A DNA stretch of 64,000 bases from Asanoa ferruginea (lineage in GTDB: Bacteria > Actinomycetota > Actinomycetes > Mycobacteriales > Micromonosporaceae): contig NZ_QUMQ01000001.1 in the NCBI RefSeq assembly GCF_003387075.1, positions 558,001 to 622,000 on the forward strand, in the 5' to 3' direction. Below, piece by piece: positions 1-64,000 of this stretch. Position 1 is the first letter of the stretch, and each line of letters begins with the position of its first letter. Position numbers and translations under genes: made by a program. The notes beneath the pieces were generated by a model. That model saw only the letters and a list, made by a program, of their open reading frames with translations. It was not told the DNA's origin and searched no databases.

Positions 1-1
1 G

Positions 2-469
2 GGCAACAGCTACTGGACCTTCTCGACGCCAGCGTCGAAGCAGGTGCGGCTCACCGGCTCGCCGGAGCTCGCGCTGAAGACCAAGGGACAGGGCAATGTC
101 TGGGTACGGCTGTGGGACGTCGCTCCGGACGGCAGGTCGACGATGTTCAACGAGATGGTCGCGGCGCTGAACGACAAGTCGACCTCGTTCGACCTGAAGG
201 CGACGGATTGGACCTTCGAGCCGGGACACCGGCTGGGTGTCCAGATCGGAACCATCACCTCGCGAGGCTGGCGCCCGGTTCCCTCGGGTCAGACGATCAC
301 CGTCACCGACGCCCGGCTCGGCATGGAAGTGCAGGATCCGCGGTTCGACTCCCCCACCCAGGGTGACCGATCGCCTTACCTGGACCGCTATATAGCGGCG
401 AACACCGTGACGCTCGACGAAATCGGCGCCCCGACCTTCCCGCTGGACGTTTCGAAGCACCACCACTGA
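2..469 (+). CDS. CocE/NonD-family hydrolase, C-terminal part (5' truncated)
   Basis: The reading frame is open from the window edge, so only the last 155 residues are seen. They match the C-terminal jelly-roll domain of X-Pro dipeptidyl-peptidase/CocE esterases: a WTFSTPASKQVRLTG-type opening strand, then FVRLYDV-like VWVRLWDVAPDG, and a late HRLGVQIG strand. This domain packs beside the alpha/beta hydrolase core, which lies outside the window, so the catalytic residues cannot be checked. The C-terminus ends in three histidines. A hairpin terminator follows directly. The family assignment is good; the substrate is unknown. Confidence 0.75.
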   Translation, partial: GNSYWTFSTPASKQVRLTGSPELALKTKGQGNVWVRLWDVAPDGRSTMFNEMVAALNDKSTSFDLKATDWTFEPGHRLGVQIGTITSRGWRPVPSGQTITVTDARLGMEVQDPRFDSPTQGDRSPYLDRYIAANTVTLDEIGAPTFPLDVSKHHH

Positions 470-471
470 CC

Positions 472-518
472 CGCTGAAGGCGGCCGCACCGGGCACCCTG
501 CCGATGCGGCCGTCAGCG
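472..518. terminator. Bidirectional hairpin terminator between convergent genes
   Basis: CGCTGA (472-477) pairs with TCAGCG (513-518), and CGGCCGCA (481-488) pairs with TGCGGCCG (505-512). Three unpaired bases form a bulge. The stem sits between the CocE stop and the stop of the oppositely oriented MpaB gene, so it can serve both. Confidence 0.6.
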
Positions 519-1364
519 TGGTGGCGGTCCAAGCTCGCTGATCTGGTAACCGTTGGGGTATGAAGCGGTGGCAATGCCGTCCTCGAACATGCCCACCGGG
601 CGAGGGCGGGCGAGATGACGGAGGATCAATGCGCGAGCACGCAGGCCGGCGTGCAGGCCCGCGCGCACCGGCCAGGCGGGCGTCGGGACGCCGGTTGCCG
701 CGCGCAGCCGTTCGTCGTAGAGGGCGCTGACCAACGCGTCGCCGAGCGGGGCGAGCGCGCCCGGCAGCCGAGCCAGCAGCAGCATGCGGGTGGCCCGCTC
801 GATGGCCGCCGCGTTCTCGTTGGGAAGCAACCGCGCCCGGTCGTAGGCGTCGAACCAGCGCTCCATCTCGGACAGTGAACCGGGAATGCCGGCCACGTTC
901 ATCCGGTCGCCGAGCTCGCGATAGAACTCGTAGGTCGCGGCCCGCTCGTGGCAGCACGGCCGTCGCCACCCGTAGCGGTCGAGCCAGCGCAACGGCACGA
1001 CGGTCAGGCACGCCAGCACGTAGACGAACTCGTCGGAGGCGACGTTCCGGAACGGCCGGTGCAGCTGGTTCATCCGGCGGACGGCCGCGCGACCGCGGGG
1101 ATGGTCGAAGCCGTGCAGCACGATCTCGAACATCAGCAGGCCCGTGTCGTCGACCCGGCGCTGGGTGCGCTCCGTCAGCTCACCCGTGCCGGCCAGGATG
1201 GCCGCGACCGTCGGCGTGGAGAACGTGCGGTTGAAGGCCAGGTTGAGGGCCAGCTTCAGGTCCCACGGGAACTCGAACCGCAGCATCGCCCGATAGATCT
1301 CGACGTGGTCGCGCCGCGGATCGAGTGAGCGGACCCGCTCCAGGTTGCGGTATCGGTTCTTCAC
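513..1364 (-). CDS. Oxygenase MpaB-family (DUF2236) protein
   Basis: A 283-residue protein resembling the MpaB/rubber-oxygenase/DUF2236 family of heme- or metal-dependent oxygenases. Visible features are an N-terminal MLRFEFPWDLKLALNLAFNRTFS stretch, the HGFDHPRGRAAVRRMNQLHRPF segment that carries the family's conserved His/Arg, and a YEFYRELGDRM helix. I chose the GTG at 1364 because it lies 12 bases after the stop of the upstream NmrA gene. The open frame continues upstream only as an antisense artefact with no homology. It is likely co-transcribed with the NmrA-like gene. The substrate is unknown. Confidence 0.72.
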   Translation of the reverse strand: MKNRYRNLERVRSLDPRRDHVEIYRAMLRFEFPWDLKLALNLAFNRTFSTPTVAAILAGTGELTERTQRRVDDTGLLMFEIVLHGFDHPRGRAAVRRMNQLHRPFRNVASDEFVYVLACLTVVPLRWLDRYGWRRPCCHERAATYEFYRELGDRMNVAGIPGSLSEMERWFDAYDRARLLPNENAAAIERATRMLLLARLPGALAPLGDALVSALYDERLRAATGVPTPAWPVRAGLHAGLRARALILRHLARPRPVGMFEDGIATASYPNGYQISELGPPPR

Positions 1365-1375
1365 CGGCTCCGAGG

Positions 1376-2134
1376 CTACGCGCCGCTGGTTGGGCGCTGT
1401 CCCTCGAGCCACTCGTCGAAAGTGGTCGGTGCGATGCGGGCGCCCTCGCTGGGCAACAGCACCGGGCCGGCCATGGCCGGGTCGAAGATGGCCGACCAGG
1501 TCGGCACGAGCTTGACCTGGTGGCCGCGCGCCTCGTTGGTGCGGCGGGCCATGTCGACGAGGTCCTGCGGCTCCGGGCCGGCGACATCCGTGTAGCGGCC
1601 CTGCGGCTCGCCCACCGCGATCTCGGCGAGCACGTCGGCGACGTCCGCGGGCGCGATCGGCTGCACCAGCAGCGGTGCGATCGGCGCGACGCCGTCGCGC
1701 TCGGTCCAGCTCGCGACCATCGCGGCGAAGTCGTGGAACTGGGTGGCCGGGACGATCGTCCACGGCACCGGGCCCGCTTCCACCAGGCGCTCCTGCTCGC
1801 GCTTGCCGGCGTAGTGCGCGTTTCCCTCGACGCGATCGACCCCGACGATCGAGAGCAGCACGTGGTGCCGGACGCCGGCGCGGTGCTCGGCCGCGAGCAG
1901 GTTGCGGGTGGCCGTGCCGAACCACGCGACCGTCTCCGCGTGATCGGTCGCCGGGCCGTTGGTGACGTCGACGACCGCGTCGACGCCGGTCAGGGCCTGG
2001 TCGAGGCCGGCACCGGTGAACACGTCGACACCCTGCGCACGGCTGACGCGTACGACGTCATGTCCGTCCCGTTCCAGGCGCGCGACCGTAAGGGCGCCGA
2101 TGTTGCCGGTCGCCCCGGCGACTGCGATCCGCAT
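1376..2134 (-). CDS. NmrA-like / SDR-family NAD(P)H-binding protein
   Basis: A 252-residue atypical short-chain dehydrogenase. The N-terminal GATGNIG motif begins a Rossmann fold, and the later HVLLSIVGVDR and AHYAGKREQE segments are typical of NmrA-like sugar-epimerase-fold proteins (the YxxxK tyrosine appears as HYAGK). Such proteins act as oxidoreductases or redox sensors in the cytoplasm. A good ribosome site (gagagga) precedes the ATG. It is divergent from an Rrf2 regulator across an 82-bp spacer, and the MpaB-like gene follows 12 bp later. Rrf2 control is therefore likely but inferred. Confidence 0.85.
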   Translation of the reverse strand: MRIAVAGATGNIGALTVARLERDGHDVVRVSRAQGVDVFTGAGLDQALTGVDAVVDVTNGPATDHAETVAWFGTATRNLLAAEHRAGVRHHVLLSIVGVDRVEGNAHYAGKREQERLVEAGPVPWTIVPATQFHDFAAMVASWTERDGVAPIAPLLVQPIAPADVADVLAEIAVGEPQGRYTDVAGPEPQDLVDMARRTNEARGHQVKLVPTWSAIFDPAMAGPVLLPSEGARIAPTTFDEWLEGQRPTSGA

Positions 2135-2171
2135 GATGATCTTTCCTCTCGTTCGTTACCGGGCTGACGCT

Positions 2172-2206
2172 ATCTCGGACTTAAGAGATCCGCAATATCC
2201 GCGATA
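2172..2206. promoter_or_regulatory. Candidate Rrf2 operators in divergent promoter
   Basis: The 82-bp spacer between nmrA-like and rrf2-like genes holds two short dyads: ATCTC (2172-2176) with GAGAT (2185-2189), and TATC-CGC-GATA (2196-2206). Both lie in the only A/T-rich stretch of the spacer, close to the regulator start. They are candidate binding sites by position and symmetry only. Confidence 0.4.
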
Positions 2207-2216
2207 AACTGATGCT

Positions 2217-2696
2217 GTGAAGCTGCCCGTGAGCACCGAATGGCTCCTGCACTGCACCGCGACGCTGGCGCAGCTCGAGCCGGGAGCCAGCGCGTCGGCG
2301 GCGCAGCTCGCGCTCTATTACGACGTTCCGGCGGCCTACCTGGCCAAGCAGCTACAAGAGCTGGTCAAGGCCGGCGTGCTGACCGCGACGACCGGCCCGC
2401 GCGGCGGGTTCCGGCTCGCGCGACCGGCGTCGGAGATCACCCTGCTGCGGATCGTGGAGGCGGTCGACGGCACCTCCGCGCCTTATGAGTGCCGTGAGAT
2501 CCGTCAACAGGGCCGGGGAGCGCTCGCGCCCGAGGAGTGCCGGAGCATCTGCGTGCTCGCCGAGAAGATGGCCGAGGCGCACGAGGCGTGGCGGAGCAGC
2601 CTCGCCGGCGTTTCGCTCGCCGACGTCATCGCCACGCTTCCCGCGACAGCGCCGGCCCGGACCCGATCCCGCCTCGCGTCGACCAGGCCGTCCTAG
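2217..2696 (+). CDS. Rrf2-family transcriptional regulator
   Basis: A 159-residue Rrf2 protein. It has a winged helix with the YLAKQLQELVKAGVLTA recognition region and PRGGFRLAR wing (about residues 40-70), followed by the dimer helix. Three cysteines (C92, C108, C112) sit where Rrf2 proteins bind a redox-sensitive [Fe-S] cluster. Established members (NsrR, IscR, RsrR) sense NO, iron-sulfur status or redox state. Translation starts at GTG 2217. It is divergent from the NmrA/MpaB pair, its probable target. Confidence 0.88.
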   Translation: MKLPVSTEWLLHCTATLAQLEPGASASAAQLALYYDVPAAYLAKQLQELVKAGVLTATTGPRGGFRLARPASEITLLRIVEAVDGTSAPYECREIRQQGRGALAPEECRSICVLAEKMAEAHEAWRSSLAGVSLADVIATLPATAPARTRSRLASTRPS

Positions 2697-2704
2697 CGAC
2701 GAAA

Positions 2705-3676
2705 TCAATACCAGGCCGGGCCGTGCTCGATATAGGGCTGCTCCAGCGCTTTGGCCTCGTCGTCGGTGAGGATGATGTCGAGCGCCGCGACGGCTTCGGT
2801 GAGGTGGCGCGGCTTGGTCGCGCCGACGATGGGTGCGCAGACCAGCGGGTTGCGCAGCACCCACGCCAAGGCGATCTGCGCCATCGTGACGCCGCGGCGC
2901 TCGGCCAGTTGCTGGACGGCGTTGATGACCGGCTCGTCGTGGGGAGAGTCGAAGGCCTGAACCACCTTGTCGGTGCTGGAGCGGGTGCTCTGCTCTCCGG
3001 CGGGCCGGGCGAGACGACCTTTGCCATTCGGGGAGTAGGGAACCAGCCCGACGCCCATGTCGCCGCACATGGCCATCAGCTCGCGCTCGTCGTGCCGGCG
3101 CAGCAGGTTGTATTGGTTCTGCATCGAGACGAACCGCGTCCAGCCACCGAGGTCGGCGGCGTGCTGCATCTTCGCGAACTGCCACGCGAACATCGATGAC
3201 GCTCCGAGGTAACGGACCTTGCCCGCCTTGACGATGTCGTGCAGCGCTTCCATGGTCTCGTCGACCGGGGTTTCGTCGTCGAAGCGGTGGATCTGGTAGA
3301 GGTCGATGTGGTCGGTGCCGAGCCGGCTCAACGACGCGTCGACCTGCTCCAGGATCGCCTTGCGGGACAGCCCGGAACCGCCCGGGCCGTCGTGCATCTT
3401 CCCGCGCACCTTGGTGGCGAGCACGATGTCTTCGCGGCGGGCGTAGCGGGTGATGGCACGCCTGACGATCTCTTCCGAGGTGCCCCGCTGCTAGACGTTG
3501 GCGGTGTCCCAGAAGGTGACGCCGAGCTCGACGGCCTGGCGGAAATAGGGCTGGGCCAGGTCTTCGGTGAGCGCCCAGGGGTGCGCGTCGGGTGCGGCCG
3601 GGTCGCCGTAGCTCATGCAACCGAGGGCGAGCCGACTGACTTTCAGACCGGTGTTGCCGAGCCGGGCGTACTCCAT
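2705..3676 (-). pseudogene. Aldo/keto reductase with in-frame amber codon
   Basis: Without the stop this would be a 323-residue aldo/keto reductase of the YajO/YhdN-like (AKR11/12) type. It starts MEYARLGNTGLKVSRLALG, and the downstream part has NQYNLLRR, VGLVPYSPNGKGRL and AQIALAWVLRNP motifs. Codons 1-61 end in WDTANV, then TAG (3493-3491), then QRGTSEEIV in the same frame. The stop therefore replaces the catalytic tyrosine that normally follows DTA-x-x. No frameshift is present. The ATG at 3676 overlaps the upstream MBL stop as TGATG, so it was the third gene of the ArsR-MBL operon. It is either a point-mutation pseudogene or a base error. Confidence 0.85.
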
Positions 3677-4596
3677 CAAATCAACCTAGCCGAGGCCAGG
3701 AAGCGGTGCACTTTCGCGCGGATGAGCAGCTTGCGCAAGTCGCGCTTGCCGGGCTCGTTGACGATGACGAAGTCGTCGAAGCGGTGCAGGCCCGGCCGGC
3801 CCGCCACGGACGCGGTCGCGTCGCGGATCGCCTTCAGGTCGCCGGCGGTCAACTGGGGAGCACGCTCGTGCGGCTGATAGGTGGCGCCGAGCGGATAGCT
3901 GCGGCCCGGGCGGCGCTTCATCTCGACGTGGCAGCCGAGCACGTGGCTCACCGTGCGCGTGGCGGCGAAAGAGACGAGGCGGTCGAGCGTCGCGAGGTAT
4001 GCGGCGAAGTCGAACACGAACAGCCGGCCCGGCAGGACGGTGTCGCCGGTGAGGAGAATTCCCGTCCATGGGTCATAGACCGTGATGGCCGCCTGGTGGT
4101 GGCCCGGGGAGCCCAGCACTTCCAGCAACCGCCCGCCCAGGTCGAAAGTGACGATCTCATCCGGCCAACCGTCGCCGAATCCGAAGAAGGACCGCACCGA
4201 GTCGACGTCGACCGCCACGACGGTGGTCGCGGGCCGGTCGGCGAACTGGGCGTCGGCTGCCACGTGGTCGTGATGCGCGTGGGTGTGTGCGACAACCAGT
4301 TCGTAGCCCTCGCGCGGGTGCTTGTCGAGCCATTCGGCGATCAGCCCGTCGACGGTCGCGCGCAACGGGAACAGGTCGGGTTCGGCGGTGGCACCGGTGT
4401 CGAGCAACAGGGCCCGATCGTTGCCGAACAACAGGTAGAGGAACGGCGCCTCGTAGTTGACGGACTTGCTCTGCCGCAGGATGACGGTGTGCTCGGCGTA
4501 ACGGTGGACCTGGATCGGCGGCTCGGGGGCGTGTCGTTTCGAGCGCGTGCCGTGCATCCACGTGACGTCGAGCGAGCCTTCAGTTATCGGATTCAT
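3676..4596 (-). CDS. MBL-fold metallo-hydrolase
   Basis: A 306-residue metallo-beta-lactamase-fold hydrolase. The metal motif THAHHDH lies at residues 105-111, followed by SPGHHQAAITVYD (third His ligand), LLTGDTVLPGR (bridging Asp) and LGCHVEMK (last His). All ligands of a binuclear site are therefore present. The substrate is unknown; glyoxalase-II-like or lactonase-like activity is possible. The start overlaps the ArsR-type gene by 17 bases and the stop overlaps the broken aldo/keto reductase by one base, showing an operon driven from the operator at 5166-5209. Confidence 0.85.
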   Translation of the reverse strand: MNPITEGSLDVTWMHGTRSKRHAPEPPIQVHRYAEHTVILRQSKSVNYEAPFLYLLFGNDRALLLDTGATAEPDLFPLRATVDGLIAEWLDKHPREGYELVVAHTHAHHDHVAADAQFADRPATTVVAVDVDSVRSFFGFGDGWPDEIVTFDLGGRLLEVLGSPGHHQAAITVYDPWTGILLTGDTVLPGRLFVFDFAAYLATLDRLVSFAATRTVSHVLGCHVEMKRRPGRSYPLGATYQPHERAPQLTAGDLKAIRDATASVAGRPGLHRFDDFVIVNEPGKRDLRKLLIRAKVHRFLASARLI

Positions 4597-5161
4597 TCTC
4601 GCCGTCTCCCGGGCCGAGGTCTGGTAGCGGCGTGGCCGCCAGGAAATACCGGACGTGGCGCTGCCCGGGTCGAAGGTGGCTGCTGGCCTCGGTTCGGGCG
4701 AGATAAGGCTCGAGAAGCGCTTTCCACTTCTCCCTGATCTCGGCGACGTCGTCGGCGGACACGACGGCGAGCGCGGTCATGATGCCCGCCTTGGGCAACG
4801 CCGGGCTCTCGTCGTCTTTCCGTTCCAGATAGTCGAGGATGGCAGCCGTCTCCCGCTCCACCACGACGCGTTCGAGCTGGTGTCGCAGCACCGCGTCGCT
4901 GCCCTCCGTGATCCGCACTGTCGGCCGCGGATCGGGCACCCGCCACTGCCGCTCGCGCCGGTCGCGGCCCGGCCCGGCGTCTTCGACGAAACCGTATTTG
5001 GCGAGCTGGCGGAGATGGAAGGAGCAGTTGGCCTGCGAGACGCCGAGGATGCGTCCACATTGGGCGGCGGTCGCCGGGCTGATCGTGACGAGCAGGTCGA
5101 GCAGGTCGAGGCGGAGCGGATGGGCCAGGGCCCTGATCGCCTTCGGGTCGCTGAGCTCCAT
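4580..5161 (-). CDS. ArsR-type winged-helix transcriptional regulator
   Basis: A 193-residue regulator. Residues 1-85 form an ArsR/SmtB-like HTH (IRALAHPLRLDLLDLL, then CGRILGVSQANCSFHLRQLAKYGFVEDAG), with a C-terminal helical extension of about 100 residues of the kind seen in one-component 'helix-turn-helix domain' actinobacterial regulators. Only two cysteines lie in the HTH, not in the classical metal-site CVC pattern, so metal sensing is doubtful. It heads an operon with an MBL hydrolase and an aldo/keto reductase. A perfect dyad just upstream of the ATG suggests autoregulation. Confidence 0.85.
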   Translation of the reverse strand: MELSDPKAIRALAHPLRLDLLDLLVTISPATAAQCGRILGVSQANCSFHLRQLAKYGFVEDAGPGRDRRERQWRVPDPRPTVRITEGSDAVLRHQLERVVVERETAAILDYLERKDDESPALPKAGIMTALAVVSADDVAEIREKWKALLEPYLARTEASSHLRPGQRHVRYFLAATPLPDLGPGDGENESDN

Positions 5162-5165
5162 ATCC

Positions 5166-5209
5166 CAAAGACTACTTTGACATTTCAGCAGATGTCAAAG
5201 GGTTCTTTG
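5166..5209. promoter_or_regulatory. Operator of the ArsR-type regulator (nested dyad)
   Basis: CTTTGACAT (5175-5183) and ATGTCAAAG (5192-5200) form a perfect 9-bp inverted repeat with an 8-base spacer. It is framed by CAAAG (5166-5170) and CTTTG (5205-5209), so the CAAAG/CTTTG half-site occurs four times. The site begins a few bases upstream of the regulator ATG at 5161 and contains TTGACA-like promoter sequence on either strand. Repressor occlusion is the simplest reading. Confidence 0.65.
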
Positions 5210-5320
5210 GCTTCTTCGACCACAGGCTGAGCTGCGAACACGCGTACGATGGGGGTAATCCTGTTCCACGTGACTTCGCGCTCCGGCGGGGCCGCAGCCC
5301 CTTCAGCGAAGGAACGACCC

Positions 5321-5530
5321 ATGGACTATCTCAGCGACACCAACCTCCGGGCCGTGCTGGTGGTCCTCCTCGAACGCTGCGGCGGCACGGTCGATGTGAC
5401 CAACGGGGAGCTCTACGACGCCATGCTGACCGACCGGAGCAGTGGCGAACGATTTCGCATCACCCAGATCGACGGCGGCGTCCGCATTTCGATAGTGCCC
5501 TCGCGACCGGAACAATCCGCGTCCAACTGA
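5321..5530 (+). CDS. Small hypothetical protein (69 aa)
   Basis: A small acidic protein that I do not recognise. ATG 5321 is preceded by gaagga at a good distance; longer in-frame starts exist but would run through the ArsR operator region. The C-terminal half (SGERFRITQIDGGVRISIV) alternates charged and hydrophobic residues like a short beta hairpin. No signal peptide or membrane segment. It is first of three small plus-strand genes (5321, 5571, 5797) spaced about 40 bases apart, possibly one transcript. Confidence 0.55.
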   Translation: MDYLSDTNLRAVLVVLLERCGGTVDVTNGELYDAMLTDRSSGERFRITQIDGGVRISIVPSRPEQSASN

Positions 5531-5570
5531 CCCGGAGTCCGCGCACCATGATCCATTCGAGGAGCAGATC

Positions 5571-5753
5571 GTGCTGATCCACAAGGACGACATCACCGCC
5601 GCGCTGCGGGCGCGGGGCCAGGACGACCGGGCTGACTGGGTGCAACGGACCCTGCCCGACCAGGTCGACGCCGCACGCAACGACGGCCTTCTGAAGCTGC
5701 TCGACCTCGACCTGACCACCATGCGTCCCATCGAAGAGCCGGCCAAGAGCTGA
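5571..5753 (+). CDS. Small hypothetical protein (60 aa)
   Basis: A GTG start at 5571 with gaggag seven bases upstream. The 60-residue product is mostly helical by inspection (DDITAALRARGQDDRADWVQRTLPDQVDAARNDGLLKLL) and ends in a short acidic/proline tail. No known motif. Codon usage is typical for the window, which supports real coding. Function unknown; it shares strand and spacing with its small neighbours. Confidence 0.6.
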   Translation: MLIHKDDITAALRARGQDDRADWVQRTLPDQVDAARNDGLLKLLDLDLTTMRPIEEPAKS

Positions 5754-5796
5754 CCGCACCCGGTTAAGCCGCACCGGTCCTGGGAAGTTCAAGCGC

Positions 5797-6060
5797 GTGA
5801 GTATTTGGGAGTATGCACGCCTGGACTACCGTGCGACCGGAGACTACGGCGCGGACCGCTTCATGGACTGGGCGGCGACGTTCACCCACCCCGGCGGCAT
5901 CGAGCGATGGGGCACTGACGAGCGCTTCGACGACCTGGTCCACCTCAACCGCGCCGGGGCGGCGGGGTGGCAGGCCTACCACCGTGCCGCCCTCCACGTG
6001 CACAACGAGCCGCACCGCCTGTTCGCGGTCGCCTACTCCCTACGTCGCCAGGTCGAATAG
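5797..6060 (+). CDS. Small hypothetical protein (87 aa)
   Basis: A GTG start at 5797, preceded by gggaag. The 87-residue product is rich in aromatic residues and histidine (IWEYARLDYRATGDYG, DWAATFTHPGGIERWG, GWQAYHRAALHVHNEPHRLFAVAYSLRR), consistent with a compact alpha/beta domain. No metal motif or membrane helix is recognised. It is the last of the three small plus-strand genes; a 222-base spacer follows. Confidence 0.6.
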   Translation: MSIWEYARLDYRATGDYGADRFMDWAATFTHPGGIERWGTDERFDDLVHLNRAGAAGWQAYHRAALHVHNEPHRLFAVAYSLRRQVE

Positions 6061-6282
6061 ACAGCGGTTTCCCCGAACAGGCGTACGCTTCGGGTGTCGC
6101 CCGGATCCCCGGTGGCGTGACAGTCCGCTTCTCGGCGGACGCGCCCGCAGAGGTCGATGTTCAGGGCGAGCCCAGGGCTCACGGTCTTTCCCGGCGTGGC
6201 GACGCGCCGGTTGTCCGCGTATGACCACAGTGGATCGTGTCGTGACCTCAGGTCGCCCTGCGCCGAACCGGAGGAGAACGAC
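6061..6282. other. Intergenic spacer with possible promoter of the SDR gene
   Basis: No convincing gene. It contains a short hairpin, GTCCGC (6123-6128) with GCGGAC (6135-6140), that could end the small-gene transcript. A palindrome GACCT-C-AGGTC (6244-6254) lies 29 bases before the SDR start and could be an operator. Both assignments are weak. Confidence 0.3.
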
Positions 6283-7164
6283 ATGGCACAGCTCCCAGGC
6301 GGCACGATGTCGCGACGCTTGGTGCTGGTGACCGGCGGCAGTGGCGGCATCGGCAAGGCGACCGCGCTGGGCCTGGCCCGGCTGGGTGCGCGCGTCTCGA
6401 TCGTCGGCCGGGACCTGCGACGCACCGAGGCCGCCGCCGACGAGATCCGCGCGGCCGGCCAGCGCCGGGTGAACGTGTTCGTCGCCGACCTCTCGTCGTT
6501 GGCACAGGTGCGCCGGCTGGCCGACGAGGTCCTCCAGCGGCTTCCGCGGATCGACGTGCTCGTCAACAACGTCGGCGGATACTGGAACACCCGGCACGTC
6601 ACGGCCGACGGCCTCGAACGCACCTTCGCGCTCAACCATCTCGCGCCGTTCCTGCTCACCAACCTGTTGCTCGACCGGCTGACGGAGAGCGCGCCGGCCC
6701 GGGTGGTCACGGTCTCGTCGCAGGCACAGGCCGGCGGGCGGATCGACTTCGACGACCTGCAAGGTGTACGCGACTACTCCGGCGCCCGCGCCTACAGCCA
6801 GTCGAAGCTCGCCAACCTGCTGTTCACCTACGAGTTGGCCCGGACGTTGCCGGACGCCTCGGTGACGGCGAACGCCGTGCACCCCGGTGTGGTGAACACG
6901 TCGTTCGGCGCCGAGGATCCGGGCTCCGTCCAGCGGCTGCTCGTGCCGTTCCTGCGGCCGTTCATGAAGAAGCCGGCGAGCGGCGCGACCACGTCGATCC
7001 AGGTGGCCTCCGCTCCCGACCTCGAGCGGGTGACCGGTCGCTACTTCGACAACGGGAAACCCAGGCGGTCCGCCGAGAACAGCTACGACGAGGCCGCCGC
7101 GATCCGACTGTGGCAGGTGAGCGCCGATCTGGTCGGTCTGACCTCCCCGGTGCAACCCTCCTGA
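6283..7164 (+). CDS. SDR-family oxidoreductase (retinol-dehydrogenase-like)
   Basis: A 293-residue classical short-chain dehydrogenase. TGGSGGIG at residues 17-24 binds NAD(P), NNVGGYW is the NNAG-equivalent, VTVSSQAQ carries the catalytic Ser, and Y171-SQS-K175 is the catalytic pair. The VHPGVVNTSFG segment is typical of the WWOX/retinol-dehydrogenase group. ATG 6283 has a gaggag site nine bases away, favouring it over in-frame codons further upstream. The MDR-family gene follows 26 bases later, probably in one operon. The substrate is unknown. Confidence 0.88.
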   Translation: MAQLPGGTMSRRLVLVTGGSGGIGKATALGLARLGARVSIVGRDLRRTEAAADEIRAAGQRRVNVFVADLSSLAQVRRLADEVLQRLPRIDVLVNNVGGYWNTRHVTADGLERTFALNHLAPFLLTNLLLDRLTESAPARVVTVSSQAQAGGRIDFDDLQGVRDYSGARAYSQSKLANLLFTYELARTLPDASVTANAVHPGVVNTSFGAEDPGSVQRLLVPFLRPFMKKPASGATTSIQVASAPDLERVTGRYFDNGKPRRSAENSYDEAAAIRLWQVSADLVGLTSPVQPS

Positions 7165-7190
7165 TCCCCCTTCGGCCCGAGAGGCCAGCC

Positions 7191-8186
7191 ATGTCCACTA
7201 CCGGCACCATCCTGAACCACGCGATTTTCCAGGACGGCTATGGCGAGGCCGACCTCCTGCGGTTCGCCGAGGTGGCGACGCCGAAGATCGGCGCCAACGA
7301 ACTGCTGCTGCGCGTGCACGGCGCGGGGCTCGACCGGGGCACCTGGCACATCATGGAAGGCCGGCCCTATCTGTTGCGCCTGATCGGCTTCGGGATGCGG
7401 AAGCCGAAGAACCAGGTGCCCGGCATCGACGTGGCCGGCACCGTGCTCGCCACCGGCCGCGCGGTGACCCGGTTCGCGGTGGGCGACGAGGTCTACGGGA
7501 TCGCGCGGGGTTCGTTCGCGACGGTCGCCGCGGCTCGGGAGGACAAGCTCGCCCGCAAGCCGGTCAACCTTTCCTTCGAACAGGCCGCGATCGTGCCGAT
7601 CTCCGCCATCGTGGCGCTCCAGGCGCTCACCGATGTCGGCCGGGTCCAAGCCGGCCAGCACGTGTTGATCACCGGCGCGTCGGGCGGCGTCGGCACCTAC
7701 GCCGTGCAGTTGGCGAAGTCCTTCGGCGCCGAAGTAACCGGCACCTGTCGCACCACGAAGCTCGACCTGCTGCGGTCCCTGGGCGCCGACCACGTCATCG
7801 ACTACACCCGTGACGACTTCGCCGCCGGCCCTCAGCGCTACGACCTGATCCTCGACATCGGCGGCAACCCGACCCTGTCACGGCTGCGCCGAGCGCTCAC
7901 CCCGACCGGCACCGCGGTGATCATCGGCGGCGAGGAAGGCGGCAAGTGGACCGGCGGTTTCGGTCGCCACCTGCGGGCCGCGGCCATGTCGCCGTTCGTC
8001 TCGCAGCGGTTGGTCATGTTCGCCGCGAAAGAGCGTGGCAGTGATCTCGAACGGCTCACCGAACTCATCGAGGCCGGCACGCTGACGCCGGTCCTCGACA
8101 AGACCTTCACCCTGTCCCGCGTCCCCGAGGCCATGCACTATCTCGAGGCGGGGAAAGCCCGGGGCAAGGTCGCCATCACGATCTGA
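7191..8186 (+). CDS. Zinc-independent medium-chain dehydrogenase/quinone oxidoreductase
   Basis: A 331-residue MDR-superfamily protein. The N-terminal GroES-like domain lacks the catalytic zinc ligands (GAGLDRGTWHIMEG), and the Rossmann motif TGASGGVG (161-168) is followed by a DHVIDY segment typical of quinone-oxidoreductase-like members. It should reduce quinones or enones with NADPH in the cytosol. ATG 7191 is preceded by gagg. It is downstream of the SDR gene and ends at a strong hairpin shared with a convergent neighbour. Confidence 0.87.
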   Translation: MSTTGTILNHAIFQDGYGEADLLRFAEVATPKIGANELLLRVHGAGLDRGTWHIMEGRPYLLRLIGFGMRKPKNQVPGIDVAGTVLATGRAVTRFAVGDEVYGIARGSFATVAAAREDKLARKPVNLSFEQAAIVPISAIVALQALTDVGRVQAGQHVLITGASGGVGTYAVQLAKSFGAEVTGTCRTTKLDLLRSLGADHVIDYTRDDFAAGPQRYDLILDIGGNPTLSRLRRALTPTGTAVIIGGEEGGKWTGGFGRHLRAAAMSPFVSQRLVMFAAKERGSDLERLTELIEAGTLTPVLDKTFTLSRVPEAMHYLEAGKARGKVAITI

Positions 8187-8199
8187 GCCGGGGCCGCCC

Positions 8200-8228
8200 G
8201 CGCCATCCTGGAAGCCCCGGGATGGCGC
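8200..8228. terminator. Bidirectional terminator hairpin
   Basis: GCGCCATCC (8200-8208) pairs perfectly with GGATGGCGC (8220-8228) across an 11-base loop. It lies between two convergent stop codons (8186 and 8234), so it can terminate both transcripts. Confidence 0.7.
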
Positions 8229-8233
8229 AGCGG

Positions 8234-8569
8234 TCAGCGGCGCTGGCGGCGGGCCAGCAGGCGGAGCTGGGTGATCCGGGCGGCGCCCACCACCATGGTC
8301 AGGATGGCGGCACCGACCGCGGCGATCAGGAGCGCCAAGGCGAGCGGCAGGCTCCCGTCCATCCAGAGGAAGTGGACCCGCACGCCGCGCGTGTTCTGGA
8401 GCATGAAGATGATCAGCACTATCGACAGCAGGGCGGCAGCACAGATCCCGAACCACGCGGTGCCGGTGCGGGTGCGGGGTGTGCGGCCGGCGGCTGACGC
8501 CGCGGGCGGCCGAACCGCCTGCGGGGGCACCTCGGATGGGTCTTGCGTTTGGCGCACGTCGTTGGACAT
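8234..8569 (-). CDS. LapA (DUF1049) domain membrane protein
   Basis: A 111-residue protein with a Pro-rich cytoplasmic N-terminus and two membrane helices (AWFGICAAALLSIVLIIFMLQNT and LALALLIAAVGAAILTMVV). Between them is the QNTRGVRVHFLWMDGSLPLAL stretch typical of the LapA/DUF1049 family, small envelope proteins of uncertain role (LPS assembly in Gram-negatives, unknown in actinomycetes). I chose ATG 8569, with gggga upstream, over a longer in-frame start. Confidence 0.82.
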   Translation of the reverse strand: MSNDVRQTQDPSEVPPQAVRPPAASAAGRTPRTRTGTAWFGICAAALLSIVLIIFMLQNTRGVRVHFLWMDGSLPLALALLIAAVGAAILTMVVGAARITQLRLLARRQRR

Positions 8570-8749
8570 GACATCCCCAGGGATCGCCGGTGTGGCAGGC
8601 ACCTCAAGGTGGGATGTCGTCGAGTCCGGAGTAACCCAATCGTACACCCGTTCGGTCTAAATGAGAGATATCCACCCGCACCGGCGCGGGGTAGCGTCGG
8701 CACAGACGCCGATCCTCGGCGCGCGACAACGACCAGAGAGCGGGCAGCG

Positions 8750-9202
8750 TTGAGTCTGCACCTGTCCACCGCACGCGGCGCGGCACGGCGGGTCGTGCTC
8801 AGTTGCGACGTCGCGGGCTGCCCGGTCCAGGTCGAGCCGCCACCCATCGAGTCGTGGCGCAACGACGCTGACGCCCGGGCGTGGGCGCGCGACCACGCCG
8901 AGGGCTGGATCCACGATCCGGTCCGGCAGACCGACTACTGCCCGACGCATGCCGCGTTCGGCACCGCCCCGGCCGCCGGCGTCGTGCCGCCGCGGCCGAC
9001 CACCGCCGCCCGCGACCAGGCCGGCAACCCGCTCGACCGCGACGACTACGCCGAGCGCCTGCGCAGGCGACTCGCCGAGGGCGGGGCCACCGAGGTCGCC
9101 GCCCGGCTCCTCGACGAGTTGGCCGCGATCTACCGCGGCGAGACCATCGGCGCGCTCGCCCACGACGTCGCGGCACTCCTGGAGCGAAGCGACCACCGGT
9201 AA
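8750..9202 (+). CDS. Hypothetical protein with Cys/His cluster (150 aa)
   Basis: I do not recognise this protein. From a TTG start (8750, gagag upstream) it encodes 150 residues with C19-x4-C24 and a later C64-x2-H67, a spacing that could bind zinc as a small ribbon. The C-terminal third is an acidic/basic helix (DDYAERLRRRLAEGG, VAARLLDELAAIYRGETIGALAHDVAALLERS). No membrane segment. The start is the least certain part, because upstream in-frame codons lie in sequence that belongs to the opposite promoter. Confidence 0.6.
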   Translation: MSLHLSTARGAARRVVLSCDVAGCPVQVEPPPIESWRNDADARAWARDHAEGWIHDPVRQTDYCPTHAAFGTAPAAGVVPPRPTTAARDQAGNPLDRDDYAERLRRRLAEGGATEVAARLLDELAAIYRGETIGALAHDVAALLERSDHR

Positions 9203-9209
9203 GCGGCGG

Positions 9210-9635
9210 TCACGGGGCCAGGCTGGCGACGCGGGCGAAGGTTCCGGGCGCGGTTCGCATCATGGCCTGGCCGTTGCCCAGCAACGCGATGAGCTCGCAG
9301 CGGGTGTGTTCGTCGTGTGGCGATGCCCCATCGGCGGCGCGGATCCGGTCGTCGGCGCGGATCCGGTCGTCGGCGCGGATCCGGTCGGCGGCGTGCCGGA
9401 TGGTGATCGACGCGATCCAGCCACCGGTGTCGCGGGCCTCGACGTCGAGGTGGTGTCCGGCCAGATGCCAGATCTCGACGAACGTCGACCGGGTCACCGC
9501 TCGAGCGTCGACCGGTGGAACCACCTGGACCGCATCGCGCCAGACGCGCATGGCCTGGAAGGCATAGAGGGTGCGGAACGCCGCGCGATCGCCGGCCGCG
9601 ATCCGGGCGATGAGAGCGTGAAGCCGGTCCGTCAT
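9210..9635 (-). CDS. Degenerate sigma-70 region-2-like protein
   Basis: A 141-residue protein whose first 85 residues follow ECF sigma region 2 (LIARIAAGDRAAFRTLY, then TRSTFVEIWHLAGHHLD and GGWIASITIRHAADRIR). The acidic DAED-LTQE promoter-melting core is altered to VDARAVTRSTF. After this comes DRIRAD repeated three times, then a short unrelated tail with no region 4 (-35 recognition). It cannot be a full sigma factor and may be a decayed or repurposed one. It starts at ATG 9635 and is convergent with the gene at 8750. Confidence 0.65.
   Translation of the reverse strand: MTDRLHALIARIAAGDRAAFRTLYAFQAMRVWRDAVQVVPPVDARAVTRSTFVEIWHLAGHHLDVEARDTGGWIASITIRHAADRIRADDRIRADDRIRAADGASPHDEHTRCELIALLGNGQAMMRTAPGTFARVASLAP
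9336..9389. repeat. Three tandem 18-bp units inside the sigma-like gene
   Basis: The unit ggcgcggatccggtcgtc is repeated exactly twice (9336-9353, 9354-9371) and a third time with one mismatch (9372-9389). It encodes DRIRAD on the minus strand. Since 18 is a multiple of three, copy number changes would keep the frame. Confidence 0.9.
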
Positions 9636-9792
9636 GGTGCCTCCGGTGCGTCTCTGCGAGAGTTGACGCGCCGCCGGGGACCGGAGCAGCGAACGGCGTC
9701 AGCGTACCTGCCGGGAACGCGCTGGCGGCTTCCGAGCCGATGTTCACCCGGACGGGCCGCGCGCCCCCGGGCGTCGCGACGGTGCAGTCCTT

Positions 9793-11376
<1,584 letters not shown>

Positions 11377-11470
11377 TCAACATCGTCGTGCCCACGTGCA
11401 GCACCCTGCTCGGGCCGACCTGCGATGACCGCTGCTACGGTCCCCCTCCCGGGGGTCCCATCCCATTCGG

Positions 11471-11497
11471 TTGGCACTCGCGGTAGGCGAGTGCTAA
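11471..11497. promoter_or_regulatory. CIRCE element (HrcA operator) of groEL
   Basis: TTGGCACTC-N9-GAGTGCTAA matches the CIRCE consensus TTAGCACTC-N9-GAGTGCTAA with a single mismatch and the exact spacer. It sits about 107 bases upstream of the groEL start. CIRCE is the established binding site of the heat-shock repressor HrcA. Confidence 0.93.
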
Positions 11498-11532
11498 CGA
11501 CAGTTGAGCACCCATTACCCGCGAACGCAAGC

Positions 11533-11561
11533 GCCGGCCCGCGGGCGTGGCGCCGGCCGGC
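11533..11561. terminator. Possible terminator downstream of the desaturase gene
   Basis: GCCGGCC (11533-11539) and GGCCGGC (11555-11561) can pair across 15 bases, just past the desaturase stop at 11568. The stem is GC-rich but there is no U-tract, so it is only a candidate. Confidence 0.4.
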
Positions 11562-11567
11562 CCAGGT

Positions 11568-12587
11568 TCAGGCCGCGGGTGTCCGGCCGATGGTGTCGAG
11601 GTGACGAAGGGCCTGTGCGTAGGACGCGACCAGCCCGGTCTCCAGGTATGACACCCGGTTGACCGCGCAGAACTCCTTGACGATGTGCTGGGCGTGCCGC
11701 AGGTTGGCGCGCGGCATCGACGGGAACAGGTGGTGCTCGATCTGGTAGTTGAGCCCGCCAAGGGCGAAGTCGGTCAGCCAATGACCCCGCACGTTGCGCG
11801 AGGTGAGCACCTGACGGCGCAGGTAGTCGGCGGCGTCCGCCGTACTCAATGGAGGCATGCCCTTGTGGTTGGGCGCAAAAGAGCAGCCGAGGTAGAGCCC
11901 GAACAGTCCCTGGTGTACGGCGATGAACAGCAGCGCCTTGCCCGGCGACAGGACCCAGAACACCAACGTGAGATAGCCGGCGGCGTGCAGGGCGAGCATG
12001 GTCAGCTCACGCGCGCGCGGCCGGGTGCGGTCGCCGATCAGGTAGCGGACGCTCGCCACCCGCAGGTTGATCGCCTCCAGGAGCAGCAGCGGGAAGAAAC
12101 CCCACGCCTGGAAACGGTAGAAGAACCGGGCCACCGGCCCGCTGGCCCGCGCCTGCCGGGTGGTGAAGATCAGCGCACCGGCGCCGACGTCCGGGTCCTT
12201 GTCCTCGTCGTTGGGGTGGGCGTGGTGGCGGCTGTGCTTGTCGACCCACCAGCCATAACTGAAACCGACGCCGACGTTGGCGAGCACGACGCCCGCGACG
12301 TAGTTGGCCCGGCCGGAGCGGTAGATCTGGCGATGACCGGCATCGTGACCGAGGAAGCCGAGCTGCGTGGAGAGCACGGCGAAGTAGGCGGCGGTGGCGA
12401 GCTGCCACCACGAGCTGCCGATGAGGATGAAGGCGGCGATGCCGATCGCGCACATCGCGGCCATGACAATGATCTTGCCGAGGTAATAGCCGGCCCGCCG
12501 GTCCAACAGACCGGCGTGCTTTATCTCGCGGGACAGTTCGGCGTACGCGCTTCCCCGGGATACGGGGAGCGCTTGGATCGACGGCAT
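11568..12587 (-). CDS. Membrane fatty-acid desaturase (acyl-CoA/acyl-lipid)
   Basis: A 339-residue integral membrane di-iron desaturase. All three histidine boxes are intact: HDAGH (81-85), HSRHH (118-122) and QIEHH (282-286). Four hydrophobic segments are arranged around them (for example MAAMCAIGIAAFILIG and FFPLLLLEAI). The QxxHH third box is typical of front-end or delta-type desaturases, which introduce a double bond into lipid-bound acyl chains using O2 and reduced ferredoxin. ATG 12587 has AGGAG five bases away; an in-frame GTG 15 bases earlier is less likely. Monocistronic. Confidence 0.9.
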   Translation of the reverse strand: MPSIQALPVSRGSAYAELSREIKHAGLLDRRAGYYLGKIIVMAAMCAIGIAAFILIGSSWWQLATAAYFAVLSTQLGFLGHDAGHRQIYRSGRANYVAGVVLANVGVGFSYGWWVDKHSRHHAHPNDEDKDPDVGAGALIFTTRQARASGPVARFFYRFQAWGFFPLLLLEAINLRVASVRYLIGDRTRPRARELTMLALHAAGYLTLVFWVLSPGKALLFIAVHQGLFGLYLGCSFAPNHKGMPPLSTADAADYLRRQVLTSRNVRGHWLTDFALGGLNYQIEHHLFPSMPRANLRHAQHIVKEFCAVNRVSYLETGLVASYAQALRHLDTIGRTPAA

Positions 12588-12657
12588 TCGGGCTCCTGCC
12601 ACGGGTCGGAACGGGGGAATCCGCCGCCGGGGTCCAGGGCTGGCCGGTCAGGGAGAG

Positions 12658-13053
12658 TTACCCAATTCTCGCGCGGTCGTAACAAGGGGTGGTGTGCGAC
12701 CGCAGCCACGTGTCGGGCAGGCGATCGGAAAGCGCCGCGATGGAGTCGACCGACGTGATGCGGAGCAGGCGGGTCGTCTGGGGAGTAGCTCGGCAGAACA
12801 CGGTGACGCAGCTCGGTGGGAGGCCGTTGACGACGCGCACCAGGAAGTTGACGAGGGCGGCGCCGGCGAACGACACCTCCGCGAGGTCGACGAACATCCG
12901 CTGGGGGGCGAGGCGGTGCACGCGAGCGGCGGTGGCCGTCAGCACCGGCGTGCAGTCCGCGTCGATTTCGCCGCTCAACCACAGGCACGCGACTGCGCTC
13001 TCGGCGCGCAGCGCTAGCGCGAAAAGATCGGTCTTATGCTGAAAGATGGCCAT
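12658..13053 (-). CDS. STAS-domain protein (anti-sigma factor antagonist-like)
   Basis: A 131-residue single STAS domain. It has ACLWLSGEIDADCTPVLTA, then RMFVDLAEVSFAGAALVNFLVRV, where the phosphorylatable Ser/Thr loop of SpoIIAA/RsbV proteins lies (V-S-F-A-G-A here; Ser precedes the usual position), and CVTVFCRATPQTTRLLRIT. Partner-switching STAS proteins bind anti-sigma kinases. It is divergent from two GAF-ANTAR proteins, so a signalling role is plausible. ATG 13053 is preceded by gaggg. Confidence 0.8.
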   Translation of the reverse strand: MAIFQHKTDLFALALRAESAVACLWLSGEIDADCTPVLTATAARVHRLAPQRMFVDLAEVSFAGAALVNFLVRVVNGLPPSCVTVFCRATPQTTRLLRITSVDSIAALSDRLPDTWLRSHTTPCYDRARIG

Positions 13054-13116
13054 CTCTGCCCTCGGATTCGCCGAATGCGAATGCCAGGGTCTGGGGCACG
13101 ACAAGCGTAACTCCGG

Positions 13117-13146
13117 CGTTCGGCTAAGCGTATGGTTGGCCGAACG
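13117..13146. promoter_or_regulatory. Dyad in the STAS / GAF-ANTAR divergent region
   Basis: CGTTCGGC (13117-13124) and GCCGAACG (13139-13146) form a perfect 8-bp inverted repeat with a 14-base spacer, in the 190-bp region between divergent starts at 13053 and 13244. It is a candidate operator shared by both directions. No regulator is assigned. Confidence 0.4.
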
Positions 13147-13243
13147 TGGAAAGTGCCGTCGTCTCACAGAAGGTGCGGCCGCCCATGGCAATGATCCGCC
13201 AGCACGCAATCGGTGCCCAACCGCGCCGAGCCGGCGCGCGGCG

Positions 13244-13978
13244 ATGAGCGCGGCGGCCGGCCGCTGGGCCCGAGCCCACGAGTTGATCGCCGAACAGCCC
13301 GGCCCGGACGACCGGCCGGGCAACGTCGCTGACCGGCTGCGCCGGATCTGCGGTGCCGGCGCGACCGCACTCACCGCCTCCGGCGTCGGTGTCAGCGTGG
13401 TGACCGGCGACGGCGACTGGGGCTTCGCGATCGCGTCCAACCCGGTCAGCCAACTCCTGGAGGAGCTGCAATTCACGCTCGGGGAAGGCCCGTGTGTGGA
13501 TGCGATGGCGACCCGACGCCCGGTCCTGGTCGCCGATATGACCGGCGCGGCCGCCGATCGCTGGCCGATCTACAGCTCGGCGCTGCGCGAGCAGGGTGTC
13601 CGGTCGGTCTTCGCGTTTCCGTTGCTGGCCGGTTCCGCGAGCGTCGGCGTGCTCGACGTCTTCCGCGGCCGGGCCGGCGCGATGAACGAAGAGGAAGTCG
13701 CCCAGTCGCTGACCTTCGCGGAGATCGCCCGGATCACCGTCCTCGACGGACAGCACGACGCGCCGGTCGACGAGGTCCCGGACGGCTTCGACGAGAGTCC
13801 CGGTTACCGTGCCGAGGTCTTCCAGGCCCAGGGGATGGTGATGGTGCAACTCGGCGTCAGCCTCGCCGAAGCACTCCTGCGGCTGCGCGCCCACGCCTAC
13901 GGGAACGGCCGCCCGCTGGCCGATGTCGCCCGCGACGTGGTCGCCCGCACGTTGCGCTTCGATCAGGAACACCCATGA
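13244..13978 (+). CDS. GAF and ANTAR domain protein (first of tandem pair)
   Basis: A 244-residue protein. The GAF sensor domain spans about residues 25-155 (LQFTLGEGPCVDAMATRRPVLVADM is the hallmark). The C-terminal ANTAR RNA-binding domain is at about 185-240 (VFQAQGMVMVQLGVSLAEALLRLRAHAYGNGRPLADVARDVV). ANTAR domains bind dual-hexaloop RNA hairpins and act as antiterminators. ATG 13244 lies just inside the conserved region. The paralogue starts 22 bases after its stop, so the two are co-transcribed. The GAF ligand is unknown. Confidence 0.9.
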   Translation: MSAAAGRWARAHELIAEQPGPDDRPGNVADRLRRICGAGATALTASGVGVSVVTGDGDWGFAIASNPVSQLLEELQFTLGEGPCVDAMATRRPVLVADMTGAAADRWPIYSSALREQGVRSVFAFPLLAGSASVGVLDVFRGRAGAMNEEEVAQSLTFAEIARITVLDGQHDAPVDEVPDGFDESPGYRAEVFQAQGMVMVQLGVSLAEALLRLRAHAYGNGRPLADVARDVVARTLRFDQEHP

Positions 13979-14000
13979 CAACAGGGGTACGGAGATTGCC

Positions 14001-14735
14001 GTGACCACTCTTTCCGCGCAGCGCCTGGCCGAGGTGTTCGTCGAGGTCTCCGACACCCTCGTCGACGAGTTCGACCTGGTCGACTTCCTGCACGTGCTCA
14101 CGCTGCGCACGGCGGAGATCGCGTCGGCCGGCGTCGTCGGGCTGCTCCTCGCCGACCGCAACGGCCACCTGCACTTCATGGCCGCGTCCCGCGAAGACGC
14201 CCGGTTGCTGGAGCTCTTCCAGCTCCAGAACGACGAGGGCCCCTGCCTCGACGCGTTCCGCACCGGCATCGCGGTGATCAACACCGACCTGCGCGAAGAC
14301 GGCGCGCGCTGGCCGCTGTTCGCACCGCACGCCACCGCGGCCGGGTTCCGCTCGGTGCACGCGTTTCCGCTGCGGCTGCGGGCGCAGGTGATCGGCGCGC
14401 TCAACGTGTTCGGCACGACTGCGGCTGGTCTGGAGCCCGAAGACGCGCCGCTGGTGCAGGCGTTGGCCGACCTGGCGTCGATCGCCCTCGTGCAGGAACG
14501 CACCATCCGGCAGGGGCAGGTGCTGGCCGAGCAACTTCAGGGTGCGCTCAACAGCCGGGTCATCATCGAGCAGGCCAAGGGAGCGGTGGCGCAACACCGC
14601 GGCGTCAGCGTCGACGAGGCGTTCGCCCTCATCCGTGGCTACGCGCGAGGCAACAACCGCAAGCTCGGCGACGTCGCCCGGGCCGTGATCACCAACGCGG
14701 GCGGCATCCCGGGTCTGACGCGCCCGAACGGCTGA
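14001..14735 (+). CDS. GAF and ANTAR domain protein (second of tandem pair)
   Basis: A paralogue of the preceding gene with exactly the same length (244 residues). The GAF domain has LFQLQNDEGPCLDAFRTGIAVINTDL. The ANTAR domain has NSRVIIEQAKGAVAQHRGVSVDEAFALIRGYARGNNRKLGDVARAVI, with the conserved QAKG motif better preserved than in its neighbour (QAQG). GTG 14001 follows ggaga. Equal lengths and adjacency indicate tandem duplication, and a heterodimer is possible because ANTAR proteins act as dimers. Confidence 0.9.
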   Translation: MTTLSAQRLAEVFVEVSDTLVDEFDLVDFLHVLTLRTAEIASAGVVGLLLADRNGHLHFMAASREDARLLELFQLQNDEGPCLDAFRTGIAVINTDLREDGARWPLFAPHATAAGFRSVHAFPLRLRAQVIGALNVFGTTAAGLEPEDAPLVQALADLASIALVQERTIRQGQVLAEQLQGALNSRVIIEQAKGAVAQHRGVSVDEAFALIRGYARGNNRKLGDVARAVITNAGGIPGLTRPNG

Positions 14736-14807
14736 CGTTGCGCAGGATCGGTATTTCGGCCCGGCCGGCGTGCTCCTCAGTGGCAACTCACCACCGAGGA
14801 GGACCAG

Positions 14808-15389
14808 ATGAGGATCAAGCAACGACTCGCGCTCGGCGCCGGGGTTCTGGCGCTGCTGCTGGCTCCCGCCACCGCCGCGCACGCGGCTCCGGCCGGGAAG
14901 CACTGCGTGGTCAGCGCATCGAGCGGCGCGCCGATGGTCTGCTATTCGTCGTTCACGACGGCGATGGCCAACGCGACCGGCGGCCGGGTCACCGACGCGC
15001 CCGCCAACCCGAAGGCGGCGCTCAACGACGAGAAGCTGGCGAAGAAGCTCAACGACCTGCCGGCGAAGGCGCCGTCGACCTTGGCCGCGGTGAGCAACAT
15101 CGTGATCAGCGTCGAATACACCGGCGAGAGCTTCGGCGGCAGCACCCTGACCATCACGGGCACGCACGCCTGTGACGACTTCCTCAGCCCGGTCGAGTTC
15201 ACCATGACCAGCCTGCCGTCGGGGTGGAACGACGACATCGAGTCGTTCAAGGGCTTCGCCAACTGCGCCGCCATGCATTTCCTGCACATCGGGGCCACCG
15301 GGCCGTTCAACGACAACGGGTTCTTCTTCTCCCGCACCTCGTTCCCGAGCTGGCTCGACGACGAGGTCAGCTCGATCGCCTGGACCTGA
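14808..15389 (+). CDS. Secreted four-cysteine protein, beta/gamma-crystallin-like
   Basis: A 193-residue protein with a clear Sec signal peptide (MRIKQRLALGAGVLALLLAP, cleavage after AHA near residue 27). The mature part has four cysteines (C33, C45, C122, C153), enough for two disulfides. The CYSSFTTAMANATGGRV stretch resembles actinomycete secreted proteins of the peptidase-inhibitor I36/crystallin-like type, as do the SLPSGWNDDIESFKGFANC and later SWLDDEVSSIAW segments. Its function is not known; an extracellular stable domain or inhibitor is a guess. A gagga ribosome site precedes ATG 14808. Confidence 0.75.
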   Translation: MRIKQRLALGAGVLALLLAPATAAHAAPAGKHCVVSASSGAPMVCYSSFTTAMANATGGRVTDAPANPKAALNDEKLAKKLNDLPAKAPSTLAAVSNIVISVEYTGESFGGSTLTITGTHACDDFLSPVEFTMTSLPSGWNDDIESFKGFANCAAMHFLHIGATGPFNDNGFFFSRTSFPSWLDDEVSSIAWT

Positions 15390-15394
15390 CCGGC

Positions 15395-15427
15395 GGCGGC
15401 GGCGTGCTCTAGGGGCGCGCCGCCGCC
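15395..15427. terminator. Bidirectional terminator hairpin
   Basis: GGCGGCGGCG (15395-15404) pairs with CGCCGCCGCC (15418-15427) around a 13-base loop, between the secreted-protein stop and the stop of the convergent NmrA-like gene. Confidence 0.6.
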
Positions 15428-16263
15428 AGAAACGTTTCCAGCGTCGTCGGTTGTCGCTCGACCTCGACGAGGGTCGGGGGGTCGCCGTCGACGGTCGCGG
15501 CCGTCATGCGAGCGTAGGACTCGGCGGCCTCGGGCGAGAAGCCCCACGACCGGAAGGCCGCCACCCAGTCCTCGCGCGCGACCACCCGCAGTGCGACGGG
15601 TCTGCCCAGGACTTCGGCCATGATGGTCGCGACCTCGCGGGGCGTATAACGCAGGGGACCCTCGACGTGCCGGAGGCTGTTTCCCGTCTCAGGGGTCAGG
15701 AGCAGATCAGCCGCGATGCGACCGAGGTCGTGCGGCGCGACCATCGGCAGGACGTGGTCCTCGGGGAACATGACGGGTAGCAGGCCGTCGTCGCGTGCGG
15801 ACGTGAGCACCCCGACCCAGTTGGTCATGAAGTAGGCGCCGCGAACCACATGGGCCGGCACGGGCTGGCGAGCGACCGCCTGCTCGAACTCGTGCAGCAC
15901 CGACAGGTCGCCGATGCGGTCGCCGGGCTGCGCACCGTAGGTCGACTGGGCGACCACCTGCTCGAGCCCCGACCCGTCGAGCGCCGCGACGATGCTCGAC
16001 GCCGTGCGGCGCTCCCCCGCGTCGGTGTCGGTGGACACCGGCGCCGGCGGGTTGAGCAGGAAGGCGCGGCGGGCACCGCGGAACGCCGCGGCGAGCGCCG
16101 GCGTGTCAGCGACATCGACGACCGCCACATCCGCACCGCGGTCGCGCCACGGTTGCCCGCGTCGCGCGTCGCGGGTGACGACCCGCACCGGCGCGCCGGC
16201 CTCGATCAGCGCTGTCGCGACCGCGGAGCCGACGTGGCCGCTGGCGCCAAGGACGACGATCAC
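15409..16263 (-). CDS. NmrA-like NAD(P)H-binding oxidoreductase
   Basis: A 284-residue atypical SDR: GASGHVG near the N-terminus, AFRGARRAFLLNPP, STYGAQPGDRIGDL and VRGAYFMTNW, as in the NmrA/HSCARG and YtfG-like (quinone oxidoreductase 2) group. YTPREVATIMAEVLGRPVALR in the C-terminal half is typical of that group. A GTG start at 16263 follows the stop of the unknown gene at 16269 by five bases, so it is co-transcribed with it. Confidence 0.85.
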   Translation of the reverse strand: MIVVLGASGHVGSAVATALIEAGAPVRVVTRDARRGQPWRDRGADVAVVDVADTPALAAAFRGARRAFLLNPPAPVSTDTDAGERRTASSIVAALDGSGLEQVVAQSTYGAQPGDRIGDLSVLHEFEQAVARQPVPAHVVRGAYFMTNWVGVLTSARDDGLLPVMFPEDHVLPMVAPHDLGRIAADLLLTPETGNSLRHVEGPLRYTPREVATIMAEVLGRPVALRVVAREDWVAAFRSWGFSPEAAESYARMTAATVDGDPPTLVEVERQPTTLETFLAAARP

Positions 16264-16268
16264 CGGTC

Positions 16269-16895
16269 CTAGCCTAGTGTGGGCGGGCCGGAGATCCAGG
16301 GAGTGCTGCCGGGTGGGCGCCGAAACGCCGCCGACGGGCGGATCTCGACGAGGTTGGCGAAGCGCTGCGACCGGTCCGCGAAGATGGACTCACCATGACC
16401 GGGATAGAGCCGGTCGAGGAAGGTGACCGCGTCTTGCGGCGTGGTCCCGCCGGCGTCGAGGAAGCGATAGAGGATCAACTCGGAGAAGCCGTTGCCGGTC
16501 ATGCCGTCGTAGGCACCGGCGTCGTCGACGCAATAGCACGCGGAATATTCCCAGCTCACCGCGCCGGCCGCGAGGATCCAGGGCAGGTGCGCGGCGGCCC
16601 GCTCCTGGGTCGCCAGCCCGTCCCAGGCCAGCATCGTCGCGGCGGACACCGGCGCGGTCGTGAACGTGTCGACCGCCAGGCAGGAGGTGTCGCCGGGTTC
16701 GCGCGACCGCATCAGCGCGTTGGCGTCGTAGAAGAGGCGGTTGAGCAATTCGGCCCAGCCGTCGTCGGTGTCGCGGCTCTCCGGCACGTCGAAGAACCAG
16801 GTCTTGGTCTGGGTGCCCGCGGAGAGGCCGCCGAAGGGTTGAGCCAGCCGGTAGTGCACGTCGGCGCGACGCGCGACGCGCGAGCTCGAAGTCAC
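16269..16895 (-). CDS. Hypothetical protein (208 aa)
   Basis: Not recognised. From a GTG at 16895 it encodes 208 residues rich in aromatics (KTWFFDVPES, WAELLNRLFYDANAL, WILAAGAVSWEYSACYCVDDAGAYDGM), with no signal peptide, membrane helix or nucleotide motif. The start lies 32 bases after the TetR stop and the end 5 bases before the NmrA-like start. The gene is therefore in the middle of a minus-strand unit (TetR, unknown, NmrA-like). Confidence 0.6.
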   Translation of the reverse strand: MTSSSRVARRADVHYRLAQPFGGLSAGTQTKTWFFDVPESRDTDDGWAELLNRLFYDANALMRSREPGDTSCLAVDTFTTAPVSAATMLAWDGLATQERAAAHLPWILAAGAVSWEYSACYCVDDAGAYDGMTGNGFSELILYRFLDAGGTTPQDAVTFLDRLYPGHGESIFADRSQRFANLVEIRPSAAFRRPPGSTPWISGPPTLG

Positions 16896-16927
16896 GCACA
16901 GGATCGTAGTGAGCTGGCTACCGATCG

Positions 16928-17563
16928 CTATCCGCTAATGGACAGTCCGTGCCGGAGCATGGCGAAGCCGCGATCCGCGGCGGCGACGGCCTCCGGGTAG
17001 CGCGCGTCGCCGCTCATCCCGGCGGTCAGGTGGCGGCGGTTCTCGTCGGTCAGGGCGCGCTGCACCGCGAAGATCTGGTAGGCGGCCAGCCGGGCCGTGC
17101 CGTCGTCACCGGCCGGCACCACCGCCTCCAGCACCTCGGTCAGGGCCGCTTCCGCCGCCGTCTGGTAGAGCAGCAGTCGACCTTGGAGGGACGGCACCGA
17201 CAGGACCATGGCGACGAACGCGAGCGTCTGCGGGTGGTCATCGAGGCCGGTGACCGGGTCGCGGCGGGCCAGCCCGTCGAGAAAGTGCGCATGCAGCGCG
17301 TCGATCGGGTCGGTTCCCGCCGCCCGGTCGCGCACGACATTCGCCGCCTCGTTCTGGTGGTCGGCGAACGCGCCGATGACCAGGTCTTCCTTGCTCGGGA
17401 AGTATTTGAACAGGGTCCGTTTGGACACCTCGGCCGCCTCGGCGATCTCGTTCACGCCGACCGCGTCGAACCCGGACCGCAGGAACAGCCTGGTCGCGGC
17501 GTCCTGGATCGCCTGCTCGATGCGCAGCCGCTGCCGCTGCCGGAGCCCAAGCTGTTCCGCCAT
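16928..17563 (-). CDS. TetR-family transcriptional regulator
   Basis: A 211-residue TetR protein. The N-terminal HTH is complete (AIQDAATRLFLRSGFDAVGVNEIAEAAEVSKRTLFKYFPSKEDLVIGAF), followed by a helical ligand domain. It is divergent from an alpha/beta hydrolase gene. The 55-bp spacer holds a strong dyad, so it probably represses both itself and the hydrolase until an unknown ligand binds. Confidence 0.92.
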   Translation of the reverse strand: MAEQLGLRQRQRLRIEQAIQDAATRLFLRSGFDAVGVNEIAEAAEVSKRTLFKYFPSKEDLVIGAFADHQNEAANVVRDRAAGTDPIDALHAHFLDGLARRDPVTGLDDHPQTLAFVAMVLSVPSLQGRLLLYQTAAEAALTEVLEAVVPAGDDGTARLAAYQIFAVQRALTDENRRHLTAGMSGDARYPEAVAAADRGFAMLRHGLSISG

Positions 17564-17573
17564 GAGGCAAAGC

Positions 17574-17605
17574 GTACACCCGGTTGATATGTATACCGGG
17601 TTTAC
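17574..17605. promoter_or_regulatory. TetR operator between tetR and hydrolase
   Basis: ACCCGGT (17578-17584) and ACCGGGT (17595-17601) are a perfect 7-bp inverted repeat with a 10-base spacer. Three of the four flanking pairs continue the symmetry (GTA at 17574 with TAC ending 17605). It fills most of the 55-bp spacer between the divergent starts, as expected for a TetR operator. Confidence 0.7.
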
Positions 17606-17618
17606 CTACGCTGGGGGC

Positions 17619-18464
17619 ATGTATACGAAGGCGAAGGTCAAGTCGGCCGACGGCACCCTCATCGGTTACCGGCGTTACGGTGGCGGCGACGGCCTCGGGC
17701 TCGTGCTGCTACACGGCGGGATGAAGGCGGCGCAGCACTTCTCCGTGCTGGCAGAAACCCTCACGGACGATTTCCAGGTGTACGTGCCGGACCGGCGCGG
17801 CAGGGGCATGAGCGGCCCACACGGCGCCGGGTTCAGCGTGGAGCGCGAGGTCGAGGACCTGCGTGCGGTCCTCGCGGAGACCGGCGCGCGGTATGTGTTC
17901 GGGTTGAGCGTCGGCGGCCTCATCACCCTGCGCACCGCTCTTGAGACCTCCACAATGGAGCGCATCGCGCTGTTCGAGCCCCCGTTGTCGGTGAGCGGAT
18001 CCTTCTCGCTGGACTGGTTGCCCCGCTATCGGCGGGAGCTCGCCGGCGGGCGACGCGCCTCCGCCCTGGTCACCTCGATGCGCGGGATGGCCGTCGAACC
18101 GCTCTTCACCAAGACTCCGCGCTACGTACTCACGCCGGCGCTGGCCCTCGGCCTGCACACCCGGCCCCGCGATCCCGACCGGGTCTCCATCGCCGACCTG
18201 GTGCCCACATTGGACTACGACATGCGGACCATCGAGGAGGTGGCGGACACCGCACGGGAGTACGCCGCGATCCGGGCCCGCGTGCTGCTGCTGCGCGGCA
18301 CGCGGAGCCCGGACTACTTCACCGTCGCGCTGGACGCTCTCTCTGCGGCGATCCCGCAGGCCGAACGCCGCACCCTGCCCGGCCTCACCCACGACGGACC
18401 GGAGGACGACGGCCGGCCGCTGGTCGCCGCCCAGGTGTTGCGCGAGTTCTTCACAGCACCGTGA
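17619..18464 (+). CDS. Alpha/beta-fold hydrolase
   Basis: A 281-residue alpha/beta hydrolase: oxyanion region LLHGGMKAAQHFS, DRRGRGMSGPHG, nucleophile elbow GLSVGG, probable acid in the RSPDYF strand, and LTHDGPEDDG carrying the catalytic His. No signal peptide, so it is cytoplasmic. ATG 17619 immediately follows a GGGGG tract. It is divergent from the TetR gene and probably its main target. The substrate is unknown; ester or lactone cleavage is a family-level guess. Confidence 0.88.
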   Translation: MYTKAKVKSADGTLIGYRRYGGGDGLGLVLLHGGMKAAQHFSVLAETLTDDFQVYVPDRRGRGMSGPHGAGFSVEREVEDLRAVLAETGARYVFGLSVGGLITLRTALETSTMERIALFEPPLSVSGSFSLDWLPRYRRELAGGRRASALVTSMRGMAVEPLFTKTPRYVLTPALALGLHTRPRDPDRVSIADLVPTLDYDMRTIEEVADTAREYAAIRARVLLLRGTRSPDYFTVALDALSAAIPQAERRTLPGLTHDGPEDDGRPLVAAQVLREFFTAP

Positions 18465-18480
18465 ACCGGTCGGCCCGGAA

Positions 18481-18526
18481 TCACCGGAATCCGGTGACGA
18501 CCGCTCACCTGGGCGACGACAAACCT
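18481..18526 (+). promoter_or_regulatory. Shared promoter element, copy 1 (upstream of MBL-AKR operon)
   Basis: The palindrome TCACCGG-AAT-CCGGTGA (18481-18497) is followed at offset 20 by CCGCTCACC and at offset 36 by CGACAAACCT; the gene start lies 36 bases further on. The same parts with the same offsets recur at 24307, and the first two also at 20399. This is probably the operator plus core promoter of a small regulon. Confidence 0.75.
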
Positions 18527-18562
18527 GGTCAGGAGCCATCCTGAGACGTAGAGGAGATCGTC

Positions 18563-19531
18563 ATGACCGGGTCCAACACCGCGCCGCCGCTGCCGGACTA
18601 CGCGCCTGTCCCCCGCTCGGCGCTCGGTCCGGCGCTCAACGCGCAGGGCTACTTCGTCGGGCGGGTGGAGCGCAACCTGTTCTGGGTGACCGACGGCACC
18701 TACCAGAGCGCGTTCCTGGCCACCCGCGACGGAATCGTGCTGTTCGACGCACCACCGACCATCGGGCACAACCTGCGCCGGGCGGTCGACGAGATCGCCG
18801 AAACGGAGGGTGTGCCCAACACGGTGACCCATCTCGTCTACTCGCACCATCACGCCGACCACGGCGGCGCGGCGAGCCTGTTCGGCGGCGACGTGGTCCG
18901 CATCGGGCACGCCGAGACCCGGCGGCTGCTGCTGCGCGACAACGACCCGGCCCGGCCGGCCCCCGAGGTCACCTTCGAAGACCAGCACACCCTGCGGGCC
19001 GGCGGCGAGCGCGTCGAGTTGGCCTGGCACGGCCCCAACCACTCGCCCGACAACATCTATATCCACTTCCCGGACCACGACACGCTGATGCTCATCGACG
19101 TGGTCAATGCCGGTTGGGTGCCCATCTACAACCTCAACCTCAGCGAGGACGTGCCCGGCTATCTCGACGCCCCGGCGCGAGCTCTGGCGTACCCCTGGAA
19201 GCATTTCCTCGGTGGGCACCTGGGCCGGCTCGGCACCCGCGACGACCTCACCCTGCACCAGCGCTACATCGACGACATCGTCGAGAGCGCCCGCGAGGCC
19301 CTCGGCTCGGTCGATCCCACGCCCTGGTTCCAGAAGTACGGCGAGAACGCGTGGGCTGCGGTCGCCGGCTATCTCGACGCCGTCACCGCACAGGCCGCCG
19401 CGCCGGTGATCGCCAAATACACCGGAGTGCTGGCGGCCGCCGACGTGCCGGCCTTCACCACCAGCACCACGTTCACCATTCTCCAGTCCATGCGCCTCGA
19501 CCTGGGGGCCGGCTCACAGGTGCACCCGTGA
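18563..19531 (+). CDS. MBL-fold metallo-hydrolase
   Basis: A 322-residue MBL hydrolase with the full metal motif SHHHADHGG (ligands H95, H97, D99, H100), HGPNHSPDNIYIHFP (third His) and LMLIDVVNAGW (bridging Asp). The longer C-terminal helical domain (LHQRYIDDIVESAREAL) resembles alkylsulfatase/quorum-lactonase-like actinobacterial MBL proteins, but the substrate is unknown. ATG 18563 has gaggag seven bases away. The last codons and stop overlap the next gene's GTG. Its 3' end is part of a 47-bp repeat also found at 25135. Confidence 0.87.
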   Translation: MTGSNTAPPLPDYAPVPRSALGPALNAQGYFVGRVERNLFWVTDGTYQSAFLATRDGIVLFDAPPTIGHNLRRAVDEIAETEGVPNTVTHLVYSHHHADHGGAASLFGGDVVRIGHAETRRLLLRDNDPARPAPEVTFEDQHTLRAGGERVELAWHGPNHSPDNIYIHFPDHDTLMLIDVVNAGWVPIYNLNLSEDVPGYLDAPARALAYPWKHFLGGHLGRLGTRDDLTLHQRYIDDIVESAREALGSVDPTPWFQKYGENAWAAVAGYLDAVTAQAAAPVIAKYTGVLAAADVPAFTTSTTFTILQSMRLDLGAGSQVHP

Positions 19532-19533
19532 CC
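19487..19533 (+). repeat. 47-bp repeat, copy A (end of MBL gene / start of AKR gene)
   Basis: Matches 25135-25181 at 44 of 47 positions. Here it encodes the MBL C-terminus SMRLDLGAGSQVHP and the overlapping GTG start of the next gene. The second copy stands alone before a nitroreductase start. Confidence 0.9.
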
Positions 19534-20415
19534 CTCGGTGGGACCTTCGCACTCGGCCCGTGGCGCGTGCACCGGGCCGGGTACGGGGCGATGCAGCTCA
19601 GTGGCGACGGCGCTTTCGGACCGCCGCGCGACCACGACGAGGCGGTCGAGGTGCTGCGGGCGGCCGTCGCGGCAGGCGTGGACCACATCGACACCGCGCA
19701 CTACTACGGCCCCGGCACGGTCAACCAGCTCATCCGCGAGGCGCTGCACCCCTACCCGCCAGGCCTGGCCATCGTCAGCAAGGTGGCCGCCCGCCGCGAC
19801 GGCGATGGCGCGCTGCTCCGATTCGACGACCCCGACCAGTTGCGCCAGGGCATCGAGGACAACCTGGCCACGCTCGGCACGGGCCGGCTGGCCGCGGTGA
19901 ACCTGCGCCTGCTGGACCCGTCCGAGGCACCGGGCGCCCGGTTCGACGCGCAACTGGCCGCACTGGTGCGGGCCCGCGACGAGGGCCTGATCGACGGCGT
20001 GGGCATCAGCAGTGTCTCGCGGGCCCATCTGTTGCGCGCGGTGGACCAGACCGACATCGTCTGCGTGCAGAACCTGTTCAACCTGGCCGACCAGGGGTCC
20101 CGCGACGTGCTCGACGAGTGCGCCGCACGCGACATCGCGTTCGTGCCCTACTGCCCGCTCGGCCTGCCCGGCGAGCAGCGGCACCGACTGCTCACCAACC
20201 CGGTGCTCGCGGCCGTCGCAGCACGGCTCGGCGCCACGCCGGCCCAGGTCGCCCTCGCCTGGCTGCTCGACCTGGCACCCAACATCCTGCTCATCCCGGG
20301 CACCCGAACCCGCAGCCACCTCGCCGAGAACCTCGACGCCACCACGGTGCGACTCGACGACGCCGCCCGCGCCGCCCTGAGCGTCCCGGACGGGAACATC
20401 ACCGGGATCGGGTGA
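19528..20415 (+). CDS. Aldo/keto reductase
   Basis: A 295-residue aldo/keto reductase on a TIM barrel. Catalytic residues are D55 and Y60 (DTAHYYG) and K85 (IVSKVA). The usual active-site His of the tetrad is replaced (LAAVNLRLLDP), as in several bacterial AKRs of the YdbC/pyridoxal-reductase-like group. The GTG start overlaps the MBL stop by four bases (GTGA), giving translational coupling. It probably reduces a small aldehyde or ketone with NADPH. Its final codons run into the shared promoter element of the next gene. Confidence 0.87.
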   Translation: MTLGGTFALGPWRVHRAGYGAMQLSGDGAFGPPRDHDEAVEVLRAAVAAGVDHIDTAHYYGPGTVNQLIREALHPYPPGLAIVSKVAARRDGDGALLRFDDPDQLRQGIEDNLATLGTGRLAAVNLRLLDPSEAPGARFDAQLAALVRARDEGLIDGVGISSVSRAHLLRAVDQTDIVCVQNLFNLADQGSRDVLDECAARDIAFVPYCPLGLPGEQRHRLLTNPVLAAVAARLGATPAQVALAWLLDLAPNILLIPGTRTRSHLAENLDATTVRLDDAARAALSVPDGNITGIG

Positions 20416-20427
20416 CGCCCGCTCACC
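20399..20427 (+). promoter_or_regulatory. Shared promoter element, copy 3 (upstream of esterase gene)
   Basis: TCACCGG-GAT-CGGGTGA (20399-20415) and CCGCTCACC at offset 20 (20419-20427) repeat the arrangement seen at 18481 and 24307. The offset-36 box is degenerate here. The left half overlaps the last codons of the aldo/keto reductase gene, showing that the downstream esterase has its own regulated promoter. Confidence 0.65.
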
Positions 20428-20482
20428 AGGCTGACTGCCAGTCTTTCCAGGTCAGCAGGGCCAGCCGAAGGGGAGATCCGCC

Positions 20483-21379
20483 GTGAGCATCGAGCAGCGC
20501 GAGAAACTTGACGCGATTCTGCGACAGTCGGCCTTTCCCGCCGACAGCACCGTTGACGAGCAACGACGACAGCTTCGTGAGCTGCTGTCGGCATTTCCCC
20601 TTCCCGCCGATGTGACCGTGACCGAGGGGAAGCTGGGCGGCGTCCGGACCGCCGAGATCACCGTTGCCGGGGTCGAGCCCGAGCATGTCGTCCTCTACTT
20701 CCACGCCGGCGTCTACGTGCTCGGCGAAGCGGTCCTCACCGCCGACCTGGCCTCCCAGGTCGGCCGGCGGACGCGCTCGAAGGTCATCTCCGTCGACTAC
20801 CGGCTCGCGCCCGAGCACCCGTTTCCGGCCGCGGTCGACGACGCGTTCGCGGCCTACGAAGCGCTCCTGCGGAACGGCACGGCTCCGTCGGACATCGTCC
20901 TCGCGGGAGAGTCCGCCGGCGGTGGGCTCGCGATCGCCACCCTCATCAACGCCCGCGATCGGGGCTTGCCGTTGCCCGCGGCCGCCTACCTGATGTCGCC
21001 CTATGTCGACCTCACGCTGGCCGGGACGAGCATGCGCACCAAGCAGGACGTCGACCCGCTGCTCAGCCCGACGGGCCTGCGACCCCGGGTCACCGACTAC
21101 ACGGGTGGAACAGCCGCGACCGACCCGCTGATCAGCCCCGTCTTCGCCGACCTGTCCGGCCTGCCGCCCCTGATCATCCAGGCCGGAAGCCACGAGGTGC
21201 TGCTCGACGACGCCGTGCGTCTCGCGGCCCGGGCCGCCGCCGACGATGTCGAGGTCACCCTCGACATCACCCCTGGTGTGCCACATGTCTTCCAGGCCTA
21301 CTACGGAATCCTCGACGAAGGGACCGCCGCGTTGGACCGCGCCGGACAGCGTCTGTCGGCACGTCTGACCGCGGCCTAG
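20483..21379 (+). CDS. HSL-family (type IV) alpha/beta hydrolase / esterase
   Basis: A 298-residue esterase of the hormone-sensitive-lipase group: YRLAPEHPFPAA, nucleophile motif GESAG (S144), a late VPHVFQAYY His region and a DD acid region. The HSL oxyanion motif HGGG is changed to HAGV at residue 74, keeping only the first two elements. ATG-like GTG 20483 has gggaga upstream. The 3' end overlaps the convergent LuxR gene by four bases. It probably hydrolyses short acyl esters in the cytosol. Confidence 0.87.
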   Translation: MSIEQREKLDAILRQSAFPADSTVDEQRRQLRELLSAFPLPADVTVTEGKLGGVRTAEITVAGVEPEHVVLYFHAGVYVLGEAVLTADLASQVGRRTRSKVISVDYRLAPEHPFPAAVDDAFAAYEALLRNGTAPSDIVLAGESAGGGLAIATLINARDRGLPLPAAAYLMSPYVDLTLAGTSMRTKQDVDPLLSPTGLRPRVTDYTGGTAATDPLISPVFADLSGLPPLIIQAGSHEVLLDDAVRLAARAAADDVEVTLDITPGVPHVFQAYYGILDEGTAALDRAGQRLSARLTAA

Positions 21380-23979
21380 GCGAGCAGCCGCAGCTCTCTG
21401 GCGCGCTGCACCGCGGAGCTGCGCCCCTGGGTCCGCAGCTTCGCGTAGATGCTGCGGATGTGGGTGTTGACCGTGTTCACCGAGACCGAGAGCGCGTTGG
21501 CGATCTCCGGCCGGGACAGGTTGGTCGGAAGATAGCGCAGCACCTTCAGCTCGCTCGGGCTCAGCGGCGCGGTCGCCGCGGCCGGCTCCGAAATGGACGA
21601 TCCGCGCACGACGTCGAGAACGGTGGCCAGCAGGGCGGCGTGCGCTGTCTCGTGCCGCGGCAGGGCCTCGAGCACCGCACGCGATCCCGTCATCGCGAAC
21701 GGCAGCACGAGCCGGTCGGCCTCGGACAGGGCGAGCGCGTTCTCGGTGGCTCTGTTGGCGAGGCGTTGTTCGCCGAGTTCGCGGTGGGCCAGCGCCGCCA
21801 GCAGGTGTGCCTCGACGACGGTCATGTAGCCGATGGCCGGAGAGTTGCCGTCGAGCGCGGCGAGCGCCCCGGCCGGGTCGCCCTCCGCCAGGCGGATGAC
21901 CGCGCGGGCGTTGTCGATCTCGGCGGTGCCCGCCAGGTCGTCGTCGAGCGCGGCCAGCGCCGCCCGAGCCTCGGCGAGCTGCCCGAGCCGGGCGTGGGTG
22001 GCCAGTCGCCAGCTCGTGAGTTGCCGCGCCAGCGCGTGCGGCCCCTCCAGCTGTGCTTGCAGGTCTTCGGCCGTGCGGAACTCGGCCAGTGCTCGGTCGT
22101 GCTGTTGGCGGCCGGCGAACAGCATGCCGCTGGCCAGGTGCAGCAGGAGCCCGATGAGCGGCCCGGTGTCGGTTTCCAGGGCGCGGGCGGCACGGCGCAG
22201 CCAGCGATCGGCTTCGTCGAACTCGCCGGTCCAGACGAGCACGCCCGCGAGGTTGAGCAACGCGGGAGAGATGACCGGCTCGGTGCCCCACCCGTGCTGT
22301 TCGGCGAGTGCGATCGCCTCCCGGCAGCGCCGCGCCGTGGTCGCGAACGGCTCGATCTTCGAGGCGAACGCGAGTTCGGCAAGGCACGCGACTTCGAGGT
22401 AGGGCCGTCCGATGCTCCGCGCCAGCTCCGCGCCCTGGCGCAGGTGTCGCTGGCTGTCCTGGTTGCCCAGCGACCACGCTTCGGCGATGCCGAGGTTCAT
22501 CAGCGCCGTCGCGCGCAGGTCGTTGTCGAGTGCGGCGTCGCTGTCGGACCCGGCGGCGGTCGGCGAGGCGAGGAACCTGACCTGATCGACCACGTCGGCG
22601 AAGTTGCCTCGCTTGCGCGCCAGCGACAGTCGCAGCGCCGCGGTCGCGACGTCGAGGCGGTGCCGGCGGTCTGCGCCGATCGCGGCGACCGCGGACTCGG
22701 CCACGGTCAGGTGCGCGGCGGCCTCGTCGAGCCGTCCCCGGGCGAGCTCGTTGGTCGCCCGCGCGAGGGGAAGGTCGGGGTCGTCGGTGGCCACGCCGGG
22801 CGGGAATGCCCGCAGCAGGGCCTCGATCGTCTGGGCCTGCCCGTCGAGGGTCAGGCCGAACGAGTGATCGGCGAGCAGCCGAGCCGCCACGGCCCAGTCG
22901 CCCGCGGCCTGGGTGTGGCGGATCGCCTCGACGGTCTCGCCGTGCTTGCTGAGCCACTGGGCGGCCAGCCGGTGCAGGGCCGGCAGTTGCTCGGGCAGCC
23001 GGCGCCGCAGTTCGAGGCGGAGCAGGTCGGCGAAGAGGTGGTGATAGCGGAACCACGTGCGGGCCGGATCGAGCGACACGACGAACGCGTTGGCGTCTTC
23101 GAGGTCGAGCAGGATGGCTTCGGAGCCGGGGTGACCGGTCAGCAGGTCGCCGAGCTCGCCGTTGACCCGGTCGAGCAGCGAGGTGCGCAGGAGGAGCTGC
23201 TGGATCTCGGCCGGCTGGCCGTCGAGCATCTCGGCGAGCAGATATTCGGCGACGGTCCGGTTGCTGCCGGAGAACTCGTCGACGAACCGTTCGGAGTCTG
23301 GACTGCTGGCCATCGAGATGGCCGCCAGCCGCAGGCCCGCCGCCCAACCTTCGGTGCGCTCGTGCAGTTTCGCGGCCCCGGCCTCCGACAGGGTGATGCC
23401 GGACGCCTCGAGCAACTCGCGGGTCTCGCGTCGCGTGAACCGCAGGTCGGCGTCGCGGATCTCGGCCAGGTCGCCGGCGAGGCGCAGCTTGTGCAGCCGC
23501 AGCGGCAGATCGCGCCGGGTCGCGAGGATCGCGTGCACCTGCGGCGGCAATTCTTCGAGGAGTTGGGCGAGCGCGTCCACCGAGGTCAACTCATGGAGAT
23601 CGTCGATGACCAGGTAGACGCGGTCGGGGAACTCGCCAAGCGCGGCGCGTACCCGATCAACGATCGTGCCCTGGTTGAAGTCGGGCGTCGCGGCCAGTCG
23701 CTCGCTGTCGCCGGACGTGCCGTGGGCATCCCGGATGGCGGTGAGCACGGCGATCCAGAACTGCTGCGCGTCGTGCTGGTCGCGGCGCACCTGGACGACG
23801 GCCAGCCGGCGCGACTGACCCGGCTCGTCGGCCCAGGCCCGCAACAGCGAGGTCTTGCCGCTGCCGGCGGGTGCCGAGATGAGCGTCACCTTGGCGTCGG
23901 CCGCGCTGGTGAGGGATGCGAGCAGATCCGCGCGCTGGATCAGCCGCGGAGCCGCCCGGTGGTTTGCTCGTGAAGACAC
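21376..23979 (-). CDS. MalT/LAL-type LuxR-family ATP-binding transcriptional activator
   Basis: An 867-residue regulator. Walker A APAGSGKTS (36-44) and a Walker B-like VYLVIDDLHEL mark an N-terminal STAND-type ATPase. A long TPR-like helical middle (about 350-780) follows, then a C-terminal LuxR HTH in the last 65 residues (LSPSELKVLRYLPTNLSRPEIANALSVSVNTVNTHI). Such proteins oligomerise on inducer plus ATP binding to activate promoters. The start is GTG 23979. It lies among three units sharing one promoter element (18481, 20399, 24307), which makes it the prime candidate activator. Confidence 0.92.
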   Translation of the reverse strand: MSSRANHRAAPRLIQRADLLASLTSAADAKVTLISAPAGSGKTSLLRAWADEPGQSRRLAVVQVRRDQHDAQQFWIAVLTAIRDAHGTSGDSERLAATPDFNQGTIVDRVRAALGEFPDRVYLVIDDLHELTSVDALAQLLEELPPQVHAILATRRDLPLRLHKLRLAGDLAEIRDADLRFTRRETRELLEASGITLSEAGAAKLHERTEGWAAGLRLAAISMASSPDSERFVDEFSGSNRTVAEYLLAEMLDGQPAEIQQLLLRTSLLDRVNGELGDLLTGHPGSEAILLDLEDANAFVVSLDPARTWFRYHHLFADLLRLELRRRLPEQLPALHRLAAQWLSKHGETVEAIRHTQAAGDWAVAARLLADHSFGLTLDGQAQTIEALLRAFPPGVATDDPDLPLARATNELARGRLDEAAAHLTVAESAVAAIGADRRHRLDVATAALRLSLARKRGNFADVVDQVRFLASPTAAGSDSDAALDNDLRATALMNLGIAEAWSLGNQDSQRHLRQGAELARSIGRPYLEVACLAELAFASKIEPFATTARRCREAIALAEQHGWGTEPVISPALLNLAGVLVWTGEFDEADRWLRRAARALETDTGPLIGLLLHLASGMLFAGRQQHDRALAEFRTAEDLQAQLEGPHALARQLTSWRLATHARLGQLAEARAALAALDDDLAGTAEIDNARAVIRLAEGDPAGALAALDGNSPAIGYMTVVEAHLLAALAHRELGEQRLANRATENALALSEADRLVLPFAMTGSRAVLEALPRHETAHAALLATVLDVVRGSSISEPAAATAPLSPSELKVLRYLPTNLSRPEIANALSVSVNTVNTHIRSIYAKLRTQGRSSAVQRARELRLLA

Positions 23980-24055
23980 GTCTGAACTCGATCCTCAGCG
24001 CGCGAGAAAGCGTCTTCAGCCTACTCCCGGGCGGCCGGGTCGCCAGGTCCTGGCG

Positions 24056-24301
24056 ATGCGCACTCACCTGGTCATGCCGCACGGTCGGGATATGGGCCCC
24101 GCGTCCGCCACCTACCTGATCCGGATCGACGGTCATCTCGGCAGCACGTTGCTGTCCGCGTTCCCGGCGCTGGCGTGGGAGCGGCAGGGCCCGGACACGG
24201 TCCTGACCGGGGTGCTGGACCAATCCGGCCTCTACGGGGTGCTGGCGGAGATCGAAGCCCTCGGCCTCGACCTGCTGGAGGTCCGCCGGCTCGGCCTCTA
24301 G
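24056..24301 (+). CDS. Small conserved hypothetical protein (81 aa)
   Basis: A small alpha/beta protein, divergent from the LuxR gene. The core ATYLIRIDGHLGSTLLSAFPALAWERQGPDTVLTGVLDQSGLYGVLAEIEALGLDLLEVRRL looks like a compact ferredoxin-like fold of a type common in actinomycetes, with no assigned function. ATG 24056 is used here. ATG 24092 is an alternative, and neither has a strong ribosome site. It directly precedes the shared element at 24307. Confidence 0.65.
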   Translation: MRTHLVMPHGRDMGPASATYLIRIDGHLGSTLLSAFPALAWERQGPDTVLTGVLDQSGLYGVLAEIEALGLDLLEVRRLGL

Positions 24302-24306
24302 GCGGA

Positions 24307-24352
24307 TCACCGGATTCCGGTGATGTCCGCTCACCGTCCCGTCGACAAACCT
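24307..24352 (+). promoter_or_regulatory. Shared promoter element, copy 2 (upstream of SDR gene)
   Basis: TCACCGG-ATT-CCGGTGA (24307-24323), CCGCTCACC at offset 20 and CGACAAACCT at offset 36 (24343-24352). All three parts and both offsets are identical to copy 1 at 18481, although the spacer bases differ. Confidence 0.75.
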
Positions 24353-24394
24353 CAAGAGGTCCAGATGGGTACGCGACGCACTACGGAGGCCGTG

Positions 24395-25075
24395 ATGACC
24401 GAACGCGTGACAATCCTGGCCGGCGCGGGCGGCGAGCTCGGCCGCGCGACTGCGGCGAAGCTGGCGGCCGCGGGCCGCACGGTGATCGGCATCGGCCGCG
24501 ACGAAGACGGGCTCAAGCGGCTGCCCGACGGCGTCGCCTTCCGGGTGGCCGATCCCACCGACCCGGCCAGCGCCAGGAACGTCGTCGAGCGGATCGCCAC
24601 CGAGGTCGGGCCGCCCGAGGCGCTGGTCAACACCGTCGGCGCCTACCACCTGGGCGCCGCGCTGGACGCGACGCCGGAAGACCTGCGGCTGATGATCGAC
24701 GTGAACGTCGGCTCCGCCCTGTGGCTGACCCAGGCCGTGACGCCCTACATGCGCGACCAGGGCTCGGGGACGATCGTGCATGTGGCCGCCCGGCCCGGGT
24801 TGGAGCCGACCGCGGGCATGGTCGCCTACGGCGTGAGCAAGGCCGCGCTTGTCCACCTCACCCGGGTCCTCGACCTGGAGCTGCGCCCCCTCGGGATCCG
24901 GGTGAACGCCGTCGCACCCCAGCTCATCGACACCGCGAAGAACCGGCCCAATCTGTCTGCCGACCTGTTGGCGCACGCGGCCTCCCCCGAAGCGGTCGCC
25001 GACGTCATCGCCTACCTCGTCAGCGACGCCGCCACCCTCGTCAGCGGCGCGGTCGTCCCCGCGTACAGCGCCTGA
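24395..25075 (+). CDS. SDR-family oxidoreductase
   Basis: A 226-residue short SDR. AGAGGELGRAT is the cofactor loop, VNTVGAYH the NNAG equivalent, and Y145-GVS-K149 the catalytic pair; the SDR serine is replaced around IVHVAARPG, so activity may be altered. ATG 24395 has ggagg seven bases away and is preferred to ATG 24365 or 24320. It is driven from the shared element 43 bases upstream. The substrate is unknown. Confidence 0.85.
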   Translation: MTERVTILAGAGGELGRATAAKLAAAGRTVIGIGRDEDGLKRLPDGVAFRVADPTDPASARNVVERIATEVGPPEALVNTVGAYHLGAALDATPEDLRLMIDVNVGSALWLTQAVTPYMRDQGSGTIVHVAARPGLEPTAGMVAYGVSKAALVHLTRVLDLELRPLGIRVNAVAPQLIDTAKNRPNLSADLLAHAASPEAVADVIAYLVSDAATLVSGAVVPAYSA

Positions 25076-25134
25076 CCTCATCGTCCGGAAAGGACGGTCA
25101 CGTCATCCACCAACCGCCGTTCATCCTCTTCGAA

Positions 25135-25181
25135 TCCATCCGCCTCGACCTCGGGGCCGGCTCACAGGTGCACCCATGACC
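25135..25181 (+). pseudogene. Repeat copy B: relic of an MBL-gene 3' end
   Basis: 44 of 47 bases match 19487-19533. An open frame through it reads ...FILFESIRLDLGAGSQVHP and stops, paralleling the MBL C-terminus at 19531 (...FTILQSMRLDLGAGSQVHP). No MBL gene precedes it, only the SDR gene. It therefore looks like the surviving tail of a deleted or recombined MBL homologue, and it supplies the context of the next gene's start. Confidence 0.6.
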
Positions 25182-25592
25182 ACCTTCAACGACACCATCA
25201 TCGAGAGCTTCCGGGCCAACGCCGGCGTGCTCGGCGGTCACTGGGAGGGGAAGACCACCCTCCTGCTGCACACGCCGGGCCGCAGGTCGGGCCGGGAGTT
25301 CGTCAATCCGCTCGTCGCGGCGCCCTACGGCGCGTCTTACATCGTGTGCGGCAGCGGTGGCGGCACGCCACAGGACCCGCAGTGGGTGGCCAATCTGGAG
25401 GCCGTCGACGGGCCCGTGACCGTCGAGCTCGGCGCGCACACCGCCGTGGCCGACCATCGGGTGGTCCGCCACGGCCGCGACGACGACTGGGAGCAGCTCT
25501 ATGGGGTGTGGCGCACCTACTGGCCGGACGCCGCAGGCTATGAGAAGCAGACCGACCGGAAGTTCCCGGTCGCGGTGATCACCGTGCGGTGA
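25176..25592 (+). CDS. Ddn-like nitroreductase-family deazaflavin (F420)-dependent oxidoreductase
   Basis: A 138-residue split-barrel protein of the Ddn/FDOR-A family: LLLHTPGRRSGREFVNPLVAAPYGASYIVCGSGGG, then DPQWVANLEA and WEQLYGVWRTYWPDAAGYEKQTDRKFPVAVI, all family landmarks. Members use reduced coenzyme F420 to reduce quinones or nitro compounds. ATG 25176 overlaps the TGA of the relic frame in the 47-bp repeat, the same arrangement as at 19528. The 3' end overlaps the convergent FMN reductase gene by 14 bases. Confidence 0.88.
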   Translation: MTTFNDTIIESFRANAGVLGGHWEGKTTLLLHTPGRRSGREFVNPLVAAPYGASYIVCGSGGGTPQDPQWVANLEAVDGPVTVELGAHTAVADHRVVRHGRDDDWEQLYGVWRTYWPDAAGYEKQTDRKFPVAVITVR

Positions 25593-26100
25593 CTAGCGCC
25601 GCCGCCACCGCGTCGCCGTGGTCGGTGGCCCATTTCGCCGCCGCCTCCGCCGGGTTGGCGGCCTCGGGTTCGAGGATGGCCAGCGGTGGAGCGGAGACGG
25701 TGGCGCCCAGCTCGATGAGCAGGTCGGTCAGGGCCCGGCCCACCGACAGCCGGTGTGCCTCCGACGCGGCGATGGCCACCGGCACCGCGACGACGCCGGC
25801 CAGCTCGCGGTGGCCGAACCGGTCGAGGAAGACCTTGAGCAGGCCCGTGTAGGTGCCCTTGTAGGTCGGCGTGGCCACGACGAGCAGCCTCGCGGCCCGG
25901 ACCAGCGCGAACGGGTCGTCGACCGGCGCCGGTGCGATCGCCGGCGCCGGGCCGAACGTGATCCCGACCAGCTCGCTGAGCTCCAGCTCGCGGTGGTCGT
26001 CGAGCCCGACTCGAACCGCCAGCTCGCCCAGGACGGCGACGGCCAGCGACCGGGTACGCGACCCCGGCCGCGGATTCCCGATCAGCGCCACCGCCGTCAT
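25579..26100 (-). CDS. NADPH-dependent FMN reductase (SsuE-like)
   Basis: A 173-residue flavodoxin-like reductase: GNPRPGSRTRSLA is the FMN-phosphate loop and VVATPTYKGTYTGLLKVFLDRF the central flavin motif of SsuE/MsuE proteins. It would supply reduced FMN to the two flavin monooxygenases of the operon. ATG 26100 overlaps the upstream stop as ATGA. It is the last of eleven tightly packed genes reading from 36668. Confidence 0.87.
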   Translation of the reverse strand: MTAVALIGNPRPGSRTRSLAVAVLGELAVRVGLDDHRELELSELVGITFGPAPAIAPAPVDDPFALVRAARLLVVATPTYKGTYTGLLKVFLDRFGHRELAGVVAVPVAIAASEAHRLSVGRALTDLLIELGATVSAPPLAILEPEAANPAEAAAKWATDHGDAVAAALVTAR

Positions 26101-26582
26101 GCCGCCACCGCCCCGTACTGTCCACTGTGGTAGAGCAGCGGGCGCCGGCTCTCGTCGTGTTGGCCGTCGAGCGGTTCGGCCAGCACGATCGCGTGGTCGC
26201 CGGCGGTGACCCGGTCGGTCACCCGGCACAGCAGCCACGCGACCGGCGAGGCCAGCAGGGGCACGCCGTGTGGGCCGAGGCGCCAGTCGGTGTGCGCGGC
26301 GAAGCGATCGATGCCGCTGGTCGCGAACGTTCGCGCGATCTCCTGCTGCCGTTCGTCGAGCAGGTGGACGCCGACGTGCGAGGCCTGCTCCAGCGTCGGC
26401 CAGCTCGACGAGCCCCGGTCGAGGCAGAACGAGATGAGCGGCGGGCGCAGCGAGACCGAGGTGAACGAGGTCGCGGTGAAGCCGACCGGTGGGGAGCCGG
26501 GCGCCGTGACCACCGTGACGGTCGCGGCCTGCCGGCGCAGCAACGTGCGGAAGGAATCCGTACCCAATGTCGATGTCGTCAC
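26097..26582 (-). CDS. Flavin reductase domain (HpaC/DszD-like) protein
   Basis: A 161-residue split-barrel flavin reductase: FRTLLRRQAATVTVVTAPGSPPVGFTATSFTSVSLRPPLISFCLDRGSSS is the standard opening, and GDHAIVLAEPLDG the closing strand. It passes reduced FMN/FAD to partner oxygenases. I chose GTG 26582 because it overlaps the upstream stop as GTGA; the frame extends further without homology. A second flavin reductase in the same operon (25579) suggests separate partners or cofactors. Confidence 0.87.
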   Translation of the reverse strand: MTTSTLGTDSFRTLLRRQAATVTVVTAPGSPPVGFTATSFTSVSLRPPLISFCLDRGSSSWPTLEQASHVGVHLLDERQQEIARTFATSGIDRFAAHTDWRLGPHGVPLLASPVAWLLCRVTDRVTAGDHAIVLAEPLDGQHDESRRPLLYHSGQYGAVAA

Positions 26583-27331
26583 CACGTGCTCGTTTCCGTC
26601 TCGACGATGGGCGCCAGCCGCGGCGTGCCGCGCAGCGCCTCCAGGAACGTGACGATGTGTGCGGCCACCGACCGGTGCGACAGGTCGTTGAGCACGTCGT
26701 GGTGCGCGCCCCGCACGGTCGTCAACCGCACCGACGGGAGCGCCTTGGCCAACCGGCTCAGCGCCGCCCGGTCGGCCAGCGGGTCGGCGTCGCCGACCAG
26801 CAGCAGGTGCGGCGGCTCGGCGGTGCTGCCATAAGCGGCGTCGAGCAACGCGGCCGGCACGGCCGTGGCGAACGTGCCCGGCCGGATCGCCGCGTCGTCG
26901 GTGAGCACACCGCGATGGACCGGGCAGTGGGTACGCGCGTCGAGCTCCTCGTCCCACTCCAGCGCGTGTGCGTCGTAGCCGGGCAGGCCGGCGAGCACGA
27001 CCGCGTCCGGCCACCACGGCGCCAACGGCTGCGGCCTCGCGACGAGCGCGCCGATCGCGGCCGCCCCCGTGTCGGCGCCGATCAGCACCAGCGGTGCCGC
27101 CCGGTCCTCGATGCCCGCGACAGCGGAGGCCAGCGACTCTTCGAAGGCCGGCAACGAACCGTCGAAGGCCGGCAGCACCCGGACCCGGTAGGCGTCGGCG
27201 GCCAGCCGGCTGCCGAAGCGGGTGTAGCTGTCCGGCGTCTCGCCGCGCCCGGCGACGACCAGAACGGTGCCCCGGACGCGCAACCCCGGCGGAGGAGCGA
27301 AGTCGCGTTCAGACCGCAGCGGTGAGCTCAT
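26579..27331 (-). CDS. Alpha/beta hydrolase-fold protein with GxDxG elbow
   Basis: A 250-residue alpha/beta hydrolase-like protein. The strand-turn-helix nucleophile position reads IGADTGAAA (D87) instead of the usual Gly-x-Ser-x-Gly, as in Asp-nucleophile haloalkane dehalogenases and epoxide hydrolases. GDADPLADRAAL and VRGAHHDVLN provide the expected acid and His regions. ATG 27331 overlaps the upstream FAD monooxygenase end by 23 bases. It may cleave the product of the operon's oxygenases, which is an inference from context. Confidence 0.78.
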   Translation of the reverse strand: MSSPLRSERDFAPPPGLRVRGTVLVVAGRGETPDSYTRFGSRLAADAYRVRVLPAFDGSLPAFEESLASAVAGIEDRAAPLVLIGADTGAAAIGALVARPQPLAPWWPDAVVLAGLPGYDAHALEWDEELDARTHCPVHRGVLTDDAAIRPGTFATAVPAALLDAAYGSTAEPPHLLLVGDADPLADRAALSRLAKALPSVRLTTVRGAHHDVLNDLSHRSVAAHIVTFLEALRGTPRLAPIVETETSTW

Positions 27332-28994
27332 GGCGGATCCCTTCCGTGGTCGAGGTGGTGTGGCCGAGGACGCGGTCGAGCACGGCGGCCGCGCCGCCGG
27401 CCGGGAGCGGGCCGCCGCGCCAGGCGACGTGTTGGTCGGGGCGGACGAGCACGGTGTCGGCGCCGTAGAGGGCACGTACGGACTCGTCGACGAGGTGCAC
27501 CACCGTGAACGGCAGGGCCCGGTCGGCCGCCGCGGCGGCGAAGGCCTTTTCCACCGCGCGGTCGCCGGTGAAGACCAGCAGCGCGAGGTCGTTGCCGAGC
27601 CGGTCGTAGAGCGTGTCGCCCCACGGGTCGACGTATCCGTCCGGCGCCCGGTGGCCGGGCCGGGGATCGTCCTCGTAATGGTCGGGCTGCCAGGGCGCCT
27701 CCCCGGCGAGGTGCTCGTACCAGATGATCCCGGACGCGTCGTAGCGCTCGTCGAACGTCACGCCGGGCGCTTCGCCGCCTTCGCCATCCAGCAGAGCGCG
27801 GATCCGGTCGCGGCGCTCCTCGGCCGCCGGCGTCTCGTCGGCATCGTCGGGCACCCCGATCCGGCGGATCTCGGCGAGCCGTTCGCGGCCGCGGCGGGCC
27901 CGGTCGAGGGCGTGGTCGGCGACCCGCCAGTTGTGCGGGCGGCGCTCGTCGTCGTAGGAGTCGAGCAGCGCGTCGGCGCCGTGCCCGGCCAGCACCGCGG
28001 CGAGCTTCCAGCCGAGGTTGACCACGTCGCCGAAGCCCTCGCCGAGGTTGCCGCCCGGGGTGCGCACGTGCGCGGCGTCGCCGGCCAGCAGCACCCGGCC
28101 TTTCCGGAACGTCGACGCGATCCGGGTGGCCTGGTAGTAGGTCGTCGACGACGCGAGTTCGAGGTCGAGGTCGAACCCGAACGCGGCCCGGGCGACGGCC
28201 AGCAGTTCGTGCTCGGGCGGGTCGGCGTCCAGCGGGTAGGGACCGGCGTAGACCCGCCACTCGCGGGTGCTGATGGCCGCGAGGAAACCCGACGCGTGCT
28301 GGTTGAACACGATGTTGGTGCCGCTCGGCGCCGGGCCGGCCCGCTCGAAGCCCGCGCCGGTGCGCACCACCAGCCGGAACATCTTCTCGTCGGCGTAGCC
28401 GCCCTCGCGGTCGATGCCGGCGAGCCGGCGCACGGTGCTGCTGCCGCCGTCGGCGCTGATCACGTAGCGCGACCGGATCACCCGGGTGGTGGCGCCGACC
28501 ACCGTCGTCTCGACGCCGTCGCCGGTCTCCCGCAGGGCCTCGACCCGCCACCCGCCGGCGACGGTGACCCCACGGTCGGCCAGGTGGTCGAGGAACGCCT
28601 GCTGCAACGCTGTCTGCGGCCGCCGGATCGGCGCCGCCAGCGAGTGCCGGCCCGCCCCCGGCTCGGCGAACGCCCGCCGCTGGCGGGACACCAGGTCGTG
28701 CCCGATCAGCGAGGTCGCCACCCGGATGCCGCGGTTCCACTCGGGCGGGAAGGTCCAGCCGTCGCGGATCCGCTGGAGCACGCCCCAGCGGCGGAAGTGC
28801 TCGACCACCCGGGGCGAGTGGCCCATCGCGCCGGCCCGCACCAGGGCGGCCGAGGTGCCGCGGTCGACGACGGCCACGTCGACACCGCGGCCGGCCAACT
28901 CGATCGCGGCGGACAGGCCGACCGGGCCGGCCCCGACGACCAGCACGTCGACCTCGTCGGGCGGGGTGGCGACGGGAAAACGCACGTCGCTCAT
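27309..28994 (-). CDS. Class A FAD-dependent monooxygenase (PHBH/MhpA-like)
   Basis: A 561-residue flavoprotein hydroxylase: GAGPVGLSAAIEL binds the FAD ADP moiety, a DG motif follows in VISADGGSSTVRRLAG, and GRVLLAGDAAHVRTPGGNLGEGFGD is the second FAD motif. The C-terminal thioredoxin-like domain (VHLVDESVRALYGADTVLVRPDQHVAWRG) is typical of the phenol/MhpA branch. It needs NAD(P)H and O2 to hydroxylate an aromatic or related substrate. Its start overlaps the LLM gene by four bases. Confidence 0.9.
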   Translation of the reverse strand: MSDVRFPVATPPDEVDVLVVGAGPVGLSAAIELAGRGVDVAVVDRGTSAALVRAGAMGHSPRVVEHFRRWGVLQRIRDGWTFPPEWNRGIRVATSLIGHDLVSRQRRAFAEPGAGRHSLAAPIRRPQTALQQAFLDHLADRGVTVAGGWRVEALRETGDGVETTVVGATTRVIRSRYVISADGGSSTVRRLAGIDREGGYADEKMFRLVVRTGAGFERAGPAPSGTNIVFNQHASGFLAAISTREWRVYAGPYPLDADPPEHELLAVARAAFGFDLDLELASSTTYYQATRIASTFRKGRVLLAGDAAHVRTPGGNLGEGFGDVVNLGWKLAAVLAGHGADALLDSYDDERRPHNWRVADHALDRARRGRERLAEIRRIGVPDDADETPAAEERRDRIRALLDGEGGEAPGVTFDERYDASGIIWYEHLAGEAPWQPDHYEDDPRPGHRAPDGYVDPWGDTLYDRLGNDLALLVFTGDRAVEKAFAAAAADRALPFTVVHLVDESVRALYGADTVLVRPDQHVAWRGGPLPAGGAAAVLDRVLGHTTSTTEGIRHELTAAV

Positions 28995-30325
28995 CGGACC
29001 GCCTCCGCCACGGTCCAGCGGTTCGCCGGAATCGGCAGGCCGAGGTTGCCGCGCAGGGTCTCGGCCTCGTACTCGGTGCGGAACAGGCCGCGGGCCCGCA
29101 GGATCGGCACCACGTCGGCGACGAACCGATCGAGATCTTCATGGGTACGGAAGCCCAGGTTGAGCCCGTCGAAGGTGCCGGCGGCGAACCAACCCTCGAT
29201 GGTCTCGGCGACCGTGCGCGGATCGCCGGTGAACGGCGACGGCTGGTAGTCGGTGAAGGCCAGCACCGTCTCGCGCAGCGTGAGCTTCTCCTCCTTGGCC
29301 CGGCGGATGACCTCGGCGCCCCGGGTACGCCCGCCCCGCTCGGCCAGGTCGGCGACGTCCGGGAACGGCGCGTCGAGGTCGTGCTGTGCGAAGTCGTAGG
29401 CGCCGAAGGCCCGCCCGAACGCGGCGAGCTTGCGCGGGAAGTCGTTGTCGCTGTCGAAGATCTCGCGGGAGAGCCGGTGCGCCTCGGCGTCGGTGCCGGC
29501 GATCACCGGCGCGGCGCCGAGGAAGATCAGCACGTGGTCGGGGTCGCGGCCGACCGCGGCGGTGCGCCGCTTGATGTCGGCGTAATAGTCGCGGGTCTGC
29601 TCCAGCGAGCCACCCGGCGCGTAGATGCCCTCGGCGACGTGCGCGGCCAGGTTGCGGCCCTCCTCGGAGACGCCGGCCTGGAAGATCACCGGCTGGCCCT
29701 GCGGCGAGCGGGAGATGTTGAGCGGCCCGGCGACCTTGAAATGCTCACCCTCGTGGTCGAGGGCGTGCAGCTTGGCCGGGTCGACGAACAGGTCCCGCTC
29801 GACGTCGGCGGGGAACGCGTCGTCTTCGTAGGAGTCCCACAGGCCGCGTACGACCGTGACGTGCTCGAGCGCGCGGCCGTAGCGGGTGGCGTAGTCGAGG
29901 TGCTCGTCGAGGCCGTAGTTGCGGGACGTGCCGGAGTCGAGGCTGGTGACCACGTTCCAGCCGGCCCGGCCGCGGCTGATGTGGTCGAGGGAGGCGAACC
30001 GGCGGGCCACGTTGAACGGCGAGTTGTAGGTCGAGCTGAGCGTGCCGACCAGGCCGATGTGTCGGGTGTGGACGGCGACCGCCGACAGCAGCGTCAGCGG
30101 CTCCAGCCGGTTGAGATAGTGCGGGGGATAGGTCGCGTTGATGAACTGACTGTCCACAATAAACAGTGCGTCGAACTTCGCGTGCTCGGCGGCCTTGGCC
30201 TGGGCGATATACCAGTCGATGTCGATGCTGGCGTTCTTCGGGACGCGCGGGTCCTTCCACAGGTTGTGCTGGCCGGGGCCGCCGACCCCGTACGCGCGCA
30301 GAGCGAGTTTGATCTGACGGGTCAT
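28991..30325 (-). CDS. LLM-class FMNH2-dependent monooxygenase (NtaA/SnaA/DszA family)
   Basis: A 444-residue bacterial luciferase-like TIM-barrel monooxygenase of the NtaA/DszA type: VGGPGQHNLW at the start, DALFIVDSQF, RLEPLTLLSAVAVHTRHIGLVGTLSSTYNSPFNVARRFASLDHISRGRAGWNVVTS, and SPQGQPVIFQAG. These enzymes use FMNH2 from a separate reductase to oxidise C-S or C-N bonds. It is a paralogue of the first gene of the operon (35328-36668); both share the motif order and a C-terminal LRGNLGLPIP. Four-base overlaps at both ends. Confidence 0.92.
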   Translation of the reverse strand: MTRQIKLALRAYGVGGPGQHNLWKDPRVPKNASIDIDWYIAQAKAAEHAKFDALFIVDSQFINATYPPHYLNRLEPLTLLSAVAVHTRHIGLVGTLSSTYNSPFNVARRFASLDHISRGRAGWNVVTSLDSGTSRNYGLDEHLDYATRYGRALEHVTVVRGLWDSYEDDAFPADVERDLFVDPAKLHALDHEGEHFKVAGPLNISRSPQGQPVIFQAGVSEEGRNLAAHVAEGIYAPGGSLEQTRDYYADIKRRTAAVGRDPDHVLIFLGAAPVIAGTDAEAHRLSREIFDSDNDFPRKLAAFGRAFGAYDFAQHDLDAPFPDVADLAERGGRTRGAEVIRRAKEEKLTLRETVLAFTDYQPSPFTGDPRTVAETIEGWFAAGTFDGLNLGFRTHEDLDRFVADVVPILRARGLFRTEYEAETLRGNLGLPIPANRWTVAEAVR

Positions 30326-31164
30326 GCTGGTCCTCCGCTGGTGCGTAGCAGTTCGCGCAGCTCCTCGCGCTGGGCCCGGTCGGCCCGGGCGGAGCGCAGC
30401 GTCGGCGCGGAGCCGACGAGCAGGCGGGTGTAGGCGTGCCGCGGCGTGTTGACGACGGCGCGGGCCGGGCCGTCTTCGACGATCCGGCCCTGGTAGAGCA
30501 CGGCGATGCGATCGGCGATCCCGGCGACGGAGCCGAGGTCGTGGGAGATGAAGACGAGCGCGGTGCCGGCGTCGCGCAGCTCCTTGAGGAACTCGAGCGC
30601 CAGCACCCGGTTGGCGGCGTCGAGGGCGCTCACGGGTTCGTCGAGGATGACCACCCGAGGGTTGGTGACCAGCGCCCGCGCGATCGTCACCCGCTGCCGC
30701 TGGCCGCCGGAGAGCTCACCGGGCAGCCGGCTCAGCAGCTCTTCGTCGAGGCCGACGCGGGCGACACACGACCGGATCCGCTCGGCGGCTTCGCGCAGCG
30801 GTCGGCCCTGGATCAGCAGCGGTTCGACCAGCGAGTTTTCGACGGTGAGGTCGGGGTCGAGGCTGCGCAGCGGGTCCTGGAACACATACTGGACCACCCC
30901 GCGGCGGCGCAGCGCCCGCCACTGCCGCCCACGGAAACCGGTGACCTCCTCGCCCGCGACGACGATCCGGCCCGCGGACGGGCGAACCAGTCCCACCACG
31001 GCGCGGGCGAACGTCGACTTGCCCGATCCGGTCTCGCCGATCACGCCGACGGTCTCGCCCGGTGCCACCGACAGGTTGACCCGACGCAGCGCGTGCAGGC
31101 GGCCCTGCCGGCGGCGGTAGTGCACGTCGAGGTCGGTCACCTCCAACACCGGCTCAGGCGACAT
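30322..31164 (-). CDS. ABC transporter ATP-binding protein (OppF/DppF type)
   Basis: A 280-residue ABC ATPase: Walker A GETGSGKST, Q-loop VFQDPLRSLDP, signature LSGGQRQRV, Walker B VVILDEP and switch His in FISHD. It is the second ATPase of a peptide/nickel-type importer and drives uptake together with the gene at 31154. I chose ATG 31164, overlapping that gene by 11 bases. The C-terminal NTPRHAYTRLLVGSAP is typical of Opp/Dpp ATPases. Confidence 0.92.
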   Translation of the reverse strand: MSPEPVLEVTDLDVHYRRRQGRLHALRRVNLSVAPGETVGVIGETGSGKSTFARAVVGLVRPSAGRIVVAGEEVTGFRGRQWRALRRRGVVQYVFQDPLRSLDPDLTVENSLVEPLLIQGRPLREAAERIRSCVARVGLDEELLSRLPGELSGGQRQRVTIARALVTNPRVVILDEPVSALDAANRVLALEFLKELRDAGTALVFISHDLGSVAGIADRIAVLYQGRIVEDGPARAVVNTPRHAYTRLLVGSAPTLRSARADRAQREELRELLRTSGGPA

Positions 31165-31969
31165 GGGCCAGCTCCCTGACCTGATCGAGCCCGTATCGCG
31201 CATGCTCGGCGATCAGCAGCTTGGTGTATTCGTGCCGCGGCTCGTAGAGGATCCGCTCCACCGGGCCCTGCTCGACCGTCTCGCCGGCCCGCAGCACCAG
31301 CACCTCGTCGCAGAGCTGCGCGACGACGGCCAGGTCGTGTGACACGACGACGAGCGCCAGCCCGGTGCGCTCCTGGAGCTCGGCGAGCAGGTCGAGGATC
31401 TCGGCCTGGACGGTGACGTCGAGGGCGGTGGTCGCCTCGTCGGCGATCAGCACCCGCGGGTCGGCCGCGATCGCCGTGGCGATCAGGACCCGCTGCAACA
31501 TCCCGCCCGACAGCTCGTGCGGGTATTGCTGGTAGATCACATCGGGGTCGCGCAGCCGCACCGCGTCGAGCAGTTCGACCGCCCGGCGTTTGGCCGCGCG
31601 CCGGGCGAGGCCCTTCTTGACCCGCACCACCTCGGCGATCTGGTTGCCCACCTTGAGCGACGGGTTGAGATAGGAAGCGGGGTCCTGGAACACGGCGCTG
31701 ACGGTGGAGCCGCGCAGCGCGGTCCACTCCTTGCGGCCCAGCCCGGCGACGTCGCGCCCGTCGACCTCGATCGAGCCGCCGGCCACGGTGAAGTGCTCCG
31801 GCAGGATGCCCAGCACGGCGCGGCAGGTCAGCGTCTTGCCGCTGCCCGACTCCCCCACGATGCCGACGGCCTTGCCCGGGGTCAGCTCGAACGAGACGCC
31901 GCCGACGACGTCGCGGCCGGAAACCCCATTGTGGATGGTGACATCTCGCAGTGACAGCAGCGTCATCAT
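31154..31969 (-). CDS. ABC transporter ATP-binding protein (OppD/DppD type)
   Basis: A 271-residue ABC ATPase: Walker A GESGSGKT, FQDPASYLNP, signature LSGGMLQRV, Walker B VLIADEATTALD and VVSHD. The tail YEPRHEYTKLLIAEH is the OppD/DppD family end. ATG 31969 overlaps the permease stop (ATGA). It pairs with the following ATPase as the motor of the importer. Confidence 0.92.
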   Translation of the reverse strand: MMTLLSLRDVTIHNGVSGRDVVGGVSFELTPGKAVGIVGESGSGKTLTCRAVLGILPEHFTVAGGSIEVDGRDVAGLGRKEWTALRGSTVSAVFQDPASYLNPSLKVGNQIAEVVRVKKGLARRAAKRRAVELLDAVRLRDPDVIYQQYPHELSGGMLQRVLIATAIAADPRVLIADEATTALDVTVQAEILDLLAELQERTGLALVVVSHDLAVVAQLCDEVLVLRAGETVEQGPVERILYEPRHEYTKLLIAEHARYGLDQVRELAHVA

Positions 31970-32829
31970 GCCTCCCTCGCCGCGGCAGCGCGGACCTTGC
32001 GGTTGTTGAGCAGCGCCCGGCCGGCCTCGCCGGTGACATCGCGGATCGCGTCGGCGAGCAGGTTGCAGGCCCACACCGTCGCCATGATCAGCGCGGTCGG
32101 GATCAGCGGCGCCCACGGCTGGAAGCTCAGATAGCCCAGCTCGGCGGCCAGCACGCCACCCCAGGTCGGTGCCGGCGGCTGCACGCCGATGCCGAGGAAT
32201 GTCAGGCTGGACACCACGACGAAGCCGACGCCGGTGGTGTTGGCCAGCGCGACCGCGATCGGCGGCAGCACCTTGACCCAGACGTGCCTGCGCACCACCC
32301 AGCCGACCGACGCGCCGGCCACGATCGCCGCCTCCACGTAGGGCGACCGGGCGACCGAGAGAGTGGCGGCCCGGGCGACCCGGTAGAACAGCGGGGAGAC
32401 CATGATGCCGACCACGAACATGGCCTGCGGGATGCCGTTGCCGAGCAGGGCGGTCACCGCGACGGCGAACACCAGGAACGGTAGGGCGATCAGGGTGTCG
32501 GCGAGCCGCAGCGTGACCCACTCGAACGGGCGGCCGAGGTAGACCGAGAGAATGCCCGGCACCACCCCGACCACCAGGGCGATGAGCGCGACCTGCACGG
32601 CGCCGAGCACGCTGACCCGGGAGCCATCGAGCAGCCGGCTGAGCACGTCGCGGCCGAGATAGTCGGTGCCGAGCAGGTGCGCCGTCGACGGCGACGCGAG
32701 GATGTCGGTGCCGCCCTCGAGCGGGTCGTGCGGTGCGATGATCGGCCCGAGCACCGCGAGCAGCGCGACCGCGACGAGGATGCCGAACGCGATGCGGCCC
32801 GAGGTCAGGCCCAGGATCCGGCGGACCAC
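31966..32829 (-). CDS. ABC transporter permease (OppC/DppC type)
   Basis: A 287-residue inner-membrane permease with about six helices. LLGTDYLGRDVLSRLLDGSRVSV is the OppC/DppC signature after the first periplasmic loop, and the EAA-type loop reads YVEAAIVAGASVGWVVRRHVWVKVLPP. GTG 32829 lies one base after the upstream permease stop. It forms the channel with the gene at 32831. Confidence 0.92.
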   Translation of the reverse strand: MVRRILGLTSGRIAFGILVAVALLAVLGPIIAPHDPLEGGTDILASPSTAHLLGTDYLGRDVLSRLLDGSRVSVLGAVQVALIALVVGVVPGILSVYLGRPFEWVTLRLADTLIALPFLVFAVAVTALLGNGIPQAMFVVGIMVSPLFYRVARAATLSVARSPYVEAAIVAGASVGWVVRRHVWVKVLPPIAVALANTTGVGFVVVSSLTFLGIGVQPPAPTWGGVLAAELGYLSFQPWAPLIPTALIMATVWACNLLADAIRDVTGEAGRALLNNRKVRAAAAREA

Positions 32830-32830
32830 G

Positions 32831-33799
32831 TCACACCCCTCTCGCCGAGGCCGGCGCGACCCGGGCCAGCACGAGGTTGACCACCAGGTTGAACGCGACG
32901 ACGAGCACGATCGAGACGACGAGTACGCCCTGCACGGCCGGCACGTCGCCGCGCTGGGCCGAGCCGGCGGCGAACTGGCCGAACCCCGGCATCCCGAAGA
33001 TCGCCTCGGTGACGACCGCGCCGCCGAGCAGGTTCGGGAACTTGAGGCCGAGCACCGCCAGCGCCGGCCCGATCCCGTTGCGCAGCACGTGCCGGAAGAA
33101 GATCCGGTGCGGGCCGAGACCGCGTACGACGGCGCCCGTCACATAGTTCTCCCGGTAGGCCGCCACCAGCCCGGCCCGGAGCTGGCGGGCGACGTCGGAG
33201 ATGGTGTCGAAGCTGAGCGCGATGGCCGGCAGCGTGATGTGTGCCAGCCAGACGCCGAGCCCCCGCTCCGCCGGCGAGTAGCCGGCGGAGGGGAACCAGC
33301 CGAGCCCGACCGCGAAGACGCCGACGAGCGCGATGCCGACCACGAACGACGGCATCACCGAGATGACCGTCATGAAGCCGGTGATCGCCCGGTCGACCCA
33401 GGTCGTGCGGCGCAGCGCCGCGAGGACGCCGAAGCCGAACCCGAACACCACGCCGATCAGCAGGGCCAGGGCGGCGACCGAGAGGCTGATCACCGCACCC
33501 TCGGCCAGCAGCCGGGAGATGTCCGCGCCGTTGTACCAGCTCGTGCCGAGGTTGCCGTGCAGCACGTCACCGAACCAGTCGAAATACTGGGTCAGGAACG
33601 GCCGGTCCAGGCCCCACTGGTGCTCGATCTGTGCGATCGCCTCCGGCGTGGCCGACTCGCCGAGCTGGAGGTTAGCCGGGCTGAGCCCGCTGAGGGCGCG
33701 CAGCGCGAACGTCACGAACGTCGCCACCAGGAAGACCGGCACGAAGATCGCGATCGACCGGCCGAGCACCCGCAGCGTGCCCCGCAACAGCCTGGTCAC
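32831..33799 (-). CDS. ABC transporter permease (OppB/DppB type)
   Basis: A 322-residue permease: first helix IAIFVPVFLVATFVTFALRAL, DRPFLTQYFDWFGDVLHGNLGTSW (the OppB/DppB domain), and the EAA loop YRENYVTGAVVRGLGPHRIFFRHVLRN. The GTG start overlaps the binding-protein stop as GTGA. Confidence 0.92.
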   Translation of the reverse strand: MTRLLRGTLRVLGRSIAIFVPVFLVATFVTFALRALSGLSPANLQLGESATPEAIAQIEHQWGLDRPFLTQYFDWFGDVLHGNLGTSWYNGADISRLLAEGAVISLSVAALALLIGVVFGFGFGVLAALRRTTWVDRAITGFMTVISVMPSFVVGIALVGVFAVGLGWFPSAGYSPAERGLGVWLAHITLPAIALSFDTISDVARQLRAGLVAAYRENYVTGAVVRGLGPHRIFFRHVLRNGIGPALAVLGLKFPNLLGGAVVTEAIFGMPGFGQFAAGSAQRGDVPAVQGVLVVSIVLVVAFNLVVNLVLARVAPASARGV

Positions 33800-35313
33800 G
33801 GCTCGACCTTCAGCCCGGCCCAGTGGATCTGGCCCGGAATCGGGGTGATGGCCGAGACCTTCTTCGTCTTCACGAAGATGTTGGGCTGCGAGTAGGTGAA
33901 CACCAGCGCCCTGCTCCGCAACCCGACGCGGGTGGCGGCCTGGAGGTTCTTCGCGTAGTCGGGCGAGTCCAGCGGCGTGCTGCGGGCCACCGCGACCGCT
34001 TCGGCGAAGCCCGCCGGCTCATACGGTGTGCTCAGGTTGAGCGGTCCGTTCGGTCCGAAGTGGGCGGTCAGGGTCTGCACGGGCGACTCGCGCCCGGTCG
34101 TGCCGTACACGGAAAGCGTCAGGTCCTTGGCGAAGAACGGCTTCTCCCAGTTGGGGTCGACCTTGATGGTGACGTCGATCCCGACCGCCTTGAGCTGCGA
34201 CTGCACGATCTCCGACGCGGTCGCGTAGGTGGCGCCCTGGATGACCAGGTCGAGCTTGATCTGGCCGGGTGCGTAGCCGGCCTCCGCCAGGAGCTGCTCG
34301 GCCTTATCCGGGTCGTAGGGGAAGAGGTTGGCGGACTGCTCGTCGTAGGCGACGTACCCCGGCGGGAACGGCTGGTCGGTGGCCTTGCCCTTGCCGAAGG
34401 TGACCTTGTCGACATACTCCTGCCGGTTGGTGGCGTAGCGGACCGCGTCGACGACCTTCGGGTTGGTGAACGGCGCCTTGTTGACGTTGATGCTGATGTT
34501 CGACGCGTTGAAGCCCGGCTGGTAGACGACGTCGAGCCCGGCCGCTTCCGCCGCCTTGATCTGCGCCGCGCCGAGGTTGGCGAAGTCGTAGGCGCCGGTC
34601 TTGAGCCCGGAGACGATCGTCGCGGCGTCCGGCGCCGGCTGGAGCTCGACCCGGTCGATGTGAATGTTGGCGGCGTCCCAGTAGTCGGGGTTCTTCTTCA
34701 GGTAGACGTGCGAGCCCGGCACGTTGTCGGTGACCACGAACGGGCCCGCGCCGACCGGCGACTGGTCGAGCTTCGCCGGGTCCTGTGCCGCCTTCGGGCT
34801 GGTGATCTGCGCGACCCGCTCCCCCAGCAGCAGCGGGATCTGGTAGTCGACCTGGGTGAGCGCGATGACCACGTCAACATCGCCCTGCGCGGTCACCGAC
34901 TTGATCGAGGTGAGGTCGCCGAAGAGCGCCGAGTTCTTCTGCGTCTTCGCTCGCTCCAGATAGGACTTGACCGCCGCGGCGTTCAGCGGCTCACCGTCGG
35001 AGAACTTCAGGTTGGGCCGCAGGTGGAAGGTCACCTGGTCGCCGGTGGCGTTGTAGTCCCACCCCTTCGCGAGGCTGGGCACCGCCTTGCCGGTCTCGTC
35101 GATCTCGGTGAGCGACGCGTACGCCAGCGACAGGATCCGGAACTGCGCCCCGCTGCCGCTGACCACCGGGTCCCAGTGCGCGGGCAGGGTCACCGCCCAG
35201 CGCAACGTCGACTCGCCCGCGGCGCCACCGCTCCCGCCGTCGCCGGCGCAACCGGCGAGACCCAGGGTGACGGCGGCGAGGGCAGCGGCCCATCGTTTCA
35301 GCTTCATCGTCAT
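33796..35313 (-). CDS. ABC transporter substrate-binding lipoprotein (SBP_bac_5 family)
   Basis: A 505-residue lipoprotein: signal MKLKRWAAALAAVTLGLAGC with lipobox LAGC, then a family-5 binding fold (LRWAVTLPAHWDPV, VTFHLRPNLKFSDGEPLNAAAVKSYLER, GAGPFVVTDNVPGSHVYLKKNPDYWD). Family members bind peptides, nickel chelates, opines or glutathione outside the membrane. ATG 35313 is preceded by aggaagg. It lies between the first LLM monooxygenase and the permeases, so its ligand is probably the substrate of those oxygenases. Confidence 0.92.
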   Translation of the reverse strand: MTMKLKRWAAALAAVTLGLAGCAGDGGSGGAAGESTLRWAVTLPAHWDPVVSGSGAQFRILSLAYASLTEIDETGKAVPSLAKGWDYNATGDQVTFHLRPNLKFSDGEPLNAAAVKSYLERAKTQKNSALFGDLTSIKSVTAQGDVDVVIALTQVDYQIPLLLGERVAQITSPKAAQDPAKLDQSPVGAGPFVVTDNVPGSHVYLKKNPDYWDAANIHIDRVELQPAPDAATIVSGLKTGAYDFANLGAAQIKAAEAAGLDVVYQPGFNASNISINVNKAPFTNPKVVDAVRYATNRQEYVDKVTFGKGKATDQPFPPGYVAYDEQSANLFPYDPDKAEQLLAEAGYAPGQIKLDLVIQGATYATASEIVQSQLKAVGIDVTIKVDPNWEKPFFAKDLTLSVYGTTGRESPVQTLTAHFGPNGPLNLSTPYEPAGFAEAVAVARSTPLDSPDYAKNLQAATRVGLRSRALVFTYSQPNIFVKTKKVSAITPIPGQIHWAGLKVEP

Positions 35314-35327
35314 GCCTTCCTGGGCAA

Positions 35328-36668
35328 TCACGGAACGGGAACGAGACGGGCGGCGGTGTGCACGTTCTCGGGAATCGGGAGGCCCAGGTTGCCGCGGAGG
35401 GTGGTGGCCTCGTACTCGCTGCGGACGACGCCGCGCTCGCGCAGGATCGGCAGGACGCCCTCGGTGAACCGGGCGAACTCGCTCGGCGCGTTGACCGTGA
35501 CGTTGACGCCGTCGAACGCGCCGGCCTCCCACCAGCGCTGGATCTCGTCGGCCACGGTGCGCGGCGAGCCCACGAACGGCGACCGGCGCGAGTCCAAGGT
35601 GTGCTGCACGACCTGGCGCAGCGTGAATCCGTTGTCGCGGGCCAACTTCTTGATGCGATCAGCCTGGGTACGGAAGCTGCGGTCACCGAGGTCGCCGAGT
35701 TCCGGGAAGGGCGCGTCGAGGTCGTATTGCGAGAAGTCGTGCCAGCCGAACGGGCGACCGAGTTCCTTGAGCGCGCGGTCGAAGTTCTTCCCGCCGAGGA
35801 TCCGCTGTTCCTTCACCCGGGCTTCCTCGTCGGTGTCGGCGAGCACCAGGCTGATGCCGGGAACGATCAGGACGTTGTCGGGATCGCGCCCCTTGGCCGC
35901 GGCCCGGGCCCGGATGTCTTTGGCGAAGGCCTGGCCCTGCTCGATGGTTTGAGCGTGCGTGAAGATCGCCTCGGCGATGCCGGCGCCCAGATCACGTCCC
36001 TCGTCGGAGTCGCCGGCCTGGAAGATGACCGGCTGGCCCTGTGGCGACCGCTGGAGGTTGAGCGGGCCGACGACGGAGAAGTGCTCGCCGACGTGGTTGA
36101 GCGGGTGCTGCCGGGTCCGGTCGAAGAAGACGCCGCGTTCCTTGTCGCGCGGGAAGGCGTCGTCCTCGTAGGAGTCCCAGAGACCCTGCACGACGCGTAC
36201 GTGCTCCAGCGCCCGGCCGTACCGCGTGGCGTAGTCGTAGTGCTCTTGACGCCCGTAGTTGCCGGCCGTGCCGCCGTCGCCGGTCGCCACGACGTTCCAG
36301 CCGGCCCGGCCGCCGCTGATCACGTCGAGCGAGGCCAGCCGGCGGGCCACGTTGAAGGGATCGTTGTAGGAGGTGGTGAGCGTGCCCACCAGGCCGATGT
36401 TGGTGGTGTGCACGGCCACCGCCGACAGTAGCGTCAGCGGTTCGAGCCGGTTGAGGTAGTGGTTCGGCGAGTCCGGGGTGATGAACTGGCTGTCGACGAT
36501 GAAGACGTGGTCGAACTTGGCGGCCTCGGCCTCCTGGGCCCGGGCGATATACCAGCGGATGTCGACGCTGGCGTCGCCCGGGATCTCGGGGTCGAGCCAG
36601 GTGCTGTGCTGGCCCGGCCCGCCGACTCCGAGGAGAACGGCGCCGAGCTTGAGAGTCCTGCGAGTCAT
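35328..36668 (-). CDS. LLM-class FMNH2-dependent monooxygenase (NtaA/SnaA/DszA family), operon-leading
   Basis: A 446-residue luciferase-like monooxygenase, paralogous to 28991-30325: GVGGPGQHSTWLDP, HVFIVDSQF, NIGLVGTLTTSYNDPFNVARRLASLDVISGGRAGWNVVATGDGGTAGNYG, SPQGQPVIFQAG and TTLRGNLGLPIP. It probably oxidises an organosulfur or organonitrogen compound with FMNH2. ATG 36668 has gaagg about ten bases away. It leads an eleven-gene operon and lies 157 bases downstream of a Cys-ending leader frame. Confidence 0.92.
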   Translation of the reverse strand: MTRRTLKLGAVLLGVGGPGQHSTWLDPEIPGDASVDIRWYIARAQEAEAAKFDHVFIVDSQFITPDSPNHYLNRLEPLTLLSAVAVHTTNIGLVGTLTTSYNDPFNVARRLASLDVISGGRAGWNVVATGDGGTAGNYGRQEHYDYATRYGRALEHVRVVQGLWDSYEDDAFPRDKERGVFFDRTRQHPLNHVGEHFSVVGPLNLQRSPQGQPVIFQAGDSDEGRDLGAGIAEAIFTHAQTIEQGQAFAKDIRARAAAKGRDPDNVLIVPGISLVLADTDEEARVKEQRILGGKNFDRALKELGRPFGWHDFSQYDLDAPFPELGDLGDRSFRTQADRIKKLARDNGFTLRQVVQHTLDSRRSPFVGSPRTVADEIQRWWEAGAFDGVNVTVNAPSEFARFTEGVLPILRERGVVRSEYEATTLRGNLGLPIPENVHTAARLVPVP

Positions 36669-36723
36669 GGTGTACGTGGCCCTTCGATTGACGACGGCGG
36701 GGCGCGCGGGTACGCGGCGGCAC

Positions 36724-36745
36724 CGCGCGTTCGTGGGGACGCGCG
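36724..36745 (-). promoter_or_regulatory. Hairpin between leader peptide and first operon gene
   Basis: CGCGCGT (36724-36730) and ACGCGCG (36739-36745) form a perfect 7-bp stem. Longer-range CGGCACCGC (36718-36726) can instead pair with GCGGTGCCG (36788-36796). Two mutually exclusive structures between a leader frame and the first gene would suit attenuation, but this is not proven. Confidence 0.35.
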
Positions 36746-36825
36746 GCTACACCGTGGGTGGCGGGTTGGTTGGCTGACAGGCGGGCGGCGGTGCCGGCCC
36801 GTCGGTTAGTGGCGCGGGTGCCGGG

Positions 36826-36906
36826 TCAGCAACAGAGCGCCGCGGCGCTTCGACCGTAGTCAAGCCAGCGGCGACTGATCAGCATCACTGCGGGTCGCGG
36901 GCTCAT
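36826..36906 (-). CDS. Cysteine-type leader peptide (uORF)
   Basis: A 26-codon frame from ATG 36906, or 19 codons from ATG 36885, ends RRWLDYGRSAAALCC then TGA. Actinobacterial leader peptides upstream of sulfur-assimilation genes share the pattern Arg-Arg-x-(V/L)-D-L-x-R-x-x-S-A-(L/M)-C. Here Arg-Arg, Leu-Asp, Arg-Ser and Ala-Leu-Cys all fall in register. Two consecutive Cys codons (TGT TGC) just before the stop would make translation sensitive to cysteinyl-tRNA. It precedes the flavin-monooxygenase/ABC operon by 157 bases. Recognition rests on this short motif plus context. Confidence 0.72.
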   Translation of the reverse strand: MSPRPAVMLISRRWLDYGRSAAALCC

Positions 36907-36966
36907 GCTTCTGAGTATGTGGTGGCCCCGTGAGCGGTGTCCAACGAAGGATCGTGATGTGGATCC

Positions 36967-36981
36967 ATTACCGCTGCTAAT
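36967..36981. promoter_or_regulatory. LysR-type box (T-N11-A) upstream of lysR
   Basis: ATTACCGCTGCTAAT has the dyad ATTA-N7-TAAT and fits the LysR-family T-N11-A rule. It lies 25 bases before the lysR start and about 60 bases upstream of the leader-peptide start on the other strand, so the regulator could control both directions. Confidence 0.5.
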
Positions 36982-37005
36982 CGAATTCCTAGTAACCTGG
37001 TAGGC

Positions 37006-37881
37006 ATGAGCGGGAATCTGGACATCGTTCCGTTGCGCAGCTTCGTGGCGGTCGCCGACTGCGGCAGCTTCCAGCGTGCCGCGACATCGCTGCACCTCAC
37101 CCAGGGCGCGGTCAGCCAACACGTCCGTCGCTTGGAGGAGACCCTCGGCCGCAGCCTGGTCGAACGGCACGGCCGGGGCTCCCGCTTCACCCCCGACGGC
37201 GAGACGCTGCTCGGCCACGCCCGGCGGATCCTGCACGTGCACGACGAGACCCTGCGCGCGCTCTCGGTCGAGCCCGACCAGACCCTGGTGATCGGCTCGA
37301 CCGAACACGCCGCCGCCCAACTCCTCCCCGAGTTGGCGACCGCGCTCACCGCGACCATCACCGACTACCGGATCCGCTTCCGCATCGACCGCGGCGCGCA
37401 ACTCCGCTCGCAACTCGGCGACGGCCGGGTCGACCTGGCCCTGCTGATCGGCCCACCCGACGAGCCCGACGCCCGCACGGTCGGCGAACTGGAGCTGACC
37501 TGGTATGCGGCACCGGGCTGGCAGCGGCCGGGCCGCGGTCAACCGATCCCGATCGCGGCCTTCGACGCGCCGTGCGCGCTGCGTACCCGGGCGTTGGAGA
37601 CCCTCGCCGCCTCCGGCGTCGCCGCCGAGGTCGGCGCCGAGGCCGCACACCTCGCCGGCGTCCAGGCGGCCGTGCGGGCCGGGCTGGGCATCGGCCTGAT
37701 GGCTACGCTGGGCCAGTGCCCCGAAGGGCTCGTCGCCCGCGAAGACCTGCCAGCCGCGCACCCATTGCCGCTGTCCCTGTCACCGCGGCGCGGCCTGCCG
37801 GCCGGCCTCGCCGACGCGACGGCCGCGTCGCTGACCCGCCTGCTCGCCACCACACCCACCCCGCTGTTGGGAGCCGCCTGA
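37006..37881 (+). CDS. LysR-family transcriptional regulator
   Basis: A 291-residue LysR protein: HTH VPLRSFVAVADCGSFQRAATSLHLTQGAVSQHVRRLEETLGRSLVERHGRGSRFTPDGETLL (residues 8-70), then a periplasmic-binding-like co-inducer domain. It is divergent from the sulfur-type operon and most likely its activator. The stop overlaps the ATG of the cupin gene (TGATG), so the two are coupled. Confidence 0.9.
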   Translation: MSGNLDIVPLRSFVAVADCGSFQRAATSLHLTQGAVSQHVRRLEETLGRSLVERHGRGSRFTPDGETLLGHARRILHVHDETLRALSVEPDQTLVIGSTEHAAAQLLPELATALTATITDYRIRFRIDRGAQLRSQLGDGRVDLALLIGPPDEPDARTVGELELTWYAAPGWQRPGRGQPIPIAAFDAPCALRTRALETLAASGVAAEVGAEAAHLAGVQAAVRAGLGIGLMATLGQCPEGLVAREDLPAAHPLPLSLSPRRGLPAGLADATAASLTRLLATTPTPLLGAA

Positions 37882-38361
37882 TGTCCGCAGAAGACCCGCT
37901 CCGCACGCCCAGCGGGGTGCTCGTGCCCGCTGGCACCGACCCGTTCCACCGGCGCCTGCACCGCATCGCACCGGCCGGCCTGATCGACCAGACCTCACAG
38001 ACCACCGGCATGCGCCGGCGCGAGGCGATCAGCGGCAAAAACGGTTGGCGCCGAGCACCTGTGGATGGGCCAGACCCACGTGCCGGCCAGCACCAACTCG
38101 GGCAACCACCACCACGGCTCGTCGGAGACCGCCATCTTCGTACTCTCCGGGACGCCGTTGTTCGTCTTTCTCGATGTGGAAGGCGACGAGCCGATCGAGA
38201 CCCGCGTCCAGACCGCACCCGGCGACTACATCTTCGTGCCGCCCTTCGTGCCGCACCGGGAGGAGAACCCCGACCCCGACACGGAGGCCGTGGTGGTGAT
38301 CGCCCGCACGACCCAGGAAGCCATCGTCATCAACCTCGACGGCCTCAACTGGTCTGTCTAG
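37881..38361 (+). pseudogene. Cupin-domain protein gene with a one-base frameshift
   Basis: From ATG 37881 the frame reads a cupin-like N-terminus (GVLVPAGTDPFHRRL, GLIDQTSQTTGMRRREAISGK). It then loses homology, while the frame one base over continues WMGQTHVPASTNSGNHHHGSSETAIFVLSG and APGDYIFVPPFVPHREENP, the two cupin motifs with metal histidines. Removing one A from the five-A run 38037-38041 would give ISGKTVGAEHLWMGQ, restoring a 159-residue single cupin. It is either a true frameshift or a homopolymer sequencing error. Coupled to the LysR gene. Confidence 0.82.
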
Positions 38362-39242
38362 CGCAGCGCCAACAGGGCGGCGCTGATGTCTTCGCGGCCG
38401 TGGCCGGCCGCGACGGCGGTGTGCCATTGCCGGGACAGCGCGGCCAGCAGGGGCGGCACGTCGTCGCCCGCCGAGTCGATGGCCAGGTCGATGTCCTTGA
38501 GGGCCCATTCGAGCGGGAACTCGGGCGCGAAGTCGCCTCTGTCCATCTTGTGCAGCTTCGCGTCGGCGATCGGCGCGTCGAGTGGGCCGCCTTCGATGGC
38601 GTCCGCCAACTCCTCGTGGCCGATGTCGAAGCGGTCGGCCAGGGCCATCGTCTCGGCGACACCCTCGATCAGGATCGACATGTAGGCGTTGACGACCACC
38701 TTCATCTGGCTGCCGCGGCCGGCCTCGCCGAGCCATACCGTCCGGCGGCCCAACACGTCGAAGATCGGGCGCAGCGGTTTCGCCGCGGCGTGCGGTCCCG
38801 ATGCGAGGATGAGGAGTTGACCCTGCTCGGCGGGGCCCTTGCTGCCGGAGACAGGTGCGTCGACGAACCTGACCGCAGGCCGCGTGGCCGCGAGCCGGTC
38901 TCGCGTCCGCAGCGTCGCCGGGACGCCGATCGTGCCCATCTGCGCCCACACCGCGCCGTCGGCGAACGCGTCGACCGTGCCGCTGTCGAACATCACGGCG
39001 TCGAGCACGTCGGCGGTGGACAGCATCGTGATCACCACCGCCGCGTCCGCGACCGCCTCGCGTGCCGTCGCCTCGACCACCACACCCGCATCAGCGAGCG
39101 GTGCCGTCGCCGAGGCCGACCGGTCCCAGACCCGGGTGGTGAAGCCTGCGGCCACCAGGTTGCGGGCCATCGCCGAACCCATGATTCCCGCGCCGATCAC
39201 GGCGACCGGCGCGCCCGCCTCAACGCTCATCGGGACTGCCAT
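38358..39242 (-). CDS. Beta-hydroxyacid dehydrogenase (3-hydroxyisobutyrate dehydrogenase/GhrB-like) family
   Basis: A 294-residue NAD(P)-dependent dehydrogenase: VIGAGIMGSAMARNLVAAGF Rossmann motif, DAPVSGSKGPAEQGQLLILASG substrate loop, and GRGSQMKVVVNAYMS with the catalytic lysine. Members oxidise 3-hydroxyisobutyrate, tartronate semialdehyde or similar acids, or act as imine reductases. ATG 39242 has gggag about ten bases upstream. It is convergent with the cupin gene, overlapping by four bases. Confidence 0.9.
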   Translation of the reverse strand: MAVPMSVEAGAPVAVIGAGIMGSAMARNLVAAGFTTRVWDRSASATAPLADAGVVVEATAREAVADAAVVITMLSTADVLDAVMFDSGTVDAFADGAVWAQMGTIGVPATLRTRDRLAATRPAVRFVDAPVSGSKGPAEQGQLLILASGPHAAAKPLRPIFDVLGRRTVWLGEAGRGSQMKVVVNAYMSILIEGVAETMALADRFDIGHEELADAIEGGPLDAPIADAKLHKMDRGDFAPEFPLEWALKDIDLAIDSAGDDVPPLLAALSRQWHTAVAAGHGREDISAALLALR

Positions 39243-39308
39243 CGAGGATCTCCCTCCCGCGGCCTCCTGGCACAACATAACCCCGGAGCGGCAGGTGGCG
39301 TGCCGGTC

Positions 39309-40481
39309 TCACGACCCTGGAGCGGTTACCCCCAGGGCCATCATCGCGACGTCGTCGTCGAGGTCGCCGGCGAGCCGGCCGACGAGGCCGGTGAGTTCCG
39401 CGACGACGGCGTCGGCGGTGGTCGGTGCGACGTTCGCGACGAACGACCGCAGGGCCTCGCTTCCGTAGCGGCCGCCGGCCGGGTCGGTGCGGGCCTCGGT
39501 CAGCCCGTCGCTGTAGAGGATCAGCGTGTCGCCGGCGGCCAACGCGAAGCTGCGGGCGACCAGGCGCGGGGTGGCCAGGATGCCGATCAGGGTGCCGCCG
39601 AGGGTCGGCTGATAGTCGACGGTGCCGTCGGCCCGGGCCAGCAACGGCGCCGGGTGGCCACCGCCGGCGATGGTGACGGCATAGCCCGACGGAGTGGGTG
39701 TCAGCACGCCGAAGGTGACCGTGCAATGACGGTGTCCTTCGCTGCCGTAGTCCTGGAACAGCACCGCGTTGAGGTTGGCCAGCACGGCCGTGGGCGTCGC
39801 GTCGTAGACGGCCGCCGCTCGCAGGGTGTAGCGGGCGGCCGCGGTCACCGCCGCCGCGTCGATGCCCTTGCCGCGGACGTCACCGAGGAAGAACCCCCAC
39901 CGGCCGCCGTCGAGCGGGAACAGGTCGTAGAAGTCTCCGCCGACCTCGTCGGGCGATGCCATGTGGTAGTGGGCGGCGGCCTGCATGCCGGGCGGGGTCG
40001 GCAACGACGCCGGCAGCAGGCTGCGTTGCAGGCCGGCGACCAGCAGCCGCAGCCGCTCCCGTTCCCGCTCGGCGACCTGCCGCGCCCGGAGCAACTCCTG
40101 CTCGTACGCGCGTCGTGCCCGGGCGTCGAAGACGGTGGTGCGGATCAGCAACGGCTGACCATCGCTGCCGGTCTTGACCGTCGAGGTGACCAGCACGGGC
40201 AGCCGGGTGCCGTCGGCGGCCTTCAGGTCGAGCGCGATGCCGTTGACCTCGCCCTGCATCTGGAGCAACGGCGCGAAATGCGTCTCGTGGTAGATCTTGC
40301 CGCCGACGGTGAGCAGGTCGCTGAAGCGGCGCCGGCCCACGAGTTCGTCGCGGCTGTAGCCCAGCCAGCCGAGCAACGTGCTGTTGACTTTGGCGATCGT
40401 CCCATCGAGCAATGTGGACAGATTTCCGCACGGCGCGTGGTCGTAGAGCTCGTCGAGATCGTGTTCGACCGCGTCGTTCAT
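39309..40481 (-). CDS. PAS-PP2C (SpoIIE-type) phosphatase, RsbP-like
   Basis: A 390-residue phosphatase: PAS domain (about 10-120, CGNLSTLLDGTIAKVNSTLLGWLGYSRDELVGR), a coiled-coil linker (RRAYEQELLRARQVAERERERLRLLVAG), then a PP2C/SpoIIE domain with metal-binding GGDFYD (181-186), GDVRGKG (200-206) and SDGLTE. In Bacillus, RsbP has exactly this layout, works with RsbQ, and dephosphorylates RsbV to free sigma-B. The ATG overlaps the RsbQ-like gene (ATGA), supporting a functional pair. Confidence 0.88.
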   Translation of the reverse strand: MNDAVEHDLDELYDHAPCGNLSTLLDGTIAKVNSTLLGWLGYSRDELVGRRRFSDLLTVGGKIYHETHFAPLLQMQGEVNGIALDLKAADGTRLPVLVTSTVKTGSDGQPLLIRTTVFDARARRAYEQELLRARQVAERERERLRLLVAGLQRSLLPASLPTPPGMQAAAHYHMASPDEVGGDFYDLFPLDGGRWGFFLGDVRGKGIDAAAVTAAARYTLRAAAVYDATPTAVLANLNAVLFQDYGSEGHRHCTVTFGVLTPTPSGYAVTIAGGGHPAPLLARADGTVDYQPTLGGTLIGILATPRLVARSFALAAGDTLILYSDGLTEARTDPAGGRYGSEALRSFVANVAPTTADAVVAELTGLVGRLAGDLDDDVAMMALGVTAPGS

Positions 40482-41281
40482 CGAAGCGCGGCTGCGAAGG
40501 ACGCGATGGCCGCGGTGGTCGCCCCCGGCGCGCTGAGCTGCGGGCAGTGGCCGGTGGCGTCGAGCGTGACCAGTTGGCTGCCCGGGATCTGTGCGTGCAC
40601 GAACTCGCCCACCTCCGGCGGGGCGATCGCGTCGTTGGCGCACTGGAGCACCAGCGTCGGCACGGTGACCTTCGCCAGGTCGTCGCGGTTGTCGGACAGG
40701 AACGTCGTGTGGGCGAAGGCCCGGGCGACGGTGGGGTCGGTGCGGCAGAAGCTGTCGGTCAGCTCCGCACCGAGCTCGGGCCGATCGGGGTTTCCCATGA
40801 TCACTGGTGCCATCGCCGCGGACCAGCCGAGGTAGTTGCTGTCGAGCGACTCCAGCAGCTCGTCGATGTCGGCGCGGCTGAAGCCGCCCCGATAGTCGCC
40901 CTGGTCGATGTAGCAGGGTGACGGGGTCAGCAGCACCAGCGCGGCGAACCGGTCCGGCTCGCGGTTGGCGGCCAGCACCCCGATCATCGCGCTGACCGAG
41001 TGTCCGACGAACACCACGTCGCGCAGCGCGAACTCGCGGCAGATCTCCAACACGTCGTCGGCGTAGCCGTCGAGGGTCGAATATCGCTCGGCGTTCCACG
41101 CGGACAGATCGGACCTTCCCGCCCCAACATGGTCGAAAAGGAGGATCCGGGACTCGCGGCCCAGGTCGGGAGTCACCAGCCGCCACATGTTCTGATCACA
41201 GCCGAACCCGTGCGCCAACATGATCACCGGACCGTCGGCGCGGCCCGTGAACACCACGTTGCTCCGGGCGCGCACATCCAT
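40478..41281 (-). CDS. RsbQ-like alpha/beta hydrolase
   Basis: A 267-residue alpha/beta hydrolase of the RsbQ/KAI2/D14 family: NVVFTGRADGPVIMLAHGFGCDQNMWR and FDHVGAGRSDLSAW are family signatures. The triad S95 (VGHSVS), D217 (CANDAIAPP) and H245 (TGHCPQ) lies within two residues of RsbQ Ser96-Asp219-His247. RsbQ is required for RsbP signalling and probably turns over a hydrophobic signal. Translationally coupled to the PAS-PP2C gene, so it is read as an energy-stress input module. Confidence 0.9.
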   Translation of the reverse strand: MDVRARSNVVFTGRADGPVIMLAHGFGCDQNMWRLVTPDLGRESRILLFDHVGAGRSDLSAWNAERYSTLDGYADDVLEICREFALRDVVFVGHSVSAMIGVLAANREPDRFAALVLLTPSPCYIDQGDYRGGFSRADIDELLESLDSNYLGWSAAMAPVIMGNPDRPELGAELTDSFCRTDPTVARAFAHTTFLSDNRDDLAKVTVPTLVLQCANDAIAPPEVGEFVHAQIPGSQLVTLDATGHCPQLSAPGATTAAIASFAAALR

Positions 41282-41345
41282 GCCGCAATCCTCGCACCGT
41301 CGACCGGAGACGACGAACCGCCAAAGGAGACGGGTGACACATCCC

Positions 41346-41370
41346 GTTTCATCTGTCGACGGTTGGGCAC
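41346..41370 (+). promoter_or_regulatory. Sigma-B-like promoter of csbD
   Basis: GTTTC (41346-41350), 14 bases, then GGGCAC (41365-41370). This fits the Bacillus sigma-B and Streptomyces sigma-B/sigma-H type consensus (GTTT, 12-16 bases, GGGTAT/C) with one change in the -10 box. It lies 72 bases before the csbD start and on the csbD strand. Confidence 0.6.
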
Positions 41371-41441
41371 TCGATAGAGGTCACCACACCCCCAGAGGGA
41401 TTCCATCCCGAGGACCGTGGTGCGCAGAGATGAGGAATCGC

Positions 41442-41615
41442 ATGGGACTCGACGACAAAGCCAAGAACAAGGCCCAAGAGGCCGGCGGCGAGGTCAAAGA
41501 GCACGTCGGCAAGGCCACTGACGACAAGGACCTCGAGAACGAGGGCCGCGGCGACAAGGCGTCGGCAGACGTGAAGCAGGCCGGCGAGAAGATCAAGGAC
41601 GCATTCAAGCGCTGA
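41442..41615 (+). CDS. CsbD-family general stress protein
   Basis: A 57-residue, highly charged protein: DDKAKNKAQEAGGEVKEHVGKATDDKDLENEGRGDKASADVKQAGEKIKDAFKR, the standard CsbD family pattern. CsbD is a sigma-B-controlled stress protein in Bacillus; its molecular role is unknown. ATG 41442 follows tgagga. It is divergent from the RsbQ/RsbP-like pair and carries a sigma-B-like promoter. Confidence 0.93.
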   Translation: MGLDDKAKNKAQEAGGEVKEHVGKATDDKDLENEGRGDKASADVKQAGEKIKDAFKR

Positions 41616-41627
41616 TCTCGAGAGCAT

Positions 41628-41661
41628 CCGGTGGCCGGCGTCGCGCGACGCCGGCCACTGG
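41628..41661. terminator. Strong bidirectional terminator after csbD
   Basis: GTGGCCGGCGTC (41631-41642) pairs with GACGCCGGCCAC (41647-41658) around the loop GCGC, and the stem extends by three more pairs including a wobble. It separates csbD from the convergent questin-oxidase-like gene. Confidence 0.85.
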
Positions 41662-41666
41662 CATGT

Positions 41667-42719
41667 TCAGCGCGCGGACACCCGACCCCGGAAGCGCTCC
41701 GCGCCAACCAGCAGAGTCACGTCCCGGGTACGCGCGTACTCGCGCCCCGCGGCCTCGGTCAGCTTGATCACGTGTTCGTCGCCGTGCTCGATCGCGCGGG
41801 CGTCGAGCGTCTCCAGCAGCGCACCGGGGTCAGCGTCGGCGGCGGCGGCCTCCGCCGGAAGGCGCGGCGAGGCGAACGCGGCGACGATCCCGCCGACCAC
41901 TTGCCAGCTCGCCGCGACGCTCGCCCGCCGCAGCTCGGCCGGCAACTCGGGCAGCACGAGGCGGACGGCCGCGGGTGCGGTCACCGCGTGGCAGAACGCG
42001 ATCGGCGCGTCCTCCCGGGCGACCAGCACGCGGGCAGCGGCGCCGATGAGCTCGTCGAGCGCGTCATCCGGCGTCTGCGGCGCGTGCCACTCGTCGAGAC
42101 CCTCGGCGAGGCCGTCGAGCCGGCACAGCGACACCAACCGACCGCCGATGCCCAGGCCCTCGGACGCTATCGCCGGGTCGAGCCGAGGCAGCCGGCGCAG
42201 GGCGGTGACCGAATCGGATCCGCCCACGAGACTCGGGTCGCCGGGCAGGGTCTGGTAGCGCGCCGCCCAGAAACCCAGCCCCTGGGCGAGCTCGTCGACC
42301 AGCAGTGGATGCGGCTCGGCACCGGCAGCGCGCAGTGACCGCACCGCGTGCGCCGTGCGGATCACGCCGTGGGTCGCGCTCGCGGCCAGGCCGGGCAGCA
42401 ACCTCGGCCACCACCGCAACAGCAGGTCGCGCCAGGACAGCTCCTGTGCCTGGCGGCGCAGGTAGGCGGTCCAGTCGCCGAACAGCGCCGCGTCGCCGAG
42501 ACGCTCGCGCCAGTCGTCATCGGTGATGCCGCGACGAACCTCCGGAGCGGCATCGAGCCGGGCGCGATAGCCGTCGACCCAACCAGGAACGGCGGCGGAG
42601 CCGCCCAGATGGGTCAGCGCTTCGGCGGCCATCGGCCCGTGATTCGCGAGAAAACCGTCGAACTCGGGGCCGGTGCCACGTAACCGGTCGAGGGCGTCGA
42701 GGAGCACCTGATCAGTCAT
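41667..42719 (-). CDS. Questin-oxidase-family (DUF4243) protein
   Basis: A 350-residue protein of the questin oxidase family. FLANHGPMAAEALTHLG near residue 24 is its hallmark, with HGVIRTAHAVRSL and FCHAVTAPAAVRLVLPEL providing conserved histidines later on. Fungal members carry out Baeyer-Villiger ring opening of anthraquinones; bacterial members are mostly uncharacterised. AGGA about nine bases before ATG 42719 serves as ribosome site. A SoxR-box-like dyad lies 16-37 bases upstream, suggesting induction by redox-active compounds. Confidence 0.85.
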   Translation of the reverse strand: MTDQVLLDALDRLRGTGPEFDGFLANHGPMAAEALTHLGGSAAVPGWVDGYRARLDAAPEVRRGITDDDWRERLGDAALFGDWTAYLRRQAQELSWRDLLLRWWPRLLPGLAASATHGVIRTAHAVRSLRAAGAEPHPLLVDELAQGLGFWAARYQTLPGDPSLVGGSDSVTALRRLPRLDPAIASEGLGIGGRLVSLCRLDGLAEGLDEWHAPQTPDDALDELIGAAARVLVAREDAPIAFCHAVTAPAAVRLVLPELPAELRRASVAASWQVVGGIVAAFASPRLPAEAAAADADPGALLETLDARAIEHGDEHVIKLTEAAGREYARTRDVTLLVGAERFRGRVSAR

Positions 42720-42734
42720 GATTGTCTATCCTGC

Positions 42735-42756
42735 GACCTCAACCCGGCTTGAGGTC
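42735..42756 (-). promoter_or_regulatory. SoxR-box-like dyad upstream of questin-oxidase-like gene
   Basis: GACCTCAA (42735-42742) and TTGAGGTC (42749-42756) are a perfect 8-bp inverted repeat with a 6-base spacer. On the minus strand the central 18 bases read CCTCAAGCCGGGTTGAGG, close to the E. coli SoxR box CCTCAAGTTAACTTGAGG. No MerR-family gene is in the window, so a distant regulator must be assumed. Confidence 0.6.
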
Positions 42757-42763
42757 AACTCCT

Positions 42764-42927
42764 AGGCCCTCTTTCATGGCTGGGGTCGAGGCGAGGCGGA
42801 GTCCAGGTGTCGTCTGGGCGTGCGGCGGCTTTGCCCGGATACCGGTGTTGTATCCGGGTGAAGGCGCCGTGCGGTCAGGCGGCGCCTGGACCCGCCGCAG
42901 CCCGGCCTCAGCCATGAAAGAGGGCCT
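42764..42927. repeat. 164-bp element bounded by 19-bp perfect inverted repeats
   Basis: AGGCCCTCTTTCATGGCTG (42764-42782) and its exact reverse complement (42909-42927) enclose 126 bases. The interior contains CCCGGATAC/GTATCCGGG (42834-42842, 42850-42858), AGGCGCC/GGCGCCT (42862-42868, 42881-42887) and GTCCAGG/CCTGGAC (42801-42807, 42885-42891). The right arm overlaps the last codons and stop of the ROK gene. There is no transposase frame and no clear target duplication. It could be a MITE-like element or an elaborate terminator. Confidence 0.75.
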
Positions 42928-44086
42928 GAGCGGCCGGGCCCGGTGTGTGGCCCGGTGCGATCGACGCCTGCACGACGAGGGCCGCGGCGCCGATGCCGGC
43001 CGCGTCGCGGGGCTGGGCCGACAACTCCACCGTCACCGGGTGCCGGTGTCGCGAGTGGGCGGTCCGCTCCAGGTGTGCCCGCACCCGCCGGGTGTAGATC
43101 GAGCCGGCCACCGCGACTCCCGGCCCGGTCAGCACGAGCCGGCCGAGGTCGAGCAGGTTGACGACCGAGGTGACCGCGACGGCGAGGTGCCCGGCCGCGC
43201 GGTCGAGCACCTCGAACGCGACCCGGTCGCCGTTGACCGCCGCCCGGGCGACCGCGTCGTGGGCCCCGGAGATGGTGGGGCCCAGGCGGTCGCGCAGCGT
43301 AGGGATCTCCCGGGCCGTCTCGACAACGGCTGCCATCGACGCATATCGCTCGATGCAGCCCTGGTTGCCGCACGGGCAGGCGCGGCCCTCGTAGTCGATG
43401 GAGAGATGGCCGAGTTCGCCCGCGTCGAAACTGGCACCGCGAAAAAGGGCGCCACCGAAAACGAATCCGGCGCCGATGCCGGTCGACACATAAATGCTGC
43501 CGAACACCTGCTCGCGGGAGACCCGGCGGCTCCAGAACTCGCCGAGTGCGGCAGCGGCCGCGTCGTTTTCCACGATGACCGGCAGGCCTATTTTCGCGGC
43601 CAGTTCGGCGCGGAACTCGGGCGGCGCGGGCTCACCCGGATAGGGCGCCGGAGCGACGACCGCCAACCCTTCGATGCGGTCGACGGGCAGGTCGAGGCCG
43701 TTGGTGAAATCGTCGAACCGGGTGGCCAGCAACTCCGGCAGGGCGCCCGCGGAACGCGGCACCACCTCCCGGCCGACCATTCCGCCGGTCAGGTCGATCG
43801 CCACGCAGGTGATCGTGTCGACGCCCAGGTGGAAACCGACACCGAAACGGTTGGCGGGGCTTATCGCGATCAGTTTCCGCGGCTTTCCCCGCGGTGAGCC
43901 GGCCGAGCCGGTCTCGTGGATGATGCCGTCGGTGATGAGGTCGCGAACGATGTTCGAGATCGACGGCTGGGTCAGGCCGGTCAGTTCGGCGAGTTCCGCC
44001 CGGCTGATCGTGCCCGCGGACCGGATGACGTCGACGATGAGCGCGCGGCTGCCGGGTCCGGCAGCGGGCGCTTCACGGCGGGCCAT
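42908..44086 (-). CDS. ROK-family transcriptional regulator (mannan locus)
   Basis: A 392-residue ROK repressor: N-terminal winged helix (TISRAELAELTGLTQPSISNIVRDLITDGIIHE), ATP-binding-like LGVDTITCVAIDLTGG, zinc motif CPCGNQGCIERYAS and preceding GELGHLS. ROK regulators bind DNA until a sugar or sugar phosphate is bound. It is divergent from a LacI-type sensor and next to the mannan genes, so it is the likely repressor of 45118-51524. Its last codons (ALFHG) are encoded by the inverted-repeat element. Confidence 0.9.
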   Translation of the reverse strand: MARREAPAAGPGSRALIVDVIRSAGTISRAELAELTGLTQPSISNIVRDLITDGIIHETGSAGSPRGKPRKLIAISPANRFGVGFHLGVDTITCVAIDLTGGMVGREVVPRSAGALPELLATRFDDFTNGLDLPVDRIEGLAVVAPAPYPGEPAPPEFRAELAAKIGLPVIVENDAAAAALGEFWSRRVSREQVFGSIYVSTGIGAGFVFGGALFRGASFDAGELGHLSIDYEGRACPCGNQGCIERYASMAAVVETAREIPTLRDRLGPTISGAHDAVARAAVNGDRVAFEVLDRAAGHLAVAVTSVVNLLDLGRLVLTGPGVAVAGSIYTRRVRAHLERTAHSRHRHPVTVELSAQPRDAAGIGAAALVVQASIAPGHTPGPAAQALFHG

Positions 44087-44173
44087 GGGTGTGTTCGTCT
44101 CCGGTCTCGTGCCGATGCTCGGGCTCAGGCGCTACCGTACCTGCCGATAGGCGGACGACAGGGGGGTCGATCG

Positions 44174-44989
44174 GTGACGCAGCCGCGGCGGGTCGGCCTC
44201 GTACTGGCGCGTGCCTCCCGGGTGCTCGGCGAGGAGCCCTACTACCACGAGTTCATCGAGGGTCTTGAGCGCGTGCTCACTCCCGCCGGCGTCTCGGTGC
44301 TGATCAAGGTGGTCACCGACCGGGCCGCGGAGAGCGCGACCTACGAGCAATGGGCCGCGCGGCAGCGGGTCGATGGCGTGATCCTGGTCGACCTCGTGCC
44401 GGGCGACGACCGGGTCGACCTGGTCGGCCGGCTGGCGCTGCCGGCCGTGGTGATCGGCGACCCGTCCACGGCGCCAGACCTGTCAACGGTGTGGACCGAC
44501 GACGCCGGGTTCGCCCACGAGGTCGTGGGGTTCCTGGCTGGCCTCGGACACCGGGTGATCGGCCACGTCAACGGTCCACCGACGTTGGCGCACACGCAGC
44601 TGCGGCGGGCCGGCTTCGACGCGGCCGCCGAGGGGCTGACCGTCCTGCGGGCCGACGGCGACTATTCGCACGAGGCCGGCTACGCCGCCACCGAACACCT
44701 GCTGGCGGGCCGGCCAACGGCGATCGTTTACGACAACGACGTGATGGCGATCGCCGGTCTGGTGGCGCTCCGCGACCGCGGGCTCCGCGTCCCCGGCGAC
44801 GTCGCCGTGGTCGCCTGGGACGACTCGGCGCAGTGCCAGTTGGCCGTCCCGGCGCTGTCGGCGATGAGCCACGACGTCGGCCGGATCGGCGAGTTGGCGG
44901 CCGGCGCGATCCTGGGCGCGATGGCCGGCGCACCCGTCACGGTCTACGAGGCGCCGCACGCCCACATCGTGGCCCGCGAGAGCACCTGA
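44174..44989 (+). CDS. LacI/GalR-type substrate-sensing domain protein lacking the HTH
   Basis: A 271-residue type I periplasmic-binding-like domain of the LacI/GalR kind: RRVGLVLARASRVLGEEPYYHEFIEGLERVL, VDGVILVDLVPGDDRVD, RPTAIVYDNDVMAIAGLVALRDRGLRVPGDVAVVAWDDSAQCQLAVPALSAMSHD. The usual 50-residue LacI HTH and hinge are absent. GTG 44174 has a ggggggt ribosome site, and no HTH-coding sequence precedes it in any frame. It may be a sugar-sensing partner of the divergent ROK protein, or a relic. Confidence 0.85.
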   Translation: MTQPRRVGLVLARASRVLGEEPYYHEFIEGLERVLTPAGVSVLIKVVTDRAAESATYEQWAARQRVDGVILVDLVPGDDRVDLVGRLALPAVVIGDPSTAPDLSTVWTDDAGFAHEVVGFLAGLGHRVIGHVNGPPTLAHTQLRRAGFDAAAEGLTVLRADGDYSHEAGYAATEHLLAGRPTAIVYDNDVMAIAGLVALRDRGLRVPGDVAVVAWDDSAQCQLAVPALSAMSHDVGRIGELAAGAILGAMAGAPVTVYEAPHAHIVAREST

Positions 44990-45028
44990 GCGAACGTGCT
45001 GGTCAGCAGCGGCTTTCCAAGCCTTGGG

Positions 45029-45076
45029 ATTACTTAAATTAATAATCAATGCTTGACACGGGCGTAACACCCGCCC
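45029..45076 (+). promoter_or_regulatory. Promoter/operator region of the mannan operon
   Basis: An unusually A/T-rich dyad, ATTA (45029-45032) with TAAT (45043-45046), is followed by a TTGACA -35-like hexamer (45053-45058) and a GGGCG/CGCCC dyad (45060-45064, 45072-45076). A/T-rich sites are typical ROK targets. The operon start codon is at 45118. The -10 box is not clear. Confidence 0.5.
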
Positions 45077-45117
45077 CATGCTCATCCGCATCGATCGATC
45101 AGAAGGACGGATGCGTG

Positions 45118-46422
45118 ATGATCAATAGAAGGCAGTTCCTCGGGTTCGGCGCGGCCGCCGGACTGGCACTCGTGGCCGGCTGCACCGGCGGCGCGGGCGA
45201 CGACGAGACCGACTCCAGCGCCGAGATCACCGGCCCGATCACGGTCCTCACCAACCGGACCGACCTGGCCAACAGCGCGCTCCCCGCGTACGCCAAGACG
45301 TTCGAAGCCAAATATCCCGGCACGAAGGTGACCTTCGAGGCCGTCACCAACTACGAGGGTGACGTCACCACCCAGCTCAGTTCCGGCGACTACGGCGACG
45401 TGCTGCTGATCCCCAACACCGTGCCGGTCGAACAGTTGCCGTCGTTCTTCGAGCCGCTGGGCGACCTGGCCGACCTCAAGACCAAATACCGGTTCACCGA
45501 CGAGAAGGCGTACGACGGAAAGGTCTATGGGCTTTCGCTCGGTGGTGTCGCCTCGGGCGTGGTGGTCAACAAGCGGATCTGGCAGCAGGCCGGCATCACC
45601 GCGCCGCCGAAGACGCCCGAGGAGTTCCTGGCCGGGCTCAAAGCCGTCGCCGCGCGCACCGACGCCGTGCCCTACTACACCAACTACAAAGACGGTTGGC
45701 CGCTGAGCATCTGGAACAGCCAGCGGGCGATCCTCGGTGATCCCACCATCAACGAGACGTTCCCGACCGATCCGACACCGTGGCAGGCGGGCAAGATCCA
45801 ATACATCACGGACGGTCTGCTGTACGACCTCGTCGCGGCCAAGCTCAGCGAGAAGGACCCGCTGACGACCAACTGGGAAGGCTCCAAGCCGATGATCGCG
45901 ACCGGCAAGGTGGCCACCATGCTGCTCGGCTCGTGGGCCGTGCCGCAAATGAAGGACGCGGCGAAGGCGGCCAACGCCAACCCCGACGACATCGCCTTCT
46001 GGCCGTTCCCCTACCAGGTCGGCGGGAAGTTCCACTCCCGGATCGAGGGCGACTACAAGGGCGCGGTCAGCCTGTCGTCCAAGAACAAGGCGACCGCGCG
46101 GGCCTGGCTCGACTGGTTCGTCACCGAGTCCGGCTTCGCGACCGACCAGCAGGCCGTCCCGACGCTCGCCAGCAGCTCGCTGCCCGAGACGCTGAAAGCC
46201 TTCCAGGACACCGGCGTCGACCTCGTCGAGATTCCCGCGGCGACCGCCAACGCCGGCAAAGAAGACGAGATCATCAAAGAGTCCGAAGTGGACCTGACCG
46301 GCAACATCTACCGGCAGAAGCTGGTCGACATCGCCCGCGGCGCCGCCAAGGGTGACAAGGACTCCTACTTCGCCGAGCTCAACCGGCGGTGGGGCAAGGT
46401 CCAGGCCGGAATCATGAAATGA
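45118..46422 (+). CDS. Sugar ABC transporter substrate-binding lipoprotein
   Basis: A 434-residue family-1 solute-binding protein. The signal MINRRQFLGFGAAAGLALVAGC combines a twin-arginine motif (RRQFLG) with lipobox VAGC, so it is probably a Tat-exported lipoprotein. The mature part has VLTNRTDLANSALPAYAKTFEAKYPGTKV and later the KPMIATGKVATMLLGSWAVPQMK signature. It likely binds manno-oligosaccharides, inferred from the downstream mannanase and mannosidase. The GTG three bases earlier is an alternative start. The stop overlaps the permease gene (ATGA). Confidence 0.92.
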   Translation: MINRRQFLGFGAAAGLALVAGCTGGAGDDETDSSAEITGPITVLTNRTDLANSALPAYAKTFEAKYPGTKVTFEAVTNYEGDVTTQLSSGDYGDVLLIPNTVPVEQLPSFFEPLGDLADLKTKYRFTDEKAYDGKVYGLSLGGVASGVVVNKRIWQQAGITAPPKTPEEFLAGLKAVAARTDAVPYYTNYKDGWPLSIWNSQRAILGDPTINETFPTDPTPWQAGKIQYITDGLLYDLVAAKLSEKDPLTTNWEGSKPMIATGKVATMLLGSWAVPQMKDAAKAANANPDDIAFWPFPYQVGGKFHSRIEGDYKGAVSLSSKNKATARAWLDWFVTESGFATDQQAVPTLASSSLPETLKAFQDTGVDLVEIPAATANAGKEDEIIKESEVDLTGNIYRQKLVDIARGAAKGDKDSYFAELNRRWGKVQAGIMK

Positions 46423-47291
46423 CGACGCTCCGCCGCCGGTTCGGTCCCTGGCTCTACCTGGCACCGGCGTTGGTCCTGCTGATCACCTTCACCTACGTGC
46501 CGGTCGGGAACATGGTCTGGTACAGCTTCCACAAGTGGGACGGGCTGAGCACCACCATGGACCCGGTCGGCTGGGACAACTACGTCCGGGTCTTCACCGA
46601 CGAGCGCTACTGGCGGGTCTTCCTGATCAGCCTCTACTACTTCGCGGCCTCGTTCGTGCAGATCGCGCTGGCCCTCTACTTCGCGGTCGTGCTCTCGTTC
46701 AACGTCCGGTTCCGCAACCTGTTCAAGGGCATCCTCTTCTTCCCCTACCTGTTGAACGGGGTGGCCGTCGGGTTCGTCTTCCTCTACCTCTTCCAGCCCG
46801 GCGGCACGCTCGACACCGTGCTGGGCGCGGTCGGCCTGGGCGAGCACACCCGCTACTGGCTGGGCGACCCCGACATCGCCAACATCTCGCTGGCCGGCAC
46901 CTCGGTCTGGCGGTTCACCGGCCTCAGCTTCGTGCTGTTCCTGGGCGCGATCCAGTCGATACCGGGCGAGATCTACGAGGCCGCCGAGCTCGACGGCGCG
47001 AGCCGGTGGCACCAGTTCCGTTACATCATCGCGCCGGGCATCCGGCGCATCATCAGCCTGTCGTTCATCCTGGCGATCTCCGGCAGCCTGAGCGTCTTCG
47101 AGATCCCGTTCATCATGACCGGCGGCGCCAACGACACCCGCACGTTCGTCATCCAGGCCTACGAGACGGCCTTCCAGTTCCGGCAGTTCGGGCTCGCCTC
47201 GGCGATGGCCGTCGTGCTGCTGGCCGTCGTGCTCATCGTGACCTGGATCCAGCGCCGGCTCGTGCCCGACGAGGAGGTGACCCTCTCGTGA
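46419..47291 (+). CDS. Sugar ABC transporter permease (MalF-like)
   Basis: A 290-residue permease with six helices (WLYLAPALVLLITFTYVPVGNMVWYSF, then NVRFRNLFKGILFFPYLLNGVAVGFVFLYLF). The EAA loop reads EIYEAAELDGASRWHQFRYIIAPGIRR. First of two permeases; no ATPase gene lies in the operon, so a shared MsiK-type ATPase encoded elsewhere is presumed. Confidence 0.93.
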   Translation: MTTLRRRFGPWLYLAPALVLLITFTYVPVGNMVWYSFHKWDGLSTTMDPVGWDNYVRVFTDERYWRVFLISLYYFAASFVQIALALYFAVVLSFNVRFRNLFKGILFFPYLLNGVAVGFVFLYLFQPGGTLDTVLGAVGLGEHTRYWLGDPDIANISLAGTSVWRFTGLSFVLFLGAIQSIPGEIYEAAELDGASRWHQFRYIIAPGIRRIISLSFILAISGSLSVFEIPFIMTGGANDTRTFVIQAYETAFQFRQFGLASAMAVVLLAVVLIVTWIQRRLVPDEEVTLS

Positions 47292-48109
47292 AGCGGGCAG
47301 CCGGCATCGCGAAGTATGCCTCGCTCGTGCTCGCCTCGGCGGTCGTGCTCGTCCCGCTCGTGGTGGTGCTGTTCGCGGCGTTCAAGACGCACGCCGAATA
47401 CAGCACCAGCGGGCCGCTCACGCCGCCCTCGAACTGGCTCAACGTCAGCAACTTCGCTACCGCGTGGACCGACGGGCACATGCTCCGCGGGTTCTGGAAC
47501 ACCACGATCATCCTGGTCGTCTCGCTGACCGGGACCGTCGTGGTCGGCACGCTCGCGGCGTACGCGATCAGCCGGCTCTCCTTTCCCTTCAAGCGGTTGG
47601 TTCTCGGCCTGTTCCTGGTGGCCGCGCTGGTGCCCGGGGTGACCACCCAGGTGGCGACCTACCAGATCGTCAAGTCGATGGGCCTGGTCAACTCGCTGTG
47701 GTCGACGATCGTGCTGTTCACCGGCACCGACATCGTGGCGATCTACATCTTCATCCAGTTCATGCAGTCGATCCCGCGCAGCCTCGACCAGGCGGCCCTG
47801 ATCGACGGCGCGTCGCGGTTCACCATCTACCGCCGGATCATCCTGCCGTTGATGCGGCCGGCGATCGCGACTGTCGTGATCATCAAGGGCATCGCGGTCT
47901 ACAACGAGTTCTACCTGCCGTTCCTGTATCTGCGGTCGCCCAACCTCGCGGTCATCTCGACGGCGCTGTTCCGGTTCAAGGGGCCATACGGCGCGCAGTG
48001 GGAGACCATCGCCGCCTGCACGATGATCGTCATCCTGCCGACCGTCGTTATCTTCCTGCTGCTCCAACGGTTCATCTACAACGGCATCACGGCCGGAGCC
48101 ACGAAGTGA
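47288..48109 (+). CDS. Carbohydrate ABC transporter permease (MalG-like)
   Basis: A 273-residue permease: VLVPLVVVLFAAFKTHAEY first helix, NTTIILVVSLTGTVVVGTLAAYAISRLSF, and EAA loop RSLDQAALIDGASRFTIYRRIILPLMRP. The GTG start overlaps the previous stop (GTGA). It completes the membrane part of the presumed manno-oligosaccharide importer. Confidence 0.93.
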   Translation: MKRAAGIAKYASLVLASAVVLVPLVVVLFAAFKTHAEYSTSGPLTPPSNWLNVSNFATAWTDGHMLRGFWNTTIILVVSLTGTVVVGTLAAYAISRLSFPFKRLVLGLFLVAALVPGVTTQVATYQIVKSMGLVNSLWSTIVLFTGTDIVAIYIFIQFMQSIPRSLDQAALIDGASRFTIYRRIILPLMRPAIATVVIIKGIAVYNEFYLPFLYLRSPNLAVISTALFRFKGPYGAQWETIAACTMIVILPTVVIFLLLQRFIYNGITAGATK

Positions 48110-48129
48110 ACCTCCAGAAAGGACGCTCG

Positions 48130-50535
48130 ATGATCGCGGCAGTTGAGCTCGGCGGCGCGTGGACGCTGCGTGCCGCCGACGGCGCGGAGACACCGGCGAC
48201 CGTGCCCGGCTGCGTGCACGTCGACCTGATGAACGCCGGCACGCTAGCCGACCCGTTCGTCGACGACAACGAGCTGGCCGCCGCGTGGGTCGGGCACGCC
48301 GACTGGACCTACGAGCGCGACGTCGCCTGGACCGGGCCCGCCCACGAGCGGGTCGAGCTGGTTTTCGAGGGCCTCGACACGGTGGCCCGGGTCGAGCTCG
48401 ACGGCACGGTGCTCGGGTCGACCCGCAACATGCACCGGTCCTACCGGTTCGACGTCACCGGGCTCGTCGACGCCCGGCCGCGCCCCCTGCGGGTCCACTT
48501 CACCTCGGCGTACGCGGAGGCGGAACGCGTACGCGGCCAGCTCGGGCCACGCCCCAACTCCTATCCCGAGCCGTTCAACTTCATCCGCAAGATGGCCTGC
48601 TCGTTCGGCTGGGACTGGGGTCCCACGCTGGTCACCGCCGGCATCTGGCGGCCGGTGCGGCTCGAGGGATGGAGCACGGCGCGGCTGGCCGCGGTGCGGC
48701 CGCTGGCCACCTACGCCGACGGTCGGGGCTACCTCGACCTGACGCTCGACATCGACCGCACCGGGCCGCACGCCGTGACCGCGCAGGTCCTGCTCGACGG
48801 CCGCGAGATAGCCGTTGTGGAGGGTGCCGGCGGCCGGATCCGCCTGCCGGTCGACGGGGTCGAGCCCTGGTGGCCCCGCGGGCACGGCGACCAGCCGCGC
48901 TACGAGCTCACCGTGGTGCTGCGCCACGACGGCGCGGTGCTCGACGAGTGGAGTCGGCTCGTCGGCTTCCGCGGTGTCACCATCGACCGGTCTCCTGACC
49001 AGACCGGGCACCGGTTCGTCGTCCACGTCAACGGGTCGCCGATTCTGGTGAAGGGCGTCAACTGGATCCCCGACGACATCTTCCCGGCCCGGATGACCCG
49101 GTCACGCTACGCGCGGAGGTTGCGCGAGGCGGCCGCGGCCGGGGTCAACCTGATCCGGGTCTGGGGCGGCGGCATCTACGAGAGCCGCGACTTCTACGAG
49201 GTGTGCGACGAGCTCGGGCTGATGGTGTGGCAGGACTTCCTCTTCGCCTGCGCCTGCTATCCCGAGGAGGAGCCGCTGCGCTCCGAGGTGATCGCCGAGG
49301 CTCGGGAGAACGTCACCCGGCTCTCGCCCCACCCCAGCCTGATCACCTGGTGCGGCAACAACGAGAACCTCTGGCTGCGGAAGGCGGAGGGTTGGGAGGC
49401 GCAGCCCGGCGGCGACCGGAGCTGGGGCGACGACTACTACCTGCGGGTGCTGCCGTGGATCGTCGCCGAGCTCGACCCGTCCCGGCCCTATCAGGCGGGC
49501 AGCCCGTGGTCGGGGTCGTGGCAGCACGAGCCGAACGACCCCGACCACCAGACGTTCCACTCGTGGGACGTGTGGAACCGCGAGGACTACGCGCATTACC
49601 GCGACTCCGCGCCGCGTTTCGTGGCCGAGTTCGGGTGGCAGGCGCCACCCGCCTGGCGCACGCTGCGCGACGCGATCTCCGACGATCCGCTGCTGCCGGA
49701 CTCGCCGGGCATGCTGCACCACCAGAAGGCGGCCGACGGCAACGGCAAGCTCGCCCGTGGACTGGCGCCGCATTTCCCGCCGCACCGCGGTGTCGAGGCC
49801 TGGCACTATCTGACGCAGCTCAACCAGGTGCGGGCGGTGCGGACCGGGATCGAGCACTGGCGGTCGCACTGGCCGCACACCGGCGGCACGATCCTGTGGC
49901 AGCTCAACGACCTGTGGCCGGTCACCTCTTGGGCCGCCATCGACGGAGCCGGTCGCTTCAAGCCGCTCTACTTCGCGCTGCGGGAGCTCTACGCGCCGCG
50001 CGCCCTCACCATCCAGCCCCGCGGTGACGGCTTGGCCGTGGCGGTGCTCAACGACAGCCCCGCGCCGTGGGCCGGCGTTCTCGGTGTGGATCGGCGGGAC
50101 CTCAGCGGGACGGTGCGTTCGTCCTTCATGGAGCCGGTCGAGGTGGCGCCGCGGTCGGTCGCGCTGGTCGCTTTGCCGGAGCGGCTGCTCGCCGACGCGG
50201 AGCTCCTCGTCGCCCGGCTCGACGAGTCCCGCGCCTTCTGGTTCCCCGCCGGCCAAACCGTGCCGCCGGCCGATCCCGGCCTCAGCTACGAGGTGGAGCC
50301 GGTCGACGGCGGGCTCGACGTGCACGTGCACACCGTCGGCCTCGCCCGCGACCTGCTTCTCCAGCCTGACCGCGTACACCCGGAAGCGGTTGTCGACCAG
50401 GGTTTTGTGACCCTGCTGCCGGGCGAGTCCACCACCTTCCGGGTACGCGCGCCCGCGGCCCTCGACGCCGGCCTGGTCAAAGCCCCGTGGGTGCTCACCG
50501 AGCTCGCCACGGTCCTCATCCCCCGAGAGGAGTAG
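48130..50535 (+). CDS. Glycoside hydrolase family 2 beta-mannosidase
   Basis: An 801-residue GH2 enzyme: N-terminal jelly roll (ATVPGCVHVDLMNAGTLADPFVDDNE, typical of beta-mannosidases), Ig-like domain, and a TIM barrel with the acid/base in WCGNNEN (E412) and the nucleophile in VAEFGWQAPP (E500). MACSFGWDWGP and RVWGGGIYE are further GH2 mannosidase marks. No signal peptide, so it cleaves imported manno-oligosaccharides to mannose in the cytoplasm. ATG 48130 follows agaaagga. Confidence 0.93.
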   Translation: MIAAVELGGAWTLRAADGAETPATVPGCVHVDLMNAGTLADPFVDDNELAAAWVGHADWTYERDVAWTGPAHERVELVFEGLDTVARVELDGTVLGSTRNMHRSYRFDVTGLVDARPRPLRVHFTSAYAEAERVRGQLGPRPNSYPEPFNFIRKMACSFGWDWGPTLVTAGIWRPVRLEGWSTARLAAVRPLATYADGRGYLDLTLDIDRTGPHAVTAQVLLDGREIAVVEGAGGRIRLPVDGVEPWWPRGHGDQPRYELTVVLRHDGAVLDEWSRLVGFRGVTIDRSPDQTGHRFVVHVNGSPILVKGVNWIPDDIFPARMTRSRYARRLREAAAAGVNLIRVWGGGIYESRDFYEVCDELGLMVWQDFLFACACYPEEEPLRSEVIAEARENVTRLSPHPSLITWCGNNENLWLRKAEGWEAQPGGDRSWGDDYYLRVLPWIVAELDPSRPYQAGSPWSGSWQHEPNDPDHQTFHSWDVWNREDYAHYRDSAPRFVAEFGWQAPPAWRTLRDAISDDPLLPDSPGMLHHQKAADGNGKLARGLAPHFPPHRGVEAWHYLTQLNQVRAVRTGIEHWRSHWPHTGGTILWQLNDLWPVTSWAAIDGAGRFKPLYFALRELYAPRALTIQPRGDGLAVAVLNDSPAPWAGVLGVDRRDLSGTVRSSFMEPVEVAPRSVALVALPERLLADAELLVARLDESRAFWFPAGQTVPPADPGLSYEVEPVDGGLDVHVHTVGLARDLLLQPDRVHPEAVVDQGFVTLLPGESTTFRVRAPAALDAGLVKAPWVLTELATVLIPREE

Positions 50536-50540
50536 CCCTC

Positions 50541-51524
50541 ATGAAAGTCGCCCGTCCCCTCGCCGCCGTCTTCGCGGCCCTCCTGATCGGCACCGCCATG
50601 CCCGGACCCGCACAGGCTTTCGCGCCCACCTCGAAGGCCACCGTCCTCAACTACCTGCGGTCCATCACCGGCTCCAGCATCGTGGCCGGCCAGCACAACA
50701 AGGAACCCGCGACCCTGCCCGGCCAATACACCCAGCAGGTGCACGACATCACCGGGCAGTGGCCGGGCCTGTGGGGTGGCGACCTGATGTTCCGCTCCGT
50801 CGACCAGGCCAACCGCCAGCGCGTCATCGACCAGGCCAAGACCGAGTGGCGCAACGGCTCGCTGGTCGCCCTGACCTGGCACGCCTGCTCGCCGACGGTC
50901 GGCGCCACCTGCGAGTTCGAGGGCGGCGTGAAGACGCAGATCAGCGCCGCGCAGTTCCAGCAGATCGTCACCGGCGGCACCGCGCTCAACCAGACCTGGC
51001 GCAGCCGGATGGCGGCCGTGGTGCCCTACCTGCGGCAGCTGAAGGACGCCGGCGTGCCCGTGCTCTGGCGGCCGTTCCACGAGATGAACGAGGGCTGGAA
51101 CTGGTGGGGCGGCCGCCCCGGCGCCAACGGCGGCTCGAAGATCTTCCAGCAGATGCGGGACTACTTCGACAGCCAGGGCCTCGACAACCTGATCTGGGTG
51201 TGGAACGTCCAGGACAACCCGGCCGGCGGCTGGGCCAATTACTACCCCGGCAGCAACTACGTCGACGTGGTGTCGCTCGACGCCTGGTACAAGAACTACC
51301 CGTCGACGGGCGACTACCAGCAGATCCAGTCGATCGCCGCGGGGAAGCCGATCGCCATCGCCGAGATGGGCAAGGTGCCGACCGCGTCCCTGCTGGCCAG
51401 CCAGCCCCGCTGGACCTACTTCATGATCTGGTCTGAGCAGTTGCGCGGCAACAACACGAATGCCGAGATCCAGACGTGTTACTACCTCCCCCGGGTGCTA
51501 AGTCAGGGTGAGGTCCGGATCTGA
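50541..51524 (+). CDS. Secreted GH26 endo-beta-1,4-mannanase
   Basis: A 327-residue secreted mannanase: signal peptide cut after AQA near residue 26, then a single GH26 catalytic domain with the acid/base in WRPFHEMNEG (E181) and the nucleophile in IAIAEMGK (E275). HNKEPATLPGQYTQQVHDITGQWPGLWGGDL is the family opening. No carbohydrate-binding module follows. It makes oligosaccharides outside the cell for the importer encoded upstream. gagaggag precedes ATG 50541. Confidence 0.93.
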   Translation: MKVARPLAAVFAALLIGTAMPGPAQAFAPTSKATVLNYLRSITGSSIVAGQHNKEPATLPGQYTQQVHDITGQWPGLWGGDLMFRSVDQANRQRVIDQAKTEWRNGSLVALTWHACSPTVGATCEFEGGVKTQISAAQFQQIVTGGTALNQTWRSRMAAVVPYLRQLKDAGVPVLWRPFHEMNEGWNWWGGRPGANGGSKIFQQMRDYFDSQGLDNLIWVWNVQDNPAGGWANYYPGSNYVDVVSLDAWYKNYPSTGDYQQIQSIAAGKPIAIAEMGKVPTASLLASQPRWTYFMIWSEQLRGNNTNAEIQTCYYLPRVLSQGEVRI

Positions 51525-51543
51525 GCCTGTTTCGCGCGGCGCG

Positions 51544-51569
51544 GCCCCGTCACAGCGTTGTGGCGGGGC
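51544..51569. terminator. Bidirectional terminator between mannanase and DAG kinase-like genes
   Basis: Bases 51544-51554 (GCCCCGTCACA) pair with 51559-51569 (TGTGGCGGGGC) with one GU pair and a GCGT loop. The stem overlaps the stop of the minus-strand gene and lies 20 bases past the mannanase stop. Confidence 0.8.
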
Positions 51570-52545
51570 TGCTCTGCTCTTCTCGCTCGGCTCCGCGCTT
51601 TGCCGCCGCGTCGGCGTCCACGGTGAGGTCGGGGTGTTCGGCGGGTTGCGGCACGCACAGCCAGACGGCCTCCGGGCGCACCTCGGCCCTCAGCTTGTTG
51701 CCGGGGTCGATGACGTCCCCGTCGAGTTGCCTTGGCTGTGGCCGGTTGCTGACGACCTCGACCCGCGCGCCGCGCAGCACCTGCATCGACGGCACTCTCG
51801 GGCTGCGGCGCAGCACGGCCCAGCCCAGGGCGGCCCAGTGCCGAAGGGTGCGCGGGGTGAGCACGGCGACGTCGAGCAGGCCGTCGTCGGGCGCCGCGTC
51901 GGTCAGCAGCCGCACCCCACCCTGGAGGCGGCCGACGTTCGCGATCAGCACCGACCGGGCGCGGCGCCGCATCGGCTCGCCGTCGTCCACCCGGATCGTC
52001 AGGCGCATCGGCCGGTCCTTGAGGTGCCGCATGGCACCCAACACGTAGGCCGGCCAGCCGATGCGGGCCTTCGCCGTGTCCGAGGTCGCCTCGAGCATGT
52101 CGGCGTCGAAGCCCATCCCGGCCATCACGGCGAAATACTGGTCGTCGACCTGCCCAACGTCGATCTTGCGCTGGCCACCCTCGATCGCGACCTCGATGCC
52201 GGTGACCGTGTCCGTGGAGATGCCCAGGTTGGCGGCAAGCAAGTTGCCGGTGCCGGCCGGCAGGATCGCCATCGCCGCGTCGGTGTCGACCAGCGCGCCC
52301 AGTGCCGACATCACGGTGCCGTCACCGCCGCAGACGAACACGACCGTGGCGCCTGCCTCGACCGCGGTGCGGGTCTGGCCGTAGCCGGGATCGTCGGGAG
52401 TCGTCTCCAGCCATCGCGGTGCGGGCCAACCCGCGGTGGCCAACGCGCCGTTCACCTGCTCCCGGAGCAGGTCCAGGTCGTCGACCTTCGTCGGGTTGAA
52501 CACGACCGCCGACATCGGCGACCGATCCTGGCGAGTGGTTGGCAT
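51550..52545 (-). CDS. Diacylglycerol/sphingosine kinase catalytic-domain protein
   Basis: A 331-residue lipid kinase-like protein: VVFNPTK at the start, nucleotide motif GGDGT (73-77), ILPAGTGNLLAANLGI, and ADMLEATSDTAKARIGWPAYVLGAMRHL, as in DgkB/YegS and actinomycete homologues. It phosphorylates diacylglycerol or a related lipid at the membrane with ATP. ATG 52545 (aggaa upstream) is used; ATG 52515 is possible. It is divergent from the AI-2E-type transporter. Confidence 0.9.
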   Translation of the reverse strand: MPTTRQDRSPMSAVVFNPTKVDDLDLLREQVNGALATAGWPAPRWLETTPDDPGYGQTRTAVEAGATVVFVCGGDGTVMSALGALVDTDAAMAILPAGTGNLLAANLGISTDTVTGIEVAIEGGQRKIDVGQVDDQYFAVMAGMGFDADMLEATSDTAKARIGWPAYVLGAMRHLKDRPMRLTIRVDDGEPMRRRARSVLIANVGRLQGGVRLLTDAAPDDGLLDVAVLTPRTLRHWAALGWAVLRRSPRVPSMQVLRGARVEVVSNRPQPRQLDGDVIDPGNKLRAEVRPEAVWLCVPQPAEHPDLTVDADAAAKRGAEREEQSSPATTL

Positions 52546-52658
52546 CAGGTTCCTGTCCGGTTCGTCATGGATCCCGTCTGGTTCAGGTACCGTTTGCCCC
52601 GCCCGGGCCCGGGGTAACCGCAACCGTGATGCGTCACTCCGGCGCGCGAGGAGCCGCA

Positions 52659-53867
52659 GTGACCATCGCTACGCAAGCCGCCCGCTGGGTGGCCGAACGA
52701 CGCGCCGCCGCCGCTCGTGACGCCGCGCCGCCACCGTTTGTGTCGAGCCCGCTCGTCGTCGTCCGGCAGCGGGAATCCGTCGACGACGACGTTCCGCAGG
52801 GCCTGCGCGCCGCCGCGGCGTGGGCGTGGCGCGGCATCCTGCTCGTCGTCGCCGCGTACCTCCTGTTGAAGGTCATCGGTCTGCTGAGCGCCGTGGTGAT
52901 CCCGATCGCGGTGGCCGTGCTGCTCGCCGCGTTGCTGGAACCGGCCGCGGCCGGGTTACGCGCGCGGGGCATGAACCGATCCCTCGCCTCGGCCCTGGTG
53001 CTCGTGACCGGCCTGGTGGTCGTGTTCGGCGGGCTGGGGCTGATCGTCTGGACCTTCGTCTCCCAACTCGACGAACTGGCCGCTCAGGTCCGTGCCGGCG
53101 TCGGCACGGTCGAGGCCTGGCTGGCGAACGGGCCGCTGGCGATCTCCCAGGTCGAGCTGAGCGCCGCCGCCGACAACCTTCAGCGGAAGATCGCCGGCAA
53201 CCAGAGCGCGGTCGCGTCCGGCGCGCTCAGCACCGCCGCCACGGCCGGTGAGCTGCTCGGCGGCTTCTTCCTGGTCCTCTTCAGCCTGTTCTTCTTCCTG
53301 CGCGACGGAGCCCGGATCTGGCGGTTCCTCTGCCGGCTGCTCCCCCGCGCGGCTCGGCTGCCAACGGCCCGCGCCGGCCACTACGCCTGGCACACCCTCG
53401 TGTCCTACGTGCGGGCAACGGTGTTCGTGGCGTTCGTCGACGCGGTCGGCATCGGGGCGGGCCTGCTGATCCTGCGGGTTCCGCTCGCCCTGCCGCTCAC
53501 GGCGCTGGTCTTCCTCAGCTCGTTCATCCCCGTCATCGGCGCCACCGTCTCCGGCGTCGTCGCGGTGCTGGTCGCCCTGGTGGCCAACGGCCCGGTGGCG
53601 GCCTTGATCGTGCTGGCCATCGTCATCGGAGTGCAACAACTCGAAGGCAACGTCTTGCAACCCATGATCATGGGCCGGGCCGTGTCGCTGCACCCGCTGG
53701 CCATCCTGCTCGCCATCTCCATCGGGATCGTGGTGGCCGGCGTCGTCGGCGGCCTGGTCGCCGTGCCGATCCTGGCCGTGGCCAACACCGCGATCCGCTA
53801 TCTGCTTGACCAGTCGGCCGGGTCCAGCTCTAACGGTGCAGCGTCCCCGTCCGTGGCCCGTCCGTGA
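52659..53867 (+). CDS. AI-2E family transporter (PerM/UPF0118)
   Basis: A 402-residue membrane protein with about eight helices: paired N-terminal helices (ILLVVAAYLLLKVIGLLSAVVIPIAVAVLLAALLEP), a soluble amphipathic middle, and the conserved FLSSFIPVIGATVSGVVAVLVAL and QQLEGNVLQPMIMGRAVSLHPL signature. Members export AI-2 or act as Na+/H+ antiporters; the substrate here is unknown. GTG 52659 has gaggag six bases away and is preferred to ATG 52629. Confidence 0.92.
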   Translation: MTIATQAARWVAERRAAAARDAAPPPFVSSPLVVVRQRESVDDDVPQGLRAAAAWAWRGILLVVAAYLLLKVIGLLSAVVIPIAVAVLLAALLEPAAAGLRARGMNRSLASALVLVTGLVVVFGGLGLIVWTFVSQLDELAAQVRAGVGTVEAWLANGPLAISQVELSAAADNLQRKIAGNQSAVASGALSTAATAGELLGGFFLVLFSLFFFLRDGARIWRFLCRLLPRAARLPTARAGHYAWHTLVSYVRATVFVAFVDAVGIGAGLLILRVPLALPLTALVFLSSFIPVIGATVSGVVAVLVALVANGPVAALIVLAIVIGVQQLEGNVLQPMIMGRAVSLHPLAILLAISIGIVVAGVVGGLVAVPILAVANTAIRYLLDQSAGSSSNGAASPSVARP

Positions 53868-54336
53868 ACGCGGCGAAGCAGGTGACGGTGCGGGCGCCGG
53901 AGTTCCAGGCGGGCTGCTCGGGATAAAGGACTCCGAGATTGACCGTTTCGTCGTCGACGAAGGCCGGCGCCCATTTCTGTAGTTCCTCCGCGCACTGAGT
54001 GCCCTGAATGTCGAGCAACTCCTTCTGCGTCGGGAAGGGCCGCGTCCGGTCGAGCCGGACGTTGCCGACAACCTCGGCGTTGTGCGGGCTCTCGCACGCG
54101 ATGGCGGTGACCTTGGTGATCACCTCGAGGTCCGGGATCTCCTTGATGCACTGACCCACGAACAACGAGTCCGCCGCGAACCGGTAGTCGTCACGGTGCA
54201 GGCTCTTCTGATCGATATGGTTGACCACACCGAAACAGCCGACCGCGACGATGACGACCGACGTCACCACCGAACCGATCATGATGCGGCGCCGGCGTCG
54301 CTTGCGCAGAAGCTCAGGATGGATCTCGTCGGTCAC
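53830..54336 (-). CDS. Septum-formation-domain membrane protein
   Basis: A 168-residue protein: a basic N-terminus (KRRRRRIM), one membrane helix (IGSVVTSVVIVAVGCFGVV), then an extracellular domain with FVGQCIKEI, TAIACESPHNAEVVG and two more cysteines (TQCAEEL, TVTCFAAF), the pattern of the actinobacterial 'septum formation' domain. Four extracellular cysteines probably form two disulfides. Function is poorly known. It starts with GTG at 54336, and its 3' end overlaps the convergent transporter gene by 38 bases. Confidence 0.8.
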   Translation of the reverse strand: MTDEIHPELLRKRRRRRIMIGSVVTSVVIVAVGCFGVVNHIDQKSLHRDDYRFAADSLFVGQCIKEIPDLEVITKVTAIACESPHNAEVVGNVRLDRTRPFPTQKELLDIQGTQCAEELQKWAPAFVDDETVNLGVLYPEQPAWNSGARTVTCFAAFTDGPRTGTLHR

Positions 54337-54425
54337 CGGCGGAACGCTAGTGCATCGGTGGGTGTCAGGGGGCGACGAGGGCAGCTAATACGCTGAGTGC
54401 GGGATCCGTGGTGAACACTGGTGCG

Positions 54426-55646
54426 ATGGCACAGTGGAAGCCGCTGCAGGACGCGCTTGGCAAGGCCGAGAGTCCGGTCCAGCTGGCCTGGTCGGAGCTT
54501 GAGCTGATTGTCGGTCGGCTGCCTCCCTCGGCCGCCAAGCACCGCGCGTGGTGGTCCGGCGATCGCCCGCACGTCAAGGCGTGGCGCGCGGCCGGCTACA
54601 CCGTCACCGACCTTGTCCTGGGCGAAACGGTCACGTTCGTCCGGACCAGCGAACCAGATCAGCCGCCGCCTTCAGACGCTGATCTGCTGCTGGTCACCTG
54701 CGTCAAGGACAAGCTCAACGTGCCGGCGGCCGCCGCTGACCTTTATGTCTCCGCCCTTTTCAAGAAGGAACGCGCGTTCGCTGAGCGGAAGGGCCTGCCC
54801 TGGTTCATCCTGTCCGCGGAGCATGGGCTGGTGGCACCCGGTGAGTGGTTGGCGCCCTACGACCGCTACCTGCCGGACACACCAGCGAGCTATCGCGCGG
54901 TGTGGGGCAACTGGGTGGTGGAGCGCCTCGAACTCTTGGCCGGCCCACTGCGCGGACGCGTCGTCGAGGTGCACGCCTCGGCGGCCTACGTCGACGCCAT
55001 AGCGAAACCGATGAGTGCCAAGGGCGCCACCCTCCTCGACCCGCTACGCGGACTGACGCTCGGCCAACGACTCGCGTGGTACGGGACCGGGCTCGACGTC
55101 TCGTATGTCGACGCCGGGCCATTCGTGCAGCGGTTACGGTCGCACGAGGTCGCGGAAGCACCGAGCGAGTTCCTGCAACGCCAGGGCGTCGGTCTACGCG
55201 TCGCGGGTCTCTACAGCTGGTGGATCGACGCGGCAGGGGCGGCCGACCTGTCCCGGGGACTGGGGTTGCCGATCTCGGCGGGTCTCATCTACGCCGGCCT
55301 CGCCGGCGCCACCAGGTGGCCAAGCGGCAAGCGGTCCACGAACACGCTCTGGGCGCGCATCGCGGGCATGCACCTCGGCGGAAACCACGAGTTCTCCACC
55401 TTCCGGCGCACGCTGGGCGCGGCTCTGGCCAACGCGGCCCAGAGCGAGAGCATCGACGAAGCGCGGCTCACCGCGTGGATGCGTGACCATCTGAAGGTCG
55501 TCGCCGTGCCCTACGCGGATGCCGACACGCTGGGCCGGCTCGAGGAGGCCGTACTCAAAGCGCTCGACCCACCACTCAACCTCAAGGGCATGTCGCAGAC
55601 ACCGGTCCGGGCTCGGCTCACGCAGCTGCGCAGCAAGCACCACTGA
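54426..55646 (+). CDS. Three-domain protein: DUF7662-like, DUF6884-like and GIY-YIG nuclease-like
   Basis: 406 residues in three parts. Residues 1-73 (WKPLQDALGK, ELELIVGRLPPSAAKHRAWWSG, VKAWRAAGYTV, TFVR) fit the small DUF7662-type domain. Residues 86-200 (ADLLLVTCVKDK, DLYVSALFKKERAFAE, WFILSAEHGLVAPGEWLAPYD) fit DUF6884. Residues 261-406 have a GIY-YIG layout: GLYSWW (261-266), GLIYAGLAG (286-294), Arg in LWARIAGMH (R311), and RLEEAVLKALDPPLN with Glu and Asn (about E372, N385). A possible TAATAC -10 box lies at 54386-54391. Cytoplasmic and monocistronic. The fusion of a catalytic-looking module to a nuclease fold suggests DNA or RNA processing or defence, but no function is known. Confidence 0.75.
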   Translation: MAQWKPLQDALGKAESPVQLAWSELELIVGRLPPSAAKHRAWWSGDRPHVKAWRAAGYTVTDLVLGETVTFVRTSEPDQPPPSDADLLLVTCVKDKLNVPAAAADLYVSALFKKERAFAERKGLPWFILSAEHGLVAPGEWLAPYDRYLPDTPASYRAVWGNWVVERLELLAGPLRGRVVEVHASAAYVDAIAKPMSAKGATLLDPLRGLTLGQRLAWYGTGLDVSYVDAGPFVQRLRSHEVAEAPSEFLQRQGVGLRVAGLYSWWIDAAGAADLSRGLGLPISAGLIYAGLAGATRWPSGKRSTNTLWARIAGMHLGGNHEFSTFRRTLGAALANAAQSESIDEARLTAWMRDHLKVVAVPYADADTLGRLEEAVLKALDPPLNLKGMSQTPVRARLTQLRSKHH

Positions 55647-55679
55647 CGATCGACCACGCCGGAGCAGCGCACCCGGTCG

Positions 55680-56849
55680 CTACTGGCGGCGCGGTGCTAC
55701 TGGTGCGGAGAGGCCGGCGCTGAACAGGCGGGCGTCGACCTCGTTGAGCGACAGCTTCAGCGCACCGAGCGCGACCGAATCCGCCCCCAGCGTGGACGCC
55801 CGCACCTCGGGCATCCGCAGGCACAACCGCTCGAGTTCGGTGCGCAACGGTTCGAGCACGAGATCTGCCGAGCGGGAGAAGCCGCCGCCGAAGATGACTA
55901 CCTGCGGGTCGAGGGTTAGCACCAGCGCGGCCGCGCCGACCGCCAAGTCCTTGACGTAGCGGTTGACCGCGCCGCGGGCCGCGCGGTTGCCGTCGCGGGC
56001 CGCGTTGAAGACCCACGCCGCCGCGTCGTCCGGGCCGACGGAGGAAGGGACGCCGGGGCAGTTTTGCAGGTGTTCGGGGGCGTTGAGCCAGCGGACCTGT
56101 TTCAGGGCGCCGATTTCGCCCGCCGCGCCGCCGTAGCCGCGGCGCAGCACGCCGTCGATGATCAGGCCCGCGCCGTTGCGCATGCCGGCGAGCAGATAGA
56201 CGATGTCGTCGGCGTCGCTGGCCGCGCCCTTCCAGCGTTCGGCCAGGGCGGCCAGCTTGCAGTCGTTTTCCACCAGGACCGGGCACGCGAAACGGACGCC
56301 CAGGTGCGACGCCAAGTTGACGCTCTTCCAACCCGGCAGTGGCGTAAAGAAGCTGGTCTGGCCGGCCGCGTCGACCGCGCCGGTGACGGCGATCGTGACC
56401 GCCCAGATGTCGGACGGTGCCTTCCCGGCCTCGGCCACGCAGGCGTCGATGACGCTGTCGAGCTCGGCGAGCCGGGCCTCCGGGCCCGCGTCGGGGGCGA
56501 CCGAATGGCGGACCGTGTGCACGATGTTGCCGTCGAGGTCGGCCAACAGGGCCAGTATTTTGTGCGCGCCCACGTCGATGCCGAGCACGTGGCCGGCGCC
56601 GGCGCGGAACTGGTAGCGGCGCGCGGGGCGGCCGACCGCACTGCTGGCACCGGGTTCGAGCACGCGGGCCCAACCGTCGGTGACCAGACCCTGCGCGATG
56701 ACGTCGACGGCCGGGCGGGACAAGCCGGTGCGCTGCGACAACTCGGTGACCGTGGACGGCGGGTGGTCGCGCAGCGCACGCACGATGCTCAACGAGTTGA
56801 GCTCGCGCAGGCGCGACAGGTCTGCCCCGGTTGTCGCCAGCTCTGTCAC
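55680..56849 (-). CDS. ROK-family transcriptional regulator (alpha-galactoside locus)
   Basis: A 389-residue ROK protein: HTH (STVTELSQRTGLSRPAVDVIAQGLVTDGWARV), LGIDVGAHKILALLADLDG, VLVENDCKLAALAE and GGAAGEIGAL. The ROK zinc motif CxCGxxGCxE is absent; QNCPGVPSSVG occupies that region, so metal binding and allostery may differ. It follows the alpha-galactosidase gene on the same strand and probably represses the operon at 61684-56938. Confidence 0.87.
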   Translation of the reverse strand: MTELATTGADLSRLRELNSLSIVRALRDHPPSTVTELSQRTGLSRPAVDVIAQGLVTDGWARVLEPGASSAVGRPARRYQFRAGAGHVLGIDVGAHKILALLADLDGNIVHTVRHSVAPDAGPEARLAELDSVIDACVAEAGKAPSDIWAVTIAVTGAVDAAGQTSFFTPLPGWKSVNLASHLGVRFACPVLVENDCKLAALAERWKGAASDADDIVYLLAGMRNGAGLIIDGVLRRGYGGAAGEIGALKQVRWLNAPEHLQNCPGVPSSVGPDDAAAWVFNAARDGNRAARGAVNRYVKDLAVGAAALVLTLDPQVVIFGGGFSRSADLVLEPLRTELERLCLRMPEVRASTLGADSVALGALKLSLNEVDARLFSAGLSAPVAPRRQ

Positions 56850-56899
56850 GCCTTGTCCCTTGTTCCCTCGCGGGGGTGCCCGCCTAATACGCTTTGATC

Positions 56900-56909
56900 T
56901 TTACAAAAT
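56900..56909. promoter_or_regulatory. Candidate ROK site upstream of rok gene
   Basis: TTTACAAAAT (minus strand ATTTTGTAAA) matches ATTTTGTCAA at 61760-61769 in the promoter of the ABC operon at nine of ten bases. Both lie in the only A/T-rich spots of their spacers. Confidence 0.4.
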
Positions 56910-56937
56910 GAGTGGGTAACCGCAAGCCCACAGACTG

Positions 56938-58434
56938 TCACGAGATGGGGTACGCCCGCGACCCGGGCGAGATGGCGGCCGTGAAGTCGGCCTTGCGGCC
57001 GTCGATCGTGTATTCGTAGCGGCCCACCCGCCTGATCTCCGGCTGCGCCGACAGATAGGAACGCATGTCGGCGAGCTCGGCCGGGGTGAGCCAGCTCGGC
57101 GGGTCGGACACGGCCCGGAAGCGGCAGACGTCGGCCAGGTCGCGCAGCCAGCCGAGCTGCTGCTCGGTGAGCAGGTTGAGCCGGCTGCGGAAGTAGATGA
57201 CGTCGGGGTCGACCTCGGCCAGCGGCTGGTGCCACAACCGGTGCACGGCGTTGACCACCGCGTTGCGGGCCATCGCGTCGGACGGGTCGTCGCTGGCGTA
57301 GTTCTGCCACATCGGCGCGACGTCGGGACCGCTGCGCAGGCCGTCGAGGATCCCCAGCGACGGCAACAGCATCGCACCGCTGCCGAGCAGGTAGACGTCG
57401 TCACCCGCGACCTCGCGGATCAGCGACAGAGCAGCACGGTAGGTCTCTTCCCGCTCGGCGCCGTCGGCCCGCGCGCCGAGTGCCACTCCGGCGTTGATGA
57501 AGTCGAGCTTGAGATATTTGAAACCCCACTCGTGGACGACCCGCTGGGTCAACTCGCCGAGATAGTCGAGCGCCGCCGGCCGGGACAGGTCGAGGGCGTG
57601 ATACCCGCTCCCCCAGTTGTGACCCGCGATCACCGGCTCCCCGCGGCCGTCCCGGAGCAACAACGACGGGCGCTGCTGCGCGACCTGCGAGCCGGGCAGC
57701 GCGATGAACGGCGCCAGCCACAGCCCGGGAACCATGCCGGCGTCGACGATGCGGTCGGCCAGTGCCTTCATCCCCGACGGGAACTTCTGGTTGGGCTGCC
57801 AGTCGCCGACCAGCTGCTCCCAGCCGTCGTCGACCTGGACGACGTCGAACGGCAGGCCGCGCAGGTCGTCGATGTCGGCGTAGAGCTGCTGTTCGGTGAT
57901 CCCCTCGTAGTAGGCGTACCAGGAACACCAGACGTTGCCCGCCCGCCGGTCGCGGCTGCCCAACCGGGCGGCCAGGTGCCGGGTGTAGGCGGCGAACACC
58001 TCGTCCTCCGGCCCGTACGCGACGAACCACGGGTGTGCGCCGTGTTCATACCAGCCGGCGATCGTGTCGACATCGGCCGACAGTCGCGGGCTGCCGAGGC
58101 CCAGCGCGCCGAGGAGCAGAACGTTGCCGTCGCCGGTGTCGAGGGCGGCCAGCGCCGAGGAGTGGTGCCGGGCCGGGTCGTCCCAGACGTCGTCGTCGGC
58201 GGTCAGCCGGCGCTGCGGGTTGGCGATGCGCAGCGGCGGCTCGGTCAGCCGCCGCCAGCCGCAGGGACTCCAGGAGTTGTGCCCGTGCCGGTAGAACAGG
58301 GCATCGCCCAGTCCGTGCAGCAGCGCGACGCGTCCTGGCGGCAGGATCAGGCCGCCGTCGGCTGCTTGCGGGCTGCCGGGGCCGTCGTGTTCGAGGGCGA
58401 AGGTGCGGCCGGCCAGCTCGATGAGCAGTGCCAT
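56938..58434 (-). CDS. GH36-type alpha-galactosidase
   Basis: A 498-residue GH36/clan-D enzyme: WCSWYAYYEGITEQQLYADIDDLRGLPFDVVQVDDGWEQLVGDW, nucleophile in YLKLDF (D311) and acid/base in RSGPDVAPMW (D371). NWGSGYHALDLSRPAALDYL is another conserved segment. No signal peptide, so it cleaves imported alpha-galactosides (raffinose- or melibiose-like, or galactomannan side chains) in the cytoplasm. ATG 58434 is preceded by ggagaa. It is downstream of the binding protein and permeases on the same strand. Confidence 0.92.
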   Translation of the reverse strand: MALLIELAGRTFALEHDGPGSPQAADGGLILPPGRVALLHGLGDALFYRHGHNSWSPCGWRRLTEPPLRIANPQRRLTADDDVWDDPARHHSSALAALDTGDGNVLLLGALGLGSPRLSADVDTIAGWYEHGAHPWFVAYGPEDEVFAAYTRHLAARLGSRDRRAGNVWCSWYAYYEGITEQQLYADIDDLRGLPFDVVQVDDGWEQLVGDWQPNQKFPSGMKALADRIVDAGMVPGLWLAPFIALPGSQVAQQRPSLLLRDGRGEPVIAGHNWGSGYHALDLSRPAALDYLGELTQRVVHEWGFKYLKLDFINAGVALGARADGAEREETYRAALSLIREVAGDDVYLLGSGAMLLPSLGILDGLRSGPDVAPMWQNYASDDPSDAMARNAVVNAVHRLWHQPLAEVDPDVIYFRSRLNLLTEQQLGWLRDLADVCRFRAVSDPPSWLTPAELADMRSYLSAQPEIRRVGRYEYTIDGRKADFTAAISPGSRAYPIS

Positions 58435-58521
58435 GTTTCTCCTTGGCGGGTGAGGTGCGGGTGCAGGGGGGTGCGGCGGGTCAGAGGCGGCCCGCCGCAC
58501 CCGGTTCGGGACGGTCGCGGG

Positions 58522-59880
58522 TTACTTGAACAGCGCGTTGACCTGTTCGTTGGCCTTCTTCAGCGCCGTGGCCGAGTCGGTCTGGCCGAGCACCGACGAC
58601 TGGATCGCGTCCTGCACGATCTGGCTGACCTCGCTGCCGTGGTCGGTGATGGGAAGGAAGAACGTGCCGCCGGGCGCGGTCGCCTCGTCGATGAACGGCT
58701 GCACGTCACGACCCTTGGCCTCGTGCGCGGCGAGGGCCTTGTCGCTGGCCGTCTTGATGGCCGGGAAGACCACCGCGTTGCCGCCTACGATGTCCTGGCA
58801 GTCGGCGGAGGCGAGGAACTTGACCCACTTCCAGGCTTCGTTCTTGTGCTCGGTGCCGGCCCAGATCGCGTCGGACAGGCCGTTGATCGCCGACTTGCGG
58901 CCCTGCGGCCCGGCCGGCAGCGGTGCGAACGCGAACTTCACCTTCGCGCTGTCGCCGAGGTAGCTATTGATCATCCAGGAGCCGGTGATGGTCATGGCGC
59001 CCTTGCCGGCGTTGAGCAGCGCGTCGTTGGCGAGCGTCGAGGCCTTGTCCAGCCGCGGGCTGAAGCCCTTGTCGATGAGCTGCTTGTACCAGTCGATGAC
59101 CTGCGCCAGCTTGGGGTCGTCGTACTTGTATTGCGTGCCCCACGGGTTCTTGTCGAGGTAGGTGAAGCCGAGCATGGCGGCGAAGTTGCCCCAGCCGTTC
59201 TGGCCCTGCGAACCGTCCTTGAACTCCGGCAGGAAGCCGAAGGTCTTCACCTTGGTCTTGTCGAACGCCGGGTCGAGTCCGTTGTGGCCGGCGGTGTCGA
59301 CGGTGGCCTTGGCGATGACCTGCTGGAAGGTGCCGCCGTCGGTGGGGTTCCAGGTCAGGTCCTTGAGGCTGGCGGCGTCGATGCCCTGCGCCTTGAGGTA
59401 GTCGGTGTTGTAGACCACCGCCATCGTGTCCCAGTCCTTCGGCAGCCCGTAGCGCTTGCCGTCCTTGGTGAACAGGTCGGCCAGGCCCGCCTGGTATTGC
59501 GACAGGTCGACCTTGTCGGCGTCGACGAAGGGCTGCAGGTCGAGGATCTGGCCCGAGGTGACGAACTGCGGGTAGTAGGAGCCCTGGTTGGTCCACACGT
59601 CGGGCGCCTCGCCGGCGGCGACCTGGGTGGTCAGGTTCTGCCAGTACTGGTCCCAGGCCGACTGGGTGATCTTGACGGTGATGTTGGGGTTGTCGGCGTG
59701 GAACGCGTCGGCGCAGGCCTGGTAGGACGCCTTCTGGTTGTCGTCCCAGAGCCAGTAGTTCAGCGTGACGGCCTCACCGCTGGCCTCGTCGCCCGACGAC
59801 GACTTGGAGCAGGCGGCGGCGAGCCCGGCGACGACGACCAGGGACAGGAACATGGCGCCGGCTCGTGATCTCCGGATCAT
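58522..59880 (-). CDS. Sugar ABC transporter substrate-binding lipoprotein
   Basis: A 452-residue family-1 binding protein: signal MFLSLVVVAGLAAAC with lipobox AAAC, VTLNYWLWDDNQKASYQACADAFHADNPNITVKI, and the AMTITGSWMINSYLGDSAKVKFAFAPLPAGPQG signature. It likely binds alpha-galactosides, inferred from the adjacent GH36 gene. Third in a permease-permease-SBP-GH36 order. Confidence 0.93.
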   Translation of the reverse strand: MIRRSRAGAMFLSLVVVAGLAAACSKSSSGDEASGEAVTLNYWLWDDNQKASYQACADAFHADNPNITVKITQSAWDQYWQNLTTQVAAGEAPDVWTNQGSYYPQFVTSGQILDLQPFVDADKVDLSQYQAGLADLFTKDGKRYGLPKDWDTMAVVYNTDYLKAQGIDAASLKDLTWNPTDGGTFQQVIAKATVDTAGHNGLDPAFDKTKVKTFGFLPEFKDGSQGQNGWGNFAAMLGFTYLDKNPWGTQYKYDDPKLAQVIDWYKQLIDKGFSPRLDKASTLANDALLNAGKGAMTITGSWMINSYLGDSAKVKFAFAPLPAGPQGRKSAINGLSDAIWAGTEHKNEAWKWVKFLASADCQDIVGGNAVVFPAIKTASDKALAAHEAKGRDVQPFIDEATAPGGTFFLPITDHGSEVSQIVQDAIQSSVLGQTDSATALKKANEQVNALFK

Positions 59881-59905
59881 TTCATCCTCTTTCTCTGCGG
59901 GTGGG

Positions 59906-60790
59906 TCACTTGCTTCCGGTGAAGTTCAGCGACTGGACCAGCCGCTTGCCCATGAAGACGAGCAGGATCAGAACGGGCAGGACCGACAGCGTCGAAGCGG
60001 CCATCAGCCCCGTCCAGTCAGGTGCGGTGTTGGGTGACTGCTGCCGGAACACGCCCAGCGCGACGGTCACGAGGCGGTTCTCCTCGCCGCGGCCGACCAG
60101 CAGCGGCCACAGGAAGTCCTTCCAGGCCCACACGATCGTGGTGAGCCCGATGGTGATCAGCGGGCCGCGGCTCATCGGCAGCGCGATGCGCCAGAAGATG
60201 CCCCACGGGCCGTTGCCGTCGAGGATGGCCGCCTCCTCCACGTCGCGCGGCAGCGACAGGAAGAACTGGCGCAGGAAGAACACCGCGAACGGCGTCATCA
60301 GGATCGTCGGCGCGACCATGCCGCCCATCGTGTTGATCAGGCCCAGGTCCTTGACCAGGATGAAGTTGGGCAGCAGCGTGAAGATCGGCGGCACCATCAG
60401 CGCGGCGATCAGGATCGCGAACACCGTGTCGCGGCCCGGGAAGCGCAGCCGCGCGAAGGCATAGCCGGCCATCGCGCAGAACAGCGTCTGGAACCCGGCG
60501 ATCAGTCCACAGTAGATGACCGAGTTGAGCAGGTAGCGGGCGAAGTTGATGTGCGCGCCGGAGCCGCCGGCGGCGCGGGCCTCGGCCTCGGTGGTCAGGC
60601 CGAGCACCCGGGTGAAGTTGATGAACGTCGGGTCGTGCGGCAGCAGCGAGGCGTTGTCGGTGTAGAGGTCGGCGGCCGGGGTCAGCGCGGTGCGGATCAT
60701 CCACCAGAACGGGAAGACCGTGACCACGACGAACAGGACCATCACCACCCAGGCGAAGGTACGGCTGGCACTGAAGTTCTTGATACGCAT
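59906..60790 (-). CDS. Carbohydrate ABC transporter permease (MalG-like)
   Basis: A 294-residue permease: TFAWVVMVLFVVVTVFPFWWMIRTAL, long periplasmic loop, NSVIYCGLIAGFQTLFCAMAGYAFARL and EAA loop RDVEEAAILDGNGPWGIFWRIALPMSRG. It begins 12 bases after the MalF-like permease. Confidence 0.93.
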   Translation of the reverse strand: MRIKNFSASRTFAWVVMVLFVVVTVFPFWWMIRTALTPAADLYTDNASLLPHDPTFINFTRVLGLTTEAEARAAGGSGAHINFARYLLNSVIYCGLIAGFQTLFCAMAGYAFARLRFPGRDTVFAILIAALMVPPIFTLLPNFILVKDLGLINTMGGMVAPTILMTPFAVFFLRQFFLSLPRDVEEAAILDGNGPWGIFWRIALPMSRGPLITIGLTTIVWAWKDFLWPLLVGRGEENRLVTVALGVFRQQSPNTAPDWTGLMAASTLSVLPVLILLVFMGKRLVQSLNFTGSK

Positions 60791-60802
60791 GCGTCAGGCC
60801 CC

Positions 60803-61684
60803 CTACGCCAGGTCCGAGCGGGACGCGCGCAGCAGGCGCATCTGGATCGCGGTGAGCACGCCGAGGATCAGCGCGAGGAAGATGGCCGCGGCCGCGGCGT
60901 ACCCCATGTGGAAATACCGGAACGCCTGCTCGTAGATGAAGTAGTAGATGACCCGCGTCGCGTTGACCGGCCCGCCGAACGTGGTGACCGCGATGGTGTC
61001 GAAGATCTGGAACGACCCGATCAGCGAGACCACCAGCACCAGCGCCAGGACCGGCCGCAACAGCGGCAGGGTGATCCGGCGGAACATCCGCCACTCGTTG
61101 GCGCCGTCGATCGCCGCGCTCTCGTAGAGGTATTGCGGCACCTGGAGCATCCCGGCGTAGAGCAGCAGCGCCGTGTAGCCCGTGTAGGCCCAGGTGTTGA
61201 TCGCCGCGATCGACGGCATCGCCCAGGTGTCGTCGGTGAGGAACCCGATCGGGCCGATGTCGAGCGACGTGAGCAGGTGGTTGACGAACCCGAGGTTCGT
61301 GTCGAGCAGCCAGGTCCACAACAGACCGACGGTCACGTTGGGCACCAGCCAGGGCAACAGCATCGTGGCCCGCAACACCGTCGACCGGGTCAACCGGTGC
61401 ATCAGCGCCGCGACACCCAGCGCGAGGATGGTCTGCGAGCCGATGTTGAGCACCACATACCAGACGGTGACCAGCAGCGAGTGCCAGAACTCGCCGTCCT
61501 TGACCAGCTCGGTGTAGTTGTCCGCGCCCACAAAGGAGGGCGTGTTGAGCATCGTGTAGTCGGTAACCGAGTACCAGACGCCGCGCACCGCCGGGTAGCC
61601 GTAGAACACGACGAAGCCCACCAGCACCGGCGCCAGGAACACCCAGGCCGCACGACGGTCGTCGCGCCGTTTCGTCACACTCAT
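60803..61684 (-). CDS. Sugar ABC transporter permease (MalF-like)
   Basis: A 293-residue permease: AAWVFLAPVLVGFVVFYGYPAVRGVWYSV, TMLLPWLVPNVTVGLLWTWLLD and EAA loop YLYESAAIDGANEWRMFRRITLPLLRP. It is the first gene of the alpha-galactoside operon, driven from the promoter at 61739-61769. No ATPase gene lies in the operon. Confidence 0.93.
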   Translation of the reverse strand: MSVTKRRDDRRAAWVFLAPVLVGFVVFYGYPAVRGVWYSVTDYTMLNTPSFVGADNYTELVKDGEFWHSLLVTVWYVVLNIGSQTILALGVAALMHRLTRSTVLRATMLLPWLVPNVTVGLLWTWLLDTNLGFVNHLLTSLDIGPIGFLTDDTWAMPSIAAINTWAYTGYTALLLYAGMLQVPQYLYESAAIDGANEWRMFRRITLPLLRPVLALVLVVSLIGSFQIFDTIAVTTFGGPVNATRVIYYFIYEQAFRYFHMGYAAAAAIFLALILGVLTAIQMRLLRASRSDLA

Positions 61685-61738
61685 CGATCGCCTCTGATCT
61701 TTGTCCGGCTCGGCTCTTGCCAGCCGACCCGTTCCCGA

Positions 61739-61769
61739 ATAATGATGTAGACCTTCGAAATTTTGTCAA
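61739..61769 (-). promoter_or_regulatory. Promoter of the alpha-galactoside ABC operon
   Basis: On the minus strand, TTGACA (61769-61764) is followed 18-19 bases later by TCATTA/CATTAT (61745-61739). The -35 box overlaps the ATTTTGTCAA motif (61760-61769) that recurs in the rok promoter, so repressor binding would block the polymerase. The divergent secreted-protein gene starts at 61814. Confidence 0.6.
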
Positions 61770-61813
61770 CACCTCTTCGTATTACGTCGTTAATGCCGAG
61801 GGAGCGACCACCC

Positions 61814-63181
61814 ATGATCTTGAAGAGAGCGCTGCGCGCCAGCATCGCCCTGCTGGCGACCGTCGCGTTGGCCGCGGGGACACCCGCCGCCGCCCATCCC
61901 CCGACGGGTCCGCAGTGGACGCCGCTGACCTACGCTTCGGCGCCCGCCGACAACCCCCTCAAGGGCTTCATGCCGTACGCCGGTAGCTACCAGACCTTCC
62001 CGTACAGCATGGAATGGTTCTATTTGCCCCTCAGTGACGTGATGACCGGTCCGCGGCAGTTCCGCTGGGACGCGCTGGAGCGCCAGCTCAACGACATCGC
62101 GGCCCGCGGTCACCAGGCGGTTTTCCGCTTCTATCTGGACTATCCGGGCAAGCCGAGCGGCGTTCCGCAGTATCTGCTCGACCAGGGCCTGGTCACGCAC
62201 GCCTACAACGACAACGGCAACAACGGCGTCAGCGTCTCCCCCGACTACAGCGACCCGCGCCTGGTCTCCGCCCTCGACACCTTCATCACCGCCTTCGGCC
62301 GGCGCTACGACGGCGACCCGCGGATCGGGTTCATCACGCTGGGCCTGATCGGGTTCTGGGGCGAGTGGCACACCTGGCCCTACGACGGCTACACCCAGCC
62401 GGAGAACTGGATGCCGGGCAACGACGTGCTCGTCCGGGTGCTGGGCAGCTACGAGCGCGCGTTCGACAAGACCCGGTTGCTGGCCCGCTATCCCAGCCAG
62501 GACAACAAGAACCTCAACATCGGTTACCACGACGACTCGTTCGCCTTCGAGACCCTGCCGGGTCAGTCCTGGCACTTCGTGCAGCGGATGATCGACGAGG
62601 GTACGACGGAGAAGTGGCGGCAGGAACCCATCGGCGGCGAACTGCGTCCCGAGATCCAGACCTGCCTGTGGGACCAGCCGGTCAGCTGCGGCCAATACCA
62701 GGACTTCGCCGAGTCGGTCGCGCAGACGCACGCCTCCTGGCTGATCAACCACGCCGCGTTCGCCGGCGCGGGCTACACCGGTGACAACTACTTCCGGGCC
62801 CTGGCCGCGTCGAAGTCGCTCGGCTACGAGCTGACCGTCACCGAGGCGGCGCTGTCCGGCGACCGGGTGTCGGTGCGGGTGGCCAACCGCGGCGCCGCGC
62901 CGTTCTACTACGACTGGCGGGCCGAACTCGCGGCCGTCGACAGCAAGGGCCGGATCGTCAAGCGGTGGAAGACCCCCTGGACGATGACCGGGATCCAGCC
63001 CGGCCAGGACCCGGCGACGCTGTCAACCAAGATCGACACCCACGGCCTGCGCGCCGGCAGCTACGACATCGTCATGCGCGTGGCCAACCCGCTGCCCAAC
63101 GGCATCCCGTTGCGGTTCGCCAACACCAGTCAGGACAACCACTCCGGCTGGCTGCACCTCGGCGCCGTCACCATCCGCTGA
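61814..63181 (+). CDS. Secreted DUF4874/DUF4832-type protein (first of tandem pair)
   Basis: A 455-residue exported protein: signal peptide (MILKRALRASIALLATVALAAG, cut near AAA-H), then a TIM-barrel-like domain opening DNPLKGFMPYAG with FRFYLDYPG, VSPDYSDPRLVSALDTFI and LGLIGFWGEWHTWPYD, matching DUF4874. The DUF4832-like part (SWHFVQRMIDEG, SWLINHAAFAG) and a C-terminal beta domain (RVSVRVANRGAAPFYYDWRAEL) follow. Conserved GEWH acids suggest a glycosidase. gaggga precedes ATG 61814; longer in-frame starts lack a ribosome site. Confidence 0.85.
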   Translation: MILKRALRASIALLATVALAAGTPAAAHPPTGPQWTPLTYASAPADNPLKGFMPYAGSYQTFPYSMEWFYLPLSDVMTGPRQFRWDALERQLNDIAARGHQAVFRFYLDYPGKPSGVPQYLLDQGLVTHAYNDNGNNGVSVSPDYSDPRLVSALDTFITAFGRRYDGDPRIGFITLGLIGFWGEWHTWPYDGYTQPENWMPGNDVLVRVLGSYERAFDKTRLLARYPSQDNKNLNIGYHDDSFAFETLPGQSWHFVQRMIDEGTTEKWRQEPIGGELRPEIQTCLWDQPVSCGQYQDFAESVAQTHASWLINHAAFAGAGYTGDNYFRALAASKSLGYELTVTEAALSGDRVSVRVANRGAAPFYYDWRAELAAVDSKGRIVKRWKTPWTMTGIQPGQDPATLSTKIDTHGLRAGSYDIVMRVANPLPNGIPLRFANTSQDNHSGWLHLGAVTIR

Positions 63182-63231
63182 CGGCACCCCCCGCACCTGT
63201 TCCTGCCCCCGTCCCGAAGGGAACACGGTTC

Positions 63232-64000
63232 ATGCCATCCATCCGCACACTGCTCGCAACCACCGCCGCGGCATTGAGCCTCGTGCTGGTGTCGAGCTCC
63301 GCGGTCGCCGCGCCGGCGGGCCCACCGTCCCGCCCGCCGGCCGGTCCCGGCCCGGACACCAGCCTGGCCACCCACACCTACGCCTACGCCGACGCACCGG
63401 TCGGCCAGCCACTCAAGGGCTTCGCGCCCTACTACTTCCCCGGCGACAACCTGTCCACGAAATACCCCGGCGGGCTCACCTGGAGCTACTTCGCGCTCAA
63501 CGAGGTGATGAAAGACCCCAGCAGTTGCTCGGTCTTCGACTGGAGTGTCTTCGAGAAGGCGCTCGACGAGGCCGCCGTCTGGGGCCGCCAGGTCGCCTTC
63601 CGGTTCTACGTCGAATATCCCGGCGGCAGCGGCACCCACCCCGGCAACGGCATCCCGCCCTGCCTCAACGGCAAGATGGCGTTGCGTACCAACGGATTCT
63701 GGGGCACGGTCAGCCCCGACTACGACGACCCCGACGTCGTCGCCGCGCTGGTCAGCTTCATCAACGCGTTCGCCGCGCGCTACGACCACGCCGGCCCCGG
63801 CGGCACCGCCGACCCGCGGATCGGCTTCATGACGATGGGCCTGGTCGGCCTGTGGGGTGAGTGGCACACCTGGCCCTACGACCGCGACCTGGCCGACGGC
63901 TACCCCAACCTGATGCCGACCGACACCACGATCCGCACCATCATGGGCGCGTTCGACAGCGCGTTCAGCAACATCCAGATCGAGACGCGCTACCCGCTGG
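63232..64000 (+). CDS. Secreted DUF4874/DUF4832-type protein (second of pair, 3' truncated)
   Basis: The first 256 residues of a paralogue of the preceding gene; the window ends before its stop. A signal peptide (MPSIRTLLATTAAALSLVLVSSSAVA) is followed by a Pro-rich linker. The same landmarks then recur: QPLKGFAPYYFPG, FRFYVEYPG, VSPDYDDPDVVAALVSFINAF and MGLVGLWGEWHTWPYD. gaaggga lies about nine bases before ATG 63232. It starts 50 bases after its neighbour, so the two are co-transcribed. Confidence 0.87.
   Translation, partial: MPSIRTLLATTAAALSLVLVSSSAVAAPAGPPSRPPAGPGPDTSLATHTYAYADAPVGQPLKGFAPYYFPGDNLSTKYPGGLTWSYFALNEVMKDPSSCSVFDWSVFEKALDEAAVWGRQVAFRFYVEYPGGSGTHPGNGIPPCLNGKMALRTNGFWGTVSPDYDDPDVVAALVSFINAFAARYDHAGPGGTADPRIGFMTMGLVGLWGEWHTWPYDRDLADGYPNLMPTDTTIRTIMGAFDSAFSNIQIETRYPL

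Follow-up and report, generated by a model that had tools for sequence, protein, structure and literature searches.

A putative promoter element built from a 17-bp palindrome and a fixed downstream box recurs around the gene of a MalT-like LAL regulator, and in all likelihood, as judged from sequence, this protein is a class II activator of the MalT type that binds the palindrome and controls a local regulon subject to horizontal transfer. The regulator very probably switches on a few neighbouring enzyme genes in concert. Coordinates are positions in the window, the whole 64-kb stretch of DNA that was analysed, and element positions are counted from the first base of a copy. The features of the locus are the following.

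18481..18526, plus strand: promoter copy 1 (palindrome 18481-18497, TCACC 18505-18509, -10 AAACCT 18521-18526), before MBL-AKR
18563..19531, plus strand: metallo-beta-lactamase-fold hydrolase (MBL), Pfam Lactamase_B 6.5e-08, proposed target
19528..20415, plus strand: aldo/keto reductase (AKR), Pfam 4.3e-39, NF007695 above cut-off
20399..20444, plus strand: promoter copy 2 (palindrome 20399-20415, TCACC 20423-20427, -10 CAGTCT 20439-20444), before the esterase
20483..21379, plus strand: HSL-type alpha/beta-hydrolase esterase, Abhydrolase_3 1.4e-53, proposed target
21376..23979, minus strand: MalT-like LAL regulator, 867 aa, GerE and AAA_16
24040..24085, plus strand: promoter copy 4 (palindrome TCGCCAGGTCCTGGCGA 24040-24056, TCACC 24064-24068, -10 CACGGT 24080-24085)
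24092..24301, plus strand: small protein, 69 aa, family C2, ATG at element position 53
24307..24352, plus strand: promoter copy 3 (palindrome 24307-24323, TCACC 24331-24335, -10 AAACCT 24347-24352), before the SDR
24398..25075, plus strand: short-chain dehydrogenase (SDR), adh_short 1.1e-37 (tested from 24365), proposed target
25176..25592, plus strand: F420H2-dependent reductase-like protein, PF04075 2e-22

The preliminary description had placed copies of one element at 18481, 20399 and 24307, the first and last of which were said to share CGACAAACCT at offset 36. Coordinates and offsets were verified; over 29 bp the three copies are exact, and CGACAAACCT is the -10 region. The total of three did not hold, since a fourth, diverged copy lies at 24040 (TCGCCAGGTCCTGGCGA-TGC-GCACTCACC); its arms are perfect and its -10 is spaced as in the others. 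Together, the four copies span 5.9 kb around the resident MalT-like gene. Across relatives the element extends over about 46-47 bp and consists of the palindrome (half-sites TCACCGG/CCGGTGA), N7, TCACC, N12 and A-N3-T. In a motif made from 23 copies, A-N3-T forms a -10 without a conserved -35 hexamer. The A at position 42 and the T at position 46 are present in all 23 copies and in all four window copies, copy 2 included. Flanks outside about -2 to +48 hold little information in this motif, which rules out duplication of a longer repeat as the source of the copies. A fourth half-site, GGTGA at positions 38-42, was hinted at by a few copies and was not kept in the motif.

The GTG start of the AKR gene overlaps the MBL stop codon (GTGA), and the two genes therefore probably form a single operon; the last TGA of the copy 2 palindrome is the AKR stop codon. 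MBL scored far below the cut-offs of all NCBIfam beta-lactamase models listed, and a Pfam search with the small protein gave no match. The SDR start at 24398 is preceded by GGAGG; translation could also begin at an in-frame ATG at 24365. The F420H2-dependent reductase-like gene is possibly, though uncertainly, part of the SDR transcript; members of its cluster also lie near the regulator in two further genomes (G002 and G074). A TetR gene at 16928-17563 was considered as the regulator and rejected as a singleton among the loci compared.

The preliminary description had named beforehand genome-wide commonness of the element as an argument against it. In the 9.07-Mb genome the 29-bp pattern has four matches with up to three mismatches, namely the three exact copies and one place elsewhere (C1:4555688) that has three mismatches and lacks both -10 bases; the reversed pattern gave 0/0. 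Exact copies thus occur at this locus only, and these counts reject a common genomic promoter element. The palindrome alone, at no more than one mismatch, is found at six places in the genome; besides the three copies these comprise three further sites, of which the one at window position 43033 is without the TCACC box.

The link between element and LuxR/LAL regulator that had been proposed is supported by co-occurrence across genomes. We used a sample of 295 Streptomyces genomes (the genus of G007), in which the orthologue class is 56-70% identical and above 400 bits, and one of 354 genomes of the own family, scoring the best three candidates per genome in Streptomyces and the best two in the own family. 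An orthologue was found in 7/295 Streptomyces genomes, and the element with at most one mismatch was present in 7/7 genomes with the orthologue vs 0/288 without it. The chance of this coincidence is 2.8e-14, a figure that ignores relatedness and linkage, and two of the seven genomes (G007, G008) had entered through the element itself. In the own family the orthologue occurred in 2/354 genomes, and the element (at most one mismatch) in the same two. The distance from such copies to the regulator is about 5 kb at most.

Since regulator, element and several targets move as a linked cluster, linkage could account for part of the co-occurrence. The MBL gene speaks against this, for that one target only. 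Among 27 MBL homologues in 20/295 genomes, the four that lie in regulator loci all have a site scoring 16-17 out of 17 core points, whereas none of the 23 outside such loci reaches 14/17 in a fetched stretch of about 1.5 kb on each side. Conversely, G074, G079 and G133 carry regulator and element and no MBL at E<=1e-60. Speaking against the regulator as the reader, elements remain in G010, whose regulator is split over two frames by a gap, as well as in G011 and G079, where the C-terminal part of the regulator alone was matched.

Matches with two mismatches outside the orthologue genomes came from G157, G218 and G055 in the Streptomyces set and from 16 own-family genomes, and all were fetched. 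Both -10 bases are kept in ten genomes of genus g23 and, among the remaining two-mismatch matches, in G055 only. The g23 sites have swapped inner bases (TCACCCG-N3-CGGGTGA-N3-CCGCTCACC), and nine out of ten are without a LAL-like gene in the fetched stretch (phmmer E<=1e-5). A leaderless arrangement of these sites was rejected: ATG or GTG stands at 52 or 53 in 9/10, but the frames comprise only 5 to 79 codons. A site in G483 has good arms and one of the two -10 bases, and a LAL-like gene is absent from its 8.3-kb contig. Of two loci with mid-class regulators (44-45% identical), L115 has one 15/17 match with poor arms and L118 has none. Three-mismatch matches outside the orthologue genomes, among which a string similar to TCACCGGCnTCCTGAGCCT recurs, were collectively put down to chance or coding sequence.

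The regulator combines an N-terminal ATPase (AAA_16, 36 bits, cut-off 32.6) with a C-terminal LuxR/GerE HTH (PF00196, 2.4e-11, residues 805-859). It contains APAGSGKTS, and the strict G-x4-GK[ST] pattern is unmatched. The recognition-helix motif reads NTVNTH. One helix residue is N in 14/15 orthologues and S in the other one, while it is K or R in 13/13 other aligned LALs. Systems of this kind are known, but this version of the switch protein appears to be new, as does its DNA signature.

In the 15 orthologue loci we counted 39 element copies, 36 of which have, downstream on the same strand, an in-frame start belonging to a called gene. For the other three the simple gene caller assigned no start, and two copies lead to unclassified ORFs. 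The first in-frame starts lie at element positions 83 (MBL), 85 (esterase) and 59/86/89 (SDR). The small target gene has its ATG at position 53 in 10/11 loci and at 52 in the eleventh, where the -10 is shifted by one base too, as if its mRNA were leaderless, with a predicted start at this ATG. In 5/11 loci the frame offers no start before this ATG. In the other six, earlier in-frame starts lie inside the element (in the window there are in-frame ATGs at 24056 and 24074), so that a leaderless start is one possibility among others. An ATG at 53/52 would place the palindrome at about -52 to -36, with 36 bases from palindrome end to position 53, the starts being predicted and not mapped. Transferred from the small-ORF copies, the predicted +1 would be near 18533 for copy 1, 20451 for copy 2 and 24359 for copy 3.

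We propose that the LAL protein (21376-23979) would bind an inducer and ATP and oligomerise, whereupon its LuxR-type HTH domains would occupy the palindrome at about -52 to -36 and probably also the extra TCACC half-site at about -28 to -24. The bound regulator would replace the missing -35 hexamer and hold RNA polymerase on the minimal -10 (A at -11, T at -7). In this way four promoters might be switched jointly, those of MBL and the aldo/keto reductase, of the esterase, of the small protein and of the SDR. Such a regulon may break down or detoxify an ester- or lactone-like compound.

Several other explanations were weighed against this model. A chance resemblance in GC-rich DNA has a negligible probability. 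The 17-bp pattern alone with two mismatches gives 11 window matches vs 3.3 expected, a number that 1/100 shuffles reaches, and several of these are the two strands of a single palindrome. Likewise, nine loci fetched for two- or three-mismatch matches held 10 places at >=14/17, all of them at or overlapping the matches they were fetched for. However, the full element has three exact copies genome-wide with a control of 0, and no match >=14/17 was present in 90,870 control bases once the seed matches were excluded; together with the co-occurrence with the regulator, these counts reject chance. The palindrome of BldM and BldM-WhiI is read by a LuxR-fold HTH, and another regulator of this fold, such as the BldM homodimer or BldM-WhiI, could bind the element with the LAL gene as a mere neighbour. 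The g23 sites without a LAL-like gene in the fetched stretch would fit this explanation, which we nevertheless regard as improbable. To our knowledge BldM is general to Streptomyces, whereas the element, at no more than one mismatch, was restricted among the 295 genomes to precisely the seven with the LAL orthologue. The shared half-sites TCACC/GGTGA also favor BldM, whose Group I site is TCACcCgnncGgGTGA (PMC4125116), but that palindrome has 16 bp and CG inner bases, while the element here has 17 bp and mostly GG/CC.

There is similarly only a slim chance that the copies go back to a single mobile cassette and are kept because the cluster moves as a unit, with a regulator from another locus, or none at all, reading them. 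The distribution is indeed patchy, and the window regulator is closer to a Streptomyces protein (G074, 71% identity) than to that of its genus mate G002 (57%). Yet from host to host the element stands before unrelated genes (MFS, SnoaL, molybdopterin oxidase, SDR, MBL, esterase), its flanks are nearly uninformative, unlinked MBL homologues lack it, and no other regulator recurs in all loci when proteins are clustered at 35% identity. Somewhat more plausible, though still unlikely, is a repressor or dual regulator, with the palindrome blocking RNA polymerase. The palindrome overlaps the -35 region like operators do, and the Streptomyces LAL SCO6993 represses (PMC9628970). On the contrary, a conserved -35 hexamer that unaided polymerase could use is absent, and the Actinoplanes relative with the same geometry acts as an activator (PMC7567727).

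LAL regulators are numerous in actinomycetes; S. coelicolor has 14 putative ones (PMC3282765), and several lie in metabolite clusters (PMC9628970). In that latter study, palindromes were found and a consensus site was not definable (PMC9628970). This locus allows a joint proposal of a cis element, its spacing to the likely start, its regulator and a candidate specificity residue, and the element pattern can be used to find targets of orthologues in other genomes. A more speculative reading, which we hold to be rather doubtful, is that actinobacterial LALs share a three-half-site promoter, TCACC-N6/7-GGTGA-N7-TCACC-N12-A-N3-T, in which the inner palindrome bases, read by one recognition-helix residue, set specificity between co-resident regulons. 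Helix residue N would give GG/CC and K would give CG/CG, and such a code would let several LAL regulons operate in the same genome without interfering with one another. Two versions already coexist in the own genome, one at this locus and one at a paralogue (C1:29054-31501), which has a TCACCCG-type site and a second, weaker site in its flanks. Against generality, 26/31 other LAL loci have no match at 15/17, some N-class copies deviate in one arm, with C, T or A as inner bases, and the third box (TCACC at positions 25-29) is missing from Actinoplanes-type sites of genus g4 in all loci examined (0/30).

Among known systems, TpdR of Rhodococcus jostii is likewise an actinobacterial LAL activator of a catabolic operon, with a 15-nt direct repeat as its proposed site (PMC6099782). 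BldM and BldM-WhiI sites share the TCACC/GGTGA palindrome, but BldM is a response regulator of developmental genes (PMC4125116), and the N7 spacing between TCACC and GGTGA, 17 bp in total, does not fit its Group I pattern. With E. coli MalT the protein shares the plan of ATPase and LuxR-type HTH, and it matches the MalT model PRK04841 (5e-77, 259.8 bits) and, by sequence, the MalT structure 8bob (4.2e-39). The MalT core GGA(T/G)GA (quoted in PMC9628970) resembles GGTGA. Unlike here, MalT sites are described as direct repeats (PMC6099782 citing Vidal-Ingigliardi 1991), and the regulator stays under the PRK04841 family cut-off of 537, which sets it apart from MalT proper.

The closest known system is the MalT (ACSP50_3915) regulon of Actinoplanes sp. 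SE50/110, for which starts were mapped and deletion and overexpression were done (PMC7567727). The preliminary description had suggested an undescribed regulon of MBL, AKR, esterase and SDR; the local regulon is supported, while its novelty is reduced by this similar, already published regulon. In both cases, as far as the available part of that report goes, several promoters (four here) surround a MalT-like LAL gene that lies inside the region it activates, as is proposed here, and a 17-bp palindrome is placed over the -35 region, here by predicted starts. The Actinoplanes palindrome, TCATCC-5nt-GGATGA, has its 3' end 34.4 +/- 1.0 bases before the start, and the malT region has apparently moved between Micromonosporaceae (PMC7567727). 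A palindrome of this type with the same spacing to A-N3-T was found in 37/67 genomes of genus g4, with controls at 0. The half-site TCACCGG instead of TCATCC/GGATGA, the fixed third TCACC box, the other targets, the NTVNTH helix and one apparently leaderless target distinguish the present system from the Actinoplanes regulon as described in that part of the report.

The preliminary description had placed three copies of one promoter element around a MalT-like regulator (LAL), and all three were recovered exactly where it had put them, at 18481, 20399 and 24307. In the whole 9.07-Mb genome the full 29-bp pattern is not common. It is exact only at these copies, and up to three mismatches add a single site, C1:4555688 (three mismatches), which lacks both -10 bases; reversed-pattern controls gave 0. 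The palindrome alone, with at most one mismatch, occurs at six places, three of them the window copies. A relaxed 46-bp pattern (up to three mismatches) gave six matches (controls 1 and 0), namely the three copies, a fourth at 24040 and two sites flanking a LAL paralogue at C1:29054-31501. Scoring of the 64-kb window by matches to the core bases (17 points) revealed four sites of at least 14. The proposed local regulon is supported, with promoters numbering four and not three.

18481: element copy before the MBL hydrolase-aldo/keto reductase (MBL-AKR) genes
20399: element copy before the esterase gene
21376-23979 (-): LAL, MalT-like regulator
24040: fourth element copy, upstream of the small protein C2
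24092: ATG of C2
24307: element copy before the SDR gene

The regulator (867 aa) carries AAA_16 and GerE domains. MalT was its best family model, scoring below that model's cut-off, and MalT 8bob was the only solved-structure relative at E<=1e-5.

Among 84,980 species in the genome collection, the exact element was found in six stretches, all from Streptomyces, in a search that possibly omitted records near the window's genome. A LAL relative lies on the same contig in 6/6 genomes: four are full-length (58-60%), G010 has two frames with a gap and G011 only the C-terminal part. In the genus mate G002, two copies (one and two mismatches) surround the orthologue (57%); neither orthologue nor element was found in the four remaining genomes of this genus. 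The same 295 Streptomyces genomes were then searched with both the LAL protein and the element pattern. The orthologue class (56-70%) occurs in seven, G007, G008, G022, G074, G079 (partial), G133 and G285 (twice each in the last two); next came a 45% class in two of these seven genomes, and all remaining matches had at most 40% identity and fewer than 305 bits. At up to one mismatch the element was found in exactly these seven and in 0/288 others, with a chance probability of 2.8e-14, a figure that ignores relatedness and linkage. Since G007 and G008 were found through the element, five of the seven are independent. Two mismatches added three genomes with one site each, and three mismatches gave matches in 90/295, most taken as chance. 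In the window's family the orthologue and the element at up to one mismatch occur in the same two of 354 genomes; 16 further genomes have one site at two mismatches. In both sets the element at up to one mismatch is confined to genomes with a LAL orthologue.

The element might instead accompany its MBL target. At E<=1e-60, 27 MBL homologues were found in 20/295 genomes. Each of the four inside regulator loci had a site of 16-17/17 core points in the fetched stretch, and none of the 23 outside had a site reaching 14/17. Moreover, G074, G079 and G133 contain regulator and element and lack an MBL at this threshold. Consequently, the element follows the regulator and not the MBL target.

A motif built from 23 distinct copies (at most two mismatches to the search string) reads A-TCACCGG-A(A/T)T-CCGGTGA-nG(A/C)-CC(G/T)CTCACC-TGnCC, followed in 23/23 copies by A and T at positions 42 and 46, counted from the first palindrome base. 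Information is small outside about -2 to +48, and no -35 hexamer is conserved in this motif. An A and a T at this distance match the two most important positions of a -10 hexamer, which would here occupy positions 41-46, so that a start is expected near position 53. The C2 ATG lies at position 53 in 10/11 loci; G006 has it at 52, together with a -10 that is likewise one base nearer. C2 is fused to the esterase in G007 and G009. This placing fits the predicted start and would be the arrangement of a leaderless mRNA. In 5/11 loci the C2 frame offers no start before the ATG at 53 or 52. Six, including the window, have an earlier in-frame ATG or GTG inside the element, which a transcript from the predicted -10 would exclude. 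Counted from the predicted start, the palindrome would extend from about -52 to -36 and the additional TCACC from about -28 to -24, an arrangement that would match the binding site of a class II activator.

In 15 orthologue loci, with genes called by a simple in-house script, we counted 39 copies scoring at least 14/17 (those of 14 needed at least six paired arm bases), and the in-frame start of a same-strand called gene follows 36 of them. Targets are MBL hydrolase, SDR, esterase, C2, aldo/keto reductase, MFS transporter, SnoaL-like proteins and molybdopterin oxidase, as well as an F420-type reductase (G074), a regulator fragment (G079) and unclassified ORFs in G010 and G133 (the latter 85 bases after the copy near the second regulator). 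These hydrolases and oxidoreductases, joined in some hosts by an efflux pump, may serve to break down or detoxify a compound resembling an ester or lactone. In seven loci (G000, the window's genome; G002, G006, G008, G010, G074 and the first copy of G133) an element adjoins the divergent regulator start and points away from it. In G079, G011 and possibly G285 (cluster C24), a copy stands upstream of the regulator or its fragment on the same strand, and could therefore drive it there. Elements are also kept where the regulator is split (G010) or only its C-terminal HTH part matched (G011, G079; loci L048, L049, L121).

Window C2 has no Pfam match. A relative of 65-70 aa occurs near other-class LAL genes in Streptomyces (L152, L153, L155, L156, L157), and C2 may thus be an old partner of LAL regulators. 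The G008 MBL gene (L046:10542-11621) is broken by a TAG codon. At L045:5691-7465, an AfsA-domain and a TetR-C-domain gene, types known from gamma-butyrolactone signalling, adjoin the cluster; both protein clusters also have members in G009, G011 and G079.

At 71% identity, the window's regulator is closer to its counterpart in Streptomyces G074 than to the genus mate's (57%). The cluster occurs in few genomes of either group and its gene order differs between loci; we read it as probably horizontally moved. About 75 bp of the MBL gene 3' end (19458-19533) are repeated at 25107-25181 (local alignment score 48), in a stretch that immediately precedes an F420-reductase-like gene and runs into its start; the repeat is a mark of past duplication or rearrangement within the cluster.

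In the recognition helix, the window's class has N in 14/15 proteins and S in one, and the other aligned LALs have K or R (13/13). The two K-class LALs with clear sites (the own paralogue and L128) show inner bases TCACCCG versus TCACCGG, which hints at a link between this residue and the palindrome's inner bases, but in some N-class copies one arm has C, T or A at the inner positions. Among 31 loci of other LAL classes, the 17-point score revealed six sites of at least 15/17 in five loci, three of them from one genus, and none in the other 26; reversed sequences gave 0 and dinucleotide-model sequences a mean of 0.0. The own-genome paralogue (L144) is flanked by variant elements at G000:C1:28982 and 31663, TCACCCGGTGTGGGTGA and a weaker one; at L144:4049 a GGATGA-type palindrome precedes TCACC. 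Ten genomes of genus g23 carry the symmetric variant TCACCCG...CGGGTGA with third box, A and T kept, and only one of the ten sites adjoins a LAL-like gene. The sites in L129-L137 read TCACCCG-N3-CGGGTGA-N3-CCGCTCACC, with -10-like bases and no LAL-like gene nearby; BldM or a distant LAL is a possible regulator. Start codons at 52/53 of the g23 sites lead only into short frames, and a leaderless reading of these sites was rejected. With this variant mostly away from LAL-like genes, further regulators with a LuxR fold may use the same promoter design.

The literature search found neither full palindrome in any paper and, among the papers listed, no description of this regulon. In the excerpts available, BldM sites have a half-site in common with the element (PMC4125116), and the proposed TpdR (PMC6099782) and SCO6993 sites (PMC9628970) do not match it. 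The closest known system, as far as the available text of PMC7567727 describes it, is the Actinoplanes MalT regulon, spread in Micromonosporaceae. Its resident MalT-like activator, backed by deletion and overexpression, goes with a 17-bp palindrome, TCATCC-5nt-GGATGA, at 17 mapped starts, the 3' end lying 34.4 +/- 1.0 bases upstream of the start (PMC7567727). In genus g4, 37/67 genomes carry the Actinoplanes palindrome at an equal distance from A-N3-T (control 0), and 0/30 such sites examined as loci have TCACC at positions 25-29. Taken together, the sequence comparisons argue that the LAL regulon is real and local and has four promoters, with binding, start sites and function being predicted. 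The kind of regulon is already known (LAL/MalT), and the present version is a new variant of it.
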